Positions 1 to 64,000 of a stretch of 64,000 nucleotides of DNA are shown here, one piece after another; position 1 is the first letter of the stretch, and the number at the start of each line of letters is the position of its first letter. The stretch lies in NCBI GenBank assembly GCA_026984935.1, contig JALSRD010000013.1, positions 1 through 64,000 on the forward strand, in the 5' to 3' direction. The DNA comes from Desulfobacterales bacterium (GTDB lineage: Bacteria; Desulfobacterota; Desulfobacteria; Desulfobacterales; JALSRD01). The notes beneath the pieces were generated by a model. That model was not told where the DNA came from. It searched no databases and worked only from the letters and a program-made list of their open reading frames with translations. A program made the translations under genes and the position numbers.

Positions 1-477
1 CCGCACCATAATGAAAATGCCCACCATGGCGAACACGATGGCCAGTTTGGCGGCCACGCCCAGTACCAGCCCCCAGGATGTGCCCACCCCGGCCCGGGTG
101 GCATCCTTCAGGCTGCGCCGGCCGGTTAGCTCGGCGATCACGGCCCCGGCGAAAGGCCCCACGATGATGCCGACGATGCCGAAAAAAAGCCCCACGCTAG
201 ACCCGATGACCGCCCCCGCCACGGCGCGCTTGGTGCCGCCGAACTGTTTGGTGCCCACCGCACCGGCCAGGAAATCGACCCCGTAGGCCAGCACCGCCAT
301 GAGCGCCAGGATCACCAGCGTCCAGGTGCCCACATGCTGGAAGTGCCCGGCCCAGGCGGCCAGCACCAGTCCGGCGTACACGATGGGCACGGCCGGCACC
401 ACCGGCAGCACCAGCCCGGCGATGCCCGCCGCCACCAGTACCCCGGCCAGGATGTAGAGAACGATGGTGAATGTCAT
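1..477 (-). CDS. DUF456 family membrane protein (3' end cut by window edge)
   Basis: The frame is open from the ATG at 477 to base 1 with no stop, giving 159 residues. The family is usually about 160 residues, so only the last residues and the stop are probably missing. The protein is almost entirely hydrophobic. It has an N-terminal helix pair rich in Val, Leu and Ala, a Gly-rich central hairpin (GAVGTKQFGGTKRA) and two more Gly/Ala-rich helices, which is the repeated-glycine pattern of DUF456 (PF04306-type) inner-membrane proteins. The function of the family is unknown. It may be co-transcribed with the RRM gene upstream at 543-827, 65 bases away. Family assignment is by pattern recognition only. 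Confidence 0.75.
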   Translation of the reverse strand, partial: MTFTIVLYILAGVLVAAGIAGLVLPVVPAVPIVYAGLVLAAWAGHFQHVGTWTLVILALMAVLAYGVDFLAGAVGTKQFGGTKRAVAGAVIGSSVGLFFGIVGIIVGPFAGAVIAELTGRRSLKDATRAGVGTSWGLVLGVAAKLAIVFAMVGIFIMVR

Positions 478-542
478 GGCCGCATGGACCGGAACGGATG
501 AAAAGAAGAAAAAAGCCAAAAACCGGCGAAATACCCCGTGGT

Positions 543-827
543 TCAGTAGCTCCGTCGGCGAAAGGGGCGTTTTTTGCGCCGCTTGCCGCCCGAATCTGCA
601 GGCCGCACCTTGATGTTGCTGCCGTCGACACGATTCCCATTCAAGGCCTTGATGGCCTGGTCTGCCTCGGAGTTGCTGGGCATTTCGACGAAACCGAAGC
701 CTTTGGGCCGGCCGGAAAAGCGGTCTTTGATCACTTTAACGCTCTCGACATCTCCAAACGCCGTAAACATGGACTTCAGCGTGTCTTCCGTGGTGGAATA
801 AGATAGATTCCCGATATAGATATTCAT
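543..827 (-). CDS. RNA-binding protein with a single RRM domain
   Basis: This 94-residue protein is one RNA recognition motif plus a basic tail. RNP2 is seen as IYIGNLSY near residues 3-10 and RNP1 as KGFGFVEM near residues 42-49. These carry the aromatic residues that stack on RNA bases in this fold. The tail is Arg/Lys-rich (KRRKKRPFRRR), suited to nucleic-acid binding. I chose the internal ATG at 827 because the family begins with MNIYIGNL; the 50 extra upstream residues of the open frame look non-coding. Small RRM proteins of this type occur in cyanobacteria and many Desulfobacterota and are often cold-induced. A cold-shock protein gene lies just upstream at 1062-1262, which suggests a shared RNA-chaperone role, though that is inference. 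Confidence 0.9.
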   Translation of the reverse strand: MNIYIGNLSYSTTEDTLKSMFTAFGDVESVKVIKDRFSGRPKGFGFVEMPSNSEADQAIKALNGNRVDGSNIKVRPADSGGKRRKKRPFRRRSY

Positions 828-1000
828 GCCCGATACCTTTCGCTGCGCCCATCGTTGCGATTTTTTCGCCAAAGCGGGCAGCACCCACTGCCCATGGGTA
901 GATGCTGATTCACACACGGCCGAATACCCTGCAAGAACAACGGCGGACGAAGCGCCGCCAAAGGCAAAGCGGCGCAACCGCTTCCCAAAAAGCCGCCCGA

Positions 1001-1044
1001 AAACGACAAGGGCACACCTCCGTTAGCCTGGAAGCGTGCCCCTT
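1001..1044 (-). terminator. Probable terminator of the cold-shock gene
   Basis: On the minus strand, 18 bases after the cold-shock stop codon, an AAGGGGCAC arm pairs with GTGCCCTT with one bulged G. The arms lie at 1036-1044 and 1008-1015 on the plus strand. The right arm is followed by GTCGTTTT. The U-run is short, so termination may be partial. Confidence 0.45.
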
Positions 1045-1061
1045 TTCACAGGTATTGAAAT

Positions 1062-1262
1062 TTAGCTTACCGTGACATTCGCCGCAGCAGGACCTTTTTG
1101 TCCCTGCTCGATGTCAAAGGAAACCCGGTCGCCTTCGCTGAGGCTTCTAAAGCCGCTTGCATTGATCGCGGAATGGTGAACGAACACATCCGGTCCGTCT
1201 TCTTGCTCGATGAAGCCGAATCCCTTTTGGTCGTTAAACCATTTAACTGTTCCATTGGCCAT
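1062..1262 (-). CDS. Cold-shock protein, CspA family
   Basis: The 66-residue product is a single cold-shock domain, the usual CspA length. It shows both nucleic-acid-binding motifs: KGFGFIEQ (RNP1-like, near residues 13-20) and DVFVHHSAI (RNP2-like, near residues 25-33). These proteins bind single-stranded RNA and melt secondary structure. A strong Shine-Dalgarno (GGGAGGATG) precedes the ATG. A candidate promoter at 1387-1414 implies an untranslated leader of about 120 bases, in keeping with the long regulatory leaders of cspA-type genes. The downstream neighbour on the same strand is the RRM protein. Which CspA paralogue this is cannot be told from the window. Confidence 0.95.
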
Positions 1263-1386
1263 GGTTACATCCTCCCTTCTATAAATTTCAAAATTTTAAA
1301 CTGGAGGACGTAACATTGAAAAATGGCTTGTACCTTCAGAAAAAAACCGCCCCGCAAAATGCATGCGAAGCCATGTTGATGGCCAT

Positions 1387-1414
1387 ACAATAACACCTTT
1401 TGGCGGGAAAGCAA
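1387..1414 (-). promoter_or_regulatory. Candidate sigma70 promoter for the cold-shock gene
   Basis: Read on the minus strand, a TTGCTT -35 (1409-1414) and a TATTGT -10 (1387-1392) are separated by 16 bases. The start site would give a leader of about 115-120 bases before the cold-shock ATG at 1262. The match is good but unproven. Confidence 0.45.
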
Positions 1415-1504
1415 GCGATTTATTTTTGCGCTGAAAAATCCGTGGGGCTTGCGCGGTAAAAAACCGGCGCCCCGGACATGGCGCCTGTGGACTGTGGGCG
1501 GGGG

Positions 1505-2158
1505 TTATTTCGTTTTGAGCTTTGCAGCAATTTTTTGCCCCAGTTCAACGGCCGCTTTGACCGCATCCGGCTGGTCCTCAAAGGTTGCGACCCCCACCGA
1601 GGCCACGGTGGCTTCCGGGCCGTACAGCATTTTGATGGCCGACATCTTGTCTTCGTCGCCGTGCCCGCATTTAATGCACGGGACGTTGCCCCTCACCCGG
1701 ACCTCTCCCACGAAATCCATCCCCTCTTCAAGCATGTAAAACTGGATGGCATTTACCCCGAAATCACATGCCGGGGGCAGATTTTCATTGTCGTCGGGCA
1801 CGGCACAGGTGATGATGGCGCCGCCCGGTTTTCCGGCCATATAGCCATGCATGTGCCGCAGCGGGTACAGCCGTTCCAGAAACGCCTTGGTGCGCGCATC
1901 CAGTGATGAGTATGGAGTGAAGCCCGCGATCAGCAAGGCGTCAGCCGCTTTGGCCTTTTCGGCCAGCAGGATCCCGTCATCTTCGATGACGCATCGATTC
2001 GTCTCCACGCACCCCAGACATGCCCGGCAGGGGGCAATCGTGTAATCGACGAGTTTAATGAGTTCGGTCTCGAGCCCGGTGGATTCCAGGGCCAGCTGTA
2101 ATGCCCTGTCCGTGTTGCTGTTTTTGATGGGAGAACCTGACACACCGAGTACGTTCAT
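1505..2158 (-). CDS. Iron-sulfur flavoprotein / NADPH-dependent FMN reductase family
   Basis: The 217-residue protein has a flavodoxin-like fold. The N-terminal VSGSPIKNSNTDRAL loop (near residues 6-20) is the FMN-phosphate binding loop. A compact cysteine motif, CRACLGCVETNRC (near residues 44-56), is the [4Fe-4S] ligand pattern of Isf-type iron-sulfur flavoproteins. A second pair, CIKC, occurs near residue 161. Such proteins move electrons between ferredoxin-like donors and FMN in anaerobes; the physiological partner is unknown here. The ATG at 2158 is preceded by AAGGAGGTCGCC. The methyltransferase gene upstream ends 33 bases away on the same strand. Two further flavodoxin-fold genes lie at 5370-6254 and 63803-64000. 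Confidence 0.88.
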   Translation of the reverse strand: MNVLGVSGSPIKNSNTDRALQLALESTGLETELIKLVDYTIAPCRACLGCVETNRCVIEDDGILLAEKAKAADALLIAGFTPYSSLDARTKAFLERLYPLRHMHGYMAGKPGGAIITCAVPDDNENLPPACDFGVNAIQFYMLEEGMDFVGEVRVRGNVPCIKCGHGDEDKMSAIKMLYGPEATVASVGVATFEDQPDAVKAAVELGQKIAAKLKTK

Positions 2159-2191
2159 GGCGACCTCCTTAAAATATAACCCAATAGTTGA

Positions 2192-2806
2192 TCATACCCT
2201 CACCGCCAGACACAACCCGTCCTGTACCGGCGAATGGCCGGGCAGATAGCCAAAAAGGTTCACCGACCGCCATTTGGCGGAGTTAAAAATCATACGGTTG
2301 AATGCGTCGGCATCCTGAAAGGCGACGTTGTCGGCAACCAGCATCCCACCCGGCCGCAGCAGACGCCGGCAATCCGGCAGCACAACCGCATAGTCCGCCT
2401 TTTCGATATCCAGAAAGGCGAAATCAAACGGGCCGGCCATTGTGGAAAGCACTGCCGGCGCGTTGCCGACAACGACCTCGATTCGCCCAGACAGACCGGC
2501 TTTTTGAAAATTTGCGCGGGCGCTTTGCGCCATCGCCGGATCTTGCTCCACCGTCACCACCCGGCCCCGGCTGGACGCGAGTGCACCGGCCAAAAAAACC
2601 GTCGAATAGCCGGCCGCCGTACCGAGCTCCAGAATCCGGTCGGCTTGAACCGCCCGTGCCAGGATGTACAGCAGCTCGCCGACCAGCGGGCCCACGATGG
2701 GAATTTTCTCCTGCCGGGCCTCTTTTTCCAGTTCGGCCAGCAGCCGGCTTCTCGGCGGTATAAATTGCCCGAAGTATGCTTCAGGACTGTTCACGAGGCC
2801 GGACAT
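2192..2806 (-). CDS. SAM-dependent O-methyltransferase (class I, COMT-like)
   Basis: The 204-residue protein has the class I methyltransferase fold of the methyltransferase_3 (catechol/caffeoyl-CoA) type. The SAM-binding motif I is ILELGTAAGYSTVFLA. It is followed by the acidic motif II VVTVEQDP, then FDFAFLDIEKADY, which resembles the metal- and substrate-binding DxxK region, and LLRPGGMLVADNV. I chose the ATG at 2806 because an AGGGGG Shine-Dalgarno lies 8 bases upstream and the longer open frame would overlap the neighbouring gene at 2826-3125. The substrate is unknown; the family methylates catechols, phenylpropanoids or small phenolics. Confidence 0.85.
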   Translation of the reverse strand: MSGLVNSPEAYFGQFIPPRSRLLAELEKEARQEKIPIVGPLVGELLYILARAVQADRILELGTAAGYSTVFLAGALASSRGRVVTVEQDPAMAQSARANFQKAGLSGRIEVVVGNAPAVLSTMAGPFDFAFLDIEKADYAVVLPDCRRLLRPGGMLVADNVAFQDADAFNRMIFNSAKWRSVNLFGYLPGHSPVQDGLCLAVRV

Positions 2807-2825
2807 GACAATTCCCCCTGTTTTC

Positions 2826-3125
2826 CTACAGCGGCTTGTACATGAAAATATATTCACCCGCATTGATGTCGATCGTCAGCGTCCCGCCGCGTGATTCGGC
2901 AAAAGTGATCCATCCGGGTTTATCGCCGAAACCGCATTCGGCCTTGGGCACGGCCTCGCCGGTTTTGCCGTCATACCAGGAAAGCAGCATGGCATCCGGC
3001 GACTGTTCCCGGGCCTTTTCAGCGGCAATGCGCTTGGCGGTTTCCAGGTCGAGGGGTTTGGAGGCAACGTTTACCGCGATGGGGTTCGTCAAATATTTCC
3101 GGACCTGCGCGTACTTCTGTTCCAT
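2826..3125 (-). CDS. Small conserved-looking hypothetical protein (AF1548/DUF5619-like?)
   Basis: The 99-residue soluble protein has no signal peptide. Its middle is acidic and mixed, and it has the striking patch DAMLLSWYDGKTGEAVPK followed by CGFGDKPGW. The C-terminus ends in strands (GGTLTIDINAGEYIFMY). I believe small proteins of this kind occur in sulfate reducers and Archaeoglobus, but I cannot place it firmly and assign no function. It has a good Shine-Dalgarno (AGGAGGATCCC) and sits 19 bases upstream of the O-methyltransferase start in the same direction, so the two are probably co-transcribed. Confidence 0.7.
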   Translation of the reverse strand: MEQKYAQVRKYLTNPIAVNVASKPLDLETAKRIAAEKAREQSPDAMLLSWYDGKTGEAVPKAECGFGDKPGWITFAESRGGTLTIDINAGEYIFMYKPL

Positions 3126-3242
3126 GGGATCCTCCTGTTGACCAGCATGTTTTGTTTAAAGCTTTCAACGGCCGCCATCCGGATTTCCAACCGGCGCAGT
3201 ATTGCACCGGCAGGGCTGCCGACAGAAAAAGTCGAACACGGA

Positions 3243-3905
3243 CTACTGTGCATCGATCACCTGGCACGCTATCCGCTCGACGTATTTCACCCACTGGAAA
3301 CCATAGTGGTCCGCCGCAACGACCCGCAGCGGGTATCCGTGCTTTCTGGGCAACGGCGTTCCGTTTACGGCGTATGCCAGAAAAACACGGCCGCTGCGGA
3401 TTTCATCGGCTGCAAAACGTTCTGTTTTTGCATAGGGACCCGGCGGCCCCGAAAAATCCACATGTGTCACCCGGTGCGACGCCCGGGACCGCCGCAGAAG
3501 GTCACCGACTGAAATGCCCTTCCAGCGGCCGTAGTTGGCAAACACACCCGGACAGATCATCAGGACCTTGCGCTCCACGGGCGGCAGGGACATAAGCTCT
3601 GCATAACCGATTTTCAGGGGGCGCGCGACGCGGCCAACGACTTCCAGCCGCCAGCGGTGCATGTCGAACGTGTAGTCGGTCAGACCCATGGTTTGGAAAT
3701 CGGCGAGTTTTTCCAGCGCCAGATTGCGGGTGTCCAGGTCACGGGGATTGCGATGAATCAGGCTTGCAAGCGGTGTACCGGCTTTCAGCAAGGTTCTTTC
3801 GGCGGCTGCAAACCCCTTGGAAAGAAAAACGCAAAAAGGGCCGGCCAGCATTCCGGCCGGCAGCCAGCCGCACATTCTCTGCAGGAAAGATCTGCGGGAT
3901 ATCAT
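3243..3905 (-). CDS. Tat-exported sulfite-oxidase-like molybdopterin oxidoreductase
   Basis: The 220-residue protein begins with a twin-arginine signal, SRRSFLQ at residues 3-9, followed by a hydrophobic stretch, so it should fold with its cofactor and then cross the inner membrane. The remainder is the sulfite oxidase/YedY (MsrP) molybdopterin domain. It has a single conserved cysteine in LMICPGVFANYGRW, the expected Mo ligand, and the C-terminal GYPLRVVAADHYGFQWVKYV typical of the family. The start at 3905 is supported by GGAGAG and by the Tat motif. Substrate is unknown: sulfite, protein methionine sulfoxide and other small oxyanions are all possible. The QueG-like Fe-S gene follows upstream at 4000-4794. 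Confidence 0.85.
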   Translation of the reverse strand: MISRRSFLQRMCGWLPAGMLAGPFCVFLSKGFAAAERTLLKAGTPLASLIHRNPRDLDTRNLALEKLADFQTMGLTDYTFDMHRWRLEVVGRVARPLKIGYAELMSLPPVERKVLMICPGVFANYGRWKGISVGDLLRRSRASHRVTHVDFSGPPGPYAKTERFAADEIRSGRVFLAYAVNGTPLPRKHGYPLRVVAADHYGFQWVKYVERIACQVIDAQ

Positions 3906-3999
3906 TTGAAGCTCTCCATCGGCCCGTGATGGGCAATGGGCCGGCGGTTGCCGGCCGTCGGTCTTCCGGCCGCAGCCCGGACCGCCGCACCGGCTGCCG

Positions 4000-4794
4000 T
4001 CAGACCGGCAGGGGTACGCCCAGGCTGCAGGGCAGGTTGACCTGGCACTTGCCGCACACATGCGTGGTCTTTTCCAGGCCGGTCAAGGTTCCGCCGCGGT
4101 CCAGGTTGAAGTTGAGGCGCTGCCAGCAGCGCCGGCGGTCGATGCCCTCGATGCCGACCGCCTGAACCGGGCAGCGCGCGACACATTTCAGGCAGGTGTG
4201 CCCGGTCTTGTATAGGCAGAGTTCTTTTGCGGCCACCAGGGGGCTGTCACCTAGCACGGCCGTCGTCACCAGGCTGCCCAGCCGGCCGGCACACCCGGAC
4301 GGTGTGATAAACTGGGCGTTTACTCCGAAGCGGCCCAGCCCGGCCAGGTAACCCAGGTGCTTGTGCGACCAGCGCGCAACGAGCCGCTGGGGGTCGAAAT
4401 TGTGCGTGGCCGGTGTCAGTGCGCAGCCGTGGCCGCGGGCCTGCAGCAGGGTTTTCAGTTCCGCGCTCAGTGCATTGATCAGCCGGTTGGTCGATTCGTA
4501 GGCCAATCCCCACTGGCGGCAGGGCAGCTTGCCGGCATGGTTTTCCGCGGCCAGGGTGGCCTTGAAAGGCACAAAGAAAACCACCACCGAGCGGGCGCCT
4601 GCAAGCAGCTCCGCAGGCAGCAGGTGGTCCGGCGCCGCCATGCGCGGCAGTGCGGCGAAACGGCCGTCGGCCTCGGCAGTGGCCAGCAACGGCGGCCGCC
4701 AGATGGCACGCTCGCCCGTGCGGGCCGCATAGGCGCCCACAAAACGTTCGACCCGCTCGCGCAGGACATCAGCGGTAACCGAGGTTTTCATCAT
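4000..4794 (-). CDS. Epoxyqueuosine-reductase-like 4Fe-4S protein
   Basis: The 264-residue protein resembles the core of QueG. It has a DUF1730-like region (HKHLGYLAGLGRFGVNAQF, near residues 144-162) and then two [4Fe-4S] ligand sets: HTCLKCVARCP with a preceding Cys, and RRRC plus VCGKCQVNLPCS. It is shorter than true QueG (about 350-380 residues) and lacks the C-terminal HEAT-repeat part, so it is better called a QueG-like reductase than queG itself. Many anaerobes carry such stand-alone paralogues of unknown substrate, some with corrinoids. It is divergent in context from tRNA genes and sits next to the Tat molybdoenzyme, a possible electron-transfer partner. Confidence 0.75.
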   Translation of the reverse strand: MMKTSVTADVLRERVERFVGAYAARTGERAIWRPPLLATAEADGRFAALPRMAAPDHLLPAELLAGARSVVVFFVPFKATLAAENHAGKLPCRQWGLAYESTNRLINALSAELKTLLQARGHGCALTPATHNFDPQRLVARWSHKHLGYLAGLGRFGVNAQFITPSGCAGRLGSLVTTAVLGDSPLVAAKELCLYKTGHTCLKCVARCPVQAVGIEGIDRRRCWQRLNFNLDRGGTLTGLEKTTHVCGKCQVNLPCSLGVPLPV

Positions 4795-4844
4795 CCCTCA
4801 CATCCGTACAGGGAGTGCAACCCGCCTGCGGTGCATCCCGGTTG

Positions 4845-5228
4845 TTACTTGAAGATCCCCAGCCCGCCGCGAATAAAGTGCCGGCCATACTCGCGCACCA
4901 GAATACCCGTGTGGTCGTAAATCCATTTGGCCGCGATGTGGCGGTGGCAGAATTGATAAGGCTTTTCCCAACACATCAGCGTGCAGGTGAAGGGCAGCCG
5001 GCGCACGACATTGTCCGGCGTCAGCCGGCGCTCTTCGAGCAGCCTGCGGTAGAGGAAAATATAACGGTCTTCGTCGATTTTGCCGGTCGCGTAGGCGGCC
5101 TCCAGCTCTGCGGTGGGCGCCAATTCAGGAAACTGTTCGCCTCTGAAATCCTCCGGCACTTTCAGTGAAATGGCAACCGGCGAAGGCACCGCACGGCGCG
5201 TACCGTAATACGACGTAAATATGACCAT
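4845..5228 (-). CDS. DUF488-like small protein
   Basis: The 127-residue protein starts MVIFTSYYGTRR. It contains the DUF488 hallmark near its middle to C-terminus: LMCWEKPYQFCHRHIAAKWI, a Cys-x2-14-CHR element resembling the LLCaE...CHR motif of that family. DUF488 proteins are small, soluble and of unknown biochemical role. Here they may act on nucleotides or thiols, but nothing in the sequence proves it. The Shine-Dalgarno is weak (GGAAG). Downstream on the same strand is the QueG-like gene, 50 bases away. Confidence 0.7.
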   Translation of the reverse strand: MVIFTSYYGTRRAVPSPVAISLKVPEDFRGEQFPELAPTAELEAAYATGKIDEDRYIFLYRRLLEERRLTPDNVVRRLPFTCTLMCWEKPYQFCHRHIAAKWIYDHTGILVREYGRHFIRGGLGIFK

Positions 5229-5341
5229 GCTTCCAAACCCCGAAAAAGCGGCCGCCGGCCGGCTGCTGAAAAGCTGTTGTCAAACGCCGTGCAAATGCGT
5301 TATTCGTAACTGATAGAAGCCGGCCGCGTGAATCCGACCTA

Positions 5342-5355
5342 ATATTTTGAAATAT
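5342..5355. promoter_or_regulatory. AT-rich inverted repeat upstream of the flavoprotein gene
   Basis: ATATTT and AAATAT are separated by TG, 14 bases upstream of the ATG at 5370. It could be an operator for a dimeric regulator or part of a promoter -10 region. It is short enough to occur by chance in AT-rich DNA. Confidence 0.25.
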
Positions 5356-5369
5356 AGCAGGTAATCACG

Positions 5370-6254
5370 ATGAAAACAATACTGGCGATCATCGCCTCCC
5401 CCCGCAAGCTGGGAAACAGCGAAATCATGGCCAAGGAAATCAGCCGTTGCATCGAAACACCCCATCGGCTGAATCTGCTGCGGTTATCCGACTTTCATAT
5501 CCGCCCCTGCACCGGGTGCTACCAATGCCTTTTCAAGAGCAAACGCTGCGTCCTGAAAGATGACCTCGACTTGATCCTGGACGCCATGGCCGCCGCCGAC
5601 GCCTTGATTCTGGCCGTACCGACCTATTTCCTGGGGGCCAATGCGGAGTTGAAAGTGCTGCTCGACCGCGGCCTGGCATTTTATGGCTACGCCGAGAAAC
5701 TCTGGGGCAAGCCGGCCGTGGGCGTCGCCATCGCCGGCATCGAAGGCCTGGAAGGCTACACCCCGCTGGTCGTCGAAAGCTTTCTAAAGATGCTGCTCTG
5801 TGACATCAAGGCGGTCCGCGTGGCCTACGGTGCGCTGCCCGGCGAAATTTTTGTCGACAGCGCCAACAAATCCATCGCCGCCGAGCTGGGCCGGGCACTT
5901 TTCGCGCCCGCTCCTGCGAAAAACGAACCGTCCTGTCCGTTGTGCGGCGGGCAGGTCTTCCGTTTTCTGGGCGCAGACCGCGTCAAGTGCATGCTCTGCA
6001 GCAACACGGGGACCTTATGCATCATGGAAAACGGCCGGCTTGTATTTGAAATCCAGCGCGGCGGTCACGACCTGTTCCTGACCCAGGCAGAGGCCGTACG
6101 TCATGGCCAGTGGCTGCGGCAGATGAAGGATCGTTTTTTGGCGCAAAAAAGCACTTTGAAAAAAATCGCGGCGGCTTACCGCCGGGGTGGCACCTGGATC
6201 AAACCCGCACCGCAGCCGGCCGATACCCCCGACCCGGCACCTGACGAACCCTAA
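5370..6254 (+). CDS. Flavodoxin-fold oxidoreductase with C-terminal zinc-ribbon extension
   Basis: The 294-residue protein has an N-terminal FMN reductase domain with IIASPRKLGNSEIMAK as phosphate loop, then CTGCYQCLFKSKRC, an Isf-type [4Fe-4S] motif, and VPTYFLGANAELKVLLDR, typical of the flavodoxin_2/FMN_red families. After about residue 185 there is an unusual extension with two Cys pairs, CPLCGG and CMLC, that should form a zinc ribbon, followed by a basic, Pro-rich tail. The physiological partner is unknown. Its stop TAA overlaps the start ATG of lnt (taATG), so the two are translationally coupled, which is an odd pairing for a redox protein. Confidence 0.85.
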   Translation: MKTILAIIASPRKLGNSEIMAKEISRCIETPHRLNLLRLSDFHIRPCTGCYQCLFKSKRCVLKDDLDLILDAMAAADALILAVPTYFLGANAELKVLLDRGLAFYGYAEKLWGKPAVGVAIAGIEGLEGYTPLVVESFLKMLLCDIKAVRVAYGALPGEIFVDSANKSIAAELGRALFAPAPAKNEPSCPLCGGQVFRFLGADRVKCMLCSNTGTLCIMENGRLVFEIQRGGHDLFLTQAEAVRHGQWLRQMKDRFLAQKSTLKKIAAAYRRGGTWIKPAPQPADTPDPAPDEP

Positions 6255-7807
6255 TGAAAAAATTCGTCTGGGCGGCGGCCAGCGGGCTGCTGCTGACCGC
6301 CGCCTTCCCCAAAACCGGAATTTCGGCACTGGCCTGGATTGCTCTGGTGCCGCTGATGGCGGCCGTCCGGGGCATGTCCATGCGCGAAAGCTTCCGCATC
6401 GGCATGCTTGCCGGGCTGGTCCACTACCTGACGCTGCTGTACTGGGTGGCCTACACCGTACATACATTCGGCCATCTGCCCTGGCTGTTGGCGGTGCCGG
6501 TGCTCTTTTTGTTTTCAGCTTATCTGTCGCTCTTTTTCGGGCTGTTCGCCGCGGCGCTGCCGGTACTTGGCACCTCGCCGGCAACGGCCTTGGCCGGCGT
6601 TCCGATGCTTTGGGTGGCGCTGGAGTATATACGCGCCTTTCTTTTTTCCGGATTTCCCTGGGAACTCCTGGCCTATTCACAGTACCGCCACCTGGACCTG
6701 ATCCAGAGCGCCGATCTTATCGGCCCCTTTGGATTGTCATTTCTGATCGTATTGGCCAACTGTGTATTCTTGCTCCTGTTTTCCCGGCTGCAGCCCAAGG
6801 CCGGCGACCAGCAAAATGTATCCACGCGCCTGGCCGTCACCGCTCTGGCCGGCCTGCTGCTGCTGACCGGCCTGGACATGGGCTACGGCCGGCAGCGGAT
6901 CCGCCGCCTGGATGCAGCCATGGCGGCGGCACCGCACAGACAGGTTGCCGTCATCCAGGGGAACATCGCCCAGGACATTAAATGGGACCCTGAAAACCAG
7001 CTGGACACCCTGGAAAAGTACTTCCGCCTCTCCGCCGCTGCCCGTCCCGCACACCCCGATCTGATTGTCTGGCCCGAAACCGCCGCGCCTTTTTATTTTC
7101 TCTACAACCTGACCCTGACCCGCAGGGTCCAGAAGCAGGTGGCGGCAAACGGCCACTGGTTCCTCATCGGCAGCCCTTCCGTCAGCCGGCGGGATGGCCG
7201 CACGCTGTACTTCAACAGCGCCTATCTGCTGACACCTGCCGGCCTGGTGGCCGGCCGCTATGACAAAAGCCACCTGGTGCCCTTCGGCGAGTATGTGCCC
7301 TTTAAAAATTGGCTGCCCTTTTTGGGTAAGATCGTGGAACAGGTCGGTGATTTTCAATCCGGCCAAAAGGGCAGCGCCATTGCCTGGCAGTCCACCCGCA
7401 TAGGCGTTCTGATCTGTTATGAAATCATTTTTGCACCGCTTGCCAGGGCGGAAGTCGCCAACGGCGCCCAGTTGCTGGTGAATATGACCAACGACGCTTG
7501 GTACGGCCGCTCCAGTGCGCCTTTCCAGCACTTCTCCATGGCCGTTTTCCGGGCGGTCGAAAACCGGCGTGCCCTGGTGCGGGCGGCCAACACGGGCATC
7601 AGCGGATTCATCGACCCGGCCGGCCGCATCCTGGCGCAAACCCCTCTTTTCGAAGACACGGTGCGCACCCGCAGTGTGCCACTGCTGTCGCAAGAGAGTT
7701 TCTACACACGCCACGGCGACTGGTTTGCCGCAGTCTGCCTGATGGCGGCCGGCATCTGGCTGCCGGCGGCCGCATACCGCCGCAGACGCTCTAAAAGTAC
7801 ACCATAA
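6254..7807 (+). CDS. lnt: Apolipoprotein N-acyltransferase
   Basis: Lnt transfers an acyl chain from a phospholipid to the N-terminal cysteine of lipoproteins, the last step of lipoprotein maturation in the inner membrane. The 517-residue length is normal (E. coli 512). The N-terminal half has about six membrane helices. The periplasmic nitrilase domain follows, with the catalytic triad visible as E275 (VWPETAAPF), K338 (YDKSHLVPFGEYVPF) and C388 (LICYEIIF). A final helix lies near the C-terminus (FAAVCLMAAGIWLPAA). It starts on the stop codon of the preceding flavoprotein gene and is followed by prfB. Confidence 0.97.
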   Translation: MKKFVWAAASGLLLTAAFPKTGISALAWIALVPLMAAVRGMSMRESFRIGMLAGLVHYLTLLYWVAYTVHTFGHLPWLLAVPVLFLFSAYLSLFFGLFAAALPVLGTSPATALAGVPMLWVALEYIRAFLFSGFPWELLAYSQYRHLDLIQSADLIGPFGLSFLIVLANCVFLLLFSRLQPKAGDQQNVSTRLAVTALAGLLLLTGLDMGYGRQRIRRLDAAMAAAPHRQVAVIQGNIAQDIKWDPENQLDTLEKYFRLSAAARPAHPDLIVWPETAAPFYFLYNLTLTRRVQKQVAANGHWFLIGSPSVSRRDGRTLYFNSAYLLTPAGLVAGRYDKSHLVPFGEYVPFKNWLPFLGKIVEQVGDFQSGQKGSAIAWQSTRIGVLICYEIIFAPLARAEVANGAQLLVNMTNDAWYGRSSAPFQHFSMAVFRAVENRRALVRAANTGISGFIDPAGRILAQTPLFEDTVRTRSVPLLSQESFYTRHGDWFAAVCLMAAGIWLPAAAYRRRRSKSTP

Positions 7808-7905
7808 GCAGGTTGGGATTGCTTTTTCGGCCACAATTCGTATAGTATCCCCTGTCGGGATAATCAGAATAACGCGTCTAACGACATGCCTAAAGGAGTG
7901 ATACC

Positions 7906-9004
7906 ATGTCACTGGAACTGAAACAGACCATCCGCGAGCTCAAACACAAACTGGAACAGATGAAGGACTATCTTTGACTTAGCCGGCCAGGAAAAACGTC
8001 TTGCCGAAATTGAAACCCTGACGGCGCAGAAAGGTTTCTGGGACAAGCCCGAGCAAACGACCGCACTTTTGAAGGAACGGCGCCTGATCGGCGAAAAAGT
8101 GACCACCTTTAAAAAGCTGGCCGACGACCTCGAAGACAGCGAAGTACTGCTGGAACTGGCGATAGAAGAAGAAGATGCCGACGCCATCACCGAGGTCAGG
8201 GAGCAGCTGCTGGCGCTCGAAAAGCGGCTCAAGAAATTTTCGTTCGACCTCATGCTGGATGCACCGGAGGACCAGAACAATGCCATCGTTTCCATCAACG
8301 CCGGTGCCGGCGGCACCGAGGCCCAGGACTGGGCGGAAATGCTCTTCCGCATGTACCTGCGCTGGGTGGAGCGCAAGGGGTTTTCCACCAAGGTGATCGA
8401 TCTGCAGCCCGGTGACGAAGCCGGCATCAAGAGCGTAACCTTCACCGCCGCCGGTGCCTATGCTTACGGATACCTGAAAACCGAACGCGGCGTACACCGC
8501 CTGGTCAGAATTTCGCCGTTTAACGCCAGTGGAAAGCGGCATACGTCCTTTGCGTCTGTTTTTGTCTATCCTGAACTGGACAACGAGATCGTCATCGACA
8601 TCGATGAAAAAGATCTGCGCATCGACGTATTTCGGGCCAGCGGCGCCGGCGGCCAGCATGTCAACAAAACCAGCAGTGCGGTACGCATCACCCATCTGCC
8701 CACGGGCATCGTCGTCCAGTGCCAGCAGGAAAAATCCCAACACCGCAACAAGGACCTGGCAATGAAGGTCCTCAAGTCCAGGCTTTACCAGCTCGAACAG
8801 CGGAAGCAACAGGACAAACTGCAGCAGATGCACGCGAACAAGGACGATATCGCCTGGGGCAGCCAGATCCGCTCTTACGTGCTGCATCCGTACCAGATGG
8901 TCAAGGATCACCGTACCAGCCTGGAGGTGGGCAATGTCAATGCGGTTCTGGACGGTGCCATCGACCCCTTTATCGAGGAAATGCTCCTGTCCCAGCATGC
9001 CTGA
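7906..9004 (+). CDS. prfB: Peptide chain release factor 2, with programmed +1 frameshift
   Basis: RF2 reads UGA and UAA stops. The first 23 codons run from the ATG at 7906 (Shine-Dalgarno AAAGGAG) to an in-frame TGA at 7975-7977. A +1 shift at CTT-TGA-C joins the main frame, giving 365 residues, exactly the E. coli length. The body has the RF2 anticodon-like tripeptide SPF (in VRISPFNASG) and the catalytic GGQ at residues 248-250 (GAGGQHVN). The gene is not a pseudogene: the shift is the conserved autoregulatory device, since low RF2 slows termination at TGA and favours frameshifting. It follows lnt. Confidence 0.97.
7963..7978 (+). promoter_or_regulatory. prfB recoding site (+1 frameshift)
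   Basis: An internal Shine-Dalgarno-like AAGGA (7963-7967) lies 4 bases before the slippery CTT at 7972-7974, the stop TGA at 7975-7977 and C at 7978. This is the classic prfB arrangement (SD, spacer, CUU UGA C). The reading frame continues in the +1 frame from GAC at 7976. Confidence 0.93.
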
Positions 9005-9109
9005 CGGGCAGCCGGAAAACGGGGTGTCCGGCAAATGCAATACCGGCACGGACATGCCTCCAAAAAGGGTGCACAAACAACCCAATGCCCCTCCATCTAC
9101 GTGAATTTC

Positions 9110-9901
9110 ATGAAACTCTTTGACAGCCACTGCCACCTGGATGACCCGGTTTTTGGAGCCGATCTTGCCGGGGTGCTGCAGCGCGCCCGTGACAACGGTG
9201 TCGCCGGCATGCTGATTGCCGGTGTGACCCTCGAGACCTCCCGGCGAGCGATCCGGTTGGCCGAAACCCACCCGGGTATCTACGCCTCGGTGGGCATTCA
9301 TCCCCACGACGCCTCCGGCTGCAGCGAACAAAAACTGGACGACCTGGCCGGCATGGCCGCCGGCTGCCCCAAAGTGCGGGCCTGGGGAGAAATCGGGCTG
9401 GATTTCAACCGCATGTACTCCCCCCAAGCGGCCCAGGAGCGCTGGCTGGTACGGCAGATTGAAAAAGCCGGCGACCTGCAACTACCGGTAATTTTTCACG
9501 AACGCGACTCTGGCGGCCGCCTGATCGAACTTGTGCGGCCCTTTGGCCGAACGCTTAAAAAGGCGGTGGTGCACTGCTTCAGCGGCAGCGGCAGCGAGCT
9601 GGCGGATTACCTGGCGCTGGGCTTTTACATCGGCGTGACCGGCATCGTGACCATGGACAAGCGCGGTGCGCCCCTGCGCGCCCTGATACCGCAGATCCCC
9701 GAAACCCGGCTGCTCATCGAAACCGACGCGCCCTACCTGACGCCGGCGCCGCAGAGAAACCGACACCGGCGCAACGAACCGGCTTTTGTACGCCAGGTGC
9801 TGCTCAAACTGGCCGAGGTGCGCCGCAGCGACCCCGTTCAGCTGGCCCGCAGCATCTGGCAGAACACCTGCCGCCTGTACGGTATCGCGGCTTCGCCCTG
9901 A
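9110..9901 (+). CDS. TatD family metal-dependent hydrolase (deoxyribonuclease)
   Basis: The 263-residue protein has the TatD fold, with metal-binding HxH in FDSHCHLDD near the start and GEIGLDF, FHERDSGG, HCFSGSGSE and ETDAPYL in order. These are the metal ligands and active-site motifs of TatD nucleases. Members act as 3'-5' exonucleases or AP endonucleases in DNA repair and apoptosis-like DNA turnover. I chose the ATG at 9110 because the family starts near M-x-L-F-D-S-H-C-H; the Shine-Dalgarno is poor. It follows prfB by 105 bases on the same strand. No Tat genes are adjacent. Confidence 0.93.
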   Translation: MKLFDSHCHLDDPVFGADLAGVLQRARDNGVAGMLIAGVTLETSRRAIRLAETHPGIYASVGIHPHDASGCSEQKLDDLAGMAAGCPKVRAWGEIGLDFNRMYSPQAAQERWLVRQIEKAGDLQLPVIFHERDSGGRLIELVRPFGRTLKKAVVHCFSGSGSELADYLALGFYIGVTGIVTMDKRGAPLRALIPQIPETRLLIETDAPYLTPAPQRNRHRRNEPAFVRQVLLKLAEVRRSDPVQLARSIWQNTCRLYGIAASP

Positions 9902-10034
9902 CGCCGGCCCCCGATGGGCCGTAGAAACCGGTGCTTTGTCTTTCTGCCTCAGCAGGGCCGCTTTCTCAGATCCGGGTAAATTTTGCCAAGGGGGGCCAAA
10001 GTGCCCGTTGCACGGCTTCCTGGAATGCCGGGGC

Positions 10035-11225
10035 TTATCGGGCCATCAGGTGGGCGATGGCCTTCTCCAGGCCATCGATGGAAAGTTCGAACATGGCAAA
10101 AATCTGGGCGATGGCGGCAATGGTGCGCGTATAGCCCCACATGTGCTGCGGGACGGGGTTGAGCCACACGGCGTGGCGGAAGGTGCGCGCGAGGAATTTG
10201 AGGCGCTCGATGCTGGGTTGGCCGGAACGCTCTTCGATATGAATGGAGCCGTCGGTGGCCATCAGTTCGTAGGGTGCCATGCTGGCGTCGCCTACCAGGA
10301 TCAGGCGTGTTGCGGGATCCGCGGCGGCCAGCTCATCGATGCGCTTGGGTTTTTTATAGCGTGCCGCATCTCCCCACAGATAGTCGTAAATGGTGTTGTG
10401 GAAAAAGTAGGTTTCGAGCACCTTGAACTGTGAACGGGCGTGGTTGAAGAGGGTCTGGACCACAGGGATGTATGGCTCCATGGACCATCCGCCATTGTCG
10501 ATGGCCAGAATCACGTTCAGGCGGTCTTTCAAACTTCTCTCGAAGACGATCTCGATCTCACCGCCGTTTTTCATGGTCTGATAGAGGGTCTCGTCGATAT
10601 TCACCTGGTCCCTGGGGCCGCTGGGGACCAAGTGCCGCAGCCGCTTCAAGGCCTCTCCCATCATGGATTGGCGCAACGGGCCGCTCAGCGCGTAATCCCG
10701 GTAGCGCCGGTCCATGGCCACCTTGAGCGCCGAACGGTTGCGCGACACGCCACCCACGCGCATGCCGCCCGGATGGTAACCGGAGTGGCCCACCGGGGAC
10801 GTGCCGCCGGTGCCGATCCACCTGCCCCCGCCGTCATGGCGCCCGGTCTGTTCTTTCAGGCGCTCCTTAAAGTAATCAATGAGCTCGTCGGGGCTCATGC
10901 GGCGCAGTTTATTTTCGTCGATGCCCATGGCTTCCGCCAGGGTCTTGGGGTCCTGCAGCCAAGCCTCCAGCATGACTTTCGCCATTTCGTCGAGTTCAAA
11001 AGCCTCGCCGTCGGGCATCTCGGCACCTTCGAAGTGGTGCGCAAAAACCTGGTCGAACAGATCGAAGTAGCGCTCGCTCTTCACCAGGATAGAGCGGGAG
11101 GCGGTATAAAATTCGCCCAGCGACTGTACCAACCCCATATCCAGGGCGCGGTGCAACGTTAAGAAGGCCGTGGGCTTCACCGGAATTCCCACGTCTTTCA
11201 GTTTATAGAAAAAATCGATAAACAT
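10035..11225 (-). CDS. VWA/CoxE-like protein, partner of MoxR ATPase
   Basis: The 396-residue protein has a conserved N-terminal region (FIDFFYKLKDVGIPV), a Gly/Arg-rich low-complexity middle (near residues 125-165) and a C-terminal von Willebrand factor A-like fold. The MIDAS-like metal site reads AIDNGGWSME, a partly degenerate DxSxS, and VGDASM may supply another ligand. This is the CoxE/VWA protein that works with MoxR-type AAA+ ATPases. It starts 24 bases after the stop of the MoxR gene upstream, so the pair is probably an operon. The target complex is not encoded nearby, so its role is unknown. Confidence 0.88.
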   Translation of the reverse strand: MFIDFFYKLKDVGIPVKPTAFLTLHRALDMGLVQSLGEFYTASRSILVKSERYFDLFDQVFAHHFEGAEMPDGEAFELDEMAKVMLEAWLQDPKTLAEAMGIDENKLRRMSPDELIDYFKERLKEQTGRHDGGGRWIGTGGTSPVGHSGYHPGGMRVGGVSRNRSALKVAMDRRYRDYALSGPLRQSMMGEALKRLRHLVPSGPRDQVNIDETLYQTMKNGGEIEIVFERSLKDRLNVILAIDNGGWSMEPYIPVVQTLFNHARSQFKVLETYFFHNTIYDYLWGDAARYKKPKRIDELAAADPATRLILVGDASMAPYELMATDGSIHIEERSGQPSIERLKFLARTFRHAVWLNPVPQHMWGYTRTIAAIAQIFAMFELSIDGLEKAIAHLMAR

Positions 11226-11249
11226 AGGCTGTTTGGTTGAGGGCGGCAG

Positions 11250-12104
11250 TTAGAACAGCCGCCTGCGGCGCACCGCATTGGCGGCGATCTGGTAATCCTG
11301 GCTCTTTTTAAACAGCACCCCCAGGTAGGGCACATCACCCTTGGCCAGATCTTTGGGCCGGAAATCGGGATCGGCGTTTAAAGCGCGTATCCAGTTGAGC
11401 AGCTCGCGCGTGGCGGGCCGCTTTTCAACGGCCTCCAGCTCCCGCAGGCGGTAAAAGGCGGCAATCGTATTCTCGGCCAGCTGGCGGTCGATCTGCGGGA
11501 AATGGACGTTGACGATCTTGCGCATCATCTTGGGGTCCGGAAAGGCGATGTGGTGAAAGTTGCAGCGCCCCAGAAAGGGATCGGAGAGGTCTTTTTTGGC
11601 GTTGGATGTGATGACAAACACCGGCCGGTGCCTGGCCCGGATGGTCTTGTCGATTTCAATGATGTCAAAGGCCATCTGGTCCAAAACGTCAAGCATGTCA
11701 TCCTGAAAATCGGTGTCGGCCTTGTCGATCTCATCGATCAAAAGCACCGTGCGCTGGTCCGCCGTGAAGGCCTGGCCGATCTTGCCCATACGGATATACT
11801 CCTCGATATTGCTCACATCGCGCTTGGAGTCACCGAAACGGCTGTCGTTTAACCGTGTCAGGGTATCGTACTGGTAGAGCGTTTCAACCAGCTTCATGCT
11901 GGATTTGACATTCAGCACGATCAGCGGCATCTGCAGGTTTTCGGCAATGGCATGCGCCAGCATGGTCTTACCGGTGCCCGGCTCGCCCTTGAGCAGCAAC
12001 GGCATTTCAAGCGCCATGGAGATGTTGACGATATCCGCCAGTTCCGGATCCAGAACGTATCGGGCCGCGCCCGTGAACCTGGTTACGCTGGAGTTTTCAG
12101 TCAT
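11250..12104 (-). CDS. MoxR-type AAA+ ATPase
   Basis: The 284-residue protein has Walker A GEPGTGKT at residues 40-47, Walker B LLIDEID at 121-127, and sensor 1 and arginine-finger regions (FVITSNAKKDL, DPFLGRCNFHH). That is the MoxR branch of AAA+ ATPases, which remodel or insert metal cofactors into target proteins together with VWA partners. The VWA/CoxE protein lies immediately downstream. Unlike canonical MoxR it keeps a short C-terminus, ending near the lid domain. The ATG at 12104 is supported by the start of the conserved region. Confidence 0.9.
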   Translation of the reverse strand: MTENSSVTRFTGAARYVLDPELADIVNISMALEMPLLLKGEPGTGKTMLAHAIAENLQMPLIVLNVKSSMKLVETLYQYDTLTRLNDSRFGDSKRDVSNIEEYIRMGKIGQAFTADQRTVLLIDEIDKADTDFQDDMLDVLDQMAFDIIEIDKTIRARHRPVFVITSNAKKDLSDPFLGRCNFHHIAFPDPKMMRKIVNVHFPQIDRQLAENTIAAFYRLRELEAVEKRPATRELLNWIRALNADPDFRPKDLAKGDVPYLGVLFKKSQDYQIAANAVRRRRLF

Positions 12105-12419
12105 GGCAATCCCTTCATCTTCTTAATCGGTAAGCGTAACTGCCGCGCCGCCGCCAGCGGCCGCCGGCAAAAGGAGTCCTGGATACCACGAAGGGGAAAG
12201 GATTACAAGCCGGCATCAAAAGGACGCCGCGGCACCATGCCCTATCCTTGGCAGCGCCCTATCCCGTCGTCACCGGGACAGGGGACTTCGAGCCGGCCCG
12301 TACGCCCCGTGACCGGGATGGCGCCGCAATTGCATTTGACACCCACCGGCTGCAGTGATATATTTTCAATTGAAGGGAGCGCACAGAACCTTTTTTTTGC
12401 GTTTTGCCCGGTGACGCCC
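12105..12419. other. Intergenic region between MoxR gene and zinc-ribbon gene
   Basis: These 315 bases separate two divergently transcribed genes. They hold a strong candidate promoter for the rightward genes (12336-12364). I saw no other gene, repeat or convincing RNA structure in the rest. The open frame running in from 11952 is without a plausible start until 12420. Confidence 0.6.
12336..12364 (+). promoter_or_regulatory. Strong sigma70 promoter for zinc-ribbon gene and tatA
   Basis: A perfect TTGACA -35 (12336-12341) and a TATATT -10 (12359-12364) are separated by 17 bases, about 55 bases upstream of the ATG at 12420. This is a near-consensus sigma70 promoter. Confidence 0.7.
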
Positions 12420-12833
12420 ATGGCTGATATTATTGCACTGCAAAAAAAAATTCAACAGTCCCGCCGGAAAAAAAAGGCGCTTTTACACCGGCGCAAGCTA
12501 GAGGCCGTGCGTCAGGTCCTGCAGTGTTCGCACTGTTCCATGAAGTGCGAAAAATGCGGCACCCACCTGCAAAGCGATGACCCGCAAAAGCCTTTTGTCT
12601 ACCAGGACCTTCAAGTTCCCTACCGTTTCTGCGAGAGCTGCGCCCTGGAATACCGGGACTACATCGAGTGTCTGAAGGACAACGGCGAGGCGGACTGTTA
12701 CTGGCACAACCAGGCCTGGATCGACAGCTGGCGCGCCTGGATCGATTATCAGGGGGCCGTCAGCCGCTACCTGCACTCCAAGGAATTCAACCAGCTGCTT
12801 GAAGAGCTGCGGCAGGATACAACCGACTTATAG
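12420..12833 (+). CDS. Zinc-ribbon-type hypothetical protein upstream of tatA
   Basis: The 137-residue protein starts with a basic N-terminus ([19 protein letters not shown]) and contains [12 protein letters not shown], then [16 protein letters not shown], so at least seven Cys arranged in CxxC pairs likely bind zinc. The C-terminal half is rich in Trp and aromatics ([16 protein letters not shown]). I do not recognise a family with confidence. It has a near-consensus promoter at 12336-12364 and ends 10 bases before tatA, so the two form an operon. A role in protein export or in translation of exported proteins is possible but only inferred from that linkage. Confidence 0.7.
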
Positions 12834-12843
12834 GGGGATACGC

Positions 12844-13050
12844 ATGTTTGGAATCGGCATGCCGGAATTGATCATTATCCTGGTCATCATCCTGATTATT
12901 TTCGGGGCCGGAAAGCTGCCGGAAATCGGGGGTGGCATCGGGAAAGCCATTCGGAATTTTAAAAAGGCGACCCATGACACCGAAGTGGAAGGCAAAAAGG
13001 AGACGCCGCAAAAAATCGAAAATCCTGACGATCACGACAAAAAGAGCTGA
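12844..13050 (+). CDS. tatA: Twin-arginine translocase subunit TatA/E
   Basis: The 68-residue protein has the TatA layout: a short N-terminus with Gly-Met-Pro-Glu ([27 protein letters not shown]), one transmembrane helix (near residues 8-22), the hinge [10 protein letters not shown] and an amphipathic helix [12 protein letters not shown] hydrophilic, charged tail follows. TatA forms the pore-forming part of the Tat system that exports folded proteins such as the molybdoenzyme at 3243-3905. It is preceded by an AGGGGG ribosome-binding site and the zinc-ribbon gene. tatB and tatC are not in this window. Confidence 0.95.
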
Positions 13051-13103
13051 CGACGCATGCTTCACCCCAAAGTGCTCAGACCATCCGGCACCCACTTTAG
13101 TCA

Positions 13104-14555
13104 TCACGCCTGGGACACACCGCTGCCGGTGACATGTCGGCCGAAGTTGGCTTCGATATAGTCTTGCAGCGTGTCCAGAATTTTTCTTTCCTCAGAGTCG
13201 TTCCCATATCGCTCACGCAGGCCCTTTATTTCTGCCAGCGCCTGGCGTGCCGTCTGGCGGCGGTCCCCCCTGTAGTCCAGCGGCGCTGCATCGGATGAAG
13301 GCGGATTGATGTACGCCATGTAGCGTGTAAAATCGCTGTGCACACGGGGCACCAGCTGGGGGAAATTACGGTAGATCACGCGGCGCGCCAGCTCGCAGAT
13401 GCGCGGATCTTCGAAACGGTCGAGCATTTCCAGTTTTTCATCGGCTGGGGCGCTGCGAAAGCGGCTGCACAACCGCTGCTGTGCGGGCGAAAGAAAGCCC
13501 GTTTCATACAGCGCGGCATCGGCGTCCAGGTCGGGCACCGGCGGATAGCGGAAGTGGCGGTGATAGCGTATAATCTGCGCGAACAATTCGCTTTCGCGCT
13601 GCAGCCAGCGCTGATTTTCATCGGCCGCGGCGGCATGCTGCGGATGCAGTTTTTCCCAGTAGCGTTCGTGCGGCGGCAGCAGAATACCCGGTTCGCCGGC
13701 CTTTTTGCGGACCACCCAGGTGGTTTCGGCAATGGTGTCGGTGTGCGTTTCGCGCAGTTCCGGCAAGTCGATGCGCAGCCACAGGGTCTGGTTGCTGTAA
13801 GGAATCGACCGGCCCAGGGAAATCACCGGCGCCTGGTAGTTGAGTTCGGCCCCGAAACTGCCGTCTACCAGGATGGCCAGTCGATGCGCGCCCGACGGCC
13901 CATGGAAAGCCACCGGCAGGCCGTCCATGCGCTGCAGGTCGGTCTGCTTCTGAAAACAGCCGCACAGATAGCGCCACATCTCGCCGGCCTTGAAAAAACG
14001 GCGTGCCAGCTCCAGGGAGGCTTCCACATCGGCCATGGCCGCGTGGGAACGGCCCGCACTCAGGTGATTGGCGGCATTGAGATTTTCCAGCTTCAGCGAC
14101 GGTGTGCCGTCCTTTTGGGGCCAACGCAGCACGTCTTGCCGGTACAGCCAGAAAACCACCGCCATGGGAAAGAGGTCCATGCGCCCGCAGCCGTTGTCGA
14201 ACTGGTGCGTATAAGGACTCAGAAAGTTGCGGTAAAAGGCAAAGCGCAGAAATTCGTCGTCAAAGCCCAGGGTGTTGTAGCCCAGGCTGACAGTGCCGGG
14301 CCGGTTCATCAGCGCGTGGATACGGCCGGCGGCTTCGAACTCGCATTCGCCGTCAAGGAGGGTTTCCAGCGGGATCCGGTGGGTCAGCATGGCCGCCGGC
14401 GAAGGGATCACATCCGGGCGCAGGCGCACCCGGATGGTATGGCGTTCGATTTCCTCGAGGCGCAGGGTGGTGCGGATGCAGGCAAATTCCAGCACCTGAT
14501 CGAAAACCCGGTTGAGACCGGTGGTTTCGATGTCATAGAAAAGGTAGGTGTTCAC
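13104..14555 (-). CDS. sbcB: Exodeoxyribonuclease I
   Basis: ExoI degrades single-stranded DNA 3' to 5' in repair and recombination. The 483-residue length fits the family (E. coli SbcB 475). The DEDD exonuclease domain starts with YDIETTG (D8, E10) and continues with GYNTLGFDDEFLRFAFYRN and HAAMADVEASLELA, the later acidic residues. The C-terminal half matches the ExoI SH3-like and helical regions by overall character only. The gene starts 6 bases downstream of ssb, whose C-terminal tail is the known ExoI docking site. ExoI is common in gammaproteobacteria and less usual here. Confidence 0.88.
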   Translation of the reverse strand: MNTYLFYDIETTGLNRVFDQVLEFACIRTTLRLEEIERHTIRVRLRPDVIPSPAAMLTHRIPLETLLDGECEFEAAGRIHALMNRPGTVSLGYNTLGFDDEFLRFAFYRNFLSPYTHQFDNGCGRMDLFPMAVVFWLYRQDVLRWPQKDGTPSLKLENLNAANHLSAGRSHAAMADVEASLELARRFFKAGEMWRYLCGCFQKQTDLQRMDGLPVAFHGPSGAHRLAILVDGSFGAELNYQAPVISLGRSIPYSNQTLWLRIDLPELRETHTDTIAETTWVVRKKAGEPGILLPPHERYWEKLHPQHAAAADENQRWLQRESELFAQIIRYHRHFRYPPVPDLDADAALYETGFLSPAQQRLCSRFRSAPADEKLEMLDRFEDPRICELARRVIYRNFPQLVPRVHSDFTRYMAYINPPSSDAAPLDYRGDRRQTARQALAEIKGLRERYGNDSEERKILDTLQDYIEANFGRHVTGSGVSQA

Positions 14556-14561
14556 CGTCGG

Positions 14562-15026
14562 CTAAAAGGGGATGTCATCGTCGGCCGGTGCATCCGCGGC
14601 CGGCCCGGCCGCTGGTGCGCCGAAACCGCCGCCGCCGCCACCGCCGCCACCGCCGGCCGGCCCGCCGAAGCCGCCATCGGCCGTGTCCCCGCCGCGCGTG
14701 CCCAGAAACTGTACGTCTGAAGCCACGATCTCGGTGGTGTAGCGTGTATTGCCCTCGCGATCCTCCCATTTGCGGGTCTGGATGCGCCCCTCCACATAAA
14801 CCTGCCGGCCTTTGGCCAGGTATTTGCCGCAGATCTCGCCCAGCTTGCGAAATGCCACGATGCGGTGCCATTCGGTGCGCTCGCGCTTCTCGCCGCTTTC
14901 ACGGTCCTTCCACTCCTCCGAAGTCGCAATGGTGAAGTTGGCCACCGCTGAACCGTCCTGGGTATAACGGACTTCCGGGTCTCTGCCCAGACGGCCGATG
15001 AGGATTGCCTTGTTGATGCCTGCCAT
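14562..15026 (-). CDS. ssb: Single-stranded DNA-binding protein
   Basis: The 154-residue protein has the SSB OB-fold ([22 protein letters not shown], then TEWHRIVAF and [15 protein letters not shown]), a Gly-rich low-complexity linker with an uninterrupted run of 10 Gly (near residues 122-131), and the acidic tail DDDIPF that recruits partner enzymes. It protects single-stranded DNA and coordinates replication and repair. I chose the ATG at 15026 because a strong AAGGAGG precedes it; the longer frame upstream is not SSB-like. It is co-transcribed with exonuclease I, a well-known tail-binding partner. Confidence 0.96.
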
Positions 15027-15157
15027 AAAGACCTCCTTGAAAAATAGGGTATCGGAATGCGGACGGCAGAAAGCGCCGCCCGCAGTACCCACTGGCATAG
15101 CGGAAGCGGCGCGGAAAGTCAATTCGGGCCGCCGGCCCCGGCGGCGTACGGCGCTGT

Positions 15158-16267
15158 CTATTTTAGCACCGACAGCCGGTGCAGCACACGCCCGGCCAGG
15201 GGATCTTGGGCCGTCAGTGCGCCGCAGGGACAGATCTCCACACAGCAGTAGCAACGGATACAACGGTTGTAGTCAAAAACCACGCCGCTGCCGGTCACCG
15301 CCACGGCTTTGGCCGGACAGTATTTCTGGCAGCGCCCGCAGCGTTCGCAGCGTTTGTCGTTGGCCACCGGTTTTTGCAGCACGTGGCGCCGCATAAAGCG
15401 GTTGAAAGCCGGCGGCCCGAAACTCGTCGGCGCCATACGGGGCAGCTCGAAATCGTCGATCATATTAAAATCCCCGCGGATGTGCATATCGGCCGGCAGA
15501 AGCCCCATTTCGACAGCCGCCCGGTGGGTGGCCAGCTGCTGCGGGTTGAGTCCCAGCAGGCGGCAGACCGCCGCATCCACGGCCGGTGCGCTGCGACCGG
15601 CGGCCAGAACGCCCAGGAAACGGGGCCGGCCGCTTTTCCCAGGGCCCTGGCCCTGCAGCGCAAAGATGCCGTCCATAATCGTCAGGCAGGGATTTACAGC
15701 CTGCTGGATGCGGACCAAAAGGCGCGCAAAATGATCGCGATCGATGCCGCAGCGCAGGTGCCACTGCGGTTTAGCGAAGCCCACCACACAGCCAAACAGG
15801 TTTTTAACCCCCAGGGTCAGGAGCATCTGCGCGTGGGTTTTAAGCTTGCACAGGTTGACCACGGCATCGGCGGCAATTGCATCCCGGGCCACCTCGATGC
15901 GGCCGAACGGTTTTCCCACATCCACGGATACCGTACCTTTGAAGGGCCGCAGGTCCACATCCAGCCCCTCCAGGGCCTCCAGATAGCCGCTCAGGCGCAA
16001 TATCCGGTCAAACGAACCCATTGCCGGGCTGTCTGAAATCTGCACCCGGGCCCCTTTGCCGAGCAGGAATTCGACAACAGCACGCACCACGCGGGGATGG
16101 GTCACGATGCTCTCGGCAGGCCGCGCCGCCATGAGCAGGTTGGGCTTGACCAGCACGCGCATGCCCGCTTGAATGCGGTCACCGGCCAGCGTGCGGCACA
16201 TCCGGTCGATCTGCGGTTTCAGCTTGCGGTAGTCGTAGCGTGCCTTCTCGATAAGTACGAGGTTCAT
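15158..16267 (-). CDS. DUF362 protein with two 4Fe-4S clusters
   Basis: The 369-residue protein has a large DUF362 domain ([21 protein letters not shown] at the start, [19 protein letters not shown] in the middle) followed by a C-terminal ferredoxin region. The ferredoxin part has two [4Fe-4S] motifs, [12 protein letters not shown] and [15 protein letters not shown]362 proteins are common in anaerobes and appear to handle iron-sulfur or electron-transfer functions; the exact reaction is unknown. The ATG at 16267 overlaps the end of the DUF523/DUF1722 gene (stop at 16264), so the two are translationally coupled. Confidence 0.88.
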
Positions 16268-17061
16268 GGCGGCCCCACTTTTCCCGGGTGGTCGTTCACC
16301 GCCACATTGCCGCACAAAGAGGCGCACCGTGTCGGTCTGAAGCGCAGCGCTGCCATGAGCTGTGCTTCGTAGGCCCGGTACAATGCGCTGCAGCACCGGT
16401 TTTCCCCCGGGAGCAACAACTTGCCCATTTCGCGTACGAGTTGCGGGCTTAAGGAACGCAGCGGCAACACCGTCCGGCCGTGGAAATCGGCCAGACGCTC
16501 CCGGGTCCGCCCCCCGGACAGCGTTTTGTACCAGTCTTTCAGAACAACGATCCGGGTAATGAAATTTTCGCGCTGTCGCGGATCGTTTAGGCCGTCTTCC
16601 TCTGTTGCGGGCAGGCGCGGAAAGTGCGCCATGAACCGTTCGGCGAAGACGCCTTGTCCCCGCCCGGCAACCTGGCCGGCCGCACTAAACACTTTGACCG
16701 GCATCAGGCCGCAGCTGGGTGATTTTTTCTTGAAAATGAAGGCATCAAGGTTCTCTTTTTCCAGTTGCTGCAAACGCCTGGCAACCCAGGTTGTCATGCG
16801 GTGCGTCCGGTCGCGTCCGGTTGCCGTGCCGACCAGGCGCGGCCTGCGCGGATCGCCGGCCAGGTGCAGGGTCTCACGGGGCACCGGCAGGCCGCATTCG
16901 ACCTCCGGGCAGACCGGGACCAGGTGCGCCTGCCGGCTCAGCGTATCGGCGATAAAGGCCTTGCGACGGTGGCCGCCGTCGTAGCGTACCTTATACCCCA
17001 GCAGGCAGGCGCTGACGCCGATGCACATACCCTCCGGTATGCCGGTATCATCTCTTTGCAT
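16264..17061 (-). CDS. DUF523/DUF1722 (YbgA-like) protein
   Basis: The 265-residue protein starts with the DUF523 signature ISACLLGxxVRYDGG (seen as VSACLLGYKVRYDGG) and the paired PVCPEVECGLPVPRE and KKKSPSCG motifs. The C-terminal half is DUF1722-like (FITRIVVLKDWY and the YRAYEAQLM helix). Family members are soluble proteins of unknown function; conserved Cys suggest metal or Fe-S binding. I chose the ATG at 17061 because GGAG lies 6 bases upstream. The longer frame runs through sequence of no recognisable family. It overlaps the DUF362 gene by 4 bases. Confidence 0.88.
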   Translation of the reverse strand: MQRDDTGIPEGMCIGVSACLLGYKVRYDGGHRRKAFIADTLSRQAHLVPVCPEVECGLPVPRETLHLAGDPRRPRLVGTATGRDRTHRMTTWVARRLQQLEKENLDAFIFKKKSPSCGLMPVKVFSAAGQVAGRGQGVFAERFMAHFPRLPATEEDGLNDPRQRENFITRIVVLKDWYKTLSGGRTRERLADFHGRTVLPLRSLSPQLVREMGKLLLPGENRCCSALYRAYEAQLMAALRFRPTRCASLCGNVAVNDHPGKVGPP

Positions 17062-17352
17062 ATATCTCCGACCCATGTGCAGCTCGCAGCCCGTGCATTC
17101 CGCCTCGGCCGTGTATACTACAGAACGGCCCACTTTTAAAGCCGCCCGGCGGTCATCCACGAGGTTTCCGACGACGCTGCCCAGCCGGAGTCGGCCCCGC
17201 CGGCTGGCAATCGGCAAGGTGGAGCCGTATGCATCTGCCGGATCTTGCACCGAAAACCCGATTGACAAAAAGCACTCTTGCCCGCTAACAAGATAGAAGC
17301 TTTGGCGGTATGCGGCCAAGGCCGCCTTTAGAAAAAAAACCGGGGGACGTCA

Positions 17353-19503
17353 ATGGCAGTAAAACCTGGACGCGTCGCAGCGACAGGCACAATGGAAATT
17401 TTAAGGTGGCGGTTTGCTTTGTGGCTGTTGCCTGGCGCCGTGATCCTGTGGGCTGCAACCGGCCTTTTCTGCAAAACACCGGCCTGGGCCGGCCAGCCGG
17501 TAGTGCACCACCGGCTGGCCGTCCGCCTGCTGCCGGCTGAAAGGCGCCTGGCCGGCACCGACCGGATTACACTGCCCTCCGGCCGGTCACGGCCCTTGGT
17601 GTTTTTTCTGAACCCCGGGGTGGCGATAGAAAGCGTAAGGATGGCCGGACAACCGGCAAGATATCGATTCCAAAATGGCCGCCTGCGGATTTTCCCCGCA
17701 AAATCCGCCCAAGGATCCGGCCTAGAAGTCACCATTCGCTACCAGGGCGTGTTTGACGATACGGTCCCGCGGCGGCCGCTGAATGCTGAAAATCCCGGCT
17801 ACGGCGTCAGCGGCACGATTTCAGAAAACGGCACCTTCCTGCTGGCCGGGGCACACTGGTACCCTGTCCTGGCGGGATGCCGCAGTACTTTTGAGGTCGC
17901 GGTAACCGCGCCTGCCGGGGTAGTCGCCGTGACCGCCGGATCGGACAGGGGCCGCAAAACGATCGGCACCGCCACGGTCTCCGCCTGGTCTGTCGATCAC
18001 CCCGTTAACGGCCTGAGCCTGTCGGCGGCACGCTACCTGGTTCATCGCAGGCGTGCCGGACGGGTGACGGCCATGACCTTCATGCTGCCATCGACCGATT
18101 CCCTGTCCGGCGCTTACCTCGACGCGGTGCTGCGCTATATTGCCGAGGACGAGGCCCTCTTCGGTCCCTACCCTTTTTCCAAGTTCGCCGTGGTGGAAAA
18201 CTTCTTTCCCACCGGCTACGGTTTCCCCTCCTACACCCTTCTCGGCAGCCGCGTGATCCGGCTGCCGTTCATCATCCACACCAGCCTGGGTCACGAGATC
18301 ACCCACTGCTGGTGGGGAAACGGCGTCACCGTCAGCGACCACGGCGGCAACTGGAGCGAGGGGCTCACCACTTACGTTGCCGACTACCGCTTCCAGGCGC
18401 AAAAATCACGGGCCGCGGCGCAGGCCTATCGGCTCGGCATGCTGCGGGACTACGCCACCCTGGTAACCCCGGCCACCGATTTCCCGCTGGCGCATTTCAC
18501 GTCGCGTCGCGACCCGGCCTCCCAGGTCATCGGCTACGATAAGGGCGCCATGGTATTTCACATGCTCGCGAAGACCATCGGTAAATCGGCCTTCCGGCAG
18601 GGCCTGCGGGATGTGTTTCGCCAACGGGTCTTCACACCCACGTCATGGGATGATTTCAGGCAGGCTTTCGAAAAAAGTGCCCAGCGCCCGCTGGGCCGCT
18701 TTTTCGACCAGTGGTTGAACCGCACGGGAGCCCCCCGCCTCCGGTTGGAGAAGGTGACAGCTGAGCCGACCGCCGGAGGCTGGCGGGTGAAAGGCCGGGT
18801 ACTCCAGCAGCCGCCGGTTTACGACCTGCGGCTGACCCTGCGCCTCGGTACCCGGGGACAGGTTCAGGATACGGTGCTCCGGTTGACCACGGCAGCAGTG
18901 GATTTTGATCTCTTCACCCGCCGCACGCCCGAACGGCTTTCCCTCGATCCGGATTTCGATGTCTTCCGGGCCCTGTATCCCGAAGAAATTCCGCCGGCCG
19001 TCAACTCTCTCAAAGGATCGCCGGCACTGCTCGTTCTCCTGGCCCGGGACCTGCCGCCCGCCTTCAGGGAGGCGGCAACGCTGCTGGTGCGCTCGCTGGG
19101 GGTAAAGCGTTTTCGGCTGGTGGAGAACACCGGCCGACTCGACGCGCGCACGTTGAAAAAAAAGGACCTCCTGCTGATCGGCTGGCCCCAACGGCCGGTA
19201 CTCGCGGCGGCATTGCCGCCAGCCGTCTCTCTGCAACGCGGTGGCTTCCGTTTGAACGGCCGGCTTTACAATCAGCCCGGGGATGCCTTTTTCGGTGTAT
19301 TTACAAACCCTTTGGCTCCCAGTCGGGTCATGGCGGTGTTTTTCCCCCTCAGTGGCACCGACGCGGCGGCTGTGGCCCGCAAGATCACCCATTACGGCAG
19401 GTACAGCTACCTGGCCTTTCGCCGCGGCCGCAACCGGGACAGGGGCACCTGGCCCCCGGCGGCATCTCCGCTGGTTTACGATTTTCCGCGGGCAGGGCGT
19501 TAA
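17353..19503 (+). CDS. M1 family zinc metallopeptidase, exported
   Basis: The 716-residue protein is a gluzincin-type aminopeptidase. The zinc site is HEITH at residues 314-318 with the third ligand Glu in NWSEG (residue 336). The spacing is 17 residues, one fewer than in classical M1 enzymes; I have seen this in the bacterial subfamily with the GNWSEG motif. A hydrophobic segment near residues 17-40 (FALWLLPGAVILWAATG) is a signal peptide or anchor. Residues beyond 480 form a beta-rich domain and a C-terminal domain of unknown role. A good Shine-Dalgarno (CCGGGGGA) supports the ATG at 17353; an internal ATG at 17392 is an alternative. Confidence 0.87.
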   Translation: MAVKPGRVAATGTMEILRWRFALWLLPGAVILWAATGLFCKTPAWAGQPVVHHRLAVRLLPAERRLAGTDRITLPSGRSRPLVFFLNPGVAIESVRMAGQPARYRFQNGRLRIFPAKSAQGSGLEVTIRYQGVFDDTVPRRPLNAENPGYGVSGTISENGTFLLAGAHWYPVLAGCRSTFEVAVTAPAGVVAVTAGSDRGRKTIGTATVSAWSVDHPVNGLSLSAARYLVHRRRAGRVTAMTFMLPSTDSLSGAYLDAVLRYIAEDEALFGPYPFSKFAVVENFFPTGYGFPSYTLLGSRVIRLPFIIHTSLGHEITHCWWGNGVTVSDHGGNWSEGLTTYVADYRFQAQKSRAAAQAYRLGMLRDYATLVTPATDFPLAHFTSRRDPASQVIGYDKGAMVFHMLAKTIGKSAFRQGLRDVFRQRVFTPTSWDDFRQAFEKSAQRPLGRFFDQWLNRTGAPRLRLEKVTAEPTAGGWRVKGRVLQQPPVYDLRLTLRLGTRGQVQDTVLRLTTAAVDFDLFTRRTPERLSLDPDFDVFRALYPEEIPPAVNSLKGSPALLVLLARDLPPAFREAATLLVRSLGVKRFRLVENTGRLDARTLKKKDLLLIGWPQRPVLAAALPPAVSLQRGGFRLNGRLYNQPGDAFFGVFTNPLAPSRVMAVFFPLSGTDAAAVARKITHYGRYSYLAFRRGRNRDRGTWPPAASPLVYDFPRAGR

Positions 19504-19662
19504 AAGGCACGGGGCAACAGTATATTGACACGAAAAATTCTCTTTATTGACGAACGTAATGGTGTCTACAATCAACATGGTCAGGATTCAGGCGTCGTTT
19601 GGCAACGTTCGGATCGCCGCAGGGTTGCTGAACCTGGCAACGGATTGCAAAGGAGGGAGAAG

Positions 19663-20088
19663 ATGACTAAGAAAATGATGCTGACGTTTTTCATGCTGCT
19701 GTGGGTAGCTGCCCCCTGTCTGGCGGGTTCCGGTCACCTGATGAAACCCGGCAAATGGGAGATTACGACATCCATGGAAATGCCCGGCATGCCCATGAAG
19801 ATGCCGCCGGTCACCATGACCCAGTGCCTGACCGATGAGAACCCGGTCCCCAACCAGTCCCAGGCCAACCAGGACTGTCAACTCCAGAATGTCAAGACCG
19901 AAGGCCATACGGTCAGCTGGGAGATCGTCTGCCAGACGGACGGGGGCCAGATGAACGGCAAAGGGCACATGACATACGACGGTGACCGCATGAGCGGCGT
20001 CACCACCTTTAACATGAACATGCCCGGCCAGGGAAAGATACAGATGACCAATACAATCAAGGGCCACCGCATAGGCCCCTGCGACTAG
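19663..20088 (+). CDS. DUF3617-like secreted protein
   Basis: The 141-residue protein has an N-terminal signal peptide (KKMMLTFFMLLWVAAPCLA) and then the DUF3617 pattern: MKPGKWEITTSMEM, a Met/Pro-rich loop, TQCLTDE, and Cys pairs around CQLQN and CQTDGG. DUF3617 proteins are small, periplasmic and of unknown function. The ATG at 19663 is preceded by GGAGGGAGAAG. It is downstream of the M1 peptidase by 159 bases and its role there is not clear. Confidence 0.85.
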   Translation: MTKKMMLTFFMLLWVAAPCLAGSGHLMKPGKWEITTSMEMPGMPMKMPPVTMTQCLTDENPVPNQSQANQDCQLQNVKTEGHTVSWEIVCQTDGGQMNGKGHMTYDGDRMSGVTTFNMNMPGQGKIQMTNTIKGHRIGPCD

Positions 20089-20184
20089 ATCTGCTTTGGC
20101 CGTAGACCGCAAAAGCCACGTGGCCCCTGGATGCGGCGCCGGTGGGAATCAATCCACCCGGCATCTTCAGTTCGCCTGCATAAC

Positions 20185-20213
20185 TTGACCTGGCGCAGGC
20201 GGCTGTTTAAGTT
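20185..20213 (+). promoter_or_regulatory. Candidate promoter for the NnrU/ICMT-like gene
   Basis: A TTGACC -35 (20185-20190) and a TAAGTT -10 (20208-20213) are 17 bases apart, 33 bases before the ATG at 20246. The -35 is good and the -10 modest. Confidence 0.4.
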
Positions 20214-20245
20214 GTTTCCATGAACGTCGACTGGGGAAAAAAGCC

Positions 20246-20872
20246 ATGAACCCCTGGCTGCTGGCCTTGCTGTGGACCTGGTGGTGTGCGGTCCACAGTC
20301 TGCTGATCACACCGGCGGTGGTTGCGCACATGCGTAAACGCCTGGATGGTGCTTTTCGCTTCTACCGGCTTTTTTACAACCTATTTGCTCTGGTTACGGC
20401 CGCGCCGCTCGTTTACCTGGGGTTTTCGATCCGAGGCGTACCGGTTTTTTCCTGGCAGGGCCCGCTGCGGATCGTGCAGCTGGCGATGCTCCTGGCGGCT
20501 GCGGCTCTGTTTCTCGGTGGTATGCGGCACTACGATGGCCTGCAGTTTTTCGGCCTGCGGCAGATCAGGGGCGCCGACAGCTGTGCGGCGTTGAGCGACG
20601 ACTGCCGGCTGACAACCGACGGTGCGCTCTCTCTCGTGCGCCACCCCTGGTATGCCGGCGGCCTGCTGGTGCTCTGGGCCCGTGACATCGATACGGCCAC
20701 CCTGGCTGTCAATCTGGTGCTTTCGGCCTACCTGGTCATCGGCGCCCGGCTGGAGGAACGTAAGCTGGCGATCCAGTTCGGCACAGCGTATCATGAATAC
20801 CGGCAGCGGGTTTCGGCCTTTTTCCCCTTAAAGTGGATCGTGCGCAAAATCGGCCACCGCAGCCGTCAATAG
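20246..20872 (+). CDS. NnrU / isoprenylcysteine methyltransferase-like membrane protein
   Basis: The 208-residue protein has about five membrane helices and the C-terminal ICMT/NnrU hallmark: LVRHPWYAGGLLVLWARD, then EERKLAIQFGTAYHEYRQRVSAFFP. These residues bind SAM or the related ligand in the family. The reaction is unknown; members often methylate or are predicted to methylate lipid or isoprenoid carboxyl groups. It is followed 32 bases later by a Cys-cluster gene on the same strand. Confidence 0.82.
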   Translation: MNPWLLALLWTWWCAVHSLLITPAVVAHMRKRLDGAFRFYRLFYNLFALVTAAPLVYLGFSIRGVPVFSWQGPLRIVQLAMLLAAAALFLGGMRHYDGLQFFGLRQIRGADSCAALSDDCRLTTDGALSLVRHPWYAGGLLVLWARDIDTATLAVNLVLSAYLVIGARLEERKLAIQFGTAYHEYRQRVSAFFPLKWIVRKIGHRSRQ

Positions 20873-20904
20873 CAACCCTGCTGAAGAAAGATACAAGAAC
20901 GGGT

Positions 20905-21369
20905 ATGATCGGCTCCCGGATACAACCGCTCACGAAGGCCGCAGACAAACTGTTGCCGGCATTTGCCGCAAGGCCTTATTTTTTCGATGCCGGACTGCGC
21001 TTTGAGTGCCGGCGCTGCGGACGCTGCTGCAGCGGGGCGCCCGGCACCATCTACGTGACGAGCCGCGAAACCGTGGAAATAGCCGCGTACCTGCGGATAA
21101 CGCCCGCGCGGCTGCGGGACGCGTACCTCTACCCTTTCAGAGACAGTCACAGCATTCGAGAAACCGACGACGGCTGCTGCCTGTTTTACGGCAACGGCTG
21201 CCGGATCTACGCGGTGCGACCGCAGCAGTGCCGCAGCTACCCTTTCTGGCTGGGCAACCTGAGGTCAAAAAGGCGCTGGCACACGGCCATGCGCGCCTGT
21301 CCGGGTATCGGCCGGGGGCGCCTGTACACCAGAGCGCAAATTCTTTCCATCGTGCGCACCACTTTTTAG
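20905..21369 (+). CDS. YkgJ-family cysteine-cluster protein
   Basis: The 154-residue protein has FECRRCGRCCSGAPG near residues 33-47 and then CCLFYGNGCRIYAVRPQQCRSYPFW. That is the UPF0153/YkgJ pattern: a first CxxCxxCC set and a second C-C-x(8)-C set, likely binding an Fe-S cluster or zinc. The function of the family is unknown. It overlaps no neighbour and starts 32 bases after the previous gene; the start at 20905 is modestly supported. Two related proteins sit at 40302-41768. Confidence 0.85.
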   Translation: MIGSRIQPLTKAADKLLPAFAARPYFFDAGLRFECRRCGRCCSGAPGTIYVTSRETVEIAAYLRITPARLRDAYLYPFRDSHSIRETDDGCCLFYGNGCRIYAVRPQQCRSYPFWLGNLRSKRRWHTAMRACPGIGRGRLYTRAQILSIVRTTF

Positions 21370-21383
21370 AAAGGAGAAAGACC

Positions 21384-21932
21384 ATGAAACACGGCGCAGC
21401 TGTACTTTTCTGTCTGTTCTTTTTTGCGGCCACCCAGGCTTACGCCGGTGGATTCACCCTGACGAGCCCGGACCTCGGCGGCCAGCTCTCCATGGCACAG
21501 GTTTTCTCGGGGTTCGGCTGCCGGGGCCAGAACATTTCACCCCGCCTGGCATGGAAAGGCGAGCCGGCCGGCACGCGGAGCTTTGCCGTAACCGTCTACG
21601 ATCCGGATGCGCCCACCGGAAGCGGCTGGTGGCACTGGCTGGTTTTCAACATTCCGGCGACCGTGCATGCCCTGAAGGCCGGCGCCGGCAACCCGGCCAA
21701 ACCGCTGGCACCCGCCGGCAGCGTCCAGAGCCGAACGGACTACGGCAAAAACGGTTACGGCGGCGCCTGTCCCCCCAAAGGTGACAGGGCCCACCGCTAC
21801 ATATTTACGGTTTACGCCCTGAAGCTCAAGAAGCTGGACTTGGGCACCGATACACCGCCGGCCATGGTGGGTTTCTACCTGAACCACAACGCCATTGCCA
21901 GAGCATCGCTGATCGCTTACTATGGCCGGTAG
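21384..21932 (+). CDS. YbhB/YbcL-type (PEBP) secreted protein
   Basis: The 182-residue protein starts with a signal peptide (MKHGAAVLFCLFFFAATQAYA). The rest is a PEBP/Raf-kinase-inhibitor-like fold: SPDLGG, SPRLAWKGEPAGTRSFAVTVYDPDAP, WWHWLVFNIPA, YGGACPPKGDRAHRYIFTVYAL. The DPDAP and GxxHRY motifs line the ligand pocket. Bacterial members are small periplasmic or cytosolic proteins of uncertain role. It follows the Cys-cluster gene by 14 bases with AAAGGAGAAAG as Shine-Dalgarno. Confidence 0.9.
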   Translation: MKHGAAVLFCLFFFAATQAYAGGFTLTSPDLGGQLSMAQVFSGFGCRGQNISPRLAWKGEPAGTRSFAVTVYDPDAPTGSGWWHWLVFNIPATVHALKAGAGNPAKPLAPAGSVQSRTDYGKNGYGGACPPKGDRAHRYIFTVYALKLKKLDLGTDTPPAMVGFYLNHNAIARASLIAYYGR

Positions 21933-22040
21933 CCGGGCTTCGTACCGGTACCGCGGTGCCTTTTCAAAGCCGCGGCAAGGGGTTGTCCAGGCCGTGCGAC
22001 GCGCGACAAGTTGCCCATAAAAAACCGGAAGGATCCGTAA

Positions 22041-23927
22041 ATGACCAAAGTCCACGACTGGCAGGACACCTATCGCAAGAAAAAATGCAGCGCTGAAGAA
22101 GCACTGTCCATCATCCGGCCGGGTCAGCGTGTCTTTATCGGCTCTGCCTGCGGCGAACCCCAGCACCTGGTGGAGGCCCTGTCTCAGGCTGCGGCGCGCT
22201 TGAGCGGGCTGGAAATCGTCCGCATGATGAGCCAGGAAACCACTTCTTTGACCGAAATCGCCAATCGAACCCGGGATTTCAGTCTGAACATCCGCAACAT
22301 TTACCTGGGGGCGGCACGCGCTGAGAACGTTTCCCGAAAACGGCGCTTTATCACCCCCATGAACATGTCCGAAGTGCCGGCGCTGTTTAAAACCCACAAG
22401 CTACCCATCGACGTGGCGCTGGTCCAGGTATCGCCGCCGGACAACTTCGGCTGGATGAGCCTCGGCATTTCGGTGGATGTCACCCTGGCTGCGGCCACGT
22501 CCGCACGGCGTCTGATCGTGCAGGTCAACCCCAGGATGCCACGCGTACTGGGGCAGAGCTTCATTCATACCAGCCGCGTGGACCGGGTCGTGGAATACGA
22601 AGAGGCGTTGGTGGCCGTGCGGCGTACCGCGCAATCCGAGGCGGCCGTGCAGATCGGGCGGCACATCGCCCGCCTGATCGACGACGGCGCCACGCTGCAG
22701 ATCGGGTTGGATGCGGCCTCCCAGGCTACTGTCCAGGCGCTTTCCGAAAAAAACGATCTCGGCTTTCACTCCCAGTACATCACCGACGATGTGATGCATC
22801 TGTTTGCCAAAGGCGTCATCAACAACCGCAGAAAAGGCCTCAACGACGGCAAGCTGGTGGCTTCTGCGGCCATAGGCACACGCTATCTATACGAATTTCT
22901 GGATGACAACCCCGGCGTCGAGTTTCGGCCGTCGGACTATGTCAACGATCCCTTCATCATCTCCCAGCACCATCGCATGGTCTCCATGAACGTAGCCCGC
23001 GCAGTGGATCTGACCGGTCAGGTCGCCGCCGAAGCGGATCCCCACACATTTTTTGCCGGTGTTTCCGGGATTCCGGATTTCGTGCGCGGTGCCAAGCGCG
23101 CACCGGGCGGGAAATCGATCCTCATGCTGCCGTCCACAACACCGGATGGAGAGACCAGCAACATACAGCCCATGCTGCGGGACACGGCGGTAGTCGTGCC
23201 GCGCGGCGATGTCCAGTACGTGGTCACCGAATACGGTGCCGTCAACCTCTTCGGAAAGAGCCTGCAGGAACGCGCCACAGCCATGATCAGCATTGCACAC
23301 CCCAGGTTTCGCGACCAGCTGTTTGTGGCGGCCAAACAGGCCGACCTGATCGGTTCGGAGCGTACGCTGGGGGAGGCCGTGCGGGGCATCTACCCCGTGA
23401 AGCTGGAAGAGGTGCTGAATGTGGACGGCCAGCAGATCACCATCCGGCCCGCCAAGCCGGTGGATGAACGCCACATCCAGGAACATTACTACGCACTGGA
23501 CAAAAATGACGTTTTCCTGCGCTTTTTCCACAAAAAAACCAGCTTCAGCCGTTCGGAAATCGAACCCATCTCGCAGATCGACTACATCCACGACATGACG
23601 CTGATCGCCGTTATCGGGGAGCTGGGATTCGACAAGGTCATCGCGGTGGGCGAATACCTGCTGACGCCCGAAAACAACATGGCTGAGGTCGCTTTTTCGG
23701 TCAGCCGGGAATTCCGTCGCAAGGGGATCGCCAGAATCCTCATCCGCAAGCTGGCCGCTGCGGCCCGCGAAAACGGTATTTCCGGCCTGATCGCCTACAC
23801 GGCACCGGACAACGAACCCATGATCAAGCTGTTCAAGACGCTTCCCTACCGCGTCAAAACGGCTTACACCGACGGTTCGCTGGTTTTAAGCTGCCGCTTC
23901 GATGAACTGGCGGGAAACGCCCAGTAA
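22041..23927 (+). CDS. Acetyl-CoA hydrolase/CoA-transferase fused to Pat-like GNAT acetyltransferase
   Basis: The 628-residue protein is a fusion. Residues 1 to about 460 form a Cat1/4-hydroxybutyrate CoA-transferase family domain, with the probable catalytic Glu in VTEYGAVNLFGKSL (E397). From about residue 466 the protein becomes a GNAT domain with ITIRPAKPVDE, LRFFHKK, QIDYIHDMTLIAV and the acetyl-CoA-binding REFRRKGIARIL. That domain matches the GNAT of Pat/YfiQ protein acetyltransferases, which is normally fused to an NDP-forming acyl-CoA-synthetase-like region. It is a free-standing gene with a repeat just downstream. Its substrates are unknown: it could move CoA between acyl groups, acetylate proteins, or sense acetyl-CoA. 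Confidence 0.9.
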   Translation: MTKVHDWQDTYRKKKCSAEEALSIIRPGQRVFIGSACGEPQHLVEALSQAAARLSGLEIVRMMSQETTSLTEIANRTRDFSLNIRNIYLGAARAENVSRKRRFITPMNMSEVPALFKTHKLPIDVALVQVSPPDNFGWMSLGISVDVTLAAATSARRLIVQVNPRMPRVLGQSFIHTSRVDRVVEYEEALVAVRRTAQSEAAVQIGRHIARLIDDGATLQIGLDAASQATVQALSEKNDLGFHSQYITDDVMHLFAKGVINNRRKGLNDGKLVASAAIGTRYLYEFLDDNPGVEFRPSDYVNDPFIISQHHRMVSMNVARAVDLTGQVAAEADPHTFFAGVSGIPDFVRGAKRAPGGKSILMLPSTTPDGETSNIQPMLRDTAVVVPRGDVQYVVTEYGAVNLFGKSLQERATAMISIAHPRFRDQLFVAAKQADLIGSERTLGEAVRGIYPVKLEEVLNVDGQQITIRPAKPVDERHIQEHYYALDKNDVFLRFFHKKTSFSRSEIEPISQIDYIHDMTLIAVIGELGFDKVIAVGEYLLTPENNMAEVAFSVSREFRRKGIARILIRKLAAAARENGISGLIAYTAPDNEPMIKLFKTLPYRVKTAYTDGSLVLSCRFDELAGNAQ

Positions 23928-23944
23928 ATTTGATGATTTGGTAT

Positions 23945-23993
23945 CGAAAAATCTTGTAATCCGCTCTAAACCGACTTTTCAAGCGCCTGTCAC
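23945..23993 (-). repeat. Partial copy of the dispersed repeat (left-end core)
   Basis: Read on the minus strand, these 49 bases match the first 49 bases of the 200-bp repeats at 42963 and 44242: TGACAGGCGCTTGAAAAGTC, then CGG and a CAAGATTTTTCG end. About 40 of 49 positions agree. The core contains the AAAAGTC...GA(C/T)TTTT inverted pair. It lies in the 3' region between two convergent genes, where it may also act as a terminator. Confidence 0.7.
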
Positions 23994-24081
23994 ATTGCAG
24001 CATCGAATAACATTTCGTTAAAAATTCTGCCAAACCCCGCGGCGGCCGGCGGGCCGCCTCACAAGACGGCCGGTGCAGCTT

Positions 24082-24774
24082 TCACAACACCCGCATGAAC
24101 AGCCTGCCGACACCCTTTTTCACCAGCGAAAGTTTTTGGGCCAGACCGTAGGAGAGATCGACGTCGCGGCCGGGGACATAGGGGCCACGGTCGGTGACCA
24201 CCGCCGTTGCCGTCTGTCCGGTTGCGGGGTTTTTCAGTTCCACGCGCGTACCCAGCGGCAGGTCTTTGTGCGCGATGGTACTGGCATACATATCATAAGC
24301 TTCTCCGTTGGCCATGGGCCGGCCATGGTATTTTTCACCATACCAGCTGGCCACCACCTCCTGCGGCGCCCGACCGGCCGGCACCCGAATCCGGATGCGC
24401 TGCCCGGCACGCAGCGTGCGTGGATTTACGATGTGGTTGTCCTGCATGATGTCGGCGACATTTACGTGGAAACGGTTGACGGCCAGATCCCAGAGCGTAT
24501 CGCCAGGCTGGAGGGTATATTCCAGCGTGTGTTCCGTTGGCCCTGAAGCAGCCATTTCGGTTTTCGGGTACGCCGATCGCGTCACGCGCTGCAGCACGGA
24601 CTGAAAAGGCTCTTCCACCCGGATCGTTGCGCCTTCTTTGAGAAACCAGTGTCCGGTCTTTAACGACCGGCCCACAGCATGCGGATTACGCCGTCGCAAC
24701 GCCTCCCACCCGGTATTGAGCTGCCGGGTGACTTTGGCGATCGTGTCGCCGTGCTGCACCTGATACTGTATCAT
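24082..24774 (-). CDS. LysM and RlpA-like double-psi beta-barrel protein
   Basis: The 230-residue protein has two LysM-type motifs (IQYQVQHGDTIAKVTRQLN at residues 2-20 and LEYTLQPGDTLWDLAV near residues 83-98) and a C-terminal RlpA-like domain: ASWYGEKYHGRPMANGE, then HKDLPLGTRVELKN and VVTDRGPYVPGRDVDLS, the barrel core of septal-ring lytic transglycosylases. It should bind and cut peptidoglycan. I chose the ATG at 24774 because AAGGAG precedes it, but that start gives no signal peptide, which is unusual for a wall enzyme. Upstream ATG alternatives such as that at 24837 do not add an obvious signal either. It is convergent with the CoA-transferase gene. Confidence 0.82.
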   Translation of the reverse strand: MIQYQVQHGDTIAKVTRQLNTGWEALRRRNPHAVGRSLKTGHWFLKEGATIRVEEPFQSVLQRVTRSAYPKTEMAASGPTEHTLEYTLQPGDTLWDLAVNRFHVNVADIMQDNHIVNPRTLRAGQRIRIRVPAGRAPQEVVASWYGEKYHGRPMANGEAYDMYASTIAHKDLPLGTRVELKNPATGQTATAVVTDRGPYVPGRDVDLSYGLAQKLSLVKKGVGRLFMRVL

Positions 24775-25067
24775 GTCCGGCTCCTTGTCGGATTTTGTGT
24801 GTCTATGGGTGTCAGGAAAAACCTCTGCAATTTCCATGCCCCTGTCAGCGGCGACGGCAGGCAGGCTGCGATGTGGAAGCATGCATAACGATTTTAACAG
24901 ATTACATCCATAAAACAGGCGCTGGCGCATACACATATTGACAGCTGGGCGGCGGAATCTTGACGCCTGGAGGCCCGGGGGGCAAGCCTCTGACGCACCG
25001 GTTGCAAGAGGCTTTGACAGCGCCGGTGCGGCGGCGTAACCCCGGCATGCCATCGCCGAACTGCCTA
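24775..25067. other. Upstream region between RlpA-like gene and RND operon
   Basis: This divergent intergenic stretch, which continues to 25153, has no convincing gene. An open frame extends upstream of the RlpA start but carries no signal peptide or recognisable domain. A TAAAAT hexamer (24894-24899, minus strand) could be a -10 for the RlpA gene, but no good -35 lies at the right distance. The promoter for the RND operon is listed separately. Confidence 0.5.
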
Positions 25068-25096
25068 TTGACCGAAGCCGGTTGATGTTCTAGGGT
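25068..25096 (+). promoter_or_regulatory. Candidate promoter of the RND-LolA-barrel operon
   Basis: TTGACC (25068-25073) and TAGGGT (25091-25096) are separated by exactly 17 bases, 57 bases before the ATG at 25154. Confidence 0.5.
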
Positions 25097-25153
25097 AATT
25101 GAGATAGCCTGTGTTTTCACCCGGAATCTGAAGAGCGCTGTGGAACACCCACC

Positions 25154-27541
25154 ATGGAGAAACCGCACCACACATCGGCCAGCACAACCTACGCTTTCGG
25201 CGAGTGGATCATACGCCACCGCCTGGCGGTGGTGCTGGGCACCCTGCTGGCCGTGGCGTTTTTTGCCTACGGAGGACGCCACCTCACCTTCGTCAACGAT
25301 TCACGGATTTTTTTTTCCAAAAAAAATCCCCAGCTGCAGGCGCTGGATGCCCTGGAAAACACGTACAGCAAGAACGACAACGTCTTTTTTGCGCTGGCCC
25401 CTGAAGACGGTGATGTGTTCACCCCCCGGGTACTGGCAGCAGTGGCCGAACTGACCACCGCCTGCTGGCAGATACCGCACTCCAGCCGGGTCGACTCCAT
25501 CACTAATTTTCAACACATGCATGCGCAGGGCGATGACCTGATCGTTCAGGATCTGGTGGATGATCCCCAAGCCCTGACGACTGCCGACCTCGCGCGCATC
25601 CGCCGCATCGCGCTCTCGGAACCGCTGCTGGTCCACCGTCTGATCTCTCCTGACGGACGCGTCACGGCCGTCAATGTCAACATCATCAAGACCGCAAAAT
25701 CCCATCAGGAAGTGCCCCAGATCATGGCGGTCGCCCGTAAGCTGGCCCGGAATTTCCGGCAACGGCATCCGCACGTCGTGCTATACATCAGCGGCGGCGT
25801 GCCCTTCGACAACGCCTTCGGCGAAGCCTCGAAAGAAGACCTGACGTTTCTGGTGCCCATCATGTTTCTGGTGCTGCTGGTCATCATGGCCCTGACGCTG
25901 CGCTCGATTTACGGCACGCTGGCCACTTTCCTGGTGATTCTCTTTTCGATGATCACCGGCGTGGGCCTGGCCGGCTGGCTGGGCATCGCCTTTAACCCGG
26001 CTTCGGCCAATGCGCCCACCATCATTCTCACCCTGGCGGTGGCCGACTCCATTCACCTGCTGACCACCTTGTTCCATCAGATGCGCCAGGGGAAATCGCG
26101 TTCTGCGGCCATGGCCGAATCGCTGCGCATCAATATGCAGCCGGTTTTCCTGACCAGCCTGACAACGGTTATCGGCTTTTTGACCATGAATTTTTCTGAC
26201 GCGCCCCCATTTCATGACCTGGGGAATATCGTGGCCATGGGAGTGACGGCGGCTTTTCTTTACTCCGTTTTCTTCCTGCCGGCGTTGATGGCCATGCTTC
26301 CCGTGAAGGTCCGACCGGAAACAAAGGCTGTCCAGAACGCTTCCTGCCGCCGCCTGGCGGATTTTATCATCCGACGCAAAAACCCGGTCTTCTGGGGGTT
26401 GAGCGCCCTGATCCTGGCCCTGTCGGCCGGCGTGCTCAACATCCGGCTCAACGACAATTTCGTAAAATACTTCGACCAGCGCTATGCCATCCGGCGGGCC
26501 ACGGACTTTATCGAAAAACATCTGACCGGCCTGGACATCATCGAATACTCCTTAAACGCCGGTGAAACCGGGGGAATCAGCAATCCGGACTTTCTGCACA
26601 CCGTCGACGCCTTTGCCAACTGGTACCGCCGCCAGCCCAAGGTGATTCACGTCAACAGCCTCACTGACACCTTCAAGCGCCTCAACCGAAGCATGCACGG
26701 CGATGACCCGGCCTTTTACAAAATACCGGACCGGCGTGAACTGGCCGCCCAGTACCTGCTGCTCTATGAAATGTCGCTGCCCTTCGGACTGGATCTCAAC
26801 GACCGTATCAACGTCAAGAAATCATCCATTCGCCTGACCGTAACGCTGGTGGACGTCACCGCCCGGGACCTGCGCGAAATGGACCGTCGGGCGCGCGCCT
26901 GGCTTGCGGCCAACGCACCGCCGCGGATGTTCACATACGGCACCGGCCTGTCCATCATGTTTGCGCACATCTCCCAGCGCAACATCCGCAGCATGCTGGG
27001 CGCCTCTTTCGGCGCCCTGGTGCTGATATCCGCCGTGTTGATCCTGGCGCTGAAAAGCTTCAAGCTGGGCCTGGTGAGCCTGGTGCCCAACCTGGCGCCG
27101 GCCTTCATGGCTTTCGGCATCTGGGGGATGACGATCCGGCAGGTGGGGCTGGCCATTTCCGTGCTGGCCGCCCTGACACTGGGGATCGTGGTGGACGACA
27201 CGGTCCATTTCATGAGCAAGTACCTGCTGGCACGCCGGGAGCACGGCCTGCCGCCCGCAGAAGCGGTGCGCTATGCCTTCAACACCGTGGGAACGGCCAT
27301 CTGGGTCAGCACAGTTACGCTGGTGGCCGGTTTTCTGGTGCTCTCTTTTTCAGGATTTAAAATCAATGCCAACATGGGCCTGATGACCGCCATTACCGTG
27401 TCCATCGCACTGCTGCTGGATTTTTTTTACCTGCCGGCCCTCTTAATGAAAACAGAAGGGAAAGTCCATGAAACGCCTGCAGATCATATTGGTTCTCGTT
27501 GTCTGGCTGTTTCCACTGATTGCCGCAGCCGGAAACGCTGA
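25154..27541 (+). CDS. RND-superfamily (MMPL/HAE3-like) membrane transporter
   Basis: The 795-residue protein has the RND/MMPL layout: an N-terminal helix (near residues 20-40), a first periplasmic domain, six membrane helices with the TM4-type segment IILTLAVADSIHLLTT, then a second helix, a second periplasmic loop and a second six-helix bundle with AALTLGIVVDDTVHFMSKYL. The Asp residues in those two segments are the expected proton-relay positions. MMPL-type members move lipids or hydrophobic molecules. It heads a three-gene operon with a LolA-like protein and an outer-membrane barrel. Its last 25 codons overlap the next gene, so the C-terminal tail is unusual. Confidence 0.9.
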   Translation: MEKPHHTSASTTYAFGEWIIRHRLAVVLGTLLAVAFFAYGGRHLTFVNDSRIFFSKKNPQLQALDALENTYSKNDNVFFALAPEDGDVFTPRVLAAVAELTTACWQIPHSSRVDSITNFQHMHAQGDDLIVQDLVDDPQALTTADLARIRRIALSEPLLVHRLISPDGRVTAVNVNIIKTAKSHQEVPQIMAVARKLARNFRQRHPHVVLYISGGVPFDNAFGEASKEDLTFLVPIMFLVLLVIMALTLRSIYGTLATFLVILFSMITGVGLAGWLGIAFNPASANAPTIILTLAVADSIHLLTTLFHQMRQGKSRSAAMAESLRINMQPVFLTSLTTVIGFLTMNFSDAPPFHDLGNIVAMGVTAAFLYSVFFLPALMAMLPVKVRPETKAVQNASCRRLADFIIRRKNPVFWGLSALILALSAGVLNIRLNDNFVKYFDQRYAIRRATDFIEKHLTGLDIIEYSLNAGETGGISNPDFLHTVDAFANWYRRQPKVIHVNSLTDTFKRLNRSMHGDDPAFYKIPDRRELAAQYLLLYEMSLPFGLDLNDRINVKKSSIRLTVTLVDVTARDLREMDRRARAWLAANAPPRMFTYGTGLSIMFAHISQRNIRSMLGASFGALVLISAVLILALKSFKLGLVSLVPNLAPAFMAFGIWGMTIRQVGLAISVLAALTLGIVVDDTVHFMSKYLLARREHGLPPAEAVRYAFNTVGTAIWVSTVTLVAGFLVLSFSGFKINANMGLMTAITVSIALLLDFFYLPALLMKTEGKVHETPADHIGSRCLAVSTDCRSRKR

Positions 27542-28256
27542 GGAAAAAGGCTTGGCCATTGCCAAAGAAGCCGACCGGCGCGATTCCGGCTTCAGGGATT
27601 TTACGGCCGACATGCGCATGGTATTAAAGAACCGGCACGGCCAAGAAAGCGTGCGCGCCATTCGCATCCGCACCCTGGAAGTCGCCGATGACGGCGACAA
27701 GAGCCTGACGATTTTCGATAATCCGCGGGACATCAAGGGGACTGCTTTTTTGAGCTATACCCACAAATCCGGCGACGACGACCAGTGGCTCTATCTGCCG
27801 GCCTTAAAACGCGTCAAGCGCATCAGCTCACGCAACAAGTCCGGCTCCTTCGTGGGCAGTGAGTTCTCCTACGAAGACATCGCCAGCCAGGAAATTGAAA
27901 AATACACCTACAAGTGGCTGCGGGATGAAACTTACAACGGGCAGGACTGCTTCGTTTTTGCACGCTATCCGCTGGACAAGCGCAACTCGGGTTACCGACG
28001 GCAGGTGATCTGGATGGACAAGGCCGCCTACCGGGTGCTCAAAATCGACTATTACGACCGCAAGAACTCCCTGCTCAAGACGCTGACGGCCGGGGATTAC
28101 CACCAGTACCGGGGAAAATTCTGGCGGGCGCACAAAATGGAAATGATCAACCACCAGAACGGCAAGAGCACACAGCTTATCTGGTCTAATTTCCGGTTCG
28201 GCGTCGGCCTGAAAGCCAGGGATTTCAACCGGAACAGCCTGAAGCGCGCCCGATGA
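27468..28256 (+). CDS. Outer-membrane lipoprotein-sorting (LolA-like) protein
   Basis: The 262-residue protein has a signal peptide (MKRLQIILVLVVWLFPLIAAA) and the LolA-like fold of the outer membrane lipoprotein-sorting protein family (often annotated DUF1329-like or LolA-related): DFTADMRMVLKNRHGQES, then FDNPRDIKGTAFLSY, WLYLPALKRVKRISS, SGSFVGSEFSYEDI, and a C-terminal beta structure. Such proteins bind lipid or lipoprotein acyl chains in the periplasm. It starts 74 bases inside the end of the RND gene; a GAAGGGAAAG ribosome site precedes the ATG, so this overlap looks deliberate. It ends 4 bases overlapping the barrel gene. Confidence 0.9.
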   Translation: MKRLQIILVLVVWLFPLIAAAGNAEEKGLAIAKEADRRDSGFRDFTADMRMVLKNRHGQESVRAIRIRTLEVADDGDKSLTIFDNPRDIKGTAFLSYTHKSGDDDQWLYLPALKRVKRISSRNKSGSFVGSEFSYEDIASQEIEKYTYKWLRDETYNGQDCFVFARYPLDKRNSGYRRQVIWMDKAAYRVLKIDYYDRKNSLLKTLTAGDYHQYRGKFWRAHKMEMINHQNGKSTQLIWSNFRFGVGLKARDFNRNSLKRAR

Positions 28257-29455
28257 AGCCTTGGTTTGCGGTTGTTGTCTGGATCGGTGCGTTACTGGCC
28301 GGTCAGTTTTGCACCCCCGGCGCACACGGCCATGAACTCTCCGGATACATCGAAGGCGAAATGCGTTTTTTCCCCAATGCCCCCCTTTTCGACGGCCAGC
28401 AAAACAACAACGCATCACTGGCTTTGCAGCCTGAGTACTATCACGAGCTTAAAAGCGGATCCAGCTTCACCTTCGTCCCCTTCGTACGCCTGGACAGCGC
28501 CGATTCCCGGCGCACCCACGCTGACATCCGCGAGCTGAACTTTCTGTACCTGGCCGAACGCTGGGAACTGACGGTAGGCATCGACAAGGTTTTCTGGGGG
28601 GTAACCGAGTTCCACCATCTGGTGGACATCATCAACCAGACGGACCTGGTGGAAGCGCTGGACGCCGAGCAGAAGCTGGGCCAGCCCATGGTGCACCTTT
28701 CGGTCCCTGCCGACTGGGGAACGCTTGATTTTTTCATCCTGCCCTGGTTCCGTGAAATGACCTTCCCCGGACCGGGAGGCCGGCTGCGACCGGGTCCACT
28801 GGTAGACACCGACCACCCCGTCTACGAAAGCCCCGCCGAACAAAGCCATCTCGATTTTGCACTACGCTACAGCGGGACCATCGGCAACACGGATTTCGGC
28901 ATCTATCACTTTTCCGGCACCGGCCGCGAACCGGGCTTTCTGCCCGCTGTGACCCCCGCTGGCGGCTTGGTGCTGCGCCCCTTTTACCAAATCATCCAGC
29001 AGACCGGACTCGACCTGCAGACCGTGGCGGGCCAATGGCTTTGGAAGCTGGAAGCCCTCCACCGCAGCGGCCAGGGGCCTGCTTTTTTCGCCGCCACGGG
29101 CGGATTCGAATACACCTTCGTGGCCGTCGGCGACACGGCGATGGATGTGGGGCTTTTGGCCGAATACGCCTATGACGAACGCGGCAACCGGGCCGGCACC
29201 TTTTACCAGAACGACGCCATGTTCGGCCTGCGCCTGACGGCCAACGACGCGGCCAGCTCGGAAGTGCTGATCGGCGCCATTCTGGATCTCGAAAACCGGA
29301 CCAAGCTCATCAGCATCCAGGGCAGCCGGCGCATCGGAGATCGCGTTAAACTGACCATAGATGCCGGATTTTTCGTTGATCCGGATCCGCAGGACATCCT
29401 CTTCGATCTGCGCCGCGACGACTTCCTGCGGCTCCAGCTCGCGGTGTTTTTCTGA
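28253..29455 (+). CDS. Outer-membrane beta-barrel protein
   Basis: The 400-residue protein has a signal peptide (ending GAHGHE) and alternating hydrophobic/polar strands through its length, ending in RLQLAVFF, the C-terminal Phe typical of outer-membrane barrels. Many strands can be seen (for example LNFLYLAERWELTVGIDKVF, MVHLSVPADWGTLDFFIL). I do not recognise a named family. It overlaps the LolA-like gene by 4 bases (ATGA), so the RND, LolA-like and barrel proteins form one translation-coupled operon. A role as the outer-membrane end of a lipid or lipoprotein route is inference. Confidence 0.82.
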   Translation: MKPWFAVVVWIGALLAGQFCTPGAHGHELSGYIEGEMRFFPNAPLFDGQQNNNASLALQPEYYHELKSGSSFTFVPFVRLDSADSRRTHADIRELNFLYLAERWELTVGIDKVFWGVTEFHHLVDIINQTDLVEALDAEQKLGQPMVHLSVPADWGTLDFFILPWFREMTFPGPGGRLRPGPLVDTDHPVYESPAEQSHLDFALRYSGTIGNTDFGIYHFSGTGREPGFLPAVTPAGGLVLRPFYQIIQQTGLDLQTVAGQWLWKLEALHRSGQGPAFFAATGGFEYTFVAVGDTAMDVGLLAEYAYDERGNRAGTFYQNDAMFGLRLTANDAASSEVLIGAILDLENRTKLISIQGSRRIGDRVKLTIDAGFFVDPDPQDILFDLRRDDFLRLQLAVFF

Positions 29456-29826
29456 AAAAGCGGCTGGGGCTGCGGCCAAACCACGTCCGCTCGCCCCTTC
29501 AGCGGTCCCAGAGGTAAAACAGGGCTTCGGCAATCAATGCAAAGATGCGCATGCTAAACTCCTTGCTGCACGTTAAAAGGCGGCACCCGCAGGTCCGCCA
29601 AAAGCCGCTTCCTTTATCGCTGTCGGATGAGGCCGTCAAGTGTTTTTTTCGACCGGCCGGGATGACGGCTCAGCCGGGCCGCGGCAAGGCCTTTTCCGCC
29701 GCGCTGCCGCCAATTGATTTGCCTTGACAAAATGGCCATTTCCAATTAGTAGATAACCTTTTTACTGGAAGGTAGTGGTGAGTTTTGTGGACCGGTTTTT
29801 CATACCCATGGAAAGGAGAGGTGCAA
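29456..29826. other. Intergenic region upstream of sat
   Basis: These 371 bases lie between the barrel gene and sat on the same strand. I found no gene of conserved character; short open frames there look accidental. The last 100 bases hold the sat promoter. A GGCGG/CCGCC pair with a few T residues about 130 bases after the barrel gene is too weak to call a terminator. Confidence 0.6.
29724..29756 (+). promoter_or_regulatory. Promoter of sat
   Basis: A perfect TTGACA -35 lies at 29724-29729. The -10 is less clear: TAGTAG at 17-base spacing or TAGATA at 20-base spacing. The transcript would carry a leader of about 65-70 bases before the ATG at 29827. The -35 is the strongest reason for the call. 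Confidence 0.5.
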
Positions 29827-31101
29827 ATGTCTAGTTTAATTCCCCCGCATGGCGGAAAAGGTCTGACCTGCTGTTTGCTTGAAGGTGATGCGCTGGAGGC
29901 CGAAAAGAAAAAAGCCCAAGGGCTTAAAAAAGTATCGCTGTCGCCGCGTGCCAAAGGCGATCTGATCATGATGGGCATCGGCGGCTTCAGCCCCTTGACC
30001 GGCTTTATGACCCGGGCGGACTGGAAGGGTGTTTGTGACAATTTCCTTTTGGCGGACGGTACGTTCTGGCCTATTCCGGTCACGCTGGATGTGGACCGCC
30101 AAGATGCCGACGCCATCAGCGAGGGAGATGAAATCGCCCTGTACGACCCCGAAGGCGATGAAATCATGGGCACCATGCAGGTTACCGAAAAATACGAAAT
30201 GACCGCGGCCGACAAGCAGTTCGAGTGCGAAAAAGTGTTCATGGGCGAGGGCACGCCCACGGCCGAGGAGTTCTGGAAAATCGCCAAGGACGACCACCCC
30301 GGCGTGCAGATGGTTATGAACCAGAAGGATTTCAACCTGGCCGGGCCGGTCAAAGTGCTCAGTGAAGGGGAATACCCGACCAAGTATGCCGGTGTCTACA
30401 TGCGCCCCGAGGAATCGCGCAGGATCTTCGACGAGCGCGGCTGGAGCGAAGTGGCCGCCCTGCAGCTGCGCAATCCCATGCACCGCTCCCACGAGTACCT
30501 GTGCAAAATCGCGGTGGAAGTGTGTGACGGCGTCTACATCCACTCACTGGTGGGCAACTTGAAGCCGGGGGACATACCGGCCGAAGTGCGCGTCAAATGC
30601 ATCGACACCCTGGTGAAAAATTATTTTGTGGAAGAGAACGTGGTGCAGGGTGGCTATCCGCTGGATATGCGCTACGCCGGTCCGCGCGAAGGTCTGCTGC
30701 ACGCCACCTTCCGCCAGAACTACGGCTGTTCGCGCATGATCATCGGCCGTGACCATGCCGGCGTGGGCGATTTTTACGGCATGTTCGAAGCCCAGACGAT
30801 TTTCGATAAAATCCCTGCCCCCCAAGAACCGGGCAAAGCGCTTTTGTGCAAACCGCTGAAAATCGACTGGACCTTCTACTGCTATAAATGCGACGGCATG
30901 GCCTCGCTGCGCACCTGTCCCCACGGCAAGGAAGACCGCGTGCTGCTCTCCGGCACCATGCTGCGCAAGATGCTCTCCGAAGGCGGCGAGATCCCGGATC
31001 ACTTCGGCCGCGACGAGGTATTGGCGATTTTGCGCAAATACTACGAAGGCCTGACCGAAAAAGTCGAGATCAAACTGCACGGCGCCGCCACCGGCGAATA
31101 A
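29827..31101 (+). CDS. sat: Sulfate adenylyltransferase (dissimilatory ATP sulfurylase)
   Basis: Sat makes adenosine 5'-phosphosulfate and pyrophosphate from sulfate and ATP, the first step of dissimilatory sulfate reduction. The 424-residue length fits. The ATP-binding HxxH motif is seen at H219-H222 ([11 protein letters not shown]), and [12 protein letters not shown] begins at residue 307. A zinc-ribbon-like [15 protein letters not shown] region begins at residue 352, as in bacterial dissimilatory enzymes. The start at 29827 is preceded by GGAAAGGAGAGG; the longer upstream frame has no conserved residues. It is convergent with aprBA-qmoABC, with a terminator between. Confidence 0.97.
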
Positions 31102-31141
31102 GCCCACTGCGTCGGCCACCGGCCTTGGCTGTAAACAAAAA

Positions 31142-31173
31142 GGGAGAAAGCCCCGGGGCTTCTCCCTTTTTTT
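31142..31173. terminator. Bidirectional terminator between sat and qmoC
   Basis: GGGAGAAAGCCCC (31142-31154) pairs with GGGGCTTCTCCC (31155-31166) with one bulged A, followed by seven T. On the opposite strand the arm is followed by TTTTTG, so the same hairpin can end both sat and qmoC transcripts. Confidence 0.88.
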
Positions 31174-31223
31174 GCGCCTGACGCCCGCAGCGGATTGCCG
31201 GGCAATACCCGCAGGACATCGAC

Positions 31224-32372
31224 CTATTGGCGTCCCGCGTACTCATTGTAGGCCAGGGCCGTCGTGCGGTACACCAGGTGCGCCAGTTTTGAAAAAGGCG
31301 TGTAGGCGAACAGCGTCCACACGAACATCAGGTGGATAAAATAGAGCGTGTAACAGAGCCCGGCCAGACCCGCCAGGCGTGACATCTGGCTGAGCATGCC
31401 GGTCAAACCCAACGCCAGCACAAGCCCCACCAGGTACCAGTCCCAGTAGCGCGACAGCTGGTCTTTTTTGGCATAGCGGTTCTTGATCAGCAGCAGACTG
31501 CCGATGATCAGCGCCAGGCCGCTGACATTGGCCAGCCACTTGACCGGGTTGAGCTGCGTGTAGGGGCCGTCGATATGAAAAACCCAGTCCGCGATGAAAA
31601 AGCAGGTGGTGACGATAAAGAGCCCGATGAACCCGAACAGCACCATCATGTGAGCGGTCGAGCGCTCACGGTTTTCCGAACAGTCGTTGAATTTTTCATG
31701 CTTGAAAATCACCGGCACCACCCGCAACAGCGCCTGGAAAAAGCCGGCCGGATCGATCTTCTCCCGGCTGGTCTTGCCTTCGGCCAGGGCATTGGCGTGC
31801 ATGTCCGCCACAAAACGCTTGAGCCCCAGGGCGAACACGGCCACCGACCACATGAAGGTGGGCACCATGATGATGTCCACCAGGTAGTTATTGATGAAAT
31901 CGGCCTGCCAGAATTCCTCCGCACCGGGTGCGAAGTTCAGCCAGTTGACGCCGAAGAGTTTGAGCACCAGTCCCAGCACCAGGAAAATGACGGCCGGCAC
32001 CGCCAAAAGGGCAGGCAGCTTCTTGGGGTCACTGACCGCCTTGTAAAGCGCTTTGGGCTTGGCATAGTCCATGATGGTGTATTCGCGCATGGCCGCCAGG
32101 GCGTCACCCGGTTTGGCGCCCCGCGGGCAGAGCGTCGAGCAGTCGCCGCAGTTGTGGCACAGCCAGATGTCGGCATTGCCGACGATTTTGTCTTTCAGCC
32201 CCCAGGAAGCGGCAATCATCTCCTTGCGGGGAAAAGGCCGCGTGTCCGGAGAAATGGGGCAGGCCACCGAGCACGTGGCGCACTGGTAGCATTTTTTCAG
32301 GTCCTCCGCCCCCAGACCGGCCAGCGCATTGATGAAGCCCACATCAGAATCAACAACGTATGTTTCCGCCAT
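31224..32372 (-). CDS. qmoC: Quinone-interacting oxidoreductase subunit C
   Basis: QmoC is the membrane subunit that exchanges electrons with the menaquinone pool. The 382-residue protein begins with a ferredoxin-like part holding two [4Fe-4S] motifs, CYQCATCSVACP and CHNCGDCSTLCP, as in HdrC. A membrane part with about six helices follows, resembling the cytochrome b-type (NarI/HdrE-like) fold, with several His in the helices for heme. The start at 32372 has AGGAGGGTTACGATT upstream; a longer frame starts 12 codons earlier. It is the last gene of aprBA-qmoABC, 74 bases after qmoB. Confidence 0.95.
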   Translation of the reverse strand: MAETYVVDSDVGFINALAGLGAEDLKKCYQCATCSVACPISPDTRPFPRKEMIAASWGLKDKIVGNADIWLCHNCGDCSTLCPRGAKPGDALAAMREYTIMDYAKPKALYKAVSDPKKLPALLAVPAVIFLVLGLVLKLFGVNWLNFAPGAEEFWQADFINNYLVDIIMVPTFMWSVAVFALGLKRFVADMHANALAEGKTSREKIDPAGFFQALLRVVPVIFKHEKFNDCSENRERSTAHMMVLFGFIGLFIVTTCFFIADWVFHIDGPYTQLNPVKWLANVSGLALIIGSLLLIKNRYAKKDQLSRYWDWYLVGLVLALGLTGMLSQMSRLAGLAGLCYTLYFIHLMFVWTLFAYTPFSKLAHLVYRTTALAYNEYAGRQ

Positions 32373-32446
32373 AATCGTAACCCTCCTCGTTTGACAGCGG
32401 CATATCACGGGATGTTACCGCCCGATAAGCATGGGTACTGCAGCGC

Positions 32447-34780
32447 TTAGAAACCCTTGAACGGGTTCGGACCCAGCCCTTCGATGACCTCCACAAAATC
32501 GTTGATGATCTTGGGAAGCTTGTCGTAGTCGTCGATGGCCACCTGGAACTGGGCCACGCGCTCTTCCTCCAGCGCCAGGCTCGACAGCGCCTCTCCGATC
32601 TTGCGCATGCGCGTATCCGCCAGTTCGCTGCCCTTGACGAAATGGCACTGGTAGTCGTCGCCATGCTTGCAGCCCAGCAGAAAGACCCCGTCCATGCCCT
32701 GGGAGAGGGCGTCCTTGATCCAGATCACGTTCACCGAACCCAGGCAGCGCACCGGAATGAAACGCACCTCTGCCGAATAGGACTGGCGGTTTAACCCCAC
32801 CATGTCAAGCGCGGGGTAGGCATCGTTTTCGCAGACCAGCCCCAGAATCCGCAGGGGGGGCTCTTCGTAATCGTCTTCCGACGGCACGCCCACGGCCTTG
32901 ACCATGGAGCCGATGCTGTCGATGTTGTAGTCGGCAAAGCCGATGATACGCTCGGGACAGGCCCCCATGCAGGTGCCGCAGCGCCGGCAGCGCGTGGGAT
33001 TGGGCTTGGGGGTGCCGCGCTCGTCATCGTCCAGGGCGCCGAAGGGACACTCCTCGGTGCAGCGCTTACACTGGACGCAGCGCTGGAAGAAAAAGTCCGG
33101 GAATGTCATGTCGCCCGAGCGCGGGTGCACGGACACGCCGCGGTTGACCGACTCCAGGCACTGGATGGCTTTAAGGGCCGCACCGGCCGCGTCTTCCATG
33201 GACTCTTCGACGGTCATGGCGCGCCGGATGCCGCCGGCGGCGTAAATGCCGGTGCGCTGGGTTTCGTAGGGAAAACAGATGAAATTGGAATCCGCGTAAT
33301 CATCGAAGAGGGCGTTGTCCCGGAAGCCGGGCCCCTGGCGGTAAGCCAGGTTGATGACCGGGTCGTCCTTGGTCACCGGCACCATACCGGTGGCCAGCAC
33401 CACCATGTCGGCATGGACACGGATCTTTTCGCCCAGCAGGGTGTTGTCGGCTTCGACCACCAGGCCGCCGCCGTTTTGTGAAACCGAAACCACCTCGCCC
33501 TTGGACAGGAAAATCCCGGGGTCCTGCTGGATGCGCTTGTAGAAGTTTTCCGAAAGCCCGGGAGTGCGCATGTGCTGGTAAAAGACATAGGCTTTGGCCT
33601 CGGGAAAATCGCTGCGCACGTACTTGGCCTGCTTGAGGCTCACCAGGCTTGTCACCGCCCCGGCATAGGCAAAGTCGGCATCGTCCCCGCCGCCGGGGCT
33701 CTGCACGAACACCACAGATTTGGCCTCGCGGCCGTCCGAAGGCCGCACGATTTTGCCCTTTTTGGCGATCTCTTCGAACTGCACGTTGCTCACCACGTCC
33801 GGCAGCTTGCCGAAACCGAAACGCTCGAATTCACCTTCGTCCGGCTCGTAGGGGCGCCAGCCGGCCGCCAGAATCACGGCGCCGAAAAGCTCGCCGTTGG
33901 GGTCGAAGGTCAGGATGTCGGTTTTGCCCTCATTGTACTCCATGTATTTCTTATGCTGGGCCTCGGCGTCCAGTTCGTTGCCCTTCTCGTCCAGTTTCAT
34001 CTCGTCGGGCAGCGGGTAGGGCACGTCGAACTCGATCTTTTCACCCGGTTTCTTCAGGGTCACGACGAATTCACCCGGTTCGCCGGCGATGCGCGCCACC
34101 ACGGTTTCGGTTTTTACCACGATGTTGGGATGCGACATGACCGCCTTGATCTTGGCATCGACCAGCGGCGGCGCCAGCCGGTCATAGGGATCTCCCAGCG
34201 GCAGCTGGGCCCGCCACTGCCGCGCGTGCCCGCCTAAAACGTCCTCTTTCTCCACGATGGTCACCGGGTAGCCGGCGTTGGCGGCATCTAACGCCGCGGA
34301 CATGCCGGTCATGCCCCCGCCGATCACCAGGATCTTGCGGCTCAGCGATTCGACCTTGAACGGCTGGGGCAGATCGACTTTCTCCACCCGTGCCAGGCCC
34401 ATTTTGAGGTAGTCTTCGGCCAGCATCTGCAGCCGGTCGAAATGCACCCCGTCGTCTTTCTGCTCATCGGTCAGCGCCGGGAACTCCGATCTGGGATGCG
34501 ACCACACCACCTGCTCCCGCAGGTTGACGCGGTCGACGATGCAGCCCTCAAAGCTGAAGGTATCGTAGTTGACGCGCCGCGAACAGGCGCCGATGACCAG
34601 GGTGTTCGTCCCTGCGGCGATATCTTTCTTCAGCAGTTCGACCCCGTCCTTGCTGCACAGAAAGGCATGCGTTTTGGCCGGCAGCCCCTTTTCCTCGGCA
34701 ACACCGCACAGCGCCTGGGCATCCAGCGCATCGCCGATCCCGCAGCCCGTGCAGATATAGACACCGTATTTCTTATCCAT
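32447..34780 (-). CDS. qmoB: Quinone-interacting oxidoreductase subunit B (HdrA/MvhD-like)
   Basis: QmoB is a large soluble flavin/Fe-S subunit of 777 residues. It starts with a short CxxC region (ICTGCGIGDALD), then an FAD-binding domain (ILVIGGGMTGMSAALDAANAGYP, near residue 150) like HdrA. Two [4Fe-4S] motifs follow (CVQCKRCTEECPFGAL and CRRCGTCMGACPERI), and a C-terminal MvhD-type [2Fe-2S] domain (RFIPVRCLGSVNVIWI, LLGCKHGDDYQCHF). This architecture is the HdrA-MvhD fusion specific to Qmo. It lies 10 bases after qmoA and is followed by qmoC. Confidence 0.96.
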   Translation of the reverse strand: MDKKYGVYICTGCGIGDALDAQALCGVAEEKGLPAKTHAFLCSKDGVELLKKDIAAGTNTLVIGACSRRVNYDTFSFEGCIVDRVNLREQVVWSHPRSEFPALTDEQKDDGVHFDRLQMLAEDYLKMGLARVEKVDLPQPFKVESLSRKILVIGGGMTGMSAALDAANAGYPVTIVEKEDVLGGHARQWRAQLPLGDPYDRLAPPLVDAKIKAVMSHPNIVVKTETVVARIAGEPGEFVVTLKKPGEKIEFDVPYPLPDEMKLDEKGNELDAEAQHKKYMEYNEGKTDILTFDPNGELFGAVILAAGWRPYEPDEGEFERFGFGKLPDVVSNVQFEEIAKKGKIVRPSDGREAKSVVFVQSPGGGDDADFAYAGAVTSLVSLKQAKYVRSDFPEAKAYVFYQHMRTPGLSENFYKRIQQDPGIFLSKGEVVSVSQNGGGLVVEADNTLLGEKIRVHADMVVLATGMVPVTKDDPVINLAYRQGPGFRDNALFDDYADSNFICFPYETQRTGIYAAGGIRRAMTVEESMEDAAGAALKAIQCLESVNRGVSVHPRSGDMTFPDFFFQRCVQCKRCTEECPFGALDDDERGTPKPNPTRCRRCGTCMGACPERIIGFADYNIDSIGSMVKAVGVPSEDDYEEPPLRILGLVCENDAYPALDMVGLNRQSYSAEVRFIPVRCLGSVNVIWIKDALSQGMDGVFLLGCKHGDDYQCHFVKGSELADTRMRKIGEALSSLALEEERVAQFQVAIDDYDKLPKIINDFVEVIEGLGPNPFKGF

Positions 34781-34790
34781 GGATAACCTC

Positions 34791-36068
34791 CTACGCTCTC
34801 ACCAGGGTTTGAATGGCTTTCAGGGCCATGCCGGTGGCATTCTGGTTGCACGACACCACGTCAGCCGGTTTATTGGCGCAGCCTGCCGCAAAAACACCGC
34901 CTTTTTCGAAGTCGTTGATGAAAAATCCCTCGGCGCTCAGCTTAAGATCAGCCGGCAGATCCATGCCGGCAGCGGTGGGCTGCATGCCGGTGGCCAGCAC
35001 CACCATGTCGACGGTCTGGTGAATCTTTTCACCACTGACGGCATTTTCAGCAACCACGGTGATATTCTTCGTTTCTACATCTTCGCTGACCTCGGCCACC
35101 TTGCCTTTGATGAAAAAGACATTTTCATCTTCCTTGATTTTCTTGTAGAACTTTTCATAGCGGTATCCCGGGGCCCGCAGATCGATGTAGAAAATGTAGA
35201 TCCTGGCCTCTGGATAGCGCTCGCGTACATAGGTGGCCTGCTTCAACGAGGCCATGCAGCAGATGTACGAACAGTAAGGCAGGTGGTTTTCATCCCGCGA
35301 ACCGGCGCACTGTACAAAGGCGATGCTGGCCGGTTCCTTGTCGTCGGAAGGGCGCAGGATCCTGCCGCGCGTCGGCCCGTTGGGCGCGGCCATCCTCTCC
35401 ATCATCATATTGGTGATGATATTGGGATACAGGCCGAAACCCAGGTTGTCGATCCTGGAGGCATCGTAGGGTTCCCAACCGGTGGCCCAGATCACGGCGC
35501 CGATCTTCAGGGTGATCTGCCGTTCTTCCATATCCAGGTCCACGGCGTCGTACTTGCAGGCCTCCCGGCAGCGCTTAGCGTCCTCGGTGCCGATAATCTG
35601 GGACGAAATCACGTAGCGTGCGGGAAAGGCCATCTCAAAGGGCAGGTAGGCCCCCTTGGTGGTTCCCATGCCGAAGTTGAACTCGTCTGAAATTTCGGCT
35701 TCGCAGGCCTCGGCGCACGCCCCGCAGCAGGTGCAGTTCTCATTGACGTAGCGCGGCATCAGTTTCACCCGGGCCGCGTAATCGCCCGGCGTTCCTTTGA
35801 CGCTGATCACCTCGGCCATGGACAGCACATGAATCTTGGGGTTATCCTTGATTCTCCGGAAATTGATTTCCAGGCCGCAGGTGGGCGGGCACAGCTTGGG
35901 AAAGTACTGATTCAACTGCGCAACACGGCCGCCCAGGTAAGGATTTTTCTCGATCAGGAACACCTCGTAGCCCACTTCCGCAGCTTCAAGGGCCGACGTC
36001 AGCCCGCTGATCCCGCCGCCAACCACCATAATGCTCTGGCTGGCAGGGGCTGCCTTGTCTTGAGTCAT
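34791..36068 (-). CDS. qmoA: Quinone-interacting oxidoreductase subunit A (HdrA-like)
   Basis: QmoA is a 425-residue HdrA-like flavoprotein, with GGGISGLTSALEAAEVGYEVFL for FAD binding near residues 17-38, a Cys-rich [4Fe-4S] segment (ENCTCCGACAEACEAEI) and GWEPYDASRIDNLGFG in its middle. It is thought to take electrons with QmoB and QmoC from menaquinol and pass them to AprBA. The palindrome at 36274-36301 lies upstream, between it and aprA. Confidence 0.96.
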   Translation of the reverse strand: MTQDKAAPASQSIMVVGGGISGLTSALEAAEVGYEVFLIEKNPYLGGRVAQLNQYFPKLCPPTCGLEINFRRIKDNPKIHVLSMAEVISVKGTPGDYAARVKLMPRYVNENCTCCGACAEACEAEISDEFNFGMGTTKGAYLPFEMAFPARYVISSQIIGTEDAKRCREACKYDAVDLDMEERQITLKIGAVIWATGWEPYDASRIDNLGFGLYPNIITNMMMERMAAPNGPTRGRILRPSDDKEPASIAFVQCAGSRDENHLPYCSYICCMASLKQATYVRERYPEARIYIFYIDLRAPGYRYEKFYKKIKEDENVFFIKGKVAEVSEDVETKNITVVAENAVSGEKIHQTVDMVVLATGMQPTAAGMDLPADLKLSAEGFFINDFEKGGVFAAGCANKPADVVSCNQNATGMALKAIQTLVRA

Positions 36069-36273
36069 GCTGTCCCTCCGTTAGGTTATAGGGTTTGTTG
36101 ATTTTTCGCAAATTCCTGCGCTGCGCTTCGGGAAAAGATGCCCCGGCCGCATCCGCATGCCGGGAAGCTCACTTCAGGATAGGCGTGAGAGCTTCCGGGT
36201 ATGGGGACCCGGCGCTGCTGTTGTCGGCACGCATCCTCCGGAAGGCTAATACTGCGGTCTGGTACATTGAAGA

Positions 36274-36301
36274 CCTCCGGGCGCCGGCCGGCGCCCGGAG
36301 G
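36274..36301. promoter_or_regulatory. Perfect 28-nt palindrome between aprA and qmoA
   Basis: The 14-base arm CCTCCGGGCGCCGG meets its exact complement CCGGCGCCCGGAGG with no loop bases. It would form a very stable hairpin in the aprBA-qmoABC RNA. No U-run follows on the coding strand (TCTTC), so it is unlikely to terminate. A role in processing or stabilising the aprBA part of the message is inference. Confidence 0.7.
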
Positions 36302-36342
36302 TTTGGTTGTTGATCCGTTTAATTCACAAACGGACGAGACGA

Positions 36343-38322
36343 TCAATCCGCGATGATCTTGACATAATCGCGTTTGAAGACATCCCACTTCTGCTCCTTG
36401 GGATCGAACTTGGAGTTGACGAAGCAGAACCAGTTTTCATCATCCTGGCCCGGATAATCGGCCTGATAGTAAAAACCGGGATAACGCGTTTCCTTGCGGA
36501 ACTGGATGTGCCGCAGGTGCGCTTCCACGGTCCAGATGCGGTGGATGATCTCCCAGGCGCGCAGCAGTTCATGCAGGTCGCCGGCCGCCATCTTTTCGCA
36601 GTCCTCGCGCATGGTGGCCAGCAGGTCCATGACGATCTCCAGATTCCGGGTGGTCGTCATGTAGTAGGTCGCCGTGCCGGCGCCGTACTCGTGCGTGGCC
36701 TTCATCAGGCGGTACATCATGCCGTTGGGCTTGATGTAGTTGGGGTTGACGTCCACCGCCGTGGTGTAGTCGCAGTGCTCCAGGAAAGTGCGCACGGGCT
36801 TGTAGACCATGTCCACCAGCTCCTCGGCCGACTGTGCGATGGCCGGTGTGAAGTCGGCATGGTCCTTGGCGTAGCGTACCATCTGCTTGGCCGCAATGCG
36901 CCCCTCGGCATGCGAGCCCGAGGAGAATTTGTGGCCCGAGCCGCCCACGCCGTCGCCGGCGGTGAACAGTCCGTTGACCGTGGTCATGCGGTTGTAAACC
37001 TTGCCGTTGTCGGCCTTGACCTTGTAGGCATCGGGCACCCAGTCTTCATCCGGCCCCGACGTCCACAGGCCGCAGCAGCCCGAGTGCGATCCCAGCAGGT
37101 AGGGCTCGGTGGGCATGATCTCGGAATTTTTCTTCTCCGGCTCGGTGTTGGTGGCGCACCACAGGTTGGCCTGGCCGCAGGTCATGTCCAGAAAATCCTC
37201 CCAGGCCTCGGACTCCAGATGCTTGAGCTCCTTCTTGTCCATGCTCTTGCCCAGTTCGGCCAGGGCGGTGACGGTGTCCATCATCACCGGACCACGGCCT
37301 TCTTTCATCTCGAAGAGCATCAGGTGGTTGCGCAGACAGGTGGGGGTGATGGCGGCCGTGCCGTAGGGGGCGTATTTTTCCAGTTCCGCCTTGGCGGCGT
37401 CGGAAGCCACGTAGGACTCGCCCAGCCCGTTGATGGCCTTGGCTTTAAAGAGCAGGAACCAGGCGCCCACCGGGCCGTAGCCGTCCTTGAAACGCGACGG
37501 GGTGAAGCGGTTCTCCATCATGGTCAACTCGGCGCCCACCTGCATGCACATGGTGTAGGTGGAGCCGGAATTCCAGACCGGATACCAGGCGCGGCCCTTG
37601 CCCTCGCCCACCGAACGCGGCTGGTAGATGTTGACGGCGCCGCCGCAGGCCACCATCATGGTCTTGCACTTGATGATGTAGACCTTGTTTTCGCGCACCG
37701 AGAACCCCACGGCACCGGCGATCTGGTTTTCCACGTTGGCGTCCAGCAGCAGGTCGACGATGAAGACGCGCTCCAGGATGTTTTCCTCGCCCAAAGCCAG
37801 CTTGGCGGCCTCGGCCACGATGCGCTTGTAGGACTCGCCGTTGATCATGGCCTGCCATTTACCGGTACGCACCGGTTTGGCGCCTTCCTTCAGGGTGCCC
37901 ATGCGCTGGCCCTTTTTGCCGTCCAGGGTCTTGCCCTGCTCGTCCTGCTTCCAGATGGGCAGGCCCCACTCCTCGAACAGGTAGACAGAGTCATCCACGT
38001 GCACGCCCAGATCGTAGATCAGGTCCTCGCGCACGATGCCCATGAGGTCGTTTCTGACCATGCGCACGTAGTCTTCGGGAGTGTTTTCGCCGATAAAGGT
38101 GTTAATGGCCGAGAGGCCCTGGGCCACGGCACCGGAACGCTCCATGGCGGCCTTGTCCACCAAGAGCACGCTCTGGTCGTCGGACATCCATTTTTTGATC
38201 TCAAAAGCCGCCCCACAGGCCGCCATGCCGCCGCCCACGATCAGAATGTCAACCTCGCGCTCCTCGACTTCCGGATCCCTAACGGCCTTGATTTCCCCAA
38301 CGGGTTTGTTCGGTAATGCCAT
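36343..38322 (-). CDS. aprA: Adenylylsulfate (APS) reductase alpha subunit
   Basis: AprA binds FAD and APS and, with AprB, reduces APS to sulfite and AMP. The 659-residue length is normal. The FAD-binding motif GGGMAACGAAFEIKKW is near residues 31-46. Other conserved pieces are AVAQGLSAINTF, GGAVNIYQPRSVG, and GRIAAKQMV with RTFLEHCDYTT toward the C-terminus, as in dissimilatory APS reductases. It ends before the palindrome. It starts 57 bases after aprB on the same strand. Confidence 0.98.
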   Translation of the reverse strand: MALPNKPVGEIKAVRDPEVEEREVDILIVGGGMAACGAAFEIKKWMSDDQSVLLVDKAAMERSGAVAQGLSAINTFIGENTPEDYVRMVRNDLMGIVREDLIYDLGVHVDDSVYLFEEWGLPIWKQDEQGKTLDGKKGQRMGTLKEGAKPVRTGKWQAMINGESYKRIVAEAAKLALGEENILERVFIVDLLLDANVENQIAGAVGFSVRENKVYIIKCKTMMVACGGAVNIYQPRSVGEGKGRAWYPVWNSGSTYTMCMQVGAELTMMENRFTPSRFKDGYGPVGAWFLLFKAKAINGLGESYVASDAAKAELEKYAPYGTAAITPTCLRNHLMLFEMKEGRGPVMMDTVTALAELGKSMDKKELKHLESEAWEDFLDMTCGQANLWCATNTEPEKKNSEIMPTEPYLLGSHSGCCGLWTSGPDEDWVPDAYKVKADNGKVYNRMTTVNGLFTAGDGVGGSGHKFSSGSHAEGRIAAKQMVRYAKDHADFTPAIAQSAEELVDMVYKPVRTFLEHCDYTTAVDVNPNYIKPNGMMYRLMKATHEYGAGTATYYMTTTRNLEIVMDLLATMREDCEKMAAGDLHELLRAWEIIHRIWTVEAHLRHIQFRKETRYPGFYYQADYPGQDDENWFCFVNSKFDPKEQKWDVFKRDYVKIIAD

Positions 38323-38379
38323 ATCAGTTCCTCCTTAAAAAAGATAGTATCGTCGTTAACCATCTGATGTGACGTGTCT

Positions 38380-38817
38380 TTAGGCCAGTTCCTGGGGTGC
38401 CCGGTAGGCGCGGCCGTCGGCTTCCTCGGTGCTCAGCAGACTGCTCTCGAGGTCCTGACCCTTCAGGTCGGTATAGGCGTTGGCCTGGCCTTCGGGGGTG
38501 GTGCGGATGGGGAACTTGAAGCGTTTGATCATGCCGTTTCTGAACTTACAGGTCCACATGACGTCTTCGGTACCCAGCATGGGCATGATGCTGCTTCCCA
38601 GGGGGACGAAATCGGCATAACCGCGTACCTCGATGGCCTGCGTGGGGCAGATTTTGACACAGGAAAAGCACTCCCAGCACTGATCCGGTTCCTGATTGTA
38701 AGCCTTCATGGCGTTGGGATCGAGCACCATCAAGTCGTTGGGGCAAATGTACATGCAGGCGGTCTTGTCGCCGCCCTTGCAGCCGTCGCATTTCTCTTGA
38801 ATGACAAAACTTGGCAT
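38380..38817 (-). CDS. aprB: Adenylylsulfate (APS) reductase beta subunit
   Basis: AprB is the 145-residue iron-sulfur subunit that passes electrons to the FAD in AprA. It has two [4Fe-4S] motifs, CDGCKGGDKTACMYICP (near residues 10-26) and CWECFSCVKICP (near residues 47-58). The C-terminal part wraps around AprA in known structures. It is the first gene of the operon. A long leader with a hairpin and a strong promoter at 39071-39099 precedes it. The ATG at 38817 has GGGAGGTGTGTTAA upstream. Confidence 0.98.
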   Translation of the reverse strand: MPSFVIQEKCDGCKGGDKTACMYICPNDLMVLDPNAMKAYNQEPDQCWECFSCVKICPTQAIEVRGYADFVPLGSSIMPMLGTEDVMWTCKFRNGMIKRFKFPIRTTPEGQANAYTDLKGQDLESSLLSTEEADGRAYRAPQELA

Positions 38818-38920
38818 TTAACACACCTCCCGAATGAATTTGGAATTTGAAATGACCGAACTTGCGTCAATCCATCTTGCGTGGTTCTCCCTCCCTTGCA
38901 CCTCCTTCCTTCGTCTTGAG

Positions 38921-38946
38921 CCCGGCGCGCGGCTTCCGCGGCCGGG
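38921..38946 (-). promoter_or_regulatory. GC-rich hairpin in the aprBA leader
   Basis: On the minus strand, CCCGGCCGCGG and CCGCGCGCCGGG form an 11-pair stem with one bulged base around a small loop. It lies about 100 bases before the aprB start and about 120 after the promoter. No U-run follows, so it would stabilise the 5' end or affect processing rather than terminate. Confidence 0.5.
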
Positions 38947-39070
38947 TTTACATTTTTGCATGGAACAGGAAAATATATGCAAAACCGAAACCTTAAGCAG
39001 GTTGGCAAAGCCGCTGGAATTGTCAGTATTCCTTTTAAAATCAGTGTAATGCTAAAGAAACAGAGGCTTT

Positions 39071-39099
39071 TTATTACCACCCGCATGCCACCTTGTCAA
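39071..39099 (-). promoter_or_regulatory. Promoter of aprBA-qmoABC
   Basis: On the minus strand TTGACA (39094-39099) and TAATAA (39071-39076) are exactly 17 bases apart. This is a near-consensus sigma70 promoter about 250 bases upstream of the aprB ATG. It is one of the best promoter matches in the window. Confidence 0.72.
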
Positions 39100-39411
39100 G
39101 GACTTTAGATCTGCGAAAATCCAAAAGATGCGCAGGGTTCCGGCTTCCGGGTAAAGGTTGCCATATATAGCGGCAGTGGACAAAAACACCACAAAATATA
39201 GGCTTATTCCACCGGCCCGGACAAAACCTCGGCACCGGCGGCCCACGGCGCCTTATCCGGGAAAAATTCATTGACGTGCGCGCACATCCGCAGTAGCTCA
39301 TGATTGGTCTCCCACATTCGGCGCGTTGGGCAGATGCGCGCTGAAAACGTGCCACACTACCGTGCGCGCCGGGGTGCACACGCATGGAACGCCTTGCAGG
39401 AGAGGCCGGAC

Positions 39412-40227
39412 ATGGAGCTTGAAGGAAAAACAGCACTGGTGCTGGGCGCCGTCAAAGGCATCGGCAAAGCCATCGCCCTGGCACTCGCCCGGCAGGGGGT
39501 GCAGGTGGCCGTCACTTACTGGGACTGGCGCGAGCATCTCGCGACCCTGCGCCGGGACTTTGCCGACCTCGGCGCACATCCCCTGATGCTTGAAATCGAC
39601 CTGCTGGACACCGACGCCATCGCGGATGCCGTGCAAAGGGTCGTCGATCATTGCGGCGGTCTCGATATCCTGATCAACAACATCGAACGCGGCGGCTGGC
39701 CCGTGGTCCACGGCCCTTATGTGCGCTCGCAGTGGGACCTGGAACTGGCCACGACCCTGCGGGCCAAACGCTGGGTTTTCGACGCCGCCCTGCCCCATCT
39801 GAAAGCCGCCAAAAGCGCCGCCGTCATCAACTTTTCCTCCATCGCCGGCATGGTCGGCCGCAGCGGCCCGGCCGGACTGGTATTCAACGACGGCTATGCC
39901 GCGGCCAACCGCGCGGTTTCGTCGCTCACCGAAACCTGGGCCCGGATCGGAGCCCCCAGCGTGCGTGTAAACGAAATCATGCTGGGCATTTTTGAAACCC
40001 GGCACGGCCCCGGCACCCGCGGCTGGGGGCTGCTCAGCAAGGCCCAGCAGAACGCACTTATTGCGCACACCCCGCTCAAGCGCATCGGCACCGTACAGGA
40101 CGTCGTGGCAGCGGTGATCTTCATCCTGCGTGACGCACCGTTCATGACCGGCAGCGTCCTGCGCATCGACGGCGGCTACGTCCTGGGCGGCGAAGATGTG
40201 CCGCCCATGCCCGCAGGTGTCGTGTAG
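39412..40227 (+). CDS. SDR-family oxidoreductase with atypical active site
   Basis: The 271-residue protein has the SDR Rossmann fold: LGAVKGIGKAIALAL (GxxxGIG, cofactor loop) and ILINNIERGG where NNAG is usual. NFSSIAGMVG gives the catalytic Ser. The Tyr motif reads GYAAANRAV, so the expected YxxxK is YxxxN: the catalytic Lys is replaced by Asn. The C-terminal TGSVLRIDGGYVL is normal. The Lys loss suggests a changed reaction or a non-enzymatic role. The start at 39412 has AGGAGAGG upstream. Its neighbours are the aprBA leader and two Cys-cluster genes on the other strand, which do not reveal a pathway. Confidence 0.85.
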   Translation: MELEGKTALVLGAVKGIGKAIALALARQGVQVAVTYWDWREHLATLRRDFADLGAHPLMLEIDLLDTDAIADAVQRVVDHCGGLDILINNIERGGWPVVHGPYVRSQWDLELATTLRAKRWVFDAALPHLKAAKSAAVINFSSIAGMVGRSGPAGLVFNDGYAAANRAVSSLTETWARIGAPSVRVNEIMLGIFETRHGPGTRGWGLLSKAQQNALIAHTPLKRIGTVQDVVAAVIFILRDAPFMTGSVLRIDGGYVLGGEDVPPMPAGVV

Positions 40228-40301
40228 AATGGCGGACGCAGGCCCGGTCTATGCCCAACCCGACACCAAGCATGCTGTAAAAACGTAGGTACCGACGGGT
40301 T

Positions 40302-41090
40302 TCAGAAACGACGCGGACGGACCATTTTGGATGGCATGCCCCAGACGAACCCCTTCACCCACTCCAGTCCCAGTTGGAGGAGCGCCACATCATCGCTTTG
40401 CATTTTTTTCAGCGATTTTAACGGCACGCGATAGCGGTCAAGAAAGGTGCTGTGGAATACAAACTCGCGGAAAGGATCCAGGTTGTAGGTGGCCATGAAG
40501 GCCATTTTGGCCTTGGCGCCTGTGGGTCCCTGCACGCCCCAGGGGTCTTGCGCAAACAGGCCCTTGAGCGCCCCCCACCGGATCGTCATGCGCTGATAGG
40601 TTTGGGCCTGCTGGTCCCGAATCCAGGAACGCATCGTCCAGCGCGTCCGGCTTTGCGGGCCCTCGCAGAATTCCGGGGGCCGGAAAAAGTTAATGTGTTT
40701 GCCGTGCCTGCCGTCGGCATCCAAACGCAGCCCCTGCTCAACGGGAAAGCTGCGGCAGGTACCGGGCCGGTCCGCGTACACCGTGCAGCCTGCAGCGCTC
40801 AAAAAGGGGCAGCTTTTCTGTGTGTCGTCGGACATCTTCAGCAGCACCTCGGGGAAAAAGTTGTCCGGCCGCAGGACCACATCCACGTAACGTTCCAGAA
40901 ACCGGTCGGAGGAAATCCCCAGGGCATGTTTCAGGCGCAGCACATCGTAAGGATACAAAAACAGATTCAGGTTGCGGCAGCAGCGGTTGAAACAGCTGCG
41001 CCCGGCATGACAGCGAAAACAGAAAACGTCGTCATTGCCGAGACGCTTTCCGGGCAGATTGTCGAGATCGCCAAGTTCCACGAATTTCAT
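40302..41090 (-). CDS. YkgJ-family cysteine-cluster protein
   Basis: The 262-residue protein has FRCHAGRSCFNRCCRNLNLFLYP near residues 25-47 and then SCPFLSAAGCTVYADRPGTCRSFP, the CxxxxxxCxxxCC and C-C-C pattern of the YkgJ/UPF0153 family. Such clusters likely bind Fe-S or zinc; the function is unknown. The remainder is mixed helical with a long C-terminal part. It lies 15 bases after the second, similar gene at 41106 on the same strand, so the two probably work together. Confidence 0.85.
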   Translation of the reverse strand: MKFVELGDLDNLPGKRLGNDDVFCFRCHAGRSCFNRCCRNLNLFLYPYDVLRLKHALGISSDRFLERYVDVVLRPDNFFPEVLLKMSDDTQKSCPFLSAAGCTVYADRPGTCRSFPVEQGLRLDADGRHGKHINFFRPPEFCEGPQSRTRWTMRSWIRDQQAQTYQRMTIRWGALKGLFAQDPWGVQGPTGAKAKMAFMATYNLDPFREFVFHSTFLDRYRVPLKSLKKMQSDDVALLQLGLEWVKGFVWGMPSKMVRPRRF

Positions 41091-41105
41091 CAGAATTACA
41101 CCTGT

Positions 41106-41768
41106 TCACGGCAAAGGGGATATACCCGCAACGCGCAGGTTGTCTCCGGCCAGGATCTGCGCGATGGTCAGCCGGACTCTACGGCCCGGGGCGATATTCA
41201 GAACCGCCCGGAAATGCCTTTCAAGCATGGCCAGCTGTGTATAAAAGGGCGTGCGATCAAAGGCATAGATATCCATTTCCCCGCAACGGTGCATGAACGC
41301 AGCACACCCCGGTGCATGCAGCACGCTTTTTCCGGGTCGCCTGAGCTGATGGGGAACCCCGTGCAGGCGGCAGATCATGGGACGGTGGGCATACAGCCGG
41401 CAACGCCCCTGGAAATTGAGTGGGCACATGACCCGTACGGTGAGCTTTCGCACCAGGGATGCCTCGATCCGGCGCCAGGCCCGGGCCGCCCGCCGCCGGA
41501 TCTCGTCCTGCAGGGACCGTTCGAGGGTCTGCAGGCCTTTGAGCAGATAGTGCTGCTCGATGTGCGTGTGGTGAAAAAAAAGGGTCCGGCAGCAGCTGTT
41601 TTCACAGCCCGTACAGTGGAATCCATAGAACGCTGCGGCTTCCTGGTAAGCGGCATCCATGCGTGAAAAAAGGATTTGGAGATCATCCAGAATTTCCAGT
41701 GCGCCTTTTTGGCGGTGCGCCGGGCCGCTGGAGTTTTGAATGGGACCAGCCATGACAAAGGTCTTCAA
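41106..41768 (-). CDS. Divergent YkgJ-like cysteine-cluster protein
   Basis: The 220-residue protein has CTGCENSCCRTLFFHHTHIE, then CPLNFQGRCRLYAHRPMICRLHGVP, a variant of the YkgJ Cys pattern. The central part is helical and charged. The function is unknown. The ATG at 41768 overlaps the end of the dNTPase gene by 4 bases (ATGA), with a second possible start at 41753. The gene pair with 40302-41090 suggests a duplicated or paired metal-binding module. Confidence 0.78.
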   Translation of the reverse strand: MKTFVMAGPIQNSSGPAHRQKGALEILDDLQILFSRMDAAYQEAAAFYGFHCTGCENSCCRTLFFHHTHIEQHYLLKGLQTLERSLQDEIRRRAARAWRRIEASLVRKLTVRVMCPLNFQGRCRLYAHRPMICRLHGVPHQLRRPGKSVLHAPGCAAFMHRCGEMDIYAFDRTPFYTQLAMLERHFRAVLNIAPGRRVRLTIAQILAGDNLRVAGISPLP

Positions 41769-42892
41769 ACCTGCGGCGACGGGAAAAAGAGCCGCTCGTA
41801 AAGGGTCAGGGCATAACGGTCGGTCATGCTGGCGATAAAATCACAGACCACGCGCGGTCGGTCAGCGGTTTCAGCGGCTTCACAGGGGGCCATGTCGAGA
41901 TTGGCCAGTTCGCGGTTCAGTTCATCCCCGTGCCCGAGAAAATAACTGTACAGCTCGCTGAGAATTTTCTTGGCCTTGACGAATTCGCCGTGCACCTTTT
42001 CCGAACGATAGACATTATCGTACAGAAAAGACCGCAGCGCCACCATGGCATCATGCACGCCGTTGCTCATGCGCAGCTGCAGGCGGCCGTTGCGCACACG
42101 GCTGCATGAAATCAGGTCCTTGATCATGGTCGTCGCCCGGGAGGAATGATCGCTGCCGATGGCCCGCACGCATACCGCCGGCACCTGCCCGGACCGGACC
42201 ACACCGCTGCGGATGGCATCGTCCAGATCGTGGTTCAAATAGGCCATGATATCGGCGATGCGCACGATCTGTCCTTCCACGGTACAGGCCAGCTCCGCAG
42301 GGTCATCCGGTATGATTTCACCGAAGCCTTTGGAGTGTTTCAGTATGCCGTCGCGCACTTCATAGGTCAGGTTCAGGCCGCGGCCGCAGTTTTCGAGGAT
42401 ATCGACCACCCGCAGGCTCTGTTCGTTGTGGGAAAAGTCCGGGTCGTAAATCTCTTTCAAAGCGGTTTCGCCGCTGTGGCCAAAAGGCGTATGGCCCAGG
42501 TCGTGTCCCAGAGCAATGGCTTCTGCTAGATCCTCGTTTAAAAACATGGCGCGGGCCACCGTCCTGGCGATCTGGGCAACCTCCAGCGTATGCGTCAGCC
42601 GCGTACGGTAATCATCGCCGATGGGGGTCAGGAAGACCTGGGTCTTCTGCTTGAGGCGCCGGAATGCATTGCTGTACACGATGCGATCCTTGTCCAGCTG
42701 GAAGGCGCTGCGTACCGGGCAGGGCTTTTCGGGCCGCCGCCGCCCCCGGGACGCCGTGCTCAAGCAGCCATAGGGCGACAGGAAGTTGGCTTCACGCCTC
42801 TCGTATTCCGCGCGGATCGACACGGGTTCCTCATGCCGGCGAACGGCGGTCTCCACCAGCATCGGTGGCGGTATCTGATCCCGGCATTTCAA
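41765..42892 (-). CDS. Deoxyguanosinetriphosphate triphosphohydrolase-like protein
   Basis: The protein is an HD-domain dNTP triphosphohydrolase. Key pieces are FQLDKDRIVYSNAFRRLKQKTQVF, RTRLTHTLEVAQIART (first His), GHDLGHTPFGHSGE (HD metal pair), HNEQSLRV and, later, RIADIMAYLNHDLDDA. It controls dNTP pools or degrades dGTP. The start is uncertain. I prefer TTG at 42892 because AAAGGGGG precedes it by 7 bases; ATG at 42862 is an alternative. That gives about 375 residues, a normal length. It is divergent from the HsdR_N gene, with a repeat in between. Confidence 0.88.
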   Translation of the reverse strand: MKCRDQIPPPMLVETAVRRHEEPVSIRAEYERREANFLSPYGCLSTASRGRRRPEKPCPVRSAFQLDKDRIVYSNAFRRLKQKTQVFLTPIGDDYRTRLTHTLEVAQIARTVARAMFLNEDLAEAIALGHDLGHTPFGHSGETALKEIYDPDFSHNEQSLRVVDILENCGRGLNLTYEVRDGILKHSKGFGEIIPDDPAELACTVEGQIVRIADIMAYLNHDLDDAIRSGVVRSGQVPAVCVRAIGSDHSSRATTMIKDLISCSRVRNGRLQLRMSNGVHDAMVALRSFLYDNVYRSEKVHGEFVKAKKILSELYSYFLGHGDELNRELANLDMAPCEAAETADRPRVVCDFIASMTDRYALTLYERLFFPSPQV

Positions 42893-42962
42893 GCTGCCAC
42901 CCCCTTTACATTTTCCGAAAAGTTTGTATTCTATCTTCAGCCAAAGCATTTTGTAAAGGACT

Positions 42963-43163
42963 TTTGACAGACGCATCAAAAGTCGGTTTCGGACGGATTT
43001 CAAGACTTTTCGTCGAAAGGCGCTGTGCAGAGGTGCGCGTTAAAAGTCCCGACCTGTTGGAGGAGCAAAACAACGCGTTTTCGGGATTCGACGCAACGGC
43101 GCACAGCTCCCGAAAAGGTTTGCGCAAGCGGAAACTCCGGGCTTTTTCGAGATCATCAATTTT
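42963..43163 (+). repeat. Dispersed repeat, copy A (about 200 bp)
   Basis: This 200-base element is about 80 percent identical to copy B at 44242-44442 in the same orientation. Shared blocks include the TTGACAGAC start, CAAAAGTCGGT, CAAGACTTTTCG, ACGCGTTTTCGGGATTCG and GCGCACAGCTCCCGAAAA. The ends carry short inverted sequences (AAAAGTC and GGGCTTTTT). A third partial copy is inverted at 23945-23993. No transposase or coding signal lies inside, so it could be a MITE-like element or an intergenic RNA repeat. It sits between dgt and the HsdR_N gene. Confidence 0.82.
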
Positions 43164-43172
43164 GGAGCTTTC

Positions 43173-43724
43173 ATGAACGGACACCACCTGATTCTGGGGA
43201 AACTGCAGGATTTTCTTACCGGACGTACCCTGACGGAAACCCACGACGAGCGCTACCGCCAGAAACTGGCCCGTCTGCTGGTCGAGCAGAAAGGATTTGC
43301 CAAGGCGGACGTGACGCCGCGCCGGACGATTCATCTGGACATCGACGGGCGCAGGGAGGCGGTCATGGTGGACCTCAGCATCAATGTGTGCGACCGAACC
43401 GTCATGATCGTCAAATACGGCCCGGGTTCGCTGGTCACCCGCCATCGCCCGGCGCTGGCCGCTTCACGCCTGCTGGAACCTTACCAGATCCCCTATGTGG
43501 TGGTCACCAACGGCGAAAACGCCGATATTCTGGAAGGCGTCAGCGGAAACCGACTGGCACAGGGGTTGATGTCCATTCCTTCACGGCAGGATATCGCAAC
43601 GGCCCTCGCACAACATGAGTTTCGGGAAATACCGGCCAGGCGCGCCCAAGTCGAAGCCCGCATCCTCTACTGCTATGATATTGACGGACGCTGCCCTTGT
43701 GACGGGCCGCTGTGTGAAATATGA
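43173..43724 (+). CDS. HsdR N-terminal-domain protein, stand-alone
   Basis: The 183-residue protein resembles the N-terminal nuclease-like domain of type I restriction HsdR subunits (HsdR_N_2 type). Recognisable pieces are LTETHDERYRQKLARLLVE, RREAVMVDLSINVCDRTVMI, VKYGPGSLVTRHRPALAASRLL and YQIPYVVVTNGENADIL. In HsdR the second strand carries the nuclease ExK; here that region reads MIVKYG, so the catalytic Glu is not obvious. It is not part of an R-M system: no HsdS or HsdM is nearby. It overlaps the deaminase gene (ATGA) and lies just after a dispersed repeat. Confidence 0.82.
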   Translation: MNGHHLILGKLQDFLTGRTLTETHDERYRQKLARLLVEQKGFAKADVTPRRTIHLDIDGRREAVMVDLSINVCDRTVMIVKYGPGSLVTRHRPALAASRLLEPYQIPYVVVTNGENADILEGVSGNRLAQGLMSIPSRQDIATALAQHEFREIPARRAQVEARILYCYDIDGRCPCDGPLCEI

Positions 43725-44245
43725 ACGATCGCCGTTTTATGGGCAAGGCCCTGGAATTGGCCCGCGAGGCACTGGCGGACGGCGAATTTCCGGTGGGCTG
43801 CATCCTGGTTTACGATGGTACCGTCATCGTTTCCGGAAAGAGAATTGGCAGCCGCAGAAATCCACCCAGTGAAATCGCGCATGCCGAAATGCTGGCCCTG
43901 CGGCAGTTGGAGGAGCTGGATGCAGGAATCGACCGCTCTGCAGTGTCGCTTTACTGCACTCTGGAGCCCTGTCTCATGTGCCTGGGCGCCACTGTGCTAA
44001 GCCGCATCGGCAGGCTGGTGTATGCTTACGAGGATGTCATGGGCGGCGCCGCTGCCTGCCAAATCGAGCTGCTCAGCCCGCTTTACCGTGAGCATCGGCT
44101 TGAAATCGTCCCGCATGTTCGGCGCAACCGGAGTCTGGCCCTGTTTCAAGCCTTCTTCCGCCACCCGGACAATGCCTACTGGCGGGACAGCCTTTTGTGC
44201 CGCTATACCCTGGCGCAAAACGGCGGCAGGGCGCACGAAGATTGA
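43721..44245 (+). CDS. Nucleoside/tRNA-adenosine deaminase (TadA-like)
   Basis: The 174-residue protein has the zinc-binding deaminase motifs: HAEMLALR (H54, E56) and EPCLMCLGAT (P83, C84, C87). These are the cytidine/deoxycytidylate deaminase-fold ligands in TadA, guanine deaminase and related enzymes. Sequence around GATVLSRIGRLVYAYED is TadA-like but not conclusive. TadA makes inosine at the wobble position of tRNA-Arg(ACG). It is translationally coupled to the HsdR_N gene, which is an unusual partner. Its stop codon lies at the start of repeat copy B. Confidence 0.83.
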   Translation: MNDRRFMGKALELAREALADGEFPVGCILVYDGTVIVSGKRIGSRRNPPSEIAHAEMLALRQLEELDAGIDRSAVSLYCTLEPCLMCLGATVLSRIGRLVYAYEDVMGGAAACQIELLSPLYREHRLEIVPHVRRNRSLALFQAFFRHPDNAYWRDSLLCRYTLAQNGGRAHED

Positions 44246-44442
44246 CAGACTCACCAAAAGTCGGTCTCGGGCGGATTGCAAGACTTTTCGGTAAAATGCG
44301 CGGCGCAGGGTGAGTGTTAAAATCCCAAGCTGTTTGGGGAGCAAAGCGACGCGTTTTCGGGATTCGGCGCTACGGCGCACAGCTCCCGAAAAAGCTTGCG
44401 CAAGCGGGAAGTCCGGACTTTTCAGGAAACCATCAAGATTGA
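44242..44442 (+). repeat. Dispersed repeat, copy B (about 200 bp)
   Basis: The copy begins inside the stop codon of the deaminase gene and is about 80 percent identical to copy A at 42963-43163 over its whole length. The ends carry CAAAAGTCGG and CCGGACTTTT, a near-perfect inverted pair, so the element is bounded by short terminal inverted repeats. The two copies bracket the HsdR_N and deaminase genes in the same orientation. Confidence 0.82.
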
Positions 44443-44755
44443 TTTTTTCATATTTTTTTGCATTTTCACTTTTTTATTGCATTTATCAATGGTATTATAT
44501 ATGCAAAATGCCCGGTTGCAGCCGCCCGGACGTATGCCGATGCGTAAACGGGCAGCCCGGTATTGGCTGTACCTTGAAAAGACAACGCCCGCAGATATCC
44601 CTTTGCCGGGGGTCACTTTCGCCGGGATGAGGTGGGGATGAACTTTTTGGAACTGGATTGTTAGGCATTATGCTGTTTAACGACTGGGCCGGGAACCGGC
44701 ATCGGTCCGCCGCAGAATGTTTTTCCAAAGACCCGCAGACACAGGAGGTGCAGGC
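44443..44755. other. Upstream region of infC
   Basis: The stretch from the end of repeat B to infC has no conserved gene. It is AT-rich from 44440 to 44520. thrS, often upstream of infC, is absent. A hairpin GCCGGGAACCGGC (44688-44700) and a candidate promoter (44647-44674) lie before the infC ribosome-binding site. Confidence 0.55.
44647..44674 (+). promoter_or_regulatory. Candidate promoter of infC
   Basis: TTGGAA (44647-44652) and TATGCT (44669-44674) are separated by 16 bases, about 80 bases before the ATA start codon. Each hexamer has two or more mismatches to consensus. Confidence 0.35.
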
Positions 44756-45295
44756 ATAGCTTTACCCAAAAGACCGCGCAGGCCTGAAAGGTCCAGCCGT
44801 ACGAATGTAAACCGCAACATCCGGGCCCGGGAGGTCCGGCTGATCGATCCCGAGGGGAATCAAGTGGGCGTGATGCCGACTTATAAGGCGCTGGCTATCG
44901 CCGGCGATTTCGGGCTTGATTTGGTCGAAATTTCCCCTTCTGCAAATCCCCCGGTTTGCAAAATAATGGATTACGGGCGGTACAAGTACGAGCAGACCAA
45001 GAAAAAACAGGAAGCCAAGAAAAAACAGACCAGTTTTCAGGTCAAGGAGATCAAGGTGCGACCCAAAACCGGGGCCCATGATCTACAGACCAAAATCGGA
45101 CACATCCGCAAGTTTATTGAAAAAGGAGACAAGGTCAAGGTAACCGTCATGTTCCGAGGCCGCGAAATCACGCTCACCCAGCGTGCACGGGAGTTGCTTG
45201 CCAGCATTGAAGAAGCGGTGTCCGAAATTGCCGGCATCGAGCAACAGCCCAAGTTCGAAGGTCGGACCATGATGATGATCCTGGCACCCAAATAG
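44756..45295 (+). CDS. infC: Translation initiation factor IF-3, ATA start codon
   Basis: IF-3 binds the 30S subunit and checks the initiator tRNA and start codon. The 179-residue protein has the N-domain (RAREVRLIDPEGNQVGVMPTYKAL), the Lys-rich linker (KYEQTKKKQEAKKKQ) and the C-domain (KEIKVRPKTGAHDLQTKIGH, FRGREI). I chose the ATA at 44756 because an AGGAGGT Shine-Dalgarno lies 6 bases upstream; the ATG at 44717 has none and adds unrelated residues. Rare ATT/ATA/ATC starts are the known autoregulatory signature of infC. rpmI and rplT follow. Confidence 0.95.
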   Translation: MALPKRPRRPERSSRTNVNRNIRAREVRLIDPEGNQVGVMPTYKALAIAGDFGLDLVEISPSANPPVCKIMDYGRYKYEQTKKKQEAKKKQTSFQVKEIKVRPKTGAHDLQTKIGHIRKFIEKGDKVKVTVMFRGREITLTQRARELLASIEEAVSEIAGIEQQPKFEGRTMMMILAPK

Positions 45296-45441
45296 CGCGT
45301 CGCGGCCATTGCCGGTCCGGGCCACGAAACGTCAGTGCAGCAATTGAGAAAGGCAACGCTGCTGACGGGGGAGGGGCCGTTCGCGGACCGCACGCGAAGC
45401 CCAAAAAAACGCTCATCCGGCACCATCTCAAGAAGAGAAGC

Positions 45442-45489
45442 ATGGCGTGAACCGACTCGCTTTCTGGTCACGCCATCTATTATTTTTAC
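45442..45489 (+). promoter_or_regulatory. Hairpin with U-rich tail between infC and rpmI
   Basis: ATGGCGTGA (45442-45450) pairs perfectly with TCACGCCAT (45468-45476), followed by CTATTATTTTTAC. The pair could extend with CC and GG inside. It looks like a terminator or attenuator in the 285-base leader before rpmI-rplT. L20 is known to repress this operon in several bacteria by binding such leaders. Confidence 0.6.
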
Positions 45490-45580
45490 TTTTCAATCGC
45501 CTGCCGATTGAACTGCGACACAGAGAAGATGGGTACAATTTCAGCGTTCACAACAGCACGCAATACAGGAAGGACATAGC

Positions 45581-45778
45581 ATGCCGAAAATAAAAACAAA
45601 TAGGGCCGCAGCCAAGCGGTTTAAAAAAACCGGCAAAGGGAAATTTGTCTATTCCAAGTCCCACGCCAATCACATTTTGACGAAAAAAACGACCAAGCGC
45701 AAGCGTACGCTGCGCCAGAGCCATCTGATCGACAAATCGAATCGCCGGGAGCTGCGGGCGCTGCTCCCGAACGGATAG
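45581..45778 (+). CDS. rpmI: 50S ribosomal protein L35
   Basis: The 65-residue basic protein begins [20 protein letters not shown], the L35 signature, and ends with [14 protein letters not shown]. It is a large-subunit protein, one of the last to assemble. It sits between infC and rplT in the conserved order. A GGAAGGACATAGC ribosome-binding site precedes it. Confidence 0.97.
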
Positions 45779-45826
45779 GCGCAAAAGTGCCCGCCCTTTC
45801 ACCGAACCGACGCAGGAGAGAGTCAA

Positions 45827-46177
45827 ATGCGAGTCAAAAGAGGATTTAAAGCGCGCCGGAGGCGCCAGAGAGTTCTGAAAGCCGCTCGGGGCTTCCGCGG
45901 CGGCCGCAGCAAACTGTTTCGTACGGCCGCCGACGCCGTCGACAAGGCGCTCATGTATGCCTACCGCGACCGGCGGCGCCGGAAACGCGATTTCAGACGG
46001 TTGTGGATCAGCCGCATCAACGCGGCGGCCCGCATGAACGGGCTGTCTTACAGCAAATTCATGCACGGATTGAAGCTGGCGGGCATCACGTTGGACCGCA
46101 AGGTACTGGCCGAGCTGGCCGTCTCCGATCCACATGGGTTCTCGCACATTGCCGGCCAGGCCGCCCAGCAGCTGTAG
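45827..46177 (+). CDS. rplT: 50S ribosomal protein L20
   Basis: The 116-residue protein has the L20 pattern [40 protein letters not shown] and [20 protein letters not shown]20 is an early assembly protein that binds 23S rRNA and in other bacteria represses its own operon. It has a good ribosome-binding site (GCAGGAGAGAG). pheS follows. Confidence 0.97.
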
Positions 46178-46217
46178 CCCGGGGGAAAATTCACGCCCAA
46201 AACAGCGGAAGACGACC

Positions 46218-47228
46218 GTGCAAGCATCCATCGAGGAAATTCACAGCACAGCCCTTAGCGAAATCGAGACAGCGCAGGATGCCGAAACACTCAAGGCGCT
46301 GGCGACCCGCTATCTCGGCCGGAAGGGCCGGCTGACGCAATTTCTGCGTGACATCGCCAAACTGCCGCCGCAGGAACGGCCCGCGGCGGGCCGGCAGGCC
46401 AATACCGTAAAAAGAGAGCTCGAGAAGCGCTTTGCCGAGGCCCTTGCGCAAGCGGAAAACCACGCGGCGGCTCACGGCGAGGACGCCATCGACGTTTCCC
46501 TGCCGGGCAGACCGGCGCGTGTCGGTAGCCTGCACCCGGTCACGCAGGTCAACCAGCAAATCTGCGGCATTTTCTCAAAACTGGGATTCGATATCGCCGA
46601 GGGCCCGGAAGTTGAAACCGATTATTACAATTTCGAGGCCCTCAACTTTCCGCCCCATCATCCGGCCCGTGACATGCAGGACACCTTTTTCGTTTCCGAT
46701 GGCATCGTGCTCAGGACCCATACCTCGCCGTTGCAGGTGCGCGTCATGGAAAAAACCGCACCGCCGGTGAAGACCATCGCCCCGGGCAAGGTCTACCGCT
46801 GTGATTCCGACCTGACGCACACCCCCATGTTCCACCAGGTGGAAGGACTGCTGGTGGACGAGGGCATTTCCTTCGGCGACCTGAAGGGCACCCTGACAGC
46901 CTTTATCCACCGCTTTTTCGACGAACGCATCCGCCTGCGCTTTCGGCCCAGTTTTTTCCCTTTTACGGAACCCAGCGCCGAAGTCGACATCCTGTGCGTC
47001 ATCTGCCGGGGATCCGGCTGCCGGGTCTGCTCGCACACCGGCTGGCTCGAAATTCTCGGTGCCGGCATGGTGCATCCGGCGGTTTTCGAAAATGTCGGCT
47101 ACGACACCTCCCGCTATACCGGATTTGCGTTTGGCGTGGGCGTCGAACGCCTGGCCATGCTGAAACACGGCATCGACGACATCCGCCGCTTTTTTGAAAG
47201 CGACATGCGTTTTTTATCACAGTTCTGA
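46218..47228 (+). CDS. pheS: Phenylalanyl-tRNA synthetase alpha subunit
   Basis: PheS carries the catalytic class II core that charges tRNA-Phe. I chose GTG at 46218, preceded by GGAAG, giving 336 residues, close to the typical 330-340. The N-terminal coiled-coil (LGRKGRLTQFLRD) binds tRNA. Class II motif 2 is visible as GKVYRCDSDLTHTPMFHQVEGL and motif 3 as GFAFGVGVERLAML. The stretch EPSAEVDILC and CVICRGSGCRVCSHTGWLEI is the usual zinc-like loop region. pheT follows. Confidence 0.96.
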   Translation: MQASIEEIHSTALSEIETAQDAETLKALATRYLGRKGRLTQFLRDIAKLPPQERPAAGRQANTVKRELEKRFAEALAQAENHAAAHGEDAIDVSLPGRPARVGSLHPVTQVNQQICGIFSKLGFDIAEGPEVETDYYNFEALNFPPHHPARDMQDTFFVSDGIVLRTHTSPLQVRVMEKTAPPVKTIAPGKVYRCDSDLTHTPMFHQVEGLLVDEGISFGDLKGTLTAFIHRFFDERIRLRFRPSFFPFTEPSAEVDILCVICRGSGCRVCSHTGWLEILGAGMVHPAVFENVGYDTSRYTGFAFGVGVERLAMLKHGIDDIRRFFESDMRFLSQF

Positions 47229-47274
47229 CACAAGCGGCGCTTCCCGCTACCGCCGACCGTCACATGGAAATGGT

Positions 47275-49701
47275 ATGAAAGTTAGTCTGAGCTGGCTGAA
47301 AACCTATGTTCCCGTCAACCTGCCCGTTGGTGATCTGGCTGACAAACTGACCATGGCCGGCCTTGAAGTGGGCAGCGTGTACGACCGCTACGACTACCTG
47401 AAAGCGGTTATCGTGGGCTGCATCCGCGAAATTGCCGCCCATCCCGCCGCAGCGCACTTGAAATGCTGCCGCGTGGATACCGGCGACGGGGCGGTCTCCG
47501 TGGTATGCGGTGCGCCCAACACGGCTGTCGGCATGCTGGCGCCCCTGGCGTTGCCGGGTGCCGTTCTGCCCGACGGCCGGATCATCCGGGCCGGGCAGAT
47601 CCGCGGACAGGCTTCGGCGGGCATGCTCTGCAGCGCCGCCGAGCTGGCACTGGAGAGCGACGCTGCCGGCCTAATGGCGTTGGATGACCGCCTGACCGTG
47701 GGAGAAGATCTCAAGTCCGCCCTGCAGCTGAACGACCCTGTCCTGGAAATCGAACTGACGCCCAATCGCCCCGACTGCCTCAGTATCATCGGTATCGCCC
47801 GCGAGGTCCGGGCCATACAGGATTGCGAAATGCGCCTGCCGGATACCCGCCTGCACGATGAAAACGACCGGGCGGCGCATCTGGCGACGGTCACGCTTCA
47901 GGCGCCTGATCTGTGTCCCCGCTATGCCGCCCGGCTGTTCGAAGACATTCGCGTGGGGCCATCACCGTTCTGGCTGCAGGACCGCCTGCTCTCAGTGGGG
48001 CAAAAACCGGTCAACAACATTGTCGACATCACTAATTTCGTCATGCTGGAAACCGGCCAGCCGCTGCACGCCTTCGATTTCGACCGCCTGGCCGGGCAGC
48101 GCATCGTCGTTCGCAAACCCGGAAAGACACTCACCTTCACGACGCTGGACGGAAAAGAACGGCAGCTGACGGCAGACACGCTCATGATCTGCGACCGCGA
48201 ACGGGCCGTGGCCATCGCCGGGGTCATGGGCGGACAAGACAGTGAAATCAAATCGCACACCCGCCGCGTGCTGCTTGAAAGCGCCTATTTCGACCCCGCC
48301 AGCATCCGCAAAACAGCCAAGGCGCTGGGCCTTTCCACCGAAGCCTCGCACCGCTTCGAGCGTGGCGTTGACCCGCTGGGAGTCGTTGATGCGTTAAACC
48401 GCGCCGCCCGCCTGATCGTTGAAACCGACTGCGGACGGCTGATCGAGGGCCTGGTGGACACGCATACCGCATTGCCCGCACCCCGGAACATCGCCCTGGC
48501 GCCGGAAAGGGCCAACCGGCTCCTGGGCACTCGGCTGGCGCCTGAAGAAATGACGCAGCTGCTGGAATCGATTGGGTTCAAAGTGACACCACGCGCGCCT
48601 CAAACACCGGAAGGCGGGCTGAATGTCCAAGTCCCCACCTTCCGCGTCGATGTAAAGCGCCCGGAAGATATCATGGAAGAGATTGCGCGCCGCTGGGGAT
48701 ACGACCGCATTCCCACCACCTTCCCTAAAATCAGCACGGCGGCGCACCGCGAAAACCGCCCGCTCGAGTTGCGCGACCGGATCCGGCAGATGATGACCGG
48801 CTTCGGGTTCTCGGAAGCGGTGAGCTACAGTTTCGGCGCCACGCAGCATCCCGACATGCTCAAACTGGCCCCGGATGACAAGCGACGCAGACTGCTGCGT
48901 ATCCTGAATCCGCTTACCGAGGACCAGGCGGTCATGCGCACCTCCCTGCTGCCAGGCCTGCTGGAGGCCGTGAAACGCAATGCCGCCTGGCAGATCAGAG
49001 ACCTCAAGCTCTTTGAAATCGGACATATCTTCATCGCTGCGGCGGAAAAACAGCAGCCCGAAGAAATCGAAACACTGACCGCGCTGTGGACCGGTGCCGG
49101 CGAAACCGGCCTGTGGCGGTCCGGTGGCCGCAACTGTGACTTCTACGACATGAAAGGCGTCGCTGAAGGCCTGCTGGGGGGGCTGGGCATGCAGGGCCTG
49201 CGGTTTACACGCCTGCCGGCGGAGCAATGCGATTACCTCAAACCCGGTTACACGGCCCAGATCGTGGTCAGCACCCGACGGGTCGGTGCGGTGGCGCAAC
49301 TGGCGCACGATGTCCTGGAAAATTTCGGTGTCACGCAGCCGGCTTACATCTTCGAACTGGACCTGAACCAGATCCTGGAGCACCTGCCGGACGTACGGCA
49401 ATTTAAAGCGATCCCCAAGTTTCCGGCCATTGCCAGGGACATCACACTGATCATCAGCCGCCGCATCGAGGCCATGGACATCATCGACAGTGTCCACGGA
49501 CTCAGTGAACCGCTCGTTGAAAAAGCGTACCTCTTTGACGTGTTCGAGGGCCGCCCGATTCCGGAGGGACAGAAAAGCGTTTCACTGCGTATCGTTTACC
49601 GCTCCGGGTCCGGCACCCTGGAAGATGAACGCGTTAACCGCATCCACAAAGACATCACCGACCGCCTGGTCCAGCAGTTCGGCGCCAGCCTCCCGGCTTG
49701 A
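47275..49701 (+). CDS. pheT: Phenylalanyl-tRNA synthetase beta subunit
   Basis: The 808-residue protein has a tRNA-binding (EMAP-like) domain near its N-terminus (GCIREIAAHPAAAHLKCCRV), the B3/B4 editing domain (VDITNFVMLETGQPLHAFD), B5 (TPNRPDCLSIIGIAREVRAI and RVDVKRPEDIMEEIARRWGY) and the class II-like core and anticodon-binding C-terminal FDX-ACB domain (FPAIARDITLI, DVFEGRPIPEGQKSVSLRI). The length is normal. The start at 47275 has only weak Shine-Dalgarno sequence (GGAAATGGT). pheT follows pheS by 46 bases and precedes a MerR gene. Confidence 0.96.
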   Translation: MKVSLSWLKTYVPVNLPVGDLADKLTMAGLEVGSVYDRYDYLKAVIVGCIREIAAHPAAAHLKCCRVDTGDGAVSVVCGAPNTAVGMLAPLALPGAVLPDGRIIRAGQIRGQASAGMLCSAAELALESDAAGLMALDDRLTVGEDLKSALQLNDPVLEIELTPNRPDCLSIIGIAREVRAIQDCEMRLPDTRLHDENDRAAHLATVTLQAPDLCPRYAARLFEDIRVGPSPFWLQDRLLSVGQKPVNNIVDITNFVMLETGQPLHAFDFDRLAGQRIVVRKPGKTLTFTTLDGKERQLTADTLMICDRERAVAIAGVMGGQDSEIKSHTRRVLLESAYFDPASIRKTAKALGLSTEASHRFERGVDPLGVVDALNRAARLIVETDCGRLIEGLVDTHTALPAPRNIALAPERANRLLGTRLAPEEMTQLLESIGFKVTPRAPQTPEGGLNVQVPTFRVDVKRPEDIMEEIARRWGYDRIPTTFPKISTAAHRENRPLELRDRIRQMMTGFGFSEAVSYSFGATQHPDMLKLAPDDKRRRLLRILNPLTEDQAVMRTSLLPGLLEAVKRNAAWQIRDLKLFEIGHIFIAAAEKQQPEEIETLTALWTGAGETGLWRSGGRNCDFYDMKGVAEGLLGGLGMQGLRFTRLPAEQCDYLKPGYTAQIVVSTRRVGAVAQLAHDVLENFGVTQPAYIFELDLNQILEHLPDVRQFKAIPKFPAIARDITLIISRRIEAMDIIDSVHGLSEPLVEKAYLFDVFEGRPIPEGQKSVSLRIVYRSGSGTLEDERVNRIHKDITDRLVQQFGASLPA

Positions 49702-49729
49702 AGTCTTTGCGGGGAAAGACGGTTGAGCC

Positions 49730-50077
49730 ATGCCGACCGATGAATTCAAACGACCGGTTGTACCGGACAAACTCTATTTCAAGATCGGCGAGGTGAGTCA
49801 GCTTACCGATCTGCCGACCTATGTGCTGCGCTTCTGGGAAACCGAATTCAAGGGTATTCATCCCAAACGCACCTCCACCGGCCAGCGCATGTACCGCAAA
49901 AGCGACGTCGAACTGATTTTGACCATCCGGCACCTGCTCTACGAAGAGAAATACACCATCCCCGGGGCCCGGCAATACCTGAAAGACCGCAGGAAACAGC
50001 CCCCCAAGCCGTCGGTACCGACCACTTTGGAAGAGGTTCGCGACGAACTCAGGAAAATCCGGGATATGCTGGGTTGA
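49730..50077 (+). CDS. MerR-family transcriptional regulator
   Basis: The 115-residue protein has the MerR DNA-binding helix-turn-helix: LYFKIGEVSQLTDLPTYVLRFWE near residues 15-37, then the wing GQRMYRKSDVELILTIRHLLYEE. There is no cysteine for metal sensing and no effector-binding domain; only a short C-terminal helix follows. Such minimal MerR proteins next to pheT are found in many Deltaproteobacteria. The target is unknown. The gene lies 28 bases after pheT and is probably co-transcribed. Confidence 0.92.
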   Translation: MPTDEFKRPVVPDKLYFKIGEVSQLTDLPTYVLRFWETEFKGIHPKRTSTGQRMYRKSDVELILTIRHLLYEEKYTIPGARQYLKDRRKQPPKPSVPTTLEEVRDELRKIRDMLG

Positions 50078-50370
50078 GCCCCGGGCCGCCAAACGGCCGG
50101 GTGGGACGGATGGAAAACGGTTAGGCAAGGGATTCCGTCCGCGCAAGGCTCTTTTCCTTCAGGCCCTTACCGGCCGGCGCCGATTCCACCGGCATCACGC
50201 TGCGCACTCAAAAATCCCCGAGGCCCCAGACGGCGCCGCTTGACCCTATCTGCGCCGCGCGGACCGCAGCGGCCGTCCGCAGGTTCTTTCCGCCCCTTTC
50301 TGCGGCCAAATTATCTTCTAAAATTTATTGACATCAACTAAAAGGTGTTATATTTAGTTTACTTTGGATA
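50078..50370. other. Intergenic region upstream of tRNA-Gly
   Basis: The stretch between merR and tRNA-Gly holds no conserved gene. It is GC-rich and then becomes AT-rich at the tRNA promoter (50328-50356). I saw no clear terminator for merR. Confidence 0.55.
50328..50356 (+). promoter_or_regulatory. Promoter of tRNA-Gly
   Basis: A perfect TTGACA (50328-50333) is followed 17 bases later by TATTTA (50351-50356), or 15 bases later by TATATT. Transcription would start a few bases before the tRNA at 50371. Confidence 0.65.
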
Positions 50371-50446
50371 GCGGGCATAGCTCAGCTGGTAGAGTACAAG
50401 CTTCCCAAGCTTGGTGTCGCGAGTTCGAATCTCGTTGCCCGCTCCA
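50371..50446 (+). tRNA. tRNA-Gly, anticodon CCC
   Basis: The 76-base gene folds into a full cloverleaf. The acceptor stem is GCGGGCA paired with TGCCCGC, the D-arm GCTC-AGCTGGTA-GAGT, the anticodon arm CAAGC-TTCCCAA-GCTTG with anticodon CCC, and the T-arm GCGAG-TTCGAAT-CTCGT. The discriminator base is T and CCA is encoded. It reads GGG. The T73 discriminator is the usual one for bacterial tRNA-Gly. Confidence 0.96.
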
Positions 50447-50464
50447 AAACGCAAAGTCCGCCCT

Positions 50465-50630
50465 TTCGTTTATCGGGGTTTTAGGGTAGAGTTCTTACGG
50501 GTTTGCCGGCGGGAGCGGCTTTCTTCCTTGGGCATAAACGAACGGCATGTGACCTGAAGAGATAACGGTTCTCTTTTTTCGTCACATTCACCATTTAGAT
50601 GAGAGGAAACGGGCATTTGCCCGTTTTTTT
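50465..50630 (+). ncRNA. Structured RNA leader between tRNA-Gly and rimP
   Basis: Four pairings are visible. A 9-base TTCGTTTAT (50465-50473) pairs with ATAAACGAA (50534-50542). A 7-base ATGTGAC (50547-50553) pairs with GTCACAT (50581-50587) and encloses the small hairpin AAGAGA/TCTCTT (50557-50575) with a U-rich tail. The last is a terminator (50607-50630). The order suggests a leader that can choose between continuing and stopping before the rimP operon. No known class was recognised, and no folding program was run. Confidence 0.6.
50607..50630 (+). terminator. Terminator just upstream of rimP
   Basis: AAACGGGC (50607-50614) pairs with GCCCGTTT (50619-50626) around ATTT, and the run of T continues to 50630. 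It ends 26 bases before the rimP start with no promoter in between, so rimP-nusA-infB transcription from upstream must read through it. Confidence 0.85.
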
Positions 50631-50656
50631 GTTCTTGCAGGCATAGGGGCGCGAAC

Positions 50657-51214
50657 GTGACGCGCAGGGGCGGGAAAAAGAAGAAAGCGCACCGGGGCAA
50701 CCCGCAGGGCGCGCGTTGGACGGAGAAACAGCAGGCGGCGATGGTCGCCCGCTGCCGGGATACCGCCCGTATGCTGTGCGAGAGCGAGGGCCTGGAACTG
50801 GTGCATATCGAATATCAGCGTGAATCGGCCGGCCGTGTGTTGCGCGTCTATATCGACAAGCCCGGCGGCGTGATGCTGGCTGACTGCGTCAACATCAGCC
50901 GGCAGCTGGGAGATTTGCTGGACGTTCAGGAGGACATCGACGTGGCGTACAGCCTCGAGGTTTCTTCGCCGGGCGACCGGCGCCCCCTGGGAAAGCCGGA
51001 AGATTTTGAAAGATTCAAGGGCAGGCGCGCGGAAATCAGGACACGCCACCCGATTCGCAATCGCAGAACGTTCAAGGGGGTCCTGCTCGGGCTGGTGGGA
51101 GACAGCGTCATGCTCCTGTCCGACGGTGCCGAACTGGCCATCCCCCACCAGGAGATCAGCCGCGCGAGACTGGCGAAAACAATTGGAGAAAACGGATGTT
51201 TATCACAGACATAA
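50657..51214 (+). CDS. rimP: Ribosome maturation factor RimP
   Basis: RimP helps 30S assembly. The 185-residue protein from the GTG at 50657 has a Lys/Arg-rich start, then GLELVHIEYQRESAGRVLRVYIDKPGGV, SRQLGDLLDVQEDI and YSLEVSSPGDRRPL, the RimP signature. The SH3-like C-domain follows (GVLLGLVGDSVMLL). The GTG start is preceded by a run of G (AGGGGCG). The gene overlaps nusA by 19 bases at its end. It is the first gene of the rimP-nusA-infB operon. Confidence 0.93.
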   Translation: MTRRGGKKKKAHRGNPQGARWTEKQQAAMVARCRDTARMLCESEGLELVHIEYQRESAGRVLRVYIDKPGGVMLADCVNISRQLGDLLDVQEDIDVAYSLEVSSPGDRRPLGKPEDFERFKGRRAEIRTRHPIRNRRTFKGVLLGLVGDSVMLLSDGAELAIPHQEISRARLAKTIGENGCLSQT

Positions 51215-52797
51215 AACGCGTTGTCGATCAAATCAGCCGGGATAAGGGCATCGACCGCCGTATTCTGATCAGCGCCCTCGAAGAAGCTCTGAAATCCGCG
51301 GCCAAGAAGAAATTCGGCAGCAAGATCGACATCGAAACCCAGTACGACGAACAGACCGGAGAAATCGAGATCTTTCAGTTCAAAGAGGTTGTCGAGACCG
51401 TCAACGACCCGGATATCGAGATCAGTATCGAAGAGGGCCGCAAGCTCGATCCGGGATGTGAAATCGGCGACAGCCTGGGAACCAAAATGGACACCTCGAC
51501 TTTCGGCCGCATCGCCGCCCAGTCCGCCAAGCAGGTCATCATCCAGAAAATGAAAGATGCCGAGCGTGACGCCGTCTACGCCAATTTCATCGACCGCAAG
51601 GGTGAAATCATCAACGGCATCGTACAGCGCATCGATCGCGGCGATATCATCGTCAATTTGGGCCCCACCGAGGGTGTGCTGCCGGTCAGGGAACAGGTCC
51701 CCAGGGAGAATTACCGCCGCGGAGACCGTATCCGGGCACTGATCCTGGACATTCTTTACGAAACCCGCGGTCCGCAGATCGTGCTCTCCAGAACGCATCC
51801 GGATTTCATGGTCAACCTGTTTAAAACCGAAGTTCCCGAAATCAGTGAAGGCATCGTCTCCATCATGGGAGCGGCCCGTGAACCCGGCGTGCGGGCTAAA
51901 TTCGCCGTTTCCTCCAATGACTCGGACATCGACCCGGTGGGCGCCTGTGTGGGAATGAAGGGTTCCCGCGTGCAAAACGTGGTGCAGGAACTGAAAGGCG
52001 AAAAGATCGACATCATTCCCTGGCATGTCGACGCCGCAAAATTTGTCTGCAACGCCCTGGCACCGGCAGAGATTTCACGGGTGATCATGGATGAAGAAAA
52101 CCGCTCCATGGAAGTCATCGTGCCCGACGAATTTCTCTCCATCGCCATAGGCAAACGCGGCCAGAATGTCCGCCTGGCATCCAAGCTGACGGGATGGCAC
52201 CTGGATGTAAAGAGCGAATCCCACTACAGCGAAACCATGCAAAGCGGCTATGACTCGCTGGTGGCCCTGGAAGGCATGACCATCAGCCTGGCCGATGCGC
52301 TTTACGAAAGCGGGTTTTACTCCGCCACCGAACTCAGCCGGGCTTCCGTGGCCGACCTGATGCAGATCCGCGATCTTGACGAAGAGACAGCTGCCCGCCT
52401 CATCCAGACCGCAGCCGAAAGCCTGGCGGCCGGAGAAGCCCAAAGCAGCGGCGACGATTCTTTCGCCACTGATTCGGCCCAGGACGAAAGCGCACCGGAA
52501 GCCACCGGGCCTGAAGAGGAAATAGACACCACCGGCGAAACGCCCGACGGGGATGTACCGCCTGCGGAAACTGCGGCGGAACCTGCCGGGGACCCCGATG
52601 AAACGGCCCCCGGGGACCAGACCCTGGAAACCGAGGCACCCGCAGCGGCGGCGCCGGCTGGAGCGGATGAGCCGGCACCGGGGACATCCGGTGACAGTGC
52701 ATCGCAGGAACCGGCGGCACCCGCTGAAGCACCGGCAGCCGGACACACCGGGGATATTGCCCCTGATGGCGAGGCGCCGGCAGATTCGCAGCAGTAA
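51196..52797 (+). CDS. nusA: Transcription termination/antitermination factor NusA, acidic C-terminal tail
   Basis: NusA binds RNA polymerase and modulates pausing, termination and antitermination. The 533-residue protein has an N-domain (residues 1-125), an S1 domain (GDIIVNLGPTEGVLPVREQ), two KH domains (GACVGMKGSRVQNVVQ and SIAIGKRGQNVRLASKL) and a helix-hairpin-helix unit (ADALYESGFYSATELSRA). After about residue 413 the sequence is Ala/Glu/Pro/Gly-rich, low-complexity and acidic, about 120 residues with no known fold. This extension is unusual in length. The gene lies between rimP and infB. Confidence 0.95.
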   Translation: MFITDIKRVVDQISRDKGIDRRILISALEEALKSAAKKKFGSKIDIETQYDEQTGEIEIFQFKEVVETVNDPDIEISIEEGRKLDPGCEIGDSLGTKMDTSTFGRIAAQSAKQVIIQKMKDAERDAVYANFIDRKGEIINGIVQRIDRGDIIVNLGPTEGVLPVREQVPRENYRRGDRIRALILDILYETRGPQIVLSRTHPDFMVNLFKTEVPEISEGIVSIMGAAREPGVRAKFAVSSNDSDIDPVGACVGMKGSRVQNVVQELKGEKIDIIPWHVDAAKFVCNALAPAEISRVIMDEENRSMEVIVPDEFLSIAIGKRGQNVRLASKLTGWHLDVKSESHYSETMQSGYDSLVALEGMTISLADALYESGFYSATELSRASVADLMQIRDLDEETAARLIQTAAESLAAGEAQSSGDDSFATDSAQDESAPEATGPEEEIDTTGETPDGDVPPAETAAEPAGDPDETAPGDQTLETEAPAAAAPAGADEPAPGTSGDSASQEPAAPAEAPAAGHTGDIAPDGEAPADSQQ

Positions 52798-52865
52798 GCT
52801 GCAGACACAGGCCCGGCCTTGCGGTTTGCACAGATGCCGGGGAAAGAGGATGTTAAGGGGGATGG

Positions 52866-55613
<2,748 letters not shown>

Positions 55614-55620
55614 ACCGTAA

Positions 55621-55929
55621 ATGGCCTTTTCTAAGCGCCATATGGTGGTTGGTATCGGCGTACTGACATTCAGACTGCACGACTGCCATTCGCTGAAGGG
55701 CAAGCGACGCATCGTCAAGTCGCTGATCGGCCGGGTACGCAACCGTTTCAACGTGTCGATTGCCGAAACCGGGGCCAACGAGCTGCACCAGCGCGCTGAG
55801 GTGGGCTTTTCACTGGTGGGCAATGACGGGGCTGTGGTAAACGCCAAAATGGATAAAATCTTCAACCTGGCCGACAGCTTCGGGGCTGCGGAAATGATCG
55901 ACAGCGAAATGGAGATCCTGCATTTATGA
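55621..55929 (+). CDS. DUF503 (YlxP-like) protein
   Basis: The 102-residue protein is a small ferredoxin-like-fold protein of the DUF503/YlxP family: VVGIGVLTFRLHDCHSLKGKR at the start, then VKSLIGRVRNRFNVSIAE, the conserved core. The function is unknown; it is usually found beside infB and rbfA in Gram-positive and deltaproteobacterial genomes, so a ribosome-linked role is likely. It starts 7 bases after infB and overlaps rbfA by 4 bases. Confidence 0.9.
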   Translation: MAFSKRHMVVGIGVLTFRLHDCHSLKGKRRIVKSLIGRVRNRFNVSIAETGANELHQRAEVGFSLVGNDGAVVNAKMDKIFNLADSFGAAEMIDSEMEILHL

Positions 55930-56300
55930 GACAATTTTCGCGTGCAGACCGCGTCAGCGGCCAGATTCAGCGGGAGCTCTCGCAACTGCTGAAAAAAGAC
56001 GTCAAAGATCCCCGCCTGGAAACCGCAGTCATTACCGATATCCGCCTCTCCCGGGATCTGAGATCGGCAAAAGTTTATTTTACCAGCGGCGGCCTGCAGA
56101 ACCGGGAACGGGCCCAGGCAGGATTTCAACAGGCGCTGGGTTTCATCAAACGCCGCCTTGCCAGGTGCCTGGATTTGCGCTATATGCCGGATCTTAAATT
56201 TTTTTATGACGAAACCCTGGAATACGGCATCCACATCAACGGCATCTTAAAATCGATTTCCAGCGATGAGACAGATTCTGACGCAACTGAAAAACTGTGA
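55926..56300 (+). CDS. rbfA: Ribosome-binding factor A
   Basis: RbfA is a small KH-like 30S maturation factor. The 124-residue protein shows RADRVSGQIQRELSQLLKKDVKDPRL at the start, ITDIRLSRDLRSAKVYFT and RLARCLDLRYMPDLKFFYDETLEYG, the family core. It is normal in length. It overlaps the DUF503 gene by 4 bases and the nrnA gene by 35 bases. Confidence 0.95.
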   Translation: MRQFSRADRVSGQIQRELSQLLKKDVKDPRLETAVITDIRLSRDLRSAKVYFTSGGLQNRERAQAGFQQALGFIKRRLARCLDLRYMPDLKFFYDETLEYGIHINGILKSISSDETDSDATEKL

Positions 56301-57243
56301 GATTGTGCTGGTGGCATCCCACACCTACCCGGACGGTGACGCCATCGGTTCGCTCTTGGCCATGGGCCTGGCACTGGACAGCCTGGGGAAAACAGTGACG
56401 ATATACAACGAAAGCCCCATCCCGGCCGTCTACAAGTTCCTGCCGTCCATCGACCGGATTACATCCCGTATGGATATGCATGCCGGCTACGACACGGCGG
56501 TAATTCTGGACTGCGGGGACATGGAGCGCCTGGGTGCATCTTTTGCCGCCACCGCAGCGAAAACACCGGTGCTCGTCAATATCGACCACCATGTCACCAA
56601 CACCGGCTTTGGCGACCTGCAGCTTGTCGACACCCAGGCCTGTGCCAGCGCCGAAATCGTCTACCGGCTGATCAAGGGCCTGGATGTCCCCATCAGCACC
56701 GCCATGGCGGCCGCCATTTATACCGGCATCTTCACCGACACAGGCTCGTTCAGGTTTTCCAACACCAACCGGGCCGCTTTCGCCATCTGCCAAGAAATGG
56801 TGGAAACGGGCGTGGATCCCTGGACGGTGTCCCGGCACGTATACGGCACCTATTCCCTGGGGCGCATCAAGCTTTTGAACCTGGCACTGGACACCATCGA
56901 ACTGGCGCGCGACGGCAAGGTTTCCATGATGACGCTGACCCAGGCGATGCTGCGTGAAACCGGGACGCAGCCGGAGGATGCCGACGGCCTGATCAACTAT
57001 GCCCGCGGCATCGAGGATGTCAAGCTGGCGATCCTTATTCAGCAGAAGCCCAACGGCCGCGAGATCGCCGGTGGACCGGCTCCTTACCACGTCAGCCTGC
57101 GGTCCGACGGCTCCATCGACGTGGCCGACCTGGCGGCCACATTCGGCGGCGGCGGCCATGCCAGTGCCGCCGGATTTGACGTGGCGCAGACCACGCTGCC
57201 CGAGTTGAAGGCCGCAATACTCAGGCTGACCGGAGATCTTTGA
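56266..57243 (+). CDS. nrnA: Bifunctional oligoribonuclease / pAp phosphatase (DHH family)
   Basis: NrnA degrades short RNA oligonucleotides and hydrolyses pAp. The 325-residue protein has DHH motifs (SHTYPDGDAIGSLLA near residues 18-32, ILDCGD, then NIDHHVTN) and the DHHA1 RNA-binding motif GGGGHASAAGF near the C-terminus. The ATG at 56266 overlaps rbfA by 35 bases; no better start lies downstream before the conserved region. Removal of pAp is also relevant to sulfate metabolism, but dissimilatory reduction does not make PAP. Confidence 0.93.
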   Translation: MRQILTQLKNCEIVLVASHTYPDGDAIGSLLAMGLALDSLGKTVTIYNESPIPAVYKFLPSIDRITSRMDMHAGYDTAVILDCGDMERLGASFAATAAKTPVLVNIDHHVTNTGFGDLQLVDTQACASAEIVYRLIKGLDVPISTAMAAAIYTGIFTDTGSFRFSNTNRAAFAICQEMVETGVDPWTVSRHVYGTYSLGRIKLLNLALDTIELARDGKVSMMTLTQAMLRETGTQPEDADGLINYARGIEDVKLAILIQQKPNGREIAGGPAPYHVSLRSDGSIDVADLAATFGGGGHASAAGFDVAQTTLPELKAAILRLTGDL

Positions 57244-57328
57244 AAATCCATTGAAACAGGCCGGCGTACAAATGCCGGGGCATAGCCATGGATTCACGGG
57301 GCGGGCCCATGGCGGGGAAAACAGCTCT

Positions 57329-58258
57329 ATGGAAAAGCACACGTTTCCCGACGGCATTCTACTGATAGACAAACCCGCACGGTTGAGCTCCGCCGCCGTG
57401 GTCGCCGCCGTGAAGCGCATCACCGGTGCTGCCAAGGTCGGCCACGGCGGCACACTGGACCCCTTTGCCACCGGTCTGATGGTCTGCTGCCTGAACCGGG
57501 CCACGCGCCTGGCGCGCTTCTTTCTGGCCGGCAGCAAACACTACACGGCCACCCTGCGCCTGGGCAGCGCCACCGACACGCAGGATGTGACGGGGCAGGC
57601 GATCGCCGAGATGCCCTGGGACGGCATTTCGGAAACTGCCATACGCCGCTGCACGGCCGGTTTCACGGGCTGGATCGAGCAGCTGCCGCCGGTGTACTCG
57701 GCCTTGAAACACCGCGGTGTGCCGCTCTATAAACTGGCGCGCAAGGGATTCGCCGTACAGAAGCCCGCCCGCCGGGTCCTGATTTCGTCCATCGAAATTA
57801 CCGGTATCCGGCTGCCCGATGTGCAACTCGAGGTGATCTGCTCGGCCGGTACCTACATCCGCACGCTGGGCGCGGACCTGGCAAAAGCACTGGGCACCTG
57901 CGGCCACCTGCGTGCGCTGCGGCGGCTTGCGAGCGGCGGCTTCGATCTTTCCCGCGCCCTGGCTTTCGAAGCCCTCGAACCGCTGGCGCAGGCCGGCGAA
58001 CTGCGCCGTCACGTAATTTCGATGGCCGATGCACTGACCGGCTTTGCCTGCCATGTGGCCGACGGGCAGCTGGTCGAAAAAATCCGCCACGGCCGGCCCC
58101 TGACCGCGGCCGACATCCCGGCAAGGGCGCATCCGCACGAGACCGGGAAGGCCGCAGCGTATATCAAGGTAATCGATGGATCCGGCAACCTGGCCGCCGT
58201 ACTGGAAAAGGCGGCTGCGTCGGAAACATATCGTTACTGTTGCGTTTTTTCTAATTAA
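57329..58258 (+). CDS. truB: tRNA pseudouridine-55 synthase
   Basis: TruB makes pseudouridine at position 55 of tRNA. The 309-residue protein shows GILLIDKPARLSS, GHGGTLDPFATGLMV with the catalytic Asp, HYTATLRLGSATDTQD and PPVYSALKHRGVPLYKLAR, the TruB signature set. I chose the ATG at 57329 because the longer frame adds 26 unrelated residues; a GCGGGGAAAA sits upstream. The C-terminal PUA-like region follows. It is located after nrnA and before rpsO. Confidence 0.95.
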   Translation: MEKHTFPDGILLIDKPARLSSAAVVAAVKRITGAAKVGHGGTLDPFATGLMVCCLNRATRLARFFLAGSKHYTATLRLGSATDTQDVTGQAIAEMPWDGISETAIRRCTAGFTGWIEQLPPVYSALKHRGVPLYKLARKGFAVQKPARRVLISSIEITGIRLPDVQLEVICSAGTYIRTLGADLAKALGTCGHLRALRRLASGGFDLSRALAFEALEPLAQAGELRRHVISMADALTGFACHVADGQLVEKIRHGRPLTAADIPARAHPHETGKAAAYIKVIDGSGNLAAVLEKAAASETYRYCCVFSN

Positions 58259-58267
58259 AGCATAAGA

Positions 58268-58308
58268 AGAACCTGGAGATGGGCTGCTTTGCACAAGCCG
58301 CCAGTTCT
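58268..58308 (+). promoter_or_regulatory. Candidate S15 leader hairpin
   Basis: AGAACCTGG (58268-58276) pairs with CCAGTTCT (58301-58308) with one bulged C, and encloses GGCT/AGCC (58282-58285 with 58296-58299). It lies 60 bases before the rpsO start. S15 represses its own translation in several bacteria by binding structured leaders in this position. Confidence 0.5.
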
Positions 58309-58367
58309 CCGACCGACAAATACATTATTGCAAAAGCGACTATCGGAACATAGGAGGCTAGCAGAAA

Positions 58368-58637
58368 TTGGTTTTTACAACTCAGGAAAAAAAGGCACTG
58401 ATCGAGAAATTTCGTCTGCATGAAAGCGACACGGGTTCACCCGAAGTTCAGGTGGCCCTGCTGACCCATCGGATTTCCTACCTGACGGAGCATCTCAAGA
58501 CCCATAAAAAGGATCACCACTCCAGGAGAGGCCTGCTGATCCTGGTCGGCAGGCGCCGCCGGTTGCTGAACTATGTAAAAAACAAGGATGTCAAGCGCTA
58601 CCGGGCGGTTATCGAAGCGCTGGGCCTGCGCAGATAG
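58368..58637 (+). CDS. rpsO: 30S ribosomal protein S15, TTG start
   Basis: S15 binds 16S rRNA early in assembly. The 89-residue protein has the full pattern [37 protein letters not shown] and [15 protein letters not shown]. The start is a TTG at 58368; AGGAGG lies 10 bases upstream and the next residues (VFTTQEKK) align with the family. It precedes pnp, the conserved order. Confidence 0.96.
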
Positions 58638-58668
58638 CCACCGCGAGTGCTGCATCACGCCGCACCTC

Positions 58669-58711
58669 AACGGCTGCTGCCTGGGCAGGGTCCCGGAAAC
58701 AGGCGGCCGTT
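58669..58711 (+). promoter_or_regulatory. Stem-loop between rpsO and pnp
   Basis: AACGGC (58669-58674) pairs with GCCGTT (58706-58711), and the stem may extend through GCCT/AGGC inside. There is no U-run, so this is more like a processing site than a terminator. In E. coli the same interval holds RNase III and RNase E sites that control pnp. Confidence 0.45.
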
Positions 58712-58776
58712 CTGGAAACACTTTCCGAGCAGATTGCAAAACTTGTGACTGCTTACCATGTAAGGAATAAAACAAG

Positions 58777-60876
58777 ATGGAACATCTATTTCAAGCCCAG
58801 GTGGGCGATCGAACACTCACCATCCAGACCGGCAAAGTCGCCAAACAGGCTTCCGGCTCTGTTGTCGTGCAATACGGCGAAACCATCGTGCTGGTCTCGG
58901 TGGTTTCGACCCAGGAAGAACGCGACACGAACTTTCTGCCGCTGACCGTGGAATATCAGGAAAAAATCTACGCGGCGGGCAGGATTCCCGGCAATTATTT
59001 CCGGCGTGAAATCGGCCGGCCCAGCGAAAAGGAAACCCTCACCGCCAGACTGATCGACCGGCCCATCCGGCCCTTGTTCCCCGAAGGCTACCGCTTTGAA
59101 ACCCAGGTGATCGCCACCGTGCTCTCCATGGATCAGCAAAACGACGCCGACACCTTGGCCATGATCGGGGCCTCCGCCGCCCTGGAAATATCGGACATCC
59201 CCTTTGCCGGACCCATTGCCTGCGTTAGGGTGGGGCGTGTCAATGGGGCGTTCGTAGCCGATCCCACCCTGGACGAACTGGAAGAAAGCGACATCAACAT
59301 CATCGTGGCCGGCTCCAAAACCGGCGTGGTGATGGTGGAGGGCGGAGGGAAAATCGTCGCCGAGCAGGATCTGCTGGACGCCATTTTTTTCGGCCACCAG
59401 GCCATGCAGCCGATTATCGAGATGCAGACCCAGCTGAAAGCCGTCGCCGGCAAGCCCAAACGCGTTTTCCAGCTGCCCGAACAGGATAGCCGCCTGGTCG
59501 GCATGCTGACCGATAGGGCCGCCACGCCACTGCGCGAAGCCCTGCTCATTCCGACCAAAATCGAACGCAACGCCCGGCTGCGGGCGCTCAAAGCCGAAAT
59601 TTTCGAAAACCTGGGCGCGGATTATGCCGACCGCCGTGCAGAAGTCTACGACATCCTCAAAGATATGCAGCGGGAAATCTGCCGCAACCTGATCCTCAAA
59701 GAAGGAAGGCGCATCGACGGACGGGCCTTTGACCAAATCCGCCCCATCGACTGCGAAGTCGGCATCCTGCCGCGGCCGCACGGCAGCGGACTTTTCACCC
59801 GCGGTGAAACCCAGGTGCTGGGTGTTTTGACACTGGGGTCGGGCCAGGATGAACAGCGCGTGGAGACTCTGAGCGGCGAGGAATTCCGCCCCTTCATGCT
59901 GCACTACAACTTTCCCCCATACTCGGTTGGCGAAGTCAAGCGCATCGGCGGCCCCAGCCGCCGGGACATCGGCCACGGCGGACTTTCCACACGCGCCATC
60001 GAACAGGTGCTGCCCGACAAGGAGGATTTCGACTACACCATCCGCCTGGTTTCCGAAGTGCTCGAATCCAACGGCTCCTCCTCCATGGGCACCGTATGCG
60101 CCGGCATCCTGGCGCTCATGGACGGCGGCGTGCCCATCAAGGCCCCGGTGGCCGGAATCGCCATGGGGCTGGTTTCCGAAGGAGAGCAGGTGGTCATTTT
60201 GTCGGACATTCTGGGAGATGAAGACCACACCGGCGACATGGACTTCAAGGTGGCCGGTACGGCCGAGGGCGTCACCGCCGTGCAGATGGACATTAAAATC
60301 CACGAACTGTCGCGGGAGATCCTGGCAAAGGCCCTGGACCAGGCGCGCGCCGGAAGGCTGCACATTCTCGGCAAAATGGAGGCGGCGCTCAAGGCCCCGC
60401 GCAAACAGATTTCTCCCTATGCCCCGACCATCCTGACCATCAAAATCAAGCCCGACAAGATCCGCGAAGTCATCGGGCCGGCCGGCAAAGTCATCCGCGC
60501 CATCCAGAGTGAAACGAACACCAAGATCGAGATCGATGACAGCGGCATGGTGAAAATCGCCGCTTTTTCAAAGGAAGAGGCCGAAAAAGCCGTTTCGCTG
60601 GTGCAGGAGATCATCGCCGAGCCCGAGGTCGGCGCCGTCTATGAAGGCAAGGTGGTCAAAATCACCGATTTCGGCGCCTTCGTTCAGATTCTGCCCGGCA
60701 CCGACGGCCTGGTCCACATCTCACAGCTGGCCCCCCACCGGGTGACCAAAGTATCGGACGTGGTTACAGAGGGCGACATCATCAAAGTCAAGGTGCTTGA
60801 AGTCTCCCGCGACGGAAAAATCCGGCTCAGCCGCAAGGCCCTGATGGAAAGAGACCATGGCCGACGGCGCAAATAA
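58777..60876 (+). CDS. pnp: Polyribonucleotide nucleotidyltransferase (PNPase)
   Basis: PNPase degrades RNA 3' to 5' by phosphorolysis and can also add tails. The 699-residue protein has two RNase PH domains ([20 protein letters not shown], then [20 protein letters not shown] and [16 protein letters not shown]), a KH domain ([19 protein letters not shown]) and an S1 domain ([20 protein letters not shown]). The length is normal. A stem-loop precedes it. It overlaps the M16 peptidase gene by 20 bases. Confidence 0.97.
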
Positions 60877-62116
60877 AACCACCCTTGAAAACGGTGTCCG
60901 TATTCTGACTGAAAAAATGCCCTACAGCCGGTCGGTTTCCATGGGTGTCTGGGTCAGCGTGGGCGCACGCGACGAAGAGGCCGCCGAGAGTGGCCTCTGC
61001 CACTTCATCGAGCATATGATCTTCAAGGGCACCCGTAAACGCAGCGCTTTCCAGATCGCCAAGGAATTCGACGCCATCGGCGGGTATTCAAACGCCTTCA
61101 CGGCCATGGAGAACACCTGCTACCACGCAAAGGTGCTGGACAGCCACCTGGAAACCATGGTCGATATCCTCACGGATATTTTCTTAAACTCCGTTTTCGA
61201 CAGCCGTGAAGTGGAAAAAGAGCGCCCGATCATCTTTCAGGAAATCGGCATGCTGGAGGACAGTCCGGATGAATACCTCCATCTGCTGGCAGGCCAGACC
61301 TTCTGGGGCGACCATCCCCTGGGCCGCTCGATCCTGGGGACCCGTGAAAATATTCGGAACCTGAGCGCCGAAGACATCCGGGCCTTTTTCCGGCGCCTCT
61401 ACCAGCCGGACCGCATGATCATTTCGGCCGCCGGCAATGTGGAACACGACCGCATCGTCGACCTGGTGGGCCCGCTGTTTGAAACCCTTGAGTGCCGCAA
61501 CGGCCTGCCTGCACGGCGCAAGCCGCAGCCACACGCGCGCGTCAATGTCTGCTTCAGGGAGCTCGAACAGACCCACATCTGCGTCGCCGGCCGGGGCCTG
61601 TCCATTACCGACCCCGAACGCTACAAGTTTTCGCTGTTAAACACCATCTTCGGTGGCAACATGAGTTCGCGCCTCTTCCAGGAGATCCGCGAACGCCGGG
61701 GCCTGGCCTACTCGGTTTATGCGTTTTCGAATTCGTACTTCGACAGCGGCATGTCCGGCGCCAGTGCCGGCGTGGACCCGACCAACGCCCGCGAGTCGGT
61801 ACGCCTGATCCTGGAACAGATGCGCCGGCTGGCGGCAGAACCCGTCAGCGACGCCGAACTGCGGGCCGCCAAAGAGTACACCAAGGGCAACCTGCTGCTG
61901 GCCACCGAGAACAACGACAACCAGATGGTGCGCCTGGCCCAGAATGAGTTCCACTTCGGCCGGGAAGTACCGCTTTCGGAAGTGGTTTCCAATATCGAGG
62001 CCACCAGCGCAGCGGACATTCTCGAGCTGGCGCGACGCATCTTCAGACCCGGAGAAAACGCCATTACCATCGTGGGCCCCGTTTCCGATCCGGCGGCCTT
62101 TGAAAGCCTTGAATAG
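60857..62116 (+). CDS. M16 family zinc peptidase
   Basis: The 419-residue protein has the inverted zinc motif HFIEH at residues 49-53 (HxxEH), with the third ligand Glu in the ENTCYHAK region or nearby helix, and C-terminal [13 protein letters not shown], typical of the processing-peptidase-like (PqqL/YmxG) subfamily. M16 enzymes cut short peptides. It lies between pnp and dut, the same order as in Gram-positive genomes (pnpA-ymxG). Its ATG lies inside the end of pnp, so it is translationally coupled. Confidence 0.94.
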
Positions 62117-62220
62117 ATTCCCCCGGGAAGGCCGGGAGCTTTTGCCGTCTAATCCCGTGGGTGGCCTGCATTCATCCACGGGCAAATCCGTGGTTTTCTG
62201 TCTTCGAACGCCCAAACCCA

Positions 62221-62709
62221 ATGAACACAAAAAACCTGGATAAACCGCCGCGCCTCCAAATTCTGCGTCTGGACCCGCTCGCAAACGCCGACATTCCGCT
62301 GCCGCGCTACATGACATCCCAGGCCGCCGGGATGGATGTCTGCGCAGCCATCGACGGAGACCTGACGGTTGCAGCCGGGGATATCGCCCTGATCCCCACT
62401 GGATTCGCCATGGCCCTGCCACCCGGCTTCGAGGCCCAGATCCGGCCGCGCAGCGGGCTGGCCGTGCACCATGGCATCGGACTGGTCAACGCGCCGGGCA
62501 CCATCGACGCCGATTACCGTGGCGAAATCAAAATCGCGGTCATCAACCTGGGCAGAGAGCCGTATACTTTTCATCGTGGCCAGCGCATTGCCCAGATGGT
62601 GATCCAGCGTGCCTGGCAGGTTGAGATCGAAGTCGTCGAGGATCTTCCCGGAACCCGGCGCGGCAGCGGCGGCTTCGGCCACACGGACGGGCAGCCGAAC
62701 CCCGCTTGA
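62221..62709 (+). CDS. dut: dUTP diphosphatase
   Basis: Dut turns dUTP into dUMP and so keeps uracil out of DNA. The 162-residue protein has all five motifs in order: [43 protein letters not shown] and RGSGGFG. The last is the C-terminal arm that closes the active site. I chose the ATG at 62221; the longer frame adds residues of no conserved character. It lies 104 bases after the M16 peptidase and before the MBL hydrolase. Confidence 0.95.
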
Positions 62710-62901
62710 AAGAGCGGCTGTACGGGGGCCTGCACGCTGCGCATCAAAAACACCTGCAAAATATACGCGCGCTTGTCCATTTGGAGGACACATGGCCCCG
62801 AGGCCACATTCCACTTATCGCAGGAGGCATGGTGTACCGCCCGACGGCCGGCGCCATGTGCGGCTGCCTTGAGCACCGGAAGCGGCGGGGCAAAAGCCCG
62901 C

Positions 62902-63666
62902 TTGCACGTATGCGTCCTGGCCTCCGGCAGCCGCGGCAATGCCATCTACATTTCAGACGGCACGACCAGCCTGCTGCTGGACGCCGGCATGAGCGGTGCC
63001 GAGATCCAGCGCCGCATGGCTTCCCGCGGCCTTGTACCGGAACACCTGGACGGCATCCTGGTCTCCCACGAACACCGCGACCACGTCAGCGGCGTGGGCG
63101 TCCTGGCCCGGCGTTTCAAGCTGCCGGTTTACGTCAGTCGCGCCACCCTCCGGGCCGCCCCCCAGCTGGGTCGCCTGCACAAAGCCGTTCACTTTCGCTG
63201 CGGCACCCCTTTTCGCATCAACACGCTGGATATACATCCCTTTTCCATTTCTCACGACGCCGCCGACCCGGCCGGCTTCAGCATCGAAAACAACGGCTGC
63301 AAAGTCGCCGTGGCCACCGATCTGGGCTTCGCCACGTCCATGGTCAAGGAGCACCTGAAAAATGCCGCGCTGCTGATTCTCGAAGCCAACCACGACCCGC
63401 ACATGCTGATCAACGGCCCCTACCCCTGGCCGCTGAAACAGCGCATCCAGGGCCGTACGGGACATCTCTCCAACCCGGATTCCAAGGCGCTTCTAGCCGC
63501 CGTGCTGCACGCCGGCCTGCAGCATGTGCTGCTGGCGCACCTGAGCGAAACCAACAACAGCCCCCAAAAGGCCTTTGATACCGTCGTCCGGGTGTTGGCG
63601 GCGTACCGCATCCCGCTGACCGTCTGCCGCCAGGATGCCTGCAGCGAGATTATCTATGCGCGCTAG
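62902..63666 (+). CDS. MBL-fold metallo-hydrolase (YycJ/WalJ-like)
   Basis: The protein has the metallo-beta-lactamase fold with LHVCVLASGSRGNAIYISDGT, LLLDAGMSGAEIQRRM, LVSHEHRDHVSGVG (HxHxDH) and LEANHDPHML. This arrangement is that of the YycJ/WalJ 5'-exonuclease-like group. The start is uncertain. I used TTG at 62902 because family members begin a few residues before VLASGS; ATG codons upstream in other frames, including one with AGGAGG at 62829, do not connect to the MBL frame. That gives 254 residues. Confidence 0.85.
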   Translation: MHVCVLASGSRGNAIYISDGTTSLLLDAGMSGAEIQRRMASRGLVPEHLDGILVSHEHRDHVSGVGVLARRFKLPVYVSRATLRAAPQLGRLHKAVHFRCGTPFRINTLDIHPFSISHDAADPAGFSIENNGCKVAVATDLGFATSMVKEHLKNAALLILEANHDPHMLINGPYPWPLKQRIQGRTGHLSNPDSKALLAAVLHAGLQHVLLAHLSETNNSPQKAFDTVVRVLAAYRIPLTVCRQDACSEIIYAR

Positions 63667-63712
63667 CCGGCATGACCCTCAGTGTCATATAAACCCCGTC
63701 AAAATTCCCGCG

Positions 63713-63765
63713 GAAAAAAACGCTGCCCGCCGCTTGCGCAATGCACTGCAAGCTTCAGGCAGCGT
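63713..63765 (-). terminator. Terminator of the flavoprotein gene, possibly bidirectional
   Basis: On the minus strand, ACGCTGCC (63758-63765 complement) pairs with GGCAGCG and is followed by seven T. An inner GCTTGC/GCAAGC pair lies within the loop. On the plus strand a weaker T-rich tail (CAGATTTTAAAT) follows, so it may also end the MBL gene. Confidence 0.78.
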
Positions 63766-63802
63766 CAGATTTTAAATCGAACGGCGCGCTGCGCCATCGA
63801 AG

Positions 63803-64000
63803 TCAGGCGCCGATTTTCTGCCCGACGGCCTTACCGTACTCTTGGCAGGCGCGCATGCCGTCCTGGGTATCGATCACCTGTTCCTTCAGGTTCAAAGAGC
63901 CCAGGTCCACCGTGTCCATCTTGAACACGTGCTGCAGAGTGTCGTAAATCATGGGGCCCGACTCGCCACTGTGGGTGTACGAACAGAACGCGCCGCCGAT
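63803..64000 (-). CDS. Flavodoxin-fold protein, WrbA/FMN reductase type (5' part cut by window edge)
   Basis: Only the last 65 residues are inside the window. They read GGAFCSYTHSGESGP near the start, which resembles the GxxxSxxxxxG flavin-site loop of NAD(P)H:quinone or FMN reductases, then a helix and LGSLNLKEQVIDTQDGMRACQEYGKAVGQKI to the stop at 63803. The N-terminal flavin loop lies beyond 64000. A strong terminator follows the stop. It would be the third flavodoxin-fold gene in the window. Confidence 0.72.
   Translation of the reverse strand: MGGAFCSYTHSGESGPMIYDTLQHVFKMDTVDLGSLNLKEQVIDTQDGMRACQEYGKAVGQKIGA

Follow-up and report, generated by a model that had tools for sequence, protein, structure and literature searches.

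How does transcription reach an operon that stands behind a terminator? The question is raised by a Desulfobacterales bacterium in which tRNA-Gly(CCC) is followed by an intrinsic terminator and then by rimP, nusA and infB, all within the 64,000-nt stretch of contig JALSRD010000013.1 analysed here, referred to as the window (Table 1). An earlier note, made by reading the sequence, had described the interval between the tRNA and rimP as a multi-stem RNA ending in a terminator and had proposed a feedback attenuator for the operon, possibly of a new leader class. The terminator is read directly, as that note had said: its arms AAACGGGC (50607-50614) and GCCCGTTT (50619-50626) enclose an ATTT loop, its T-run ends at 50630, and 26 nt separate it from the rimP GTG at 50657. 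The tRNA-rimP interval folds better than its shuffles (z -2.4). A co-directional tRNA in front and the lack of a consensus promoter between the terminator and rimP suggest a tRNA-first operon of the metY type, in which tRNA and operon would be co-transcribed. The tRNA is the sole copy with a CCC anticodon found in the genome, the remaining glycine tRNAs found having TCC and GCC anticodons (30 of 44 tRNA matches typed).

Table 1. Positions of the elements of the tRNA-Gly(CCC)-rimP-nusA-infB locus in the window.
Feature	Position	Strand	Basis
Probable promoter for the tRNA and all of the operon	50328..50354	+	TTGACA, 15 nt, TATATT read in the sequence
tRNA-Gly(CCC)	50371..50446	+	ARAGORN and Rfam
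Antiterminator 5' strand, GUCCG-C-CCUUUCGUU, 9 nt 3' of the tRNA	50456..50470	+	Predicted pairing, coevolution
Stem 1 of the earlier note	50465..50542 (50465-50473 with 50534-50542)	+	Repeat present; absent as conserved structure in relatives
Core domain, diverged copy (P2, P3, P4)	50483..50594	+	Best match of covariance model R2 in the interval
Stem 2 of the earlier note	50547..50587 (50547-50553 with 50581-50587)	+	Repeat present
Core motif CUGAAGAGAUAA (most relatives: AUGAACAGAUAA)	50554..50565	+	ATGA-N5-TAA enrichment in relatives
Antiterminator 3' strand, GAUGAGAGG-AAA-CGGGC; its 3'-most 8 nt form the terminator 5' arm	50598..50614	+	Predicted pairing
Intrinsic terminator, rimP-leader signature (CGGGC AUUU GCCCG, U-run)	50607..50630	+	Sequence and predicted fold
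rimP, GTG start	50657..51214	+	ORF; homologues throughout the order
nusA	51196..52797	+	ORF; homologues
infB (IF-2)	52866..55613	+	ORF, by sequence

Relatives were gathered by searches within the order and in named genomes, which yielded 138 loci with an upstream region. This set counts some genomes twice and holds 123 distinct leaders, and 78 leaders were left after close copies and unusual lengths had been dropped. Sigma-70-like sites (at least 9 of 12 matches) lie upstream of the tRNA in 50 of the 78 relatives, compared with 18 in shuffles, mostly 11-18 nt before it; the 80 nt past the terminator contain such sites in 6 of 78 only, and none is enriched. Because the terminator stands between the promoter-like site and the operon, the sequence implies that expression of the operon depends on read-through, barring a promoter of an unrecognised type. 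The earlier note's picture of an attenuator reachable by read-through only is supported, with a promoter-like site ahead of the tRNA and none conserved past the terminator.

A terminator of the rimP-leader kind

Naville and Gautheret (2010; PMC2965389) described the rimP-leader as a terminator with an invariant GGGc..gCCC stem and a T-stretch, upstream of rimP-nusA-infB in most bacteria and 4-130 nt from the gene. For its general form they reported neither a visible antiterminator nor a larger conserved element. NusA was proposed as its regulator, RimP feedback was considered too, and the paper mentions, for some Gammaproteobacteria, an antiterminator of the upstream terminator. The window shares the position ahead of rimP-nusA-infB and the GGGc..gCCC stem with its U-stretch (ACGGGC AUUU GCCCGU, U-run), and its 26 nt to the gene lie within the published range. 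Because the terminator bears this signature, it belongs to the published rimP-leader kind and is not a wholly new leader class, so that the suggested novelty does not extend to the terminator itself. The window differs from the general form in having a coevolution-supported antiterminator made with the tRNA trailer, and many Desulfobacterales differ from it in having a conserved core domain.

The hairpin is strictly kept within the order: tRNA-Gly(CCC) followed by [AG]CGGGC-N-GCCCGTTT with a variable loop was found at 138 of 138 testable loci. In the window's 3.9-Mb genome, the pattern CGGGC-N-GCCCGTTTT has a single occurrence, at this leader. A simple terminator scan reported nothing at 50607-50630, though the sequence and the predicted fold both show the hairpin clearly, probably because the scan lets the stem extend into the T-tract. 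Among 110 sampled loci from other classes of the phylum (L141-L250), a tRNA stands in front of rimP in 59, in every case tRNA-Gly(CCC) and no other, and 73 have a GGGC..GCCC terminator, in which a U-A or U-G pair often adjoins GGGC. A match to the fluoride riboswitch (L212:482-556, + strand, 49 bits) lies near one of these rimP leader loci.

An Rfam scan of the window leader, which the earlier note had proposed, matched no family besides tRNA. The Gammaproteobacteria rimP leader, RF01770, gave no match at gathering score in the window or the relatives; as a positive control, E. coli K-12 matched it at 102 bits. By our reading, GUCCAGU of its consensus could form with ACUGGGC the kind of pair described below, which the Rfam structure does not draw; its tandem CCCCG..CGGGG terminator is absent from the window. 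T-box models likewise had no match at gathering score in the window or the relatives, and none at an E-value of 10 in the window leader.

Predicted pairing between the tRNA trailer and the terminator arm

Directly 3' of the tRNA, the trailer has the consensus AGUCCGCCUUUUC, which is complementary to the pre-terminator sequence and to the terminator 5' arm. In the window, GUCCG (50456-50460) is predicted to pair with CGGGC (50610-50614), and CCUUUCGUU (50462-50470) with GAUGAGAGG (50598-50606); the duplex has -22.8 kcal/mol, matched by 1 of 1000 shuffled trailers. This antiterminator, which shares the 5' strand of the earlier note's first stem, and the conserved core domain of the relatives had both been missed in the first reading. 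When the window is compared with its sister species, the best-kept leader blocks, AAAGTCCGCCCTTTCGTTT and ATGAGAGGAAACGGGCA, are the two antiterminator strands, the block of the 5' strand being near-identical.

Because long-range helices do not align, MAFFT and RNAalifold on all leaders recovered the terminator only, and strand swapping took the place of alignment. Covariation is demonstrable only for the helix adjoining the terminator arm, the arm itself being invariant; with the arm excluded, the leaders' own strands paired better than swapped ones (z -8.1). The same preference was obtained with 40-nt trailers (z -6.1) and with G+C-matched swaps (z -4.9; 0 of 2000 swaps as good), each across the 78 leaders. 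Four control pairings, namely the trailer with two other gap segments, the trailer with the post-terminator sequence, and the tRNA-upstream with the pre-terminator sequence, were null (absolute z below 0.8), while a further control, the middle against the last 14 nt, gave z -2.6, indicating that mild background effects exist. The shuffle and swap tests contain no phylogeny model; relatedness alone should not favour own over swapped strands.

When transcripts were cut after the 5' arm, the arm paired with the trailer in the minimum-energy fold of 59 of 78 leaders, compared with 12.8 (maximum 17) when the gap was shuffled, 28.1 (maximum 37) when the trailer was shuffled and 48.8 (maximum 56) when trailers were swapped. 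Inclusion of the tRNA lowered the count from 59 to 47, and 13 of the 78 relatives have no such pairing. The motif GYYYG, which can pair over the full length of CGGGC, occurs in 48 of 78 trailers against 20.6 in shuffles (maximum 29), mostly 4-9 nt behind the tRNA. For the window transcript cut at 50614, the antiterminator fold reached -52.5 versus -48.2 with stem 1, and at full length the terminator state reached -62.4 versus -59.0. By these folds, which are equilibrium predictions without protein or kinetics, the antiterminator and terminator states of the window are modelled as a bistable pair.

The stems described in the earlier note fared differently. The 9-nt inverted repeat of stem 1, TTCGTTTAT (50465-50473) and ATAAACGAA (50534-50542), is present; of dinucleotide-shuffled versions of the interval, 2.5% contain a perfect 9-nt repeat. 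The relatives show no covariation for it (trailer versus middle, z +0.6) and keep the other pairing of the same 5' strand, which rules it out as a conserved structure. Stem 1 does appear, together with the terminator, in the window's full-length minimum-energy fold, where it is predicted to compete with the antiterminator for 50465-50470 and could possibly act as an anti-antiterminator in this genus. The second stem, ATGTGAC (50547-50553) with GTCACAT (50581-50587), also exists as a repeat, but a 7-nt repeat is found in 33% of shuffles; being within chance and without counterpart in the sister species, it was rejected as a meaningful structure.

In the other classes of the phylum, the trailer-arm pairing was found in 27 of 32 leaders, against 19 in shuffles (maximum 23), with a swap z of -2.0, and support for the antiterminator is weaker there than in Desulfobacterales. 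Some of these leaders have only ~15 nt between the tRNA and the terminator. Where the arm shifts from CGGGC to UGGGC, pairing with GAAGUGGG persists in trailers such as CCUACUUC or CCCGCUUCC. A second conserved leader type, CCCUU..GAGG followed by CUUCGAUUAGUGGA, occurs in other classes (L158, L161, L178, L191, L212, L228) and in one Desulfobacterales family (L031, L034, L038, L043, L047, L048, L053); in it, CCUACUUC within CUUCGAUUAGUGGA is able to pair with GAAGUGGG of the terminator arm.

These pairings bear on three other explanations of the leader. The terminator could be leaky and unregulated, fixing the proportion of tRNA to operon mRNA, with the long trailer helix as a folding or stability element. 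A stem that is invariant while its surroundings drift would fit this explanation, as would the other-class leaders that are too short for a switch, but the helix specifically takes in the terminator arm and coevolves, and NusA-regulated read-through has been reported or proposed in E. coli, B. subtilis and S. agalactiae; we regard a leaky terminator as unlikely. Less probable again is an RNA-processing stem, in which the helix would be an RNase III or RNase E site freeing the tRNA and its contact with the terminator arm would be incidental. Although E. coli metY-nusA-infB transcripts have tRNA-releasing RNase III sites and the long P1-P2-P3 hairpin suits RNase III, such a site has no need to reach the terminator arm or to keep GYYYG in the trailer, and the other-class trailers pair even with the shifted UGGGC arm.

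The terminator 5' arm CGGGC has the letters of the tRNA acceptor 5' strand GCGGGC (50371-50377), and an exchange of partners among the tRNA, the trailer and the terminator arm is possible in principle. Trailer GUCCGC might then pair with the tRNA strand GCGGGC and not with the terminator arm, as the six possible pairs and the repeated letters CGGGC would allow. We give this explanation the least credence of all, given that 70 of 78 folds with the tRNA included retain the acceptor stem, that other-class strands (CCUACUUC) match the terminator arm rather than the tRNA, and that the outer helix coevolves with the pre-terminator sequence.

A core domain between the antiterminator strands

A core consisting of P2 (GGUAGA..UCUACC), P3 (GUGG..CCAC), P4 and the motif AUGAACAGAUAA, for which Rfam release 15 has no counterpart, is common to many Desulfobacterales. 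A covariance model built from 21 sequences (R1) matched further leaders with E down to 1e-18. In the 65-sequence alignment A3, which was fitted to the model, 61 cells were changed on both sides compared with 23.4 in shuffles (0 of 500), and the covariation score was 0.26 against at most 0.135 for slid partners. Pair counts in seed alignment A2 did not exceed those of its shuffles, and the alignment-free, G+C-matched swap test of P2 gave z -2.5. A scan of 76 genomes with model R2 matched 28, with one match each, all but one directly upstream of rimP and on its strand; the exception is in genome G050, where no rimP is detectable and the match precedes nusA. R2 had no matches in other classes.

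The window's own core gave no credible match to R1 and 11.1 bits with R2 (E 0.3 in 1 kb), at the right position and strand and with many pairs broken. The sister species scored 35.7 bits with R2, a model that includes it, and 20.8 bits with R1, which does not. The window's copy is, to judge by these scores, diverged or degenerate.

The pattern ATGA-N5-TAA occurs in 40 of 78 relatives versus about 1 in shuffles. The motif reads ATG-NNN-NNN-TAA with fixed spacing (for example in L030, L022 and L092), with GTG in the sister species and CTG in the window. A leader peptide was considered and rejected: codons 2 and 3 show no amino-acid conservation, some copies have TGA as codon 3, the window has CTG, and no conserved ribosome-binding site was seen. 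We treat ATG-NNN-NNN-TAA as RNA structure, a minimal start-stop ORF being a lesser possibility. As a lead, AUGAACAGAUAA may resemble RNA bound by the KH domains of NusA, and the core domain of the relatives may be a sensor.

Loss of rimP and probable control of nusA-infB

In seven genomes of the order without a RimP match (G050, G275, G099, G176, G194, G260 and G293), tRNA-Gly(CCC) is retained and the terminator lies 34-258 nt ahead of nusA, which leaves no room for an intact rimP of ~550 nt; the core was found in six of them. G281, also without a RimP match, lacks the tRNA and has its terminator 50 nt ahead of nusA. The rimP-less genomes span four families (three with the tRNA kept) and are mostly draft assemblies. 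G050 consists of two contigs; in it (G050:C1:1099300-1102000, L291), 34 nt separate the end of the terminator from nusA, rimP having been deleted. Sequence resembling a rimP remnant was seen by eye between the terminator and nusA in some of the rimP-loss loci (L291, L300-L308 and L310). That the leader outlives rimP indicates that its targets are nusA and infB.

The same genomes weigh against a leader that senses RimP. This rRNA-interacting protein, the first gene product, would bind the leader and repress its own operon; the element is named for rimP, and such feedback was considered in 2010 (PMC2965389). With tRNA-Gly(CCC) and the terminator retained before nusA in at least seven genomes of three families without detectable rimP, six of them with the core, and with only 34 nt between terminator and nusA in the two-contig assembly of G050, RimP sensing is highly improbable.

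We therefore favour, as the probable function of this leader, a transcription attenuator of the nusA-infB operon built of two mutually exclusive RNA folds. Transcription would begin ahead of tRNA-Gly(CCC), and the trailer would pair with the pre-terminator sequence and the terminator 5' arm to give the antiterminator. Formed before the terminator 3' arm is made, it would allow read-through; if it were prevented or displaced, the GGGC/GCCC hairpin would form and transcription would yield the tRNA unit only. The attenuator is supported by the computed exclusive pairings, the coevolving antiterminator, the invariant stem, the promoter-like site before the tRNA only and the survival of the leader after rimP loss. 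As to the feedback attenuator of the earlier note, the architecture stands, and for the three species named above NusA feedback on the operon has been reported or proposed. From work in other bacteria we infer that the switch is regulated and that abundant NusA, by favouring the terminator hairpin, would tip it to termination. The rimP-less genomes lend indirect support to NusA as the proposed regulator.

The E. coli metY-rimP-nusA-infB operon resembles the window in its tRNA-first order and in having termination between tRNA and rimP, as well as in the read-through into nusA-infB and the NusA feedback that are proposed for the window. It differs in its initiator tRNA, where the window has tRNA-Gly(CCC), and in its two terminators and internal promoter P2. 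An analogous GUUCAGUUAU/AUAACUGGGC pairing is possible around the first E. coli terminator, which in E. coli alone is within chance (91 of 1000 shuffles). For the rimP/nusA leaders of B. subtilis and S. agalactiae, the accessible parts of the sources report or propose NusA-stimulated intrinsic termination in the 5' leader as autoregulation. Those parts mention neither a tRNA in front nor an antiterminator; the S. agalactiae leader is given there as ending 31 nt past its start site.

More tentatively, and with appreciable doubt, the leader could represent a conserved Desulfobacterota class of regulatory RNA, in which the tRNA 3' trailer serves as antiterminator for the NusA-operon terminator and the core (AUGAACAGAUAA, P2-P4) directly senses NusA or another operon product, coupling tRNA-Gly(CCC) with NusA/IF-2 output; a GUCC:GGGC antiterminator may also underlie the Gammaproteobacteria rimP-leaders. 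The matching antiterminator strand and the retention of the leader despite rimP loss appear to be new with respect to Rfam release 15 and the open-access literature searched. The rimP-leader has been called the most ubiquitous attenuator, and its switching mechanism had stayed open for want of a visible antiterminator. With a coevolving antiterminator strand, part of an arrangement with tRNA-Gly(CCC) that extends through the phylum, compensatory mutation can test the mechanism directly, and a leader that is kept after rimP has been lost narrows the candidate regulator.
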